20,843 bases of DNA from a virus. The stretch lies in the IMG/VR virus record IMGVR_UViG_3300020457_000127, positions 1-20,843 of that record. One strand, written 5' to 3'. The notes under the pieces were generated by a model. The model was not told the DNA's origin and made no database searches. It was given only the letters and a program-made list of their open reading frames with translations. A program made the translations under genes and the position numbers. This document shows positions 1 to 20,843 of the stretch, in pieces (the stretch's first letter is position 1; each line of letters begins with the position of its first letter).

Positions 1-62
1 AGGTACATACTGGGTGGGCCTATTTTTTTGCCTTAGTAAAATTTTAGTGAGATAATTTTTTG

Positions 63-207
63 TCACATTGTACATACATACGGATACCCCGAACCCCTTG
101 GTGCCTACCTCTGTGATCACAAAAGTTTTAGCCGTCGGCCTGCAATGTGATCACAAATGCAGAACTTTAGTGAACTTTAGTGATTTAGTATAGGCAATGT
201 GATCACA
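63..207. repeat. Cluster of TGTGATCACA palindromes and a half-site
   Basis: Perfect 10-base palindromes TGTGATCACA lie at 112-121, 146-155 and 198-207. Each is followed by AA. The second and third share a longer 16-base unit, GCAATGTGATCACAAA (142-157 and 194-209). A reversed half-site TCACATTG lies at 63-70. Between copies two and three sits a 10-base tandem, GAACTTTAGT (162-171 and 172-181), with a decayed third unit. Repeated palindromes upstream of the first early gene are typical of operators or origin-binding sites. The arms resemble the TGTGA/TCACA halves of CRP-FNR sites but lack their 6-base spacer. Which protein binds is not known. Confidence 0.7.
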
Positions 208-299
208 AACGCTATACCAAAGCTAACCCACTGTTTTTACTGACAATGTTATAACATAACACTTGAGTTTTACTTAGGTCAATAATACTGACGTTTTCC

Positions 300-360
300 C
301 GTACGCACACGCGCACGTTACGCGCACGCATACACGCGCACACATACGCACACACGCGCA
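300..360. repeat. Alternating purine-pyrimidine tract (Z-DNA candidate)
   Basis: Bases 300-318 and 319-360 alternate strictly between purine and pyrimidine, with one phase slip at 318/319 (two T in a row). The tract is mostly CG and CA steps, with the repeated unit CGCGCAC. Such tracts can adopt left-handed Z-DNA under negative supercoiling. It stands out because the DNA on both sides is AT-rich. Confidence 0.7.
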
Positions 361-807
361 GGTTCTTATCTTCAAATAAAACCTAGTATTCTAGATAAAA
401 CAAATAAAATTCATTTTTGTTTCGTTTAAAAACAATAGCTTATCCTGATTTTACAAATAATCTTAAAAAACTGGTTTACAATACTGATCGAATATTGGCA
501 TACTGGTATCAGTTAAACGAAAAGATTTTAAATCAACTAGGTGCTACCAGTTAAATTAAATCAGCTTCTTTAACTGAATGACTAAAGAATAACTACTAAC
601 TTTTACTACTAACAAACATACGAAAGAAAACGATAACGACACACAAACAAAAACATATATCGCAATAGCTCATAGGCGTGGAAGTGAGAATACACTACAA
701 GCCCAGTCGATAGGACAAGCAGACAATAAACGTAGATGCTACTAAGTCTGTACAAGAGTTGACTAACTCATAACCACTGAAAAGGTGCTAACCTACTGTT
801 TAATAAA

Positions 808-887
808 GTGTCTTTTTCTTGGACACGATAGCAGCTAATCTAGGCCAACCTAGACTTATGCTTGACATATGGGTTGCTGTCGTGTCT
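808..887 (+). promoter_or_regulatory. Structured 5' leader with two competing stems before the first early gene
   Basis: Bases 821-836 can pair with 872-887. The core is 822-833 against 875-886, with one G-U pair. Inside lies a second hairpin, TCTAGG-CCAA-CCTAGA (839-854). Upstream, GTGTC at 808-812 can instead pair with GACAC at 822-826, the same bases that pair with GTGTC at 882-886, so the two folds exclude each other. The first early gene starts 24 bases after the long stem with its own AGGAG site (900-904). This looks like a leader RNA or attenuator-like switch. A TTGACA at 862-867 lies in the loop but has no good -10 partner. The function is inferred only. Confidence 0.5.
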
Positions 888-910
888 TGTGAAACAGATA
901 GGAGTATAAA

Positions 911-1096
911 ATGTTACAATTTTTAGTAGATAAGCATGGCTTTGTCTTTAAAACTTTTGACGACAAAAGAGAAGCAGCATCAGAATTTAAAAGGTTTTAC
1001 AAGGCTGGTTATGATGTACACTTAGAAAGTTTAGAGGATAGAAGCGAATTTACAATTCTTTACAAAAGGGATACTAACAATGGCAATACTAACTGA
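911..1096 (+). CDS. Small early protein of unknown function (61 aa)
   Basis: First gene of the rightward operon. The ATG is preceded by AGGAG at 900-904, six bases away, which fixes the start. The product is a small, charged, soluble-looking protein with no membrane segment and no motif I recognise. Its stop lies inside the start of the next gene (17-base overlap), so the two are probably translated together. As first gene after the structured leader, its expression would be the most directly affected by that element. Such genes in phages often encode host-takeover proteins, but nothing here shows that directly. Confidence 0.65.
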   Translation: MLQFLVDKHGFVFKTFDDKREAASEFKRFYKAGYDVHLESLEDRSEFTILYKRDTNNGNTN

Positions 1097-1343
1097 AGGA
1101 CAAAGGTATGAGCGCAACGGATTGTTCGCTACACCTGAGACTATAGATGACTTGACAGATCAGCTTAACAGTCCTGAACAATGGGTAGCTTATGGTCTAA
1201 CAACTAACTTTTTACACAATGAGTTCAATAAAGTTCTGGATAACATTCAGAAAGAACTTGACAAGAAATATGTCTTTGATTCAATATCAGACATGATCAA
1301 ACACGTAAAAGAATTGGAGCAAGGTAATGACGCAACACGTTAG
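1080..1343 (+). CDS. Small early protein of unknown function (87 aa)
   Basis: Starts with ATG inside the end of the previous gene and is preceded by AAGGG at about 1066-1070. The product looks soluble, with predicted helices in its C-terminal half (about residues 40-80). I see no known motif. It overlaps the next gene by 17 bases, continuing the translationally coupled early operon. Confidence 0.65.
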   Translation: MAILTEGQRYERNGLFATPETIDDLTDQLNSPEQWVAYGLTTNFLHNEFNKVLDNIQKELDKKYVFDSISDMIKHVKELEQGNDATR

Positions 1344-1917
1344 AAACATACTAAAGGTATACCGTAGAGCGACTACGGATGACATTGCTAATGGCGTTGA
1401 GTGGTATGATAGAGCCAAGCGGTATGCTGATACCATATCTAAATGGACTAATACTAATTTAAATACAGTTATTGGAGTAATGGCCGCACTATCACCCAAC
1501 AACAAATGGGAGCGCAACGTCAAGGACTGTGAACGCATGGTGCAAGCTTGGAAAAGTGGTGATGACTTGGATGACTTCAAGGTGTCATGCTACAATACTA
1601 TGAAACAAAAAGCTTGGAGCATACTAGAGGACAACTTGACTAGTGATGATGACATACTTGACAGGCTCAATGGACAAAAGATCAGGTCATTCTATTCCAA
1701 CATACGTGGACTAGATGAGGTGACTATTGATGGACACGCCTTGAACATTGCACTAGGTGTCAGGCAAGGCTTGACTACTGACAAGACAAACATGAGCAAG
1801 AAAGTCTATAGACAGATGCAAGAAGTTTATGTCAAAGCTGCAAAGCGTGTAGACATCAAGCCACACGTACTGCAAGCTATCACTTGGACTACATGGAAAA
1901 GAGAAAATAAAATATAA
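1327..1917 (+). CDS. Conserved phage-type protein of unknown function (196 aa)
   Basis: The largest gene of the early accessory cluster. Motif-like stretches are GVEWYDRA (23-30), AALSPNNKWERN (53-64), VTIDGHALN (132-140) and QAITWTTWKR (183-192). From memory these recur in a widespread phage family of unknown function. The all-helical look, with invariant-looking W, D and H residues, suggests a DNA- or nucleotide-related enzyme fold, but I cannot name a reaction. Translation probably starts at the ATG at 1327, with AAGG just upstream at 1321-1324, overlapping the previous gene. A reversed reading frame over 1287-1580 is a shadow. Confidence 0.75.
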   Translation: MTQHVRNILKVYRRATTDDIANGVEWYDRAKRYADTISKWTNTNLNTVIGVMAALSPNNKWERNVKDCERMVQAWKSGDDLDDFKVSCYNTMKQKAWSILEDNLTSDDDILDRLNGQKIRSFYSNIRGLDEVTIDGHALNIALGVRQGLTTDKTNMSKKVYRQMQEVYVKAAKRVDIKPHVLQAITWTTWKRENKI

Positions 1918-1930
1918 AGGTTGACAAACA

Positions 1931-2071
1931 ATGCCATATATGAAACAACTACCTCATGGCAAATGGGTAGTCTATGATGACAAAGGAAAACTAGTTATCA
2001 TGTCGAGAGACAAAAGAGTTTGCCAAAAACAAATTGAAAACTTAACAACGAAGGAAAAAACAAATGATTGA
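1931..2071 (+). CDS. Small early protein of unknown function (46 aa)
   Basis: A short frame filling the gap between two clear genes. ATG at 1931, stop at 2069-2071, overlapping the next gene's start by 8 bases. An AAAGG lies about ten bases upstream (1916-1920). The product is small and basic, with a C-terminal half rich in K, Q and T. It has no recognised motif. Its fit to the overlapping gene pattern is the main support. Confidence 0.5.
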   Translation: MPYMKQLPHGKWVVYDDKGKLVIMSRDKRVCQKQIENLTTKEKTND

Positions 2072-2354
2072 TTATTCTACACACACTGAGCATTTCCACA
2101 AGGCTGATGCTTTCACATACAACTACAAGTTCATCGACGATGCTATCGTTGAGACATACAACAAAGGTTACACAACACAACAGATAGCTGATGCTTTACG
2201 TGAGCCACAAGCTAGGGTTGCTTATCGTGTGAGATTACTACAGCGATTGGGTATCATCAGCTACAAGTACGATACACACAAGGCTAGAATTACTAAGATA
2301 TACTTCAAGTACAAGAAAGAAATCAAAGAACTAGAAGCACAACTTAACATGTAA
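2064..2354 (+). CDS. Helix-turn-helix-like DNA-binding protein (96 aa)
   Basis: Residues about 26-66 read as a helix-turn-helix or small winged-helix domain: a first helix (IDDAIVETYN), a turn with KGYTTQQIADAL as the second helix, and ARVAYRVRLLQRLG as a recognition-like helix. A basic C-terminal tail rich in K and Y follows. The size and fold suggest a phage transcriptional regulator. The nearest obvious targets are the TGTGATCACA palindromes at 112-207, but that link is a guess. The start ATG has GAAGGA about nine bases upstream (2050-2055). The gene belongs to the early operon. Confidence 0.65.
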   Translation: MIDYSTHTEHFHKADAFTYNYKFIDDAIVETYNKGYTTQQIADALREPQARVAYRVRLLQRLGIISYKYDTHKARITKIYFKYKKEIKELEAQLNM

Positions 2355-2362
2355 GGATAAGT

Positions 2363-2551
2363 ATGAGTGACAGTGAAACTAAAGGGATAGCTACGGTTAT
2401 CCCTATAGATCAGTACTACAATGACATATCTAAGATCATTGATGATGCTGAATGGATGGGTGAGGATGACATAGTAGAGTTATACTTGCCTGAGAAGGAA
2501 CAAATAAAACGACAGATGAATGACGGAGAGCTTTGGTATCCTAACTTCTAA
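2363..2551 (+). CDS. Small acidic early protein (62 aa)
   Basis: ATG at 2363 after AAGGATAAG just upstream. The product is acidic, rich in D and E, with no membrane segment. It has an isoleucine- and aspartate-rich middle (DISKIIDDAEWMGEDDIVELY). Small acidic early proteins of phages are sometimes inhibitors or DNA mimics, but no family is recognised here. It is followed by a 63-base gap containing a perfect hairpin, a wider gap than most of its neighbours have. Confidence 0.6.
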   Translation: MSDSETKGIATVIPIDQYYNDISKIIDDAEWMGEDDIVELYLPEKEQIKRQMNDGELWYPNF

Positions 2552-2558
2552 TAGTACC

Positions 2559-2573
2559 CTGTCCAAAGGACAG
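2559..2573 (+). other. Perfect 6-bp hairpin in an intergenic gap
   Basis: CTGTCC (2559-2564) and GGACAG (2568-2573) form a perfect stem with an AAA loop, between the stop at 2551 and the start at 2615. No run of T follows, so it is unlikely to be a simple terminator. It may be an RNA processing or stability element. Confidence 0.4.
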
Positions 2574-2614
2574 CCCTAGTATACCAACATTTTCTGATTT
2601 GTCAAGGAGAAAAT

Positions 2615-2893
2615 ATGACTAAAGCATTTGATGTAAAGAACCAAGTAATAGTCAGAGACTTATCTAAGAGACTAAACTTGGAAGTAGGTATGAGCACAAG
2701 CATAGCTGTCGAACAAGCTATGACTTATCTAAAGGAAGCAATGCAAAAAAGAAATGTTGATAGCATCAAGGCTGCTGAACTTCTTAGATGGTGGCTTAGT
2801 GACTTTCAAGATGAAGAGCTTGAATACTTCGAGCTTCGAGTAGACTTAGGAAATCAAGTAAAGACTGTTGATACAAGGAGCGAGTATGCTTAA
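2615..2893 (+). CDS. Small helical protein of unknown function (92 aa)
   Basis: ATG at 2615 after a strong AAGGAG (about 2604-2609). The product looks entirely helical and acidic towards the C-terminus (residues 60-75 hold WWLSDFQDEELEYFEL). No known family is recognised. Its end overlaps the next gene's start by 8 bases, with the next gene's AAGGAG lying within its last codons. Confidence 0.65.
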   Translation: MTKAFDVKNQVIVRDLSKRLNLEVGMSTSIAVEQAMTYLKEAMQKRNVDSIKAAELLRWWLSDFQDEELEYFELRVDLGNQVKTVDTRSEYA

Positions 2894-3242
2894 AAACATA
2901 ACAACAAACAAAGCACTTGGCTACACTGATGATCAGTGGGGTCAACTAATAGAGGGCAATGGACTACTGTTGACGTGGTTCATTGAGTGGAACAAGGGCA
3001 ACAATCAAGAAGCGAACATACTTGAGTTCTTCACACGCAGATACAATCAGACTGCTGGTGGTGATCCTTGGCCTATGAAGGGTAGTATATCCCTCGATGG
3101 TAAGTACGTATCTGAAGGTGACGATGACCTTGAGCCATACTTTCTAATCAATACTGACGATGGCGTAGGTTACGTCTACCCTTACGCTTTCGTAGCACTA
3201 CCAAAGAAATCAGGTGGACATACAATAGTGAGGATGGACTAA
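2886..3242 (+). CDS. Unknown early protein (118 aa)
   Basis: The start is taken at ATG 2886, because AAGGAG lies at 2875-2880, five bases before it. A longer TTG start at 2868 has no such site. The product looks globular, with aromatic-rich segments (TWFIEWNKG near the N-terminus, YFLINTDDGVGYVYPYAFV in the C-terminal part) and no membrane helix. I do not recognise the family. Its stop overlaps the next ATG (TAATG), a coupling arrangement. Confidence 0.65.
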   Translation: MLKNITTNKALGYTDDQWGQLIEGNGLLLTWFIEWNKGNNQEANILEFFTRRYNQTAGGDPWPMKGSISLDGKYVSEGDDDLEPYFLINTDDGVGYVYPYAFVALPKKSGGHTIVRMD

Positions 3243-3385
3243 TGGAAATAATAATTGATTGCGGTGATAAAGAACTAGCAAAGGCTATAGCTGATAAACT
3301 ATCTGAGGATACAGGTGTAGCTAGAGATAAATTCAAGGAGAATACAGATGATGTGGATACTGATCTGGATGCAACTAGTGACTAG
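3242..3385 (+). CDS. Small acidic early protein (47 aa)
   Basis: A short frame starting at the ATG that overlaps the previous stop (TAATG at 3240-3244). It reads MEIIIDCGDKELAKAIADKL and then a strongly acidic tail rich in D, E and T. Its end overlaps the next gene by 38 bases in another frame. There is no recognised motif. The evidence is the overlap arrangement and continuous helix-compatible content; translation is not proven. Confidence 0.5.
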   Translation: MEIIIDCGDKELAKAIADKLSEDTGVARDKFKENTDDVDTDLDATSD

Positions 3386-3521
3386 CCAAGGTGTAGAACA
3401 CTATCAGCTAGGCACGTTCACCAAGAAGGATGACTGCCAAGAAGCCTTGACTAAGGCTGTAGTGCTAGTAAGCACCAGCGCAGAGATGCTTGCCTGTCTA
3501 GAAGTGGATACGAGACAATGA
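3348..3521 (+). CDS. Small two-cysteine protein with hydrophobic N-terminus, copy 1 (57 aa)
   Basis: The start is at ATG 3348 (a second ATG follows at once), with AAGGAG at 3334-3339. The first dozen residues are hydrophobic (MMWILIWMQLV). A polar region follows, then FTKKDDCQEAL and a second cysteine 20 residues later near the C-terminus. The same plan (hydrophobic start, F-polar-C, second C 20-24 residues on) is seen in the genes at 4078 and 13351. The protein may be exported or membrane-tethered, with a disulfide forming outside the cytoplasm. The function is unknown. The stop overlaps the next ATG (ATGA). Confidence 0.6.
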   Translation: MMWILIWMQLVTSQGVEHYQLGTFTKKDDCQEALTKAVVLVSTSAEMLACLEVDTRQ

Positions 3522-3754
3522 AAGATTACCAAGTAGTATTAAAAACAGAACTAAAAGGTGAGCATAGCATTGAACTTTACATCAAGGCTTACAGTGTAGA
3601 ACAAATTGTTGATCAGCTTGGTGATGATTATTATATAGTAGAAATAGAGGAGTGGAAAGTAGATGCTACCAGACGAGATGGAAGCCGAGAAAAACAGGAA
3701 GCTACTGTTATCTCAAGCGGATACAATAGAAGTACTCAAGCAAAACGTGCGTGA
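3518..3754 (+). CDS. Small early protein of unknown function (78 aa)
   Basis: Starts in an ATGA overlap with the previous stop. The N-terminal 50 residues look like a compact alpha/beta domain (QVVLKTEL, HSIELYIKAY, YYIVEIEEW). The last 30 residues are basic and polar, and they lie in the 92-base stretch shared with the next gene in another frame. The tail may therefore be free to vary while the next gene is conserved. No family is recognised. Confidence 0.6.
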   Translation: MKDYQVVLKTELKGEHSIELYIKAYSVEQIVDQLGDDYYIVEIEEWKVDATRRDGSREKQEATVISSGYNRSTQAKRA

Positions 3755-3884
3755 CTTACAAGGACAATATCAGTCTGCACTGATACACAACAAGACACTA
3801 ATACAAAGGATAGCTGAGTTGACAGATAGCGAGTGCTTCTGTGGTCTAGCAGATGAACCAGTGCTTGCAACAGAGGAGATATGA
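3663..3884 (+). CDS. Small coiled-coil protein (73 aa)
   Basis: The ATG at 3663 is preceded by AGAGGAG (3647-3653), nine bases away, which supports this start in spite of the 92-base overlap with the gene before it. Residues about 5-52 have heptad-like hydrophobic spacing and many E, K and Q, suggesting a coiled coil. The end holds two close cysteines (SECFCGLADEP). The overall look resembles small phage coiled-coil proteins of unknown role. Confidence 0.55.
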   Translation: MLPDEMEAEKNRKLLLSQADTIEVLKQNVRDLQGQYQSALIHNKTLIQRIAELTDSECFCGLADEPVLATEEI

Positions 3885-3885
3885 T

Positions 3886-4077
3886 ATGTATATAAACGAT
3901 ACAACAAGACAGATGATTAGAGAGATTGTGGTTGAGTTGTTTCAAGATGTACTAAAACCAAACCCAACTGATAACGAACAAGTCATACAACTTACTGATA
4001 CTTTAGAAGACATAATAAAAAATAAGGTTGACAATTATAAAGTAGAAGTGTATGGGGTAAGTCTAAAGGAGTATTGA
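3886..4077 (+). CDS. Small early helical protein (63 aa)
   Basis: The start is chosen at ATG 3886, because GAGGAGA lies at 3873-3879, six bases upstream. An in-frame upstream start at 3853 would overlap the previous gene and has no such site. The product is helical (REIVVELFQDVL) and acidic, with no recognised family. The stop at 4075-4077 directly abuts the next ATG. Confidence 0.6.
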   Translation: MYINDTTRQMIREIVVELFQDVLKPNPTDNEQVIQLTDTLEDIIKNKVDNYKVEVYGVSLKEY

Positions 4078-4293
4078 ATGGATATTTTTGTTCTAGTTAT
4101 AAGCATATGGGGTAACAATGGAACTGACTGGGTTTACGTAGGCAACCAGTACGTAATGAAAGAACAGTTCACCCTTGAGCAATGCCAAGAGATAGCTAAA
4201 GAATCTACTTGGAGAAAGTTTAAGACTAACCCATACTATGACTTACAGTTTGATTGTTACAGCATAGGAGAACCTAAGTATGACTTGGATTAG
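4078..4293 (+). CDS. Small two-cysteine protein with hydrophobic N-terminus, copy 2 (71 aa)
   Basis: The ATG directly follows the previous stop, with AAAGGAG at 4066-4072. The first twelve residues are hydrophobic (MDIFVLVISIWG). FTLEQCQEIAKE and a second cysteine 24 residues later (FDCYSI) follow. The plan matches the proteins at 3348 and 13351. I recall similar short proteins in other marine phages, where their function is also unknown. The end overlaps the primase-helicase start by 14 bases. Confidence 0.65.
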   Translation: MDIFVLVISIWGNNGTDWVYVGNQYVMKEQFTLEQCQEIAKESTWRKFKTNPYYDLQFDCYSIGEPKYDLD

Positions 4294-5890
4294 CCACAAA
4301 GAATGTCCTGCTGCTGATTGTGATAGCAGTGATGCTTTCTCATACAACTCAGAAACCTTGGCAGGTAAGTGTCATTCTTGCAACAGGGTATACCCAAGAG
4401 AAATGAAAGACCTTGACATTTGGGCAGAAGAAGAGTATCCAACTTATCAAAGCAAGAAGGAAGCATGGGAAATGCAACAACAAGAATCAAATGTCACGGA
4501 GTTTGTCAAGCCTATGCACATGGCATACCGTGGCATCACCAAAGAAACTATGGAGTTCTACGACTGTAAGACTTTCATAGATGGGAAGGGTGAACCAGTA
4601 CGACAAGAGTACATCTACCCTTCGGGTGGTGTGAAGGTCAGGCAACTACCAAAGACATTCAGTGCTAGGAATCTAAAGACTGATGAGTTGTTTGGTATGA
4701 ACCTATGGAACAGTGGCACAAGCAAGATCATCACGATCACAGAGGGTGAGCTAGATGCTATGTCAGCATACCAGATGCTACACAATCCTAAGTTCGACAA
4801 CCCTGTCGTGTCGTTGCCATCGTCAACACCATCGCACAAGCTTTGGGAAAAGATAAACAAGTTCCTGTCTTCCTTCGACAAGATAGTATTGTCTATCGAA
4901 CATGATGACCAAGGCAACTCAGTGTCAGCAAAGATAGCAAGCCTGTACCCTAACAAGGTCTACCGCATGGAGCTTGACAAGTACAAGGATGCTAACGAGT
5001 TCCTGCAAGAGGGTCACGCCAAGACATTCAAGTCAGCGTGGTTCAATGCTAGGAAGTATACACCTGCTAACATACTGAATACACCTGATCAATTCCTTGG
5101 GTTGTACAACAGATCAGAGAACCACATCTACGTAGAGACAGGGGTGCAGGAGTTTGATGAGATGTGCCTAGGTTTGATGCAAGGACACTTCACCCTGTTC
5201 AAAGCACAGACAGGCATAGGCAAGACAGAGTTCATGCGTTACCTTGAGTACAGGATACTCAGTCAATACCCTGACATAAAGATAGCTACATGGCACATGG
5301 AAGAGACTAAACTACGGTCTATACTTGGCTTGGTATCCTACGAAGTGGGTGACAACCTGACACGCAAGGACTTGATAGAGGACAAGAACGCTGACAGTCT
5401 GGTACAACAGGCCATCACTAAGCTAACCAAAGACGAGAGACTATACCAGTTCTTCCTCAATGATGAGGACGATCCGCTTGACTTACTATCACAGATCAGG
5501 TATCTGTCTCAAGCGTGTGATGTAAACTACGTGTTCTTCGAACCTATCCAAGACATATCTGCCAACGCAGGTACAGAGGATAGCAAGGAGCAGTTCCTAG
5601 CTGACCTGTCAGTCAGGCTATCCAAGCTTGCGGCAGAGTTGGGTGTAGGTATTGTTACCATAGGACACACTAACGATGACGGTCAGGTAAAATACTGTCG
5701 TATGATTGAGCAACGTGCCTCAGTTGTAGTTGATCTACAGCGTGACAAGATGTCAGAGGACAGAGAAGAGAGGAACACAACCAAGCTACTAGTGACAAAG
5801 AACAGACCAGTAGGTCCAACAGGATACGCAGGGCAACTACAGTTTGACCCTGACTCCTTTACATTGAAAGAAAAGTATGCAGTATATTGA
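4280..5890 (+). CDS. Primase-helicase (T7 gp4-like)
   Basis: This is a bifunctional replication protein that makes RNA primers and unwinds the fork. The N-terminus carries a zinc ribbon (C9, C14, C31, C34). A TOPRIM primase motif follows (EGELDA at 155-160, with E155, D159). The C-terminal half is a DnaB/RecA-type helicase with Walker A TGIGKT (K315). A later motif, GHTNDDG (H463 region), and an arginine-rich segment (IEQRASVVVDLQRD) match T7-type helicase motifs. At 536 aa it is close to T7 gp4 (566 aa). The start ATG has AGGAG at 4266-4270. It overlaps the gene before it and the small membrane gene after it. Confidence 0.93.
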   Translation: MTWISHKECPAADCDSSDAFSYNSETLAGKCHSCNRVYPREMKDLDIWAEEEYPTYQSKKEAWEMQQQESNVTEFVKPMHMAYRGITKETMEFYDCKTFIDGKGEPVRQEYIYPSGGVKVRQLPKTFSARNLKTDELFGMNLWNSGTSKIITITEGELDAMSAYQMLHNPKFDNPVVSLPSSTPSHKLWEKINKFLSSFDKIVLSIEHDDQGNSVSAKIASLYPNKVYRMELDKYKDANEFLQEGHAKTFKSAWFNARKYTPANILNTPDQFLGLYNRSENHIYVETGVQEFDEMCLGLMQGHFTLFKAQTGIGKTEFMRYLEYRILSQYPDIKIATWHMEETKLRSILGLVSYEVGDNLTRKDLIEDKNADSLVQQAITKLTKDERLYQFFLNDEDDPLDLLSQIRYLSQACDVNYVFFEPIQDISANAGTEDSKEQFLADLSVRLSKLAAELGVGIVTIGHTNDDGQVKYCRMIEQRASVVVDLQRDKMSEDREERNTTKLLVTKNRPVGPTGYAGQLQFDPDSFTLKEKYAVY

Positions 5891-6089
5891 TCCATACGCT
5901 GCCTTTGCAGCAGTAATATATTTCTTTGGCGTGTTCTTGTATTACGTACACGTCAAGACTATATTCTATTTTTTAGAGAAGCCGCATGAGATGCACTTCG
6001 GAAGAGTTATCTTCAGTAGTTTACTGTGGATATTCAACGTAGTAATGCTTATGTGGGTAGAGTTTACAGGAGAAGATGATGACAGATAA
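5877..6089 (+). CDS. Small two-helix membrane protein (70 aa)
   Basis: Lies between the primase-helicase and the polymerase, overlapping both by about 14 bases. It has two membrane-spanning segments (about residues 8-33 and 42-61), an acidic C-terminus and a short charged loop with H and E between them. It could anchor replication at the membrane or be a small inner-membrane effector. No family is recognised, so these roles are guesses. The conserved overlaps support translation. Confidence 0.6.
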   Translation: MQYIDPYAAFAAVIYFFGVFLYYVHVKTIFYFLEKPHEMHFGRVIFSSLLWIFNVVMLMWVEFTGEDDDR

Positions 6090-6981
6090 GATCGTTGCAA
6101 TGGACATCGAGACAGAATCATTGACTCCTGAAAAGATTTGGTGTATCTGTGCAGAAGATGTGCAGACAGGTGAGAAGGAACACTTCGTTCACCTAACAAC
6201 AATACAAGAAGAGAAGGAGAGGTTCATTGAGTACTGTAGTAGATACGATAGGTTTATATTTCACAATGGAATCTGTTTTGATGTTCCTATTATTAATCGC
6301 CTTATAAAGAAAGACTTGATACCCTTGGAGTCAGTCATCGACACACTGATTGTCAGTAGACTGGTTGACTTTGACCTCAAGCATGGTCATGGCCTCAAGG
6401 CTTGGGGTATCAGGCTAGGTAACTTCAAGATGGACTTCTCAGACTTCTCTATGTTGTCAGATGAGATGATTAAGTATTGTCATCAGGACGTTACAGTTAC
6501 ATTAAGAGTGTACGATAAGTTCAAGAAAGTAATACATGATACTGATTGGCAGTGGGCCATACAGTGTGAACATGACATACAAATACTGTGTCAGACCATG
6601 ACAGACAATGGCTTCTACTTCAACAAGGCTAAGGCTGAAGAGTTACTTGATGAGATAGAACAACGTAAGGCACACCTTGAGGATGCTTTCCAAGAGGACT
6701 TCCCACCCAAGCTAGAGGAAGTCAATCGTATAAAGTACAGAAAGAAAGCTGACGGTACACTGTACAGTAACGTGACCAACGCACAAAAGAAACACGCTAA
6801 GACAGTAGTAGACTGGTCAAAGCAAGAGCCTGAGCTAGTATGCTACGACTTCATAGACTTCAACCCTGCCTCACCCAAGATGCGGATAGAAAGATTGTGG
6901 GATGCAGGATGGAAACCCTTTGAGAAAACGAAAGGACATATAGACTATGAAAGACAGTCAGCTAGAACTTTTCGTACATAA
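6079..6981 (+). CDS. DNA polymerase, family A, N-terminal part (3'-5' exonuclease), split gene
   Basis: This fragment carries the proofreading domain of a T7 gp5-like polymerase. Exo I is D9-x-E11 (AMDIETES). Exo II is FHNGICFDVP with D68. Exo III is Y133-x3-D137 (YCHQDV). The match runs to about FNPASPKMRIERLWDAGWKP, where T7 gp5 would continue into the polymerase domain. The frame then ends in a non-homologous tail overlapping an endonuclease ORF. The ATG at 6079 is preferred to that at 6076 because AGGAG (6068-6072) is six bases from it. The polymerase catalytic half is encoded separately at 7377-8393. The halves would have to associate as two polypeptides. Confidence 0.88.
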   Translation: MTDKIVAMDIETESLTPEKIWCICAEDVQTGEKEHFVHLTTIQEEKERFIEYCSRYDRFIFHNGICFDVPIINRLIKKDLIPLESVIDTLIVSRLVDFDLKHGHGLKAWGIRLGNFKMDFSDFSMLSDEMIKYCHQDVTVTLRVYDKFKKVIHDTDWQWAIQCEHDIQILCQTMTDNGFYFNKAKAEELLDEIEQRKAHLEDAFQEDFPPKLEEVNRIKYRKKADGTLYSNVTNAQKKHAKTVVDWSKQEPELVCYDFIDFNPASPKMRIERLWDAGWKPFEKTKGHIDYERQSARTFRT

Positions 6982-7384
6982 AGATGAGGTTGATAATGTG
7001 TATGGTTGTAGTACAAAAGTGTGCTCTCAATGTCGTAAAGAAAAACCTGCTACCACTGAGTACTTTACAAGTAATGTAAATAACAAAGGAGTGCATGATA
7101 GATTAAAACATATATGTAAATCTTGTGTGTCTTTAAACAGCAGAATAGTACGTGAATTAAGAAAGACCGCACCACCTGTTCCTGAAAATTGTGATGTTTG
7201 TGGTGGTAGTCTATCAAAACTACCTAGCAGAGAGATTCATTTAGATCATTGTAGAAAAACTGAAACATTTAGAGGATGGTTGTGTAAAAATTGTAATGTG
7301 GGTATAGGTATGTTAGGTGATGATTCTGAAGGTGTAGAGAAAGCATTTGAATACTTAAAAAAACATGAGGAAGAAAATGGATGA
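6947..7384 (+). CDS. Endonuclease VII/HNH-like mobile endonuclease splitting the polymerase
   Basis: A 145-aa protein with paired zinc-type cysteines: CSQCRKEKP near the N-terminus, CKSC in the middle, CDVCGG and CKNC in the C-terminal part. The stretch HLDHCRKTETFRGWLCKNCNVGIGMLGDD is shown by its key residues H, D, H and the following C-x2-C. This is the pattern of the recombination endonuclease VII (His-Me finger) family found in many free-standing phage homing endonucleases. It overlaps the polymerase N-terminal part by 35 bases and the C-terminal part slightly. Its own GC (about 35%) is lower than in the flanks (about 50%), a sign of separate origin. AAAGGA at 6931-6936 could serve as its ribosome site. 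Confidence 0.82.
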   Translation: MKDSQLELFVHKDEVDNVYGCSTKVCSQCRKEKPATTEYFTSNVNNKGVHDRLKHICKSCVSLNSRIVRELRKTAPPVPENCDVCGGSLSKLPSREIHLDHCRKTETFRGWLCKNCNVGIGMLGDDSEGVEKAFEYLKKHEEENG

Positions 7385-8393
7385 ACGAGGACAGAAGTTT
7401 GCTAAGTTCGGATGGACTTTATCTGAGGCAAACCTTAACACACTACCTGAGACAGCACCTGCAGGAGGCAAACGTCTAGCTGAGTGGTTGACACTTGAAG
7501 GTAGGCGATCCTCACTAGTGGAGTGGCTAGGGCATTGTGGTGACGATTCACGTATACACGGTAGCTTTACACACGTTGGTGCATGGACAGGTAGGATGGC
7601 ACACAGAAATCCTAACCAAGCTAACATCCCTGCACAGTTTCACGGTGATGCCGTTACTGCAGTGGAGAAGGTTAAGGATAGATACGATGGGCAACTACGT
7701 GAGCTATGGTGTGTACCCAAAGGCTGTTACTTGGTAGGTACAGACGCTGAGGGTATTCAGTTACGTGTACTCGCACACCTGATGAAGTCAGAGGAATACG
7801 TACACGCTATCGTGTCAGGCAAGAAGGAAGATGAGACAGACATACACAACCTCAACCGTAAGGCTCTAGGTATGTCACACGTTACTAGAGATATGGCTAA
7901 GACTTTTATCTATGCGTTCCTACTAGGTGCAGGTAATGCCAAGGTAGCACAGATACTCAAGGTCAACCAGAAAGAAGCAAAGCAAGCAGTTGAAAACTTT
8001 ATGCAATCAATTCAAGGACTTGCTGAGTTAAAGAAAAAGATTATACCACACATAGCTAAACGTGGGTGGTTCAGAGGTCTTGATGGACGTAAGGTTGTAG
8101 TACCTTCAGAGCACAAGACACTAGCAGGTATGCTTCAGAATGGTGAGTCAACCATAATGAAACATTCAGCACTCGATTGGGTACACAAAGCTAAGAGACA
8201 GTTCCTTGAGTTCAAGCTTGTGACGTGGCCTCACGATGAGTGGCAAACAGAAGTGCGTGGGCAGATGAAAGATGCTGAACTACTAGGTAAGATACAAAGG
8301 CAATCTATTGTTGACACTGGTGAAAAGTTTGGTATGATCTGTCCACTCGCAGGGTCAACTGACATAGGATATAATTGGAAGGATACTCATTAG
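7377..8393 (+). CDS. DNA polymerase, family A, C-terminal part (polymerase domain), split gene
   Basis: This part carries the polymerase active site. Motif A is VGTDAEGIQLR, with D123. Motif B (O helix) is RDMAKTFIYAFLLGAG, with K175 and Y179, the tyrosine being in the place of T7 Y526. Motif C is HDE, with D287. These catalytic residues are intact, so the split need not inactivate the enzyme. The first residues, ERGQKFAKFGW, continue naturally where the N-terminal fragment ends. The start may be ATG 7365 or 7377. AGGAAG (7368-7373) lies before 7377. The stop overlaps a GTG-started small gene (TAGTG). Confidence 0.88.
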   Translation: MDERGQKFAKFGWTLSEANLNTLPETAPAGGKRLAEWLTLEGRRSSLVEWLGHCGDDSRIHGSFTHVGAWTGRMAHRNPNQANIPAQFHGDAVTAVEKVKDRYDGQLRELWCVPKGCYLVGTDAEGIQLRVLAHLMKSEEYVHAIVSGKKEDETDIHNLNRKALGMSHVTRDMAKTFIYAFLLGAGNAKVAQILKVNQKEAKQAVENFMQSIQGLAELKKKIIPHIAKRGWFRGLDGRKVVVPSEHKTLAGMLQNGESTIMKHSALDWVHKAKRQFLEFKLVTWPHDEWQTEVRGQMKDAELLGKIQRQSIVDTGEKFGMICPLAGSTDIGYNWKDTH

Positions 8394-8497
8394 TGTTAGG
8401 ATCAGTACTATTTGCGTTATCTCCTGTCATTTTTTGCTTGACATTGGAGTTAATTACCTATATGTTGAAAAAACGAATCAGTAAAGAGGAGCTATAA
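8393..8497 (+). CDS. Tiny single-helix membrane protein starting with GTG (34 aa)
   Basis: The GTG at 8393 overlaps the polymerase stop (TAGTG), with GGAAGGA at 8377-8383, nine bases upstream, a strong ribosome site. The frame stays open to TAA at 8495-8497, directly before the SSB start. The product has one membrane segment (residues 3-24, LGSVLFALSPVIFCLTLELIT), then a basic end with KKRISKEEL. The coupling and good ribosome site make it likely real, though its short length leaves doubt. A promoter-like sequence lies inside it. Confidence 0.5.
   Translation: MLGSVLFALSPVIFCLTLELITYMLKKRISKEEL
8438..8466 (+). promoter_or_regulatory. Sigma-70-like promoter before the SSB gene
   Basis: TTGACA (8438-8443) is a perfect -35 box. 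TATGTT (8461-8466) is a 4 of 6 match to -10, with an ideal 17-base spacer. It lies about 32 bases upstream of the SSB start and would allow separate, strong transcription of SSB. It lies inside a 34-codon frame, so it is a candidate rather than certain. Confidence 0.45.
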
Positions 8498-8983
8498 ATG
8501 GCTAATAAAAAAACTAAGTATGGTGTATTTGAAGGTGACTTGTATTACGCACGTATCTTCGAGGACAACATAGATGACTCAGAATACCATGAGCGTACAG
8601 AAGGACAGTTCAATACTGTGTTCGTACCCAAGGACGATGATGAGCTACAGAAGATTGTTGAGATGGGTTTCCCTGAGGAATCAATGGGCAACCGTATGAT
8701 CAAACCAATCGCTGCAGCAGACAATCGTGCAGGTATGAAACTCAAACGTCCTAACAAACACCCTTCTGGTATTGAAGACTTTGGTGGTGCGCCATCCGTT
8801 ACCCACGGCACTACCAATAAACCTTGGGATTACATTGAAGACGGTGCTCTTGGTAACGGCACTAAGGCTAAGGTTAAAATCTCTATCTACGGTGAGGGTT
8901 CTACCGCCTCAGTCAGGTTAGAGAAAGTGGGCATCCTCGAACACGTACCATTTGAAGAGATGGCTGCAGAGGATCGTTGGTAA
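8498..8983 (+). CDS. Single-stranded DNA-binding protein (T7 gp2.5-like)
   Basis: A 161-aa protein, with beta-rich segments fitting an OB fold and an acidic C-terminus ending in an aromatic residue (EEMAAEDRW), as in T7 gp2.5 where the acidic tail and final F contact polymerase and primase. It would coat single strands at the fork and promote annealing. GAGGAG lies about 10 bases before the ATG. It sits between polymerase and exonuclease genes, the usual place in replication modules. A promoter-like sequence upstream and a strong terminator just downstream suggest independent high expression. Confidence 0.75.
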   Translation: MANKKTKYGVFEGDLYYARIFEDNIDDSEYHERTEGQFNTVFVPKDDDELQKIVEMGFPEESMGNRMIKPIAAADNRAGMKLKRPNKHPSGIEDFGGAPSVTHGTTNKPWDYIEDGALGNGTKAKVKISIYGEGSTASVRLEKVGILEHVPFEEMAAEDRW

Positions 8984-9011
8984 CAACCCATGTACTCCTT
9001 TCGTTGTAACT

Positions 9012-9037
9012 GGCAGGGCTTCGGCCCTGTCCTTTTT
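9012..9037 (+). terminator. Rho-independent terminator after SSB
   Basis: An 8-bp stem, GGCAGGGC (9012-9019) with GCCCTGTC (9024-9031), closed by a TTCG tetraloop and followed by five T (9033-9037). The next gene starts only 15 bases later, with no promoter visible between. Read-through or partial termination must therefore feed the downstream genes. Confidence 0.88.
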
Positions 9038-9051
9038 CCCTGAGGTTAGAT

Positions 9052-9297
9052 ATGAAATACGCAGTAATGATTATGTTTGATACTGATGAGGATTACAACT
9101 ACGTGCCTGAAGAGTGGCCTTGTAATACTACAGAAGGATACAAACCAAAGCTGTTCGATACTTTCGAAGCAGCAGAAAAAGAACGTAGTAAGTGGAACAC
9201 AGGAATCATCGTTGACTACAGTGACGATATACTTAGACCAATGACACAGAAGGAACGTCAACGTGCCAAAGAACGAGAACTTGCAAATACTGGTTGA
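9052..9297 (+). CDS. Small protein of unknown function (81 aa)
   Basis: Starts with ATG at 9052 after GAGG at 9042-9045, directly behind the SSB terminator. The N-terminus (MKYAVMIMFDTDEDYNYV) looks like a beta strand plus an acidic loop. The C-terminus is a basic helix with KERQRAKERE. From memory such short proteins are common in T7-like marine phages, without known function. It overlaps the exonuclease start by 35 bases. Confidence 0.6.
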   Translation: MKYAVMIMFDTDEDYNYVPEEWPCNTTEGYKPKLFDTFEAAEKERSKWNTGIIVDYSDDILRPMTQKERQRAKERELANTG

Positions 9298-9976
9298 TGG
9301 TGATCCGTTCGCTTATCGTGCAGCTTTCTCTTGTGTAGATGAAGAGACAGAGGCAGCAGTAGAAAAGATTGATGAGCTACTAGAGACTGCACTTGAGGCA
9401 GTGCTATGGGAAGTAACTGATGACAAGTATCAGATATTCCTGACAGGTAAAGGCAACTTCAGAAAGAAGATTGCTGTCACCAGAGAATACAAAGGTAACA
9501 GGAAACAAGAAAGACCTGCACACCTTGGTGATATTAGACAACACCTGATCGACAACTGGAAAGCTATTGTGTCCAAGGATGAAGAGGCTGATGACCTTAT
9601 AGGTATATGGTCTAACCCTGAGAGCATTGTCATATCAATAGACAAGGATATGCTACAGCTACCATGCACACACTACAACCCACACAGACGTACTTGGAAA
9701 ACTGTTGAAGAGTTTGATGGACTCAAGTTCTTTTACAAGCAGATACTGACAGGAGACTCAGCAGATAACATACAAGGTATCTATGGCGTTGGTCCTAAGA
9801 AAGCTGACAAGATACTAGCTGACTGCAAGACAGAACAAGACTTGTATCAGGAGTGTGTCAGAGCCTACGGTGGTGATGAAGACAGAGTTATTGAGAACGG
9901 TAAACTACTTTGGTTACGAAGAGAAGAAGAACAGATATGGCAACCACCCAAGTTCACAGATTCAGATCAGGACTAG
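9263..9976 (+). CDS. 5'-3' exonuclease (FEN/T7 gp6-like)
   Basis: Removes primers and degrades host DNA or recesses ends for recombination in T7-type phages. Seen in the sequence: LVDGDPFAYR with D12 and D14, YKGNRKQERP, an acidic metal-binding stretch DEEADDLIGIW (about 106-116), ISIDKDMLQLP, TGDSADN and the helix-hairpin-helix GIYGVGPKKADKIL (about 172-185). At 237 aa it is shorter than T7 gp6 (300 aa). The start is GTG at 9263, with AAGGA about eight bases upstream. An ATG further on would remove the first catalytic aspartates. The end overlaps the endonuclease I gene by 40 bases. Confidence 0.88.
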   Translation: MPKNENLQILVDGDPFAYRAAFSCVDEETEAAVEKIDELLETALEAVLWEVTDDKYQIFLTGKGNFRKKIAVTREYKGNRKQERPAHLGDIRQHLIDNWKAIVSKDEEADDLIGIWSNPESIVISIDKDMLQLPCTHYNPHRRTWKTVEEFDGLKFFYKQILTGDSADNIQGIYGVGPKKADKILADCKTEQDLYQECVRAYGGDEDRVIENGKLLWLRREEEQIWQPPKFTDSDQD

Positions 9977-10347
9977 AAGAGCGTAACGCTAAGTACCTTA
10001 CAAAGAAACGTGTCAAGTTTGAGTACGAGACACTAAAGGTACAGTGGCGTGACATGAGAGTAAGAAAGTATACCCCTGACTTTATCCTACCCAACGGTAT
10101 CATAGTTGAGACTAAGGGTAGGTTTACTCTACCTGACAGGAACAAACACAAGTGGATACAAGAGCTACACCCTGAGCTTGACATAAGGTTTGTCTTTAGT
10201 AATCCATACCAGAGACTAAACAAGGGTGCAAAGAGTACCTACGCAGACTGGTGTGACTATCATGGCTTCTTATTTGCTAAAGAAATAATACCACATGATT
10301 GGGTAAAAGAGAAAAAAAAGAAAATATGCTTGAACAAGGTACTCTAA
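9937..10347 (+). CDS. Endonuclease I (T7 gp3-like Holliday junction resolvase)
   Basis: The match to T7 endonuclease I is clear in order and spacing: RSGLEERNAKYL (E14), KFEYETLKV, YTPDFILPNG (D48) and VETKG (E58, K60), corresponding to T7 E20, D55, E65 and K67. LDIRFVFSNPY and HGFLFA follow in the C-terminal part. In T7 it resolves branched DNA and helps degrade host DNA. The ATG at 9937 gives an N-terminus (MATTQVHRFRSGLE) like that of T7. The longer TTG start at 9910 is less likely. A purine-rich AGAAGAA lies just upstream. Confidence 0.93.
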   Translation: MATTQVHRFRSGLEERNAKYLTKKRVKFEYETLKVQWRDMRVRKYTPDFILPNGIIVETKGRFTLPDRNKHKWIQELHPELDIRFVFSNPYQRLNKGAKSTYADWCDYHGFLFAKEIIPHDWVKEKKKKICLNKVL

Positions 10348-10412
10348 CATGATACCTATATTGTCTAATACTAATGATAACATAAGATACTTTGATATTG
10401 AAGGGATGAAAA

Positions 10413-10622
10413 ATGCAAGTTAAAGTACATCAGTATCTTGATGGTCCGATAGACCAAGGAGATAAGTGGACACTGTTGTGTATGATTGAAGAGAAGGGTT
10501 TGGTCTTTGATGAAGAGTTAGAGTTCAAAGATTTCAACGATGCCTATAACTTTATGAACAAACTCAAGCAATCAACTACACCCATACTCCATGAAAAAGA
10601 AACTTCACTTTGGATACATTAA
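10413..10622 (+). CDS. Small protein of unknown function (69 aa)
   Basis: ATG at 10413 with GAAGGGATG upstream. The product looks alpha/beta: WTLLCMIEEKGLVFDEELEF, then a helix DAYNFMNKLKQ. No membrane segment and no recognised family. It sits between endonuclease I and the reductase group. Confidence 0.55.
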   Translation: MQVKVHQYLDGPIDQGDKWTLLCMIEEKGLVFDEELEFKDFNDAYNFMNKLKQSTTPILHEKETSLWIH

Positions 10623-10625
10623 GGC

Positions 10626-10654
10626 TTGACAATGTTTGACCACGATAGTAAGAT
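10626..10654 (+). promoter_or_regulatory. Possible sigma-70-like promoter
   Basis: TTGACA (10626-10631), a perfect -35 box, and TAAGAT (10649-10654, 4 of 6), with a 17-base spacer. It overlaps the start of a 61-codon gene and could feed the reductase group from within the operon. Weak evidence without transcript data. Confidence 0.3.
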
Positions 10655-10817
10655 AGAAGCTCTTGTCAATAACTACGGACTACAGTTGTTGATGGAACAA
10701 AATGATTTAGATGATGAAGCAATCATACGTAAACTAGTAGACGATGGAACTATCAACATGAATGATTACTTTTATTTAGATGTAGAAATTAGGGAATGGA
10801 AGGACTTGGAAAGATGA
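10632..10817 (+). CDS. Small acidic protein of unknown function (61 aa)
   Basis: The start is taken at ATG 10632 rather than TTG 10626, because AAGG at 10621-10624 is seven bases from the ATG. The product has the look of a short phage family with DDEAIIRKLVDDG and NMNDYFYLDVEIREW, which I recall from other marine phages without a function. Acidic and soluble. It overlaps the next small membrane gene by four bases (ATGA). Confidence 0.6.
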   Translation: MFDHDSKIEALVNNYGLQLLMEQNDLDDEAIIRKLVDDGTINMNDYFYLDVEIREWKDLER

Positions 10818-10960
10818 ACTACTGTGACATGAAGGGTTTGATCTGGCCTGTGCTTTTCTGTATCTTTGTTATAGTAGTAGTTCCAGTTTTATTAGTAGAC
10901 AATGCTAAGTACTGTAAACAAAGCATAGTTCCTTGTTATCCTTGGAATGATCCAGAATGA
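10814..10960 (+). CDS. Small single-helix membrane protein with cysteines (48 aa)
   Basis: ATG at 10814 overlaps the previous stop, with GGAAAG just upstream. A strong membrane segment (about residues 8-28, rich in V, I, L and F) follows a short N-terminus. The C-terminal part (YCKQSIVPCYPWNDPE) has two cysteines seven residues apart, which could pair if it lies outside the cytoplasm. The stop overlaps the next ATG (ATGA). Unknown function. Confidence 0.55.
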   Translation: MNYCDMKGLIWPVLFCIFVIVVVPVLLVDNAKYCKQSIVPCYPWNDPE

Positions 10961-11166
10961 CACCAAGAGAAGCAGCAGAGGTAGAAGCAAAGAAAACATT
11001 TGACTTGTTTATACTTTACTCTAAAAGAGTTACTTTGGTAGCTACATTCTTTTTATTGATAGTAGTTTTTAAATGTAACAATGGCGTAGAGGATGGCGAG
11101 TTTGCAACAGGAAGTAAATACAACGGTGAAGTTTACTCACCTACAAACATGGGAAAAGATAAATGA
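10957..11166 (+). CDS. Small membrane protein (69 aa)
   Basis: Starts in an ATGA overlap and ends in an ATGA overlap with the reductase gene. An amphipathic, charged N-terminus (residues 1-24), one membrane segment (about 24-39, VTLVATFFLLIVVF) and a polar tail. No recognised family. The tight coupling with the reductase suggests co-translation, not necessarily a shared role. Confidence 0.55.
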   Translation: MTPREAAEVEAKKTFDLFILYSKRVTLVATFFLLIVVFKCNNGVEDGEFATGSKYNGEVYSPTNMGKDK

Positions 11167-13067
11167 ATAACTATTTACCAACCGATTATCAAGCGTTCAT
11201 ACATACATCAAGGTATGCACGTTGGCTAGAGAAAGAACAACGAAGAGAGACTTGGGCTGAGACTGTCGAGAGATACATGGAGAATGTAGTTATACCTGTC
11301 ATGGGTAGAGACAGCTTTGTCAAACAGATAGAGGAATCAATACTTAACCTAGAGGTTATGCCTAGCATGAGAGCTATGATGACAGCAGGTAAGGCGTTGG
11401 ATAGAGACAACACATCAGGCTACAACTGCAGCTATATGCCTGTCGATGACCCTAAGTCCTTCGATGAGGCTATGTTTATACTACTGTGTGGCACTGGTGT
11501 AGGCTTCTCAGTAGAGAGACAGTTCGTACATCAGCTACCAGAAGTACCTGAGCTTTACGAGAGCGACACCATAGTTGTTGTCAAGGACAGTAAAGAGGGT
11601 TGGGCTAAAGCTTTCAGGCAGATACTAGCTTTGTTGTGGGCAGGAGAGATACCTAAGTGGGATGTGTCAAAGGTAAGACCTGCAGGGTCTAGACTAAAAA
11701 CATTTGGTGGTAGGGCTAGTGGTCCTGCTCCTTTGGTTGACTTGTTTAACTTCTCAGTAAAAGTATTTAAGGATGCACAAGGACGTAAGCTATCCTCAAT
11801 AGAGTGTCATGACCTTATGTGTAAAGTTGGTGAGATTGTTGTCATGGGTGGCGTAAGAAGGTCAGCTATGATAAGTCTGTCTAACTTGTCAGATAACAGA
11901 ATGAGACACGCCAAGTCAGGTGATTGGTGGACTAACGATCCTCAACGTGCATTAGCCAACAACTCTGTAGCCTACACAGAGAAGCCTGACAGCCTGTCAT
12001 TCATGCGTGAGTGGATGGCTCTGGTTGAATCAGGTAGTGGTGAGCGAGGTGTCTTTAACAGAGAGGCTAGTAGGAAACAAGCTGAGAAGTATGGTAGACG
12101 TGATCCTAACCATGAGTTTGGTACTAACCCTTGCTCAGAGATTATACTTAGGCCATACCAGTTCTGTAACTTAACAGAGGTTGTTGTAAGGTCTAACGAT
12201 AACTTCGCTGACCTAGCACGTAAGGTAAGGATAGCTACTACACTAGGAACTATACAGTCTACCTACACTAAGTTCCCATACCTTCGTAAGATATGGAAAG
12301 ACAACACAGAAGAAGAGCGTTTGTTAGGTGTATCTCTAACAGGCATAATGGACAACCCTTTATTAACGAGTAAAACTAATGGTCTATCAAAGAATCTCGA
12401 AAACCTTAGACAGGTTGCAGTTAACACAAATACTAGTCTGGCTGATACTCTTGGGATTAATCCTTCCACTGCTATTACCTGCGTCAAACCTTCAGGAACC
12501 GTCAGTCAACTCGTTGACAGTGCCTCAGGTATCCACGCAAGACATTCCAAGCACTACATCAGGACTGTAAGAGGTGACAACAAAGACCCACTGACAGCCT
12601 TTATGAAGGATCAGGGCATACCTAATGAACCTTGTGTAATGAAACCTGATCAGACTACAGTGTTCAGCTTTCCTATCAAGTCACCAACCAACGCTATAGT
12701 TACTGAAGATATGTCAGCAGTAGATCAGCTAGAGACATGGCTCATGTATCAGAGGCATTGGTGTGAGCACAAGCCTAGTGTGACTATAAACGTCAGGAAG
12801 GATGAGTGGTTTGAGGTTGGAGCGTTTGTCTACAAACACTTTGATGAGATGTCAGGCGTGTCATTCCTTCCTTACAACGAACACACCTATCAGCAAGCAC
12901 CGTATCAAGACATAATGAAGAGTGAGTATGTGACATTATTGTCACTAATGCCAGAGAAAATAGACTGGTCAGCCTTGACAGATTACGAAAAAGAAGATAG
13001 TACTAACTCAAGTCAGACGTTTGCTTGCACTGGTGATGTCTGTGAAGTAGTAGATATAGGAGCTTAG
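11163..13067 (+). CDS. nrdJ: Adenosylcobalamin-dependent (class II) ribonucleotide reductase
   Basis: Makes deoxyribonucleotides for phage DNA, using B12 to form the active thiyl radical, so it needs no oxygen and no separate radical subunit. Key residues are visible. C324 in FGTNPCSEI is the radical cysteine, with E326. The redox pair is C89 (YNCSYMP) and C335 (QFCNL), and the 324 to 335 spacing of 11 equals that of Lactobacillus RTPR (408 to 419). The tail has C622 and C627 (ACTGDVC), with the same spacing as RTPR 731 and 736. At 634 aa it is shorter than RTPR (739 aa) but of the monomeric type. Its 5' ATG overlaps the previous gene. The host must supply or take up cobalamin. Confidence 0.93.
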   Translation: MNNYLPTDYQAFIHTSRYARWLEKEQRRETWAETVERYMENVVIPVMGRDSFVKQIEESILNLEVMPSMRAMMTAGKALDRDNTSGYNCSYMPVDDPKSFDEAMFILLCGTGVGFSVERQFVHQLPEVPELYESDTIVVVKDSKEGWAKAFRQILALLWAGEIPKWDVSKVRPAGSRLKTFGGRASGPAPLVDLFNFSVKVFKDAQGRKLSSIECHDLMCKVGEIVVMGGVRRSAMISLSNLSDNRMRHAKSGDWWTNDPQRALANNSVAYTEKPDSLSFMREWMALVESGSGERGVFNREASRKQAEKYGRRDPNHEFGTNPCSEIILRPYQFCNLTEVVVRSNDNFADLARKVRIATTLGTIQSTYTKFPYLRKIWKDNTEEERLLGVSLTGIMDNPLLTSKTNGLSKNLENLRQVAVNTNTSLADTLGINPSTAITCVKPSGTVSQLVDSASGIHARHSKHYIRTVRGDNKDPLTAFMKDQGIPNEPCVMKPDQTTVFSFPIKSPTNAIVTEDMSAVDQLETWLMYQRHWCEHKPSVTINVRKDEWFEVGAFVYKHFDEMSGVSFLPYNEHTYQQAPYQDIMKSEYVTLLSLMPEKIDWSALTDYEKEDSTNSSQTFACTGDVCEVVDIGA

Positions 13068-13068
13068 G

Positions 13069-13350
13069 ATGCACGAAGAAGAAGAGTTTACTATAGAAGG
13101 TATGTTGAATGACATAGACGATATAGACGTAGACACTGTAATAAATAAGCCACCTCACTATGGAGATGGCGAAATAGAGTGTATTGATTACATGAAGGAC
13201 AACATGGACACTATGATGTTTATGGGCTACCTAGAGGGTAACTGCAAGAAGTATATGCACAGGTACAGATACAAAGGTAAACCTGTAGAAGACTTGAAGA
13301 AAGCTTTGTGGTACTTAGAAAGGTTGATACATGAGGTGGAAGGAAAGTAA
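13069..13350 (+). CDS. DUF3310 family protein (93 aa)
   Basis: An acidic N-terminal leader (about residues 1-23) is followed by the hallmark VINKPPHYGDGEIECIDYM (24-42). Then comes FMGYLEGNCKKYMHRYRYKGKPVEDLKKALWYLERLI (about 56-88). This is the DUF3310 signature of many phages. The function is not established, though it lies near nucleotide-metabolism genes in many genomes, as here after the reductase. AGGAG (13059-13063) precedes the ATG. One base separates it from the reductase stop. Confidence 0.85.
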   Translation: MHEEEEFTIEGMLNDIDDIDVDTVINKPPHYGDGEIECIDYMKDNMDTMMFMGYLEGNCKKYMHRYRYKGKPVEDLKKALWYLERLIHEVEGK

Positions 13351-13536
13351 ATGTTTAGTGCTATAATTCTAGCCTGTAATATGTCAGTTACAGACTGTAG
13401 AACCTTTGGTACACCTAGAGTTTTTAATACAGAAAAAGAATGTGTAGTGTCTCTAGCTGATGGTAGGTTACAAATAGAGGCACAGGGTTGGATGATTATG
13501 GATTCTCATTGTTACCATTGGGGTCAGAAGGTATAA
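13351..13536 (+). CDS. Small two-cysteine protein with hydrophobic N-terminus, copy 3 (61 aa)
   Basis: The last gene of the rightward arm. ATG at 13351 directly follows the DUF3310 stop, with AAGGA upstream. A hydrophobic start (MFSAIILACNM) is followed by RVFNTEKECVVSL and a second cysteine 23 residues later (SHCYHWG). The plan matches the proteins at 3348 and 4078, with an additional cysteine pair at 9 and 16 here. It ends just before the bidirectional terminator. Unknown function. Confidence 0.65.
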   Translation: MFSAIILACNMSVTDCRTFGTPRVFNTEKECVVSLADGRLQIEAQGWMIMDSHCYHWGQKV

Positions 13537-13563
13537 AAAAAGGAGGTCTACTTATGACCTCTT
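13535..13563. terminator. Bidirectional terminator between the two arms
   Basis: AGGAGGTC (13541-13548) pairs with GACCTCTT (13556-13563), an 8-bp stem with one G-T pair and a 7-base loop. On the minus strand it is followed by a run of seven U (A at 13535-13541). On the plus strand it is followed by a T-rich tail (TCTTCTTTCTTTTC). It sits exactly where rightward early and leftward late genes converge and overlaps the last codons of the leftward arm. Confidence 0.8.
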
Positions 13564-13785
13564 CTTCTTTCTTTTCTTTCCTGATGCTGTTGTGGACCAA
13601 GATACTCTCTTTGGTCCTTTCTTTTTGGAAGCCTCCTTCTTGGAGATTCTTCCTGCCACCGACTTCGGACGACAGGCTGGATACGGACGCTTGCTTCCCT
13701 TAGCTTTCTTACGTCCACAAGATTTGCCAGTCTTAACATCAACCCACTCCTCAGCAAACCATTTACCCAAGCCGCCTTTAGCCAT
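13552..13785 (-). CDS. Small basic cysteine-containing protein (77 aa)
   Basis: N-terminal MAKGGLGKWFAEEWVDVKTGKSCG, then RPYPACRPK, then a lysine- and arginine-rich tail ending KKRKKKRS. From memory this N-terminal pattern recurs in phages and in large eukaryotic DNA viruses (a DUF5872-like family), with unknown function. The strongly basic tail suggests binding to DNA or RNA. The start overlaps the previous stop (TAATG), with AGAGG upstream. A second frame over 13548-13757 is a shadow. Its stop lies within the terminator hairpin. Confidence 0.8.
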   Translation of the reverse strand: MAKGGLGKWFAEEWVDVKTGKSCGRKKAKGSKRPYPACRPKSVAGRISKKEASKKKGPKRVSWSTTASGKKRKKKRS

Positions 13786-13955
13786 TAGCCTCTAGCCTTC
13801 TTCTTTGCTGTAGCACTAAGGTCTTTGAAGTGGTACAACCTCTTGCTTGTTTTAGTATGAGTTTTACCTGTGTGAACATGACCATTAGCCATCTTGTGTG
13901 AAGCACCTTTGTACTCAGTTCCATTTCTTAGATAATGTTTTACACCTTTAGCCAT
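13785..13955 (-). CDS. Small basic protein (56 aa), MAKGVKHYL type
   Basis: Reads MAKGVKHYLRNGTEYKG and later HTGKTHTKTSKRLYHFKDLS, a pattern I recall from many marine phages, usually annotated hypothetical. The ATG at 13955 is preferred to a GTG at 13970 because the upstream 24-codon frame ends at 13957, one base before it. This fits the coupled spacing elsewhere in this arm. Basic and histidine-rich, with no membrane segment. Confidence 0.75.
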   Translation of the reverse strand: MAKGVKHYLRNGTEYKGASHKMANGHVHTGKTHTKTSKRLYHFKDLSATAKKKARG

Positions 13956-13956
13956 A

Positions 13957-14031
13957 TCAACAACACTCACAATCTGGATTACACTTTCGATTCATTATCG
14001 CACACCAAAGTCTTTTCAAATATCTTCTCAT
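13957..14031 (-). CDS. Cysteine-rich microprotein (24 aa)
   Basis: Starts in a TAATG overlap with the gene upstream and ends one base before the next gene. The sequence is basic at the N-terminus (MRRYLKRLWC) and ends in CNPDCECC, giving five cysteines in 24 residues. AGGAAAG lies just before the start. Short peptides ending in similar Cys-rich tails recur in marine phages by my recall. A metal site (zinc or iron) or disulfide knot is possible. Below the usual length limit for gene finders. Confidence 0.55.
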   Translation of the reverse strand: MRRYLKRLWCAIMNRKCNPDCECC

Positions 14032-14210
14032 TAAGCTTTCCTACTCTTTTTTACTCTGTTATCTTTACCTGACCATGTACCACCCTTAGATTTATACCAC
14101 TTTGCAGCCCAAGCATTTGCGTAGGCACTAGGGTAAACCTTGAATTTTTTTCTTGCTGCTGCTTTGGCTCTTGACCAAAGTGCAGGATTGTTTGGTTTTG
14201 GTTTAGACAT
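14031..14210 (-). CDS. Small basic protein with KVYPSAYANAWAAKWY motif (59 aa)
   Basis: One residue short of the usual 60-residue cut-off but clearly a gene. GAGGTAAG lies just before the ATG at 14210. The motif KFKVYPSAYANAWAAKWYKS (residues 22-41) recurs in marine phages and large DNA viruses as I remember. Highly basic overall, with a tail rich in K and R. Probably nucleic-acid binding; function unproven. The stop overlaps the next start. Confidence 0.8.
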   Translation of the reverse strand: MSKPKPNNPALWSRAKAAARKKFKVYPSAYANAWAAKWYKSKGGTWSGKDNRVKKSRKA

Positions 14211-14222
14211 TACTTACCTCTA

Positions 14223-14525
14223 CTATTTTTTATTTCCCATCGCAGTAAACCCAAAGTACGCTCCGACAAGTGCTGATACAGATACAACGTAGATGTTAGC
14301 TATGTCAGCTATCAACATTGCAGCAGTCTCTTGACCAATGACAGTACACAGAAAGATACCTAAAGGGTACAAGACCATGCCTGATAGAGCAAACCAAGTC
14401 ATGTTGCGCTGGGCATCACGCTTGGCATCGTCATCCTCTAGCCGTCTACGCCTATCGTCTAGGTAAAGTTGACGCTCTTCGGCATCTAACTTACCGTTCT
14501 TGTCTAAGTCGTATTCTTCTACCAT
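14223..14525 (-). CDS. EF-hand-bearing two-helix membrane protein (100 aa)
   Basis: The start is set at ATG 14525, which overlaps the previous stop (TAATG), rather than at an upstream in-frame ATG. Residues 6-17 match the 12-residue EF-hand loop: D6, D8, N10, K12 (backbone position), D14 and E17 with G11 and L13. A charged helix (18-42) follows, then two membrane segments (about 43-64 and 72-95) and a basic end. This is an unusual pairing. Small two-helix membrane proteins near lysozyme and spanin genes are often holins, so a calcium-responsive holin or membrane partner is possible but unproven. Confidence 0.7.
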   Translation of the reverse strand: MVEEYDLDKNGKLDAEERQLYLDDRRRRLEDDDAKRDAQRNMTWFALSGMVLYPLGIFLCTVIGQETAAMLIADIANIYVVSVSALVGAYFGFTAMGNKK

Positions 14526-14971
14526 TAAAAATCTACCCAACCCATAGCGACTAGTAAACCTAGTGCCCCACCACATATCAACAAGAAGATTACTACAGTA
14601 ATAAACGCCATCTCAGCATTTTCTTTTATGCGTTCAGCGTCTAGTCTTGCTTGTCTTTCTGCTTCTTTTCTTTCTTGAGCAATCTCTCTACGAAGTTTGA
14701 GTAGTTCTTGATAAGCAGAGTAGCCAATAGTGTTAACAATGAACTCTCTCAATTCTTCTTCAGCTTGTTTAGCCTGTTGACGTTTCATAAACGTATCCAG
14801 AGCTTCTTCATTTGTACTACTGAAGGGGCTTTGTTTCTTCTTTTCGTGGTCCTTCTTTGCGCTGTCTACACTGTCAAAGAAACTACCTAGTTCTTTGGAC
14901 ATAGACGAGAGTGCCTTACCTGCGCTGATGCCACCCTTGACCATCGCCAATGCGCTGAGTGGATCAATCAT
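14525..14971 (-). CDS. Coiled-coil protein with C-terminal membrane anchor (148 aa)
   Basis: The N-terminal 30 residues are small and polar-hydrophobic (MIDPLSALAMVKGGISAGKAL). A long helical region (about 55-120) is rich in E, K, R and Q, suggesting a coiled coil. One membrane segment follows (about 121-144, with a cysteine) and a short end. I recall similar proteins next to structural genes in marine podo- and myophages, with no set function. GAGG precedes the ATG by nine bases. Confidence 0.65.
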   Translation of the reverse strand: MIDPLSALAMVKGGISAGKALSSMSKELGSFFDSVDSAKKDHEKKKQSPFSSTNEEALDTFMKRQQAKQAEEELREFIVNTIGYSAYQELLKLRREIAQERKEAERQARLDAERIKENAEMAFITVVIFLLICGGALGLLVAMGWVDF

Positions 14972-14973
14972 AG

Positions 14974-15363
14974 TTAGTGCCTCGGATCAAGCATATCTTT
15001 GTGATCACGAGTGATGAACTCTAGTGTCTTTTCTAGCAGGGCTACTCTCTGTTGTAGCTCAACGATACGCATGATACTTATTGTCATACCATCTATCTCA
15101 TCCCATAGCTCGTCAGTCTCCTTGTACAAGTCTGCTTCACTGTCAGCCATGATACCAACTATCTCGTTTATGTTGGTTTTGTTTTGATCAATATCTCTGA
15201 TCATATTTACTTTATCTGCTGTATTGCTCTGAGCGTCTAGTATTGCTACAGTCTCTTCGAGATTAGCTATTATAGATGCTTGCTCTGAAGCATACCACAC
15301 CATACCACCCAATGAACTACAGATGATACCAATTACTGCTATATTTACTTTAGGTAACTCCAT
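14974..15363 (-). CDS. Rz-like membrane coiled-coil protein (129 aa)
   Basis: A single N-terminal membrane helix (about 7-24, NIAVIGIICSSLGGMVWYA) is followed by long helical heptad-like segments with many E, D, L, I and K (about 30-120). This architecture, short cytoplasmic start, one membrane helix and periplasmic coiled coil, is that of inner-membrane spanins such as lambda Rz. Evidence is architectural only. The neighbour at 15604-15975 is itself a complete candidate spanin, so this may instead have another envelope role. Confidence 0.55.
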   Translation of the reverse strand: MELPKVNIAVIGIICSSLGGMVWYASEQASIIANLEETVAILDAQSNTADKVNMIRDIDQNKTNINEIVGIMADSEADLYKETDELWDEIDGMTISIMRIVELQQRVALLEKTLEFITRDHKDMLDPRH

Positions 15364-15368
15364 CTACT

Positions 15369-15611
15369 CTACCACTTCTTACATGACCAGTATCGTGCAG
15401 TCATCTTATCTTTAGCTGTATCACATTTATGCCTTGCACGAAAAGATTTTCTACGTTTAGGGTTATTCTTTTTGATTGTCATGTTGGCATCACCAAACCT
15501 GATGATCTTTTCTTTACCACCCTGACAAGCCTTGACAACAAACTTCTTGCCGCCAGAGACCTGACGCTTAGGGCTGTTGCACTTCATCTTTGATTTGTCT
15601 ATCTTAGCCAC
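15369..15611 (-). CDS. Small basic protein with IRFGDANMTIKK motif (80 aa)
   Basis: Shows KSKMKCNSP, KKFVVKACQGGKEKIIRFGD, MTIKKNNPKRRKSFRARHKCD and ARYWSCKKW, the order of a family I recall from large DNA viruses and phages (DUF5754-like), of unknown function. About a third of residues are K or R and the four cysteines could bind metal. Probably nucleic-acid associated. The start is GTG at 15611, overlapping the previous gene, with GGTAGG just upstream. Confidence 0.75.
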   Translation of the reverse strand: MAKIDKSKMKCNSPKRQVSGGKKFVVKACQGGKEKIIRFGDANMTIKKNNPKRRKSFRARHKCDTAKDKMTARYWSCKKW

Positions 15612-15975
15612 GATACCTACCGAATGTTATAGTTTTTAAGAAGCCTCTCCATATCTCTATAGGTGACGGTAGCATCCACCCTAGTACAGCTAGTAGTATC
15701 ATCCACATAGGTATGTCTTGGTTCAGTACCTTGACGTTACCTGCATCACCATCAATGCTGAACGCACCCTCTGACTGATTGACGTTTACGTTCTCACCTG
15801 ATATGTCTCTACTCTGGTCAATAGCTGACTGATTGTTTTCTTTACCTATCTGTGTGTTGGCGTTGACGGATGTACCATCGCCTTTGCCTCCACCACCAAA
15901 GCTACTCATCAGTGCCAAAGGTGACAGACAGCCACCCAAAAATAATACGAGTGTTAGTGCTAGTGCTAGTCTCAT
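15604..15975 (-). CDS. Candidate unimolecular spanin (lipoprotein with C-terminal membrane helix, 123 aa)
   Basis: N-terminal signal of a lipoprotein: MRLALALTLVLF, then the lipobox LGGC, with C16 as the lipid-carrying cysteine. The central part (about 20-87) is rich in G, N, S and Q, without strong helices. A membrane segment follows (about 88-108, IPMWMILLAVLGWML) and a basic end. A lipid anchor at one end and a membrane helix at the other is the layout of unimolecular spanins such as T1 gp11 (131 aa), which fuse the outer and inner membranes in the last step of lysis. The ATG at 15975 overlaps the previous stop (TGATG). Confidence 0.7.
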   Translation of the reverse strand: MRLALALTLVLFLGGCLSPLALMSSFGGGGKGDGTSVNANTQIGKENNQSAIDQSRDISGENVNVNQSEGAFSIDGDAGNVKVLNQDIPMWMILLAVLGWMLPSPIEIWRGFLKTITFGRYRG

Positions 15976-16907
15976 CAATCTAGTTTCCCTAAGTTAATTT
16001 CCCAAGAAGTTCCTTGACCTTCTGGAACACCTAAAGCTGCAGCCCATATACGTAACCTTTGAAGGTAGGGTCTTGGGTCTCCGTTCTCGTCAGTTAAAAC
16101 TTCAGTCGATAGTTCTCTGTACTTATCCATATTTCCAGCTTCTTTATGTACTAAAGCTTGCTGAAGTTTTGTACCTAATGGTCCAGTGTTAAAATCGTAA
16201 ACATCTCTAACTATTAACTCACCTTGTTCATTTAAAAATACGTTACCATCAGCAGTTTGACCAATTAAGGTAGCCATTCTAAACTCAGGTGATGTTACTG
16301 TTCCTGTAGCCATAGTAGTAATGTCTTTCATCAACACACTCTTTTCCTCAAAACCCCAATCTTCATAAGTAAACTTACTACGTCCTTCATCTAAAACTTT
16401 TTTAGCTGCGCTCTTTATAACGGATACGTCTGCTGGTGTAAAGTCATCAACAGTTAAATTTATTTTTCCATTGTTGTTCATAAACTCAGCAAACTTAGAA
16501 GCATTTACAGGTAAAACAGGGCTAAAAAAATCTAGTACAGGAATTGCTACAGTTGATAATACCTCAGGACTAGGTATAAGAGAAGAAGGATTTAAAACAG
16601 GTAAGTTATTATCTGTCTTTTTCTCCTGAGGTTTTTGATCCACATTAAAAGTAGGTATATTTGGCTCAGGAATCCTGCTTACCATAGAAGACACACTTTC
16701 TTTTATATCTGTAGACTCAGGTACTAATTCATAAGCCGCTTCTGCAGCATCAGCTACAACCTCTGCACCACTAGCCATAGCTTGAGATGCACTATTAACA
16801 ACAGTGTCAAAGAAAGATGGACCCTCTTGAACAGCTTTAGTTCCACTTTCTACTGCAGCATTTACAGCAGTCTCTACTAGTTTACCTGTATTCCAACTAC
16901 TTGCCAC
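15975..16907 (-). CDS. Virion-associated protein with MASSWNTGKLVE start (310 aa)
   Basis: Begins at GTG 16907 (MASSWNTGKLVE, residues 1-12), identical in protein to the start of the neighbouring lysozyme-like gene. A helical alanine-rich region (about 12-65) follows. Then come a proline- and asparagine-rich linker (about 78-120) and a mixed C-terminal domain (about 140-310, EEKSVLMKDITTM, FLNEQGELIVRDVYDFN, RIWAAALGVPEGQGTSW). No family is recognised. No cysteine seen in 310 residues. Position between internal virion proteins and lysis genes, with the shared start, suggests it is packaged or ejected together with the lysozyme. It overlaps the lysozyme end by 11 bases. Confidence 0.65.
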   Translation of the reverse strand: MASSWNTGKLVETAVNAAVESGTKAVQEGPSFFDTVVNSASQAMASGAEVVADAAEAAYELVPESTDIKESVSSMVSRIPEPNIPTFNVDQKPQEKKTDNNLPVLNPSSLIPSPEVLSTVAIPVLDFFSPVLPVNASKFAEFMNNNGKINLTVDDFTPADVSVIKSAAKKVLDEGRSKFTYEDWGFEEKSVLMKDITTMATGTVTSPEFRMATLIGQTADGNVFLNEQGELIVRDVYDFNTGPLGTKLQQALVHKEAGNMDKYRELSTEVLTDENGDPRPYLQRLRIWAAALGVPEGQGTSWEINLGKLD

Positions 16908-17424
16908 TTCTAACCTCTGCTATTAACTTATCAAGGGTTGGGTTATCTACATACTTAAAACCTTCCCAAACTTTTCTAAGGTTTTGCCTTTGTTGAGCAC
17001 TTGTCTTACCTCTACCTATGGCATCTCTAGCTAAAAACAAAAACATTTTGTCTTGTGTCGCTTTATCAAATACAGTATCATCAGATAAACCCATCTGACT
17101 TGCTACATTTCTAAGAGTAGTTCCTACTATTTGGTATTTACCCATAGGTGTAGAGGTTTGACCCTTTTTGTAGGCTTCAGTACTCTCTGGTAGCCTAGTC
17201 TTTACGTATTGACCATACTGATTAGACGGTTGAGAGAAGTTATAGAGTTGCCCTAGTGTCATAGTTGACACCTTGGTTCCTCTAAACGGTGTGTTACCTG
17301 TCTCAGAGTTAGCAAACAGTGTGTCATAACCTTGAGCTTCTACTTTTTCTAGGGTCTTTTGAGTTGTAGAGTTAGGTTGTAAGCTTGCTTCAACTAGTTT
17401 TCCTGTGTTCCAACTACTAGCCAT
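16897..17424 (-). CDS. Lysozyme-like peptidoglycan hydrolase with MASSWNTGKLVE start (175 aa)
   Basis: After the shared start (1-12) and a short linker, a lysozyme-superfamily domain is suggested by GYDTLFANSE (E41 as candidate catalytic acid), KVSTMTLGQLYNFS (51-64), PMGKYQIVGTTLRNV (93-107, like the G-(K/R)-YQ...TL stretch of phage muramidases) and QDKMFLFLARDAIGRGK (124-140). It could open the cell wall during ejection or serve as the endolysin. The ATG at 17424 follows the previous stop by one base, so the longer frame to 17508, starting with a signal-like stretch, is less likely. No cysteine is seen. Confidence 0.72.
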   Translation of the reverse strand: MASSWNTGKLVEASLQPNSTTQKTLEKVEAQGYDTLFANSETGNTPFRGTKVSTMTLGQLYNFSQPSNQYGQYVKTRLPESTEAYKKGQTSTPMGKYQIVGTTLRNVASQMGLSDDTVFDKATQDKMFLFLARDAIGRGKTSAQQRQNLRKVWEGFKYVDNPTLDKLIAEVRSGK

Positions 17425-17425
17425 G

Positions 17426-19432
17426 TCACTGTTTCTCATACAACATCCCGTCGTCGGGATCAATGAAAAAAGAGCCGCTAGGAAGATTATTAAAAGCAGC
17501 CTCCGCATCTTTGTTACTCATTCCTTCTGTAAATGTAAATGGATTTTCTTGTGTGAACTTTCTACTCGTTGCTGGTCCACTTTCTAATTCTTCACTTGGG
17601 CCTATTTGAGTAGTTCCCTTTTCTTGGGCTATCAGTTTCATACCCTCAAATTTAGTAGGATCACCACCAAGTTTTCTCCAAGCCTCTGAGTACTTGCTTG
17701 ACATTTGGTTTATATCAGTTATCTCTTTGTAGTGATTACTATATAACATAGTATCAAAACCTTTACCACGAAGCTCAGTTTTTTCAGAATTTTCTAACTT
17801 GGAAAAATCATCCTTAATCATTCTAAAAATATTACCACCGTAGTGTTCGTCAGCAAAAGCTTGAACAGTACCATCTCTAAGAGGTTTTGGACCTGTTGTT
17901 TTAAAACCTATAGTTCCTTTTTCTTTTATTTCAAACACGCTGGTTTGTGTAACACCAGACATAGCAGTAAAGAAACGATTTGACTGTTCCTGTAGAGCGT
18001 TTAAAAGTTGTCTCTTTGCTACCTCTACACCATCAGGATTAAAAGGTTTTACTGCTTTAAGTAATTCAAAAGTTTTATTACTGAATAGTCCTTTCTTAGG
18101 ATCAAATAACATATTTAAATCTAAAGGTAAATCTGTTGTAGCTGCAATTAAAGCCGATCTGTCTATACCTTTTAGTAATAAGTTTCTAGCGTTCTCATCT
18201 GATTGCATAGCTGAAGCTTCTAGAGCTAGTATTTCAAATGTAATTGAGTAGTCTAGGTTACTTATCCTAGCTTTATCAGACATCTCCTCAACTTTTGTAA
18301 TAGAGTTACTTGTATGTAATTCAGTAGTAGTGTTAAGACTTGACTCTGAATCTTCAATATTTAAATCGTTAGGTAAATTTTCAAACACTTCTAGAGCTTC
18401 ATAACCTATGTCATCACCTGACACACCCTTCATTATAGCTACAACCTCAGGGTAACTCTTGTTCAACACAACTTCAGAGAGTTTGTCTAGGTTTCCTAGG
18501 ATAGCCCTCTGCAGTGTAAGGTCTACATCAGTAGCTTCTAGCTGCTTGACAATAGCTAAGTCAACTTTGTTTAGTGTGTCACCCTTGAGTTTATTTAATA
18601 TTTCTGTATCGTAGTTTGTTACAAACTGTACAAGCTCATCAAGCCGATCTATTCGTTTTTGAATCCCTTGGAACTCCTGATCTGACACACCTCTAGGTTG
18701 TATAAATTTACCTTTGAGTATTTGTATCTGACCTTTGAGTTGTTGTAAACTCTCAGGGCTTACATTACCACCAGCTATCTCTATTGATAATGCCTTTAGT
18801 CCAAGTTCCCTTGTGTTTTCCAAGGTGTTTATCATCATCGTTTCATTCTGAGTAAACTCAGCAGCAGACATTGTGTTAGCGTTGGATATAACTAATGATG
18901 CAGTTTCTTGTTGGGCTATTAAACTTATAGCTTTCTCAAGCACTGCTGAATCTGTAGGATTCTCCACACCATCAGCTAGTAGTTTGTCTCTGGCTAGGAA
19001 TACGTAAGCTGGATTTTCAGATAGCTTCTGATTCATCATGTTGAGTGATTCTTGGTAAGGATCAACATTGAGGTAGTCTACGTCTACACCAGTTGTAACC
19101 TTGACTAACCTAGATACATTCTCATCTATCTTTAGACCTTGTTTGGAGTACTTAGTTATAAGACCATTTAGACCAGTTCTTACGTTAAGATCACCCGATC
19201 CTTTAAGACCGTCAAGCTCTTTAGAAAACTCTGCATATAGCTGTCTATTTATAGAACCTTCAGAAGGTTGTTTACTTGTCGATGTCATACCGTCTAAGAC
19301 ACCAAACAAACCTTTACTTAGTGCGTTGATACCTGCAGCAGCAGCACCCATTTCCGTAGCACTAGGGTACGTAACACCCTGAGCATAGCTTGCTCCTGCA
19401 TCACCAATGTCTACAGAGTAAGAATCAGCCAT
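17426..19432 (-). CDS. Internal virion protein (668 aa)
   Basis: A large, mainly helical protein placed between another large virion protein and the lysozyme, where T7-like phages encode ejected internal virion proteins. N-terminus MADSYSVDIGDAGASYAQGV is small and polar, then alanine-rich (residues about 28-45). The middle is a long series of helices rich in E, K, L and N. The C-terminal tail, PSGSFFIDPDDGMLYEK, resembles the end motif (SGxxFIDPDG) I recall from such phage proteins. No cysteine seen in 668 residues. AAGGA lies six bases before the ATG at 19432. No specific family name can be assigned safely. Confidence 0.7.
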   Translation of the reverse strand: MADSYSVDIGDAGASYAQGVTYPSATEMGAAAAGINALSKGLFGVLDGMTSTSKQPSEGSINRQLYAEFSKELDGLKGSGDLNVRTGLNGLITKYSKQGLKIDENVSRLVKVTTGVDVDYLNVDPYQESLNMMNQKLSENPAYVFLARDKLLADGVENPTDSAVLEKAISLIAQQETASLVISNANTMSAAEFTQNETMMINTLENTRELGLKALSIEIAGGNVSPESLQQLKGQIQILKGKFIQPRGVSDQEFQGIQKRIDRLDELVQFVTNYDTEILNKLKGDTLNKVDLAIVKQLEATDVDLTLQRAILGNLDKLSEVVLNKSYPEVVAIMKGVSGDDIGYEALEVFENLPNDLNIEDSESSLNTTTELHTSNSITKVEEMSDKARISNLDYSITFEILALEASAMQSDENARNLLLKGIDRSALIAATTDLPLDLNMLFDPKKGLFSNKTFELLKAVKPFNPDGVEVAKRQLLNALQEQSNRFFTAMSGVTQTSVFEIKEKGTIGFKTTGPKPLRDGTVQAFADEHYGGNIFRMIKDDFSKLENSEKTELRGKGFDTMLYSNHYKEITDINQMSSKYSEAWRKLGGDPTKFEGMKLIAQEKGTTQIGPSEELESGPATSRKFTQENPFTFTEGMSNKDAEAAFNNLPSGSFFIDPDDGMLYEKQ

Positions 19433-19441
19433 AATATTTCC

Positions 19442-20843
19442 TTAATACATTTGTTGAGATATAAGACCAGCTTCAAAGCCTAGGTCTAACCTTTGAGCAT
19501 TTCTTAAAATGTCTGGTATTGCACCTGCATTTACAAGGCTATCCTGAAGTGATACCTTTAGCTCGTTTGACAAGTTAGATGCCCATAGTTCATCTGATAT
19601 TTCTTGCCATAGTTTTGTTCCTCTTACCATATCACGTTCATCACCCTTTGTCAAGAGTTCAATAGCAAGAGTAGCCTTTCCATTAAGTCTATTTCGTAAA
19701 TCTTTATATACTTTATTTTTCTTATAAATTATTTCTTTGACATCATAGTAGTTTTGTACTGGTGCAGGAATAGCACCAAACAATACTGCCGCAGCAGCCT
19801 CTGGTGGTAGACCGCTTACAGCTAGTTTTCTAGTTCTACTTCTGTAGTTTCCTGATTCTATCAGTTCTCTTATCTTAACAGCTTTATCTACAGTTGACAA
19901 GTTACGTAAAAGTTGCGTTAAGTCTTCTCTCACTGATTCGGTTCTACCACCGTACATAGCTCTGATAGCATTGGATGCCGCACTCTTCATGTCACCAAAT
20001 ATCTCACCAGAAGGACCGAACAGTGTTGTAATTAGTGACTCTTCCATGAGTTTTCTGTGGGTGTCTTTTATCTGACCTAAAGGTGCAGCACGTTCAGCAT
20101 ACGCAGTTTCAGTACCTATACCCCAACCCAAAAGCTGATCAAATAGACCGTATTTTATTTGATTAAATCTTTCTAGTGCAGCAGGGTCATCTGGGCTATA
20201 ACCCATCTTTTCTATTATGTAACCTGTAGACTTACCTAGACCAATACCTGTCAAACCCCACATCGGCCCCATAACTAGGAACATTCTACGCCTTTCACCT
20301 GCTGTAAAGTTCTTGCCTATAGCAATGTTTTCCATAGCTCGTAAACTAAATGTTAGCCATTGTGTAGGTACTCTCATTGGACCTGACTGAGCAAAGCTTC
20401 TGGAAGCTGTAGTCATTCTAAAGGTTAGGTCTTGTTCTCTGTTGGTAATCCAAGTCTTACCTGCAGGAGATAAAGGACTAATATCAGGGCGTTTTACTCT
20501 GTGTTCTAGAAAGGCTGTAATTATACCTGTCATACGTGAGGCTCTCTCACCCTCTCTAAAGAACAATGTTGACTTATCTAAGAATGTACCTACAGACTGT
20601 TGAGCTTTTCCTACTAGGGTACTAGCCGCACCAAACTTTTGTGGAGCCTGTAGTTCTATAACTTGATTGTCAATGATATTACGTCCACTCTGATCAATGT
20701 ACTTAACAAGAGTATCTATCTCAGCTTCTTCCATACCTGTAGTTTTAGCTAGACGTTTTATAGCTAAACTTCTAGTAGCACTATCAGGTAAGTTGGCTAT
20801 CATCATCATAGGTACTGACAACCCTAGAGCTTTCATCCCAGCC
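19442..20843 (-). CDS. Large internal virion protein, C-terminal part (partial, 5' end outside window)
   Basis: The frame is open to the right edge (codons for A and G precede the ATG at 20836), so the true start lies outside; at least 466 residues are seen. Stretches such as RMTTASRSFAQSGPMRVP, TQWLTFSLRAMENIA and RRMFLVMGPMWGLTGIGLG are of the kind I recall from the very large (over 1000 aa) ejected proteins of marine podoviruses, equal in role to T7 gp16. A hydrophobic segment near the middle (about 188-206 of the visible part) could contact a membrane during DNA ejection. No cysteine is seen. The stop lies 10 bases before the next gene. Confidence 0.7.
   Translation of the reverse strand, partial: AGMKALGLSVPMMMIANLPDSATRSLAIKRLAKTTGMEEAEIDTLVKYIDQSGRNIIDNQVIELQAPQKFGAASTLVGKAQQSVGTFLDKSTLFFREGERASRMTGIITAFLEHRVKRPDISPLSPAGKTWITNREQDLTFRMTTASRSFAQSGPMRVPTQWLTFSLRAMENIAIGKNFTAGERRRMFLVMGPMWGLTGIGLGKSTGYIIEKMGYSPDDPAALERFNQIKYGLFDQLLGWGIGTETAYAERAAPLGQIKDTHRKLMEESLITTLFGPSGEIFGDMKSAASNAIRAMYGGRTESVREDLTQLLRNLSTVDKAVKIRELIESGNYRSRTRKLAVSGLPPEAAAAVLFGAIPAPVQNYYDVKEIIYKKNKVYKDLRNRLNGKATLAIELLTKGDERDMVRGTKLWQEISDELWASNLSNELKVSLQDSLVNAGAIPDILRNAQRLDLGFEAGLISQQMY

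Follow-up and report, generated by a model that had tools for sequence, protein, structure and literature searches.

Two neighbouring late proteins of a virus, one lysozyme-like and the other of 310 residues (310-aa protein), are identical over their first 12 residues, and the question raised by this locus is what such a common start is for. Both are encoded in a stretch of 20,843 nucleotides (IMG/VR record IMGVR_UViG_3300020457_000127), here called the window. The initial annotation had proposed that the peptide is under selection and could direct both proteins into the virion, to a common partner in the ejection complex, or to a protease. From the comparisons reported here we infer a docking peptide that binds an ejection protein and hangs on it, in the virion, the hydrolase and its 310-aa partner, a reading which we consider somewhat more probable than not.

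Locus and gene organization

The window belongs to a member of the cobavirus group (SIO1, ICBM1, CRP-4), which are marine bacteriophages. Its nearest named phages are cobaviruses, the lysozymes of SIO1 and its kin, ICBM1, ICBM3 and CRP-4 being 62–66% identical to that of the window, which is homologous to SIO1 gp24, ICBM1 gp36 and CRP-4 gp37. The late genes are encoded on the minus strand in the order internal virion protein D, 668-aa protein, lysozyme, 310-aa protein and spanin-like protein (Table 1). The order in ICBM1 is the same (internal virion protein D, a 677-aa protein, endolysin, a 257-aa protein and spanin), and CRP-4 carries a different small protein where the spanin stands. The lysozyme, scanned in its long form (16897-17508), matched the endolysin family PHROG_90 with an E value of 9e-9. 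A Pfam search of the late proteins, the lysozyme included, gave no informative match, and an Rfam search of the whole window gave none. In the model of the 310-aa protein, residues 1-137 are of low confidence and most of 138-310 is folded. A Shine-Dalgarno duplex of -6.5 lies upstream of its tag start.

Table 1. Features of the late region of the window discussed in the text.
Feature	Position	Strand	Basis
C-terminal part of internal virion protein D	19442..20842	-	PHROG_38076, PHROG_12003
668-aa protein, putative ejection protein, gp15 position	17426..19432	-	Position and size; helical model
C-terminal mini-domain of the 668-aa protein (residues 624-668), proposed tag receptor	17429..17563	-	Model; subtype tracks tag class
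Asp658 codon of the mini-domain	17459..17461	-	Column picked by eye, then counted
Tyr665 codon of the mini-domain	17438..17440	-	Aligned column, top mutual information with tag class
In-frame hydrophobic extension of the lysozyme, predicted signal anchor	17425..17508	-	Synonymous-recoding test
Lysozyme, short form, 175 aa	16897..17424	-	PHROG_90 endolysin; PHROG_14527 (unknown function)
Lysozyme tag MASSWNTGKLVE, codons 1-12 of the short form	17389..17424	-	Same class as the 310 tag in 28/28 genomes
Tag on the 310-aa protein, (GTG)ASSWNTGKLVE, codons 1-12	16872..16907	-	ORF and DNA comparison
310-aa tag-bearing partner	15975..16907	-	ORF and structure model
Spanin-like protein	15604..15978	-	Downstream of the 310-aa gene

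The 668-aa protein is a putative equivalent of T7 gp15 by position, size and helical content. It is encoded next to internal virion proteins, as is its counterpart after internal virion protein D in ICBM1, and its size lies within the range of 431-982 aa given for gp15-type ejection proteins in PMC8954989. Its model is helical (pTM 0.49), and Foldseek gave no significant match for it, T7 gp15 chains being returned only with E values of 1.9 and 2.2, nor any for the 310-aa model. A second fold search with the 668-aa model yielded no significant match either, T7 gp15 being absent among the matches listed, and no sequence match between the 668-aa protein and T7 gp15 was found.

A start shared by two late proteins

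Both proteins open with MASSWNTGKLVE, as the initial annotation had stated. The six DNA differences that it had counted were found at positions 1 (ATG/GTG), 6, 18, 24, 33 and 36 of the 36 nt, that is, the start codon and five silent third-position changes. When codons were drawn independently from those of the neighbouring gene, 5.9 of the 11 codons after the start were expected to differ, the observed number being 5 (P(<=5)=0.38), and therefore the two copies in the window have diverged about as much as unrelated synonymous sequence. It also holds that the proteins have nothing else in common: BLASTP aligned residues 1-15 (12/15 identical, E=2e-5) and no other match of note. Comparison of the lysozyme tag and the partner's start with shuffled sequence in related genomes gave p<=0.04 in 28/28 of them and p=0.001 in 23/28. 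The shared start is not chance.

Nine genomes or loci were scanned for further tag-like stretches; among the matches listed (the best six per tag), no additional gene start gave a strong match. The same scan gave an internal match, SKWNTGIIV, within an early ORF of the window. In the open-licence literature, covered as listings and abstract openings and partly concerned with other topics, no description of this shared start was found.

Tag pairs across related genomes

Related loci were collected by means of the 310-aa protein, the lysozyme, the spanin-like protein, the CRP-5 transglycosylase and an alignment of internal virion protein D, whose C-terminal part served as anchor and also as control in the comparisons. 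Two of the collection scans used the best 80 of 106 and the best 80 of 151 hits. This gave 155 loci with an anchor, 146 of them with an ORF after the 668-aa-type gene and 84 distinct by the first 40 residues, among which are three ORF miscalls (L069, L218 and L220). The genomes carrying both the lysozyme and the 310-aa gene amounted to 50 pairs, dereplicated to 28 with the window included; the shuffle and second-copy tests covered all but 6 of the 84 distinct loci.

The shared start is present in these relatives, and both tags belong to one class in all 28 dereplicated genomes: SSWN in 18, DFSxQA in 7, KDY in 2 and NFW in 1. The two proteins start with MTSAWNKG and MASSWNLA in SIO1 and with MDFSNQATEYKP and MDFSSQAKEFKP in CRP-4. 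Tags of the same pair had a similarity of 0.62, compared with 0.27 for tags taken across genomes (permutation p=5e-5). Distances among lysozyme tags followed those among 310 tags with a Mantel r of 0.895, or 0.879 when the lysozyme, 310 and gp15-position bodies were controlled for, the p-values of the Mantel tests being inflated by shared ancestry. The class agreement and these correlations indicate that the two tags are passed on and altered together, to a large extent independently of the proteins bearing them.

Comparable codons that differ between both tag copies numbered 5/10 in the window and 7/9 in L016, but 1/10 in L223 and 1/7 in L028; silent differences vary in this way among genomes, so that DNA copying sometimes contributes. 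The earlier claim that recent copying is not the explanation consequently stands for the window, where the nearly saturated silent differences rule it out as the whole explanation, and does not extend to L223 or L028. Selection on the peptide, also claimed, is well supported because relatives retain the pair, its members change together and, in many genomes, silent differences are kept.

A candidate receptor at the end of the 668-aa protein

Our best candidate for the partner of the tag is the mini-domain formed by residues 624-668 of the 668-aa protein, which is encoded just upstream. It was modelled as a strand, a helix and a hairpin, with block pLDDT values of 82-89 over residues 631-668 and a low-confidence linker (612-623) before it. 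A profile of this mini-domain matched 74 of the 84 distinct gp15-position proteins, the ten exceptions being the three ORF miscalls, L233 and six long proteins; L233 carries a tandem duplicate of it.

When the 10 tag classes of 72 genomes were placed on a tree built from the last 46 residues of the gp15-position protein, 9 changes were required, which is the minimum, these classes having been set by our own patterns after viewing tags and C-termini side by side. The 72 genomes are the 74 with a closed protein of 600-760 aa minus two of unassigned class. The same classes needed 27-31 changes on five other trees, built from the body, from three further stretches of 46 residues and from internal virion protein D; with shuffled labels the number was about 48. 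The C-terminus of internal virion protein D, with 31 changes and a rank r of 0.17, follows the tags poorly.

The 310 tag gave a partial r of 0.466 with the C-terminus of the gp15-position protein (p=2e-4) and 0.033 with its body (not significant), and the body of the 310-aa protein gave -0.008 with the same C-terminus. The lysozyme domain retained a partial r of 0.22 with the mini-domain (p=0.017). Along the cassette, and leaving the lysozyme tag apart, the rank correlation with the 310 tag peaked at 0.49 in the last 22 residues of the gp15-position protein, compared with 0.12-0.30 in segments of the lysozyme domain and 0.22 at residues 14-40 of the 310-aa protein. By linear correlation these last residues come close behind the mini-domain (0.515 vs 0.575), and by parsimony of the 310 tag in the 28 pairs the separation is weak, with 4 changes for the mini-domain vs 5 for the lysozyme domain. 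The mini-domain adjoins the lysozyme tag on the DNA, and part of the association could thus have arisen because the two are exchanged together as a cassette. As a whole, the common partner suggested in the initial annotation is well supported, the tag tracking one mini-domain of a neighbouring ejection-type protein.

Two columns of the mini-domain separate several tag classes. Position 658, which lies outside the 12 columns of highest mutual information, is Asp in 19/19 genomes with the SSWN tag and Asn in 10/10 with DFSxQA and KDY. Position 665 is Tyr in 19/19 SSWN, Leu in 10/10 DFSxQA and KDY, and Arg in 7/7 NFW genomes, Tyr and Arg each occurring also in one other class. Charge matching could operate at position 658, an Asn in the tag going with an Asp in the domain and the reverse.

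The tag on other hydrolases

The tag is an N-terminal peptide of about ten residues common to unrelated proteins. The lytic transglycosylase gp37 of CRP-5, which has no 310 neighbour, starts with MANFWDNDEVV and repeats it as ANFWDKDEVI from residue 26. The doubled NFW tag is also found on L159, L160 and L161, whose matches fall in three other sets of endolysin families; L160 and L161 we take to be GH24-like and GH108-like. The bearers of the NFW tag are a lytic transglycosylase, three other endolysin-type proteins and one lysozyme/310 pair. The NFW hydrolase cases go with one C-terminal subtype, and by eye the NFW tag occurs over at least three gp15-position backbones. SSWNTGKLV and NFWDNDEVV, aligned by eye, have equal spacing.

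Outside the lysozyme/310 pairs, a second tag copy was detected in 18 of 50 proteins (p<=0.006) and none at that level in the other 32, some of which are truncated. Tandem tags occur in the NFW, FxxYG and VSxGG classes. A fixed number of two tags per genome was considered and fails, because L238 has three and those 32 proteins lack a second copy. A second KDY noticed by eye in P12053L gp40 was not significant (p=0.42). A tblastn search of the phage collection with the doubled tag matched CRP-5 only. L163, a protein of 1670 aa with a C-terminal endolysin domain, bears by eye two tag copies at its start; looser doubled N-terminal motifs were noticed in other large lysozyme-bearing proteins (L163, L054 and L047).

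Fusions of hydrolase and putative ejection protein

Thirteen gp15-position proteins exceed 790 residues; by profile, 12 of them lack the mini-domain and the remaining one, L233, has two. The additional part of these 12 gave a hydrolase-type match in 7, a match only to a family of unknown function in 3 and none in 2. The hydrolase-type parts correspond to endolysin in L227 and L218, to the family of the window lysozyme in L008 and L052, and to families of the CRP-5 transglycosylase in L228, L229 and L231. No tagged protein follows 8 of the 12 (L052, L211, L214, L215, L216, L218, L227 and L239), and 3 of these 8, devoid of both mini-domain and tagged neighbour, bear a recognisable hydrolase. The other four (L008, L228, L229 and L231) are followed by a protein of the 310 family (E<=5e-44), and their C-termini resemble the mini-domain weakly (hhalign E=0.06). 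In L050 the lysozyme and a 310-family domain form a single protein (E 3e-21), and so both tagged proteins may form one complex.

A lysozyme-like domain has been assigned to the ejection protein OEP of the PhiM1 ejectosome (PMC11440229), and the gp16-N segment of T7, which carries the hydrolase, binds to the C-terminal region of gp15 (PMC8954989). Taken together with the fusions, these cases suggest by analogy that the tag may stand in for a covalent link between hydrolase and ejection protein.

A probable long form of the lysozyme

The lysozyme frame is open upstream of MASSW as far as an ATG at 17508, which adds MRRLLLIIFLAALFSLIPTTGC before the tag and overlaps the 3' end of the 668-aa gene. 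An extension of this kind directly precedes the tag in 63 of the 75 genomes tested; the 12 lacking it include 9 of the 10 VSxGG genomes, in which the tag is present all the same. The overlapping hydrophobic frame is under selection. The extension was more hydrophobic than synonymous recoding predicts at p<0.05 in 45/63 genomes (p=0.024 in the window). In a dereplicated set, the hydrophobicity of the +1 frame at the gene end exceeded 1.8 in 30/30 genomes, 18/30 at p<0.05, and it did so in 0-4 of 30 at four upstream control windows; the signal is confined to the last 36 codons. Upstream of the tag of the 310-aa proteins the frame is open for no more than 14 codons in 28/28 genomes, and consequently these proteins have no hydrophobic extension.

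Ribosome-binding signals precede the tag start in the relatives: in the 63 genomes the Shine-Dalgarno duplexes at the tag-start ATG had a mean of -5.4, compared with -1.3 at background ATGs, the signal of the lysozyme in the window being weak (-2.7). As tag start we took the in-frame ATG met first near the stop codon of the neighbouring gene, and the count of 63/63 is biased towards ATG by this choice. The Shine-Dalgarno value of the long start, a best-of-several value, was set aside. Two proteins are probably made from the lysozyme gene: an anchored one for lysis and a tagged one for the virion. Cobavirus endolysins are stated to be without a membrane anchor in the excerpts of Bischoff et al. 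(PMC6775973), a view that the hydrophobic extension calls into question.

Proposed mechanism and alternatives

According to the mechanism that we propose, the tag would bind the mini-domain of the 668-aa protein in the T7 gp15 position, by which the hydrolase and its 310-aa partner would be attached to the ejection complex. This complex would be packaged in the head and then sent into the periplasm with the attached enzymes. Tag and mini-domain would evolve as matched classes, and new hydrolases could thus plug in by acquiring the tag; other lineages would have arrived at the same result through a hydrolase fused C-terminally to the 668-aa-type protein. Translation from the internal ATG would give the tagged short lysozyme, while the long form would serve lysis, its membrane anchor being encoded where the frame overlaps the end of the neighbouring gene.

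It is unlikely that the mini-domain and the genes of this slot are simply exchanged as one cassette, so that their classes agree without binding and DNA copying keeps the tags alike. Such hitch-hiking would fit the adjacency of mini-domain and lysozyme tag, the overlap of the hydrophobic frame with the mini-domain, the near-identical tag DNA of L223 and the parsimony in pairs, which hardly separates mini-domain from lysozyme domain. However, the 310 tag, some 0.5 kb away, tracks the mini-domain by rank above the intervening lysozyme segments or the adjacent 310 residues, the silent differences of the window are near saturation, and a neutral peptide would not stay conserved on unrelated enzymes. 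Otherwise, the tags might interact with one another or with some third protein of the virion (scaffold, portal or internal virion protein B), with the mini-domain following for another reason. The lysozyme-310 fusion of L050 agrees with this, and the segments compared with the tags came from the lysozyme, the 310-aa protein, the gp15-position protein and internal virion protein D, but the poor fit of the C-terminus of internal virion protein D and the unpaired hydrolases that bear the tag without a 310-aa protein make it decidedly improbable.

A T4-like head-targeting signal, in which the tag binds the scaffold or the core and a prohead protease then removes it, was first considered because the last three residues of the window tags, L-V-E, satisfy the T4 rule L/I-x-E given in PMC9026906; the N-terminal position, the length of about 10-12 residues and the presence on unrelated proteins agree with it too. 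This candidate failed on motif conservation. Within residues 1-16, L/I-x-E occurs in both proteins in 2/28 genomes and in neither in 20/28, and Peptidase_S78 was found in 0/6 records in which the control gave its signal, the protease result resting on this family since the control of the Peptidase_S77 search was silent and that search uninformative. Nor does such a signal predict an association with the mini-domain. The reading is accordingly very unlikely, and the protease target of the initial annotation is weakened with it. That the peptide serves a membrane-anchored lysis enzyme only, for instance as a juxtamembrane release or inhibition element, we hold to be extremely improbable: the extension does immediately precede the tag in 63/75 genomes, but the 310-aa proteins lack it in all 28, 9/10 VSxGG-class genomes have the tag without it, and the tag starts at an in-frame ATG with a ribosome-binding signal.

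Returning to the docking peptide, a tag that changes in step with its neighbour's tail end looks, at the level of sequence, like a plug-and-socket code for interchangeable enzymes. With a chance somewhat short of even, phages may use a modular code in which a tag on any peptidoglycan hydrolase goes with a matching ejection-protein mini-domain, in at least 10 co-varying classes, sometimes with plugs in tandem or, in L233, sockets in tandem, and one gene giving both an entry enzyme and an anchored lysis enzyme. The motifs of L163, L054 and L047 hint that this code reaches beyond cobaviruses. For short-tailed phages, the papers considered here describe wall-cutting enzymes on the ejected machinery as covalent domains (T7 gp16, PhiM1 and K1E). 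If the proposal is true, an exchangeable peptide with matched receptor classes explains how unrelated hydrolases swap in one gene position, one gene serves both entry and exit, and a peptide-domain pair with named specificity positions becomes available, whose tag could load chosen proteins onto a phage ejection complex.

Comparison with known systems

Signal-anchored (SAR) endolysins are lysis enzymes with an N-terminal hydrophobic segment. The long form of the window lysozyme likewise has an in-frame N-terminal hydrophobic segment under selection, for which insertion is predicted, but unlike SAR endolysins this segment is encoded over the 3' end of another gene and is followed by an internal start for the tagged form. 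The cobavirus endolysins SIO1 gp24 and ICBM1 gp36 are the same gene in the same position as the window lysozyme; no shared start is described in the excerpts of PMC6775973, whereas we propose for the window lysozyme both an extension resembling an anchor and a tag of virion type.

PhiM1 and K1E carry the hydrolase covalently in a gp15-like protein (PMC11440229, PMC8954989), as do L008, L052, L218, L227, L228, L229 and L231, while the window and most relatives examined have a separate tagged enzyme. The arrangement also recalls the T7 gp15:gp16-N tunnel, in which the hydrolase is tethered by an extended segment binding the C-terminal region of gp15 (PMC8954989). In the window, on the contrary, the hydrolase is encoded as a small protein of its own, which begins with the 12-residue peptide, and the 668-aa protein has neither sequence nor significant fold match to T7 gp15.

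The internal proteins of T4 enter the head by a 10-residue N-terminal sequence that is cut after L/I-x-E (PMC9026906). As with this capsid-targeting sequence (CTS) of IPI-IPIII (PMC9026906, PMC3012670), we deal with a short modular N-terminal peptide on unrelated proteins and a proposed entry into the virion, and we file the tag among N-terminal targeting peptides. It is set apart from the T4 CTS since L/I-x-E as a site of cleavage is not conserved among the tags of the window group and the search of 6 records for an S78 protease found none; the tags have instead an apparent ejection-type C-terminal partner, matched classes, tandem copies and peptidoglycan hydrolases as bearers.

Variation of the tag-bearing and gp15-position proteins

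Homologues of the 310-aa protein in L033, L023 and L209, three of the related phage loci that were compared, vary by eye in their C-terminal part and are constant in the class of the tag, the short N-terminal peptide common to this protein and the window lysozyme. The family also provides the C-terminal domain of a lysozyme fusion, and a stretch within the pelagiphage protein HTVC115P gp40 resembles the end of the window 310-aa protein (both in the table). Regarding the gp15-position protein, the putative ejection protein that follows internal virion protein D, its long forms in L214, L215 and L239 have in common a C-terminal domain that belongs to PHROG_24780, a family without an assigned function, and is located at the place taken by a hydrolase in other long gp15-position proteins; this domain may be an unrecognised hydrolase.

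Coordinates of the features in the window and in related loci
Feature	Locus	Position	Strand	Remark
DNA polymerase, apparently split into two frames	window	6076-6981 and 7365-8393 (region 6076-8393)	+	by eye
HNH-endonuclease-like ORF between both polymerase frames	window	6947-7384	+	by eye
Early 81-aa ORF containing SKWNTGIIVDY	window	9052-9297	+	
Terminator-like stem where the two genome arms meet	window	13541-13563	both	
gp15-position protein with two tandem C-terminal copies of the mini-domain (proposed tag receptor)	L233	7355-9799		
650-aa fusion of lysozyme and 310-family C-terminal domain	L050	7314-9266		
1893-aa pelagiphage protein, HTVC115P gp40	L070	15654-21335		

Tag-like sequences at other positions

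The SKWNTGIIVDY sequence of the early ORF resembles the tag of L223 (SKWNTGTLL), a likeness that we took as due to chance. In other phages, large lysozyme-bearing proteins were seen by eye to start with doubled short motifs, IDLSAFDED IDLSAFDEE in L054 and FDPFARD ... YDPFSF in L047, which are perhaps the same sort of tag.

Comparison with annotated relatives

The polymerase is likewise annotated in two pieces in ICBM2 and CRP-5, and the terminator-like stem lies where ICBM1 has an annotated bidirectional terminator.
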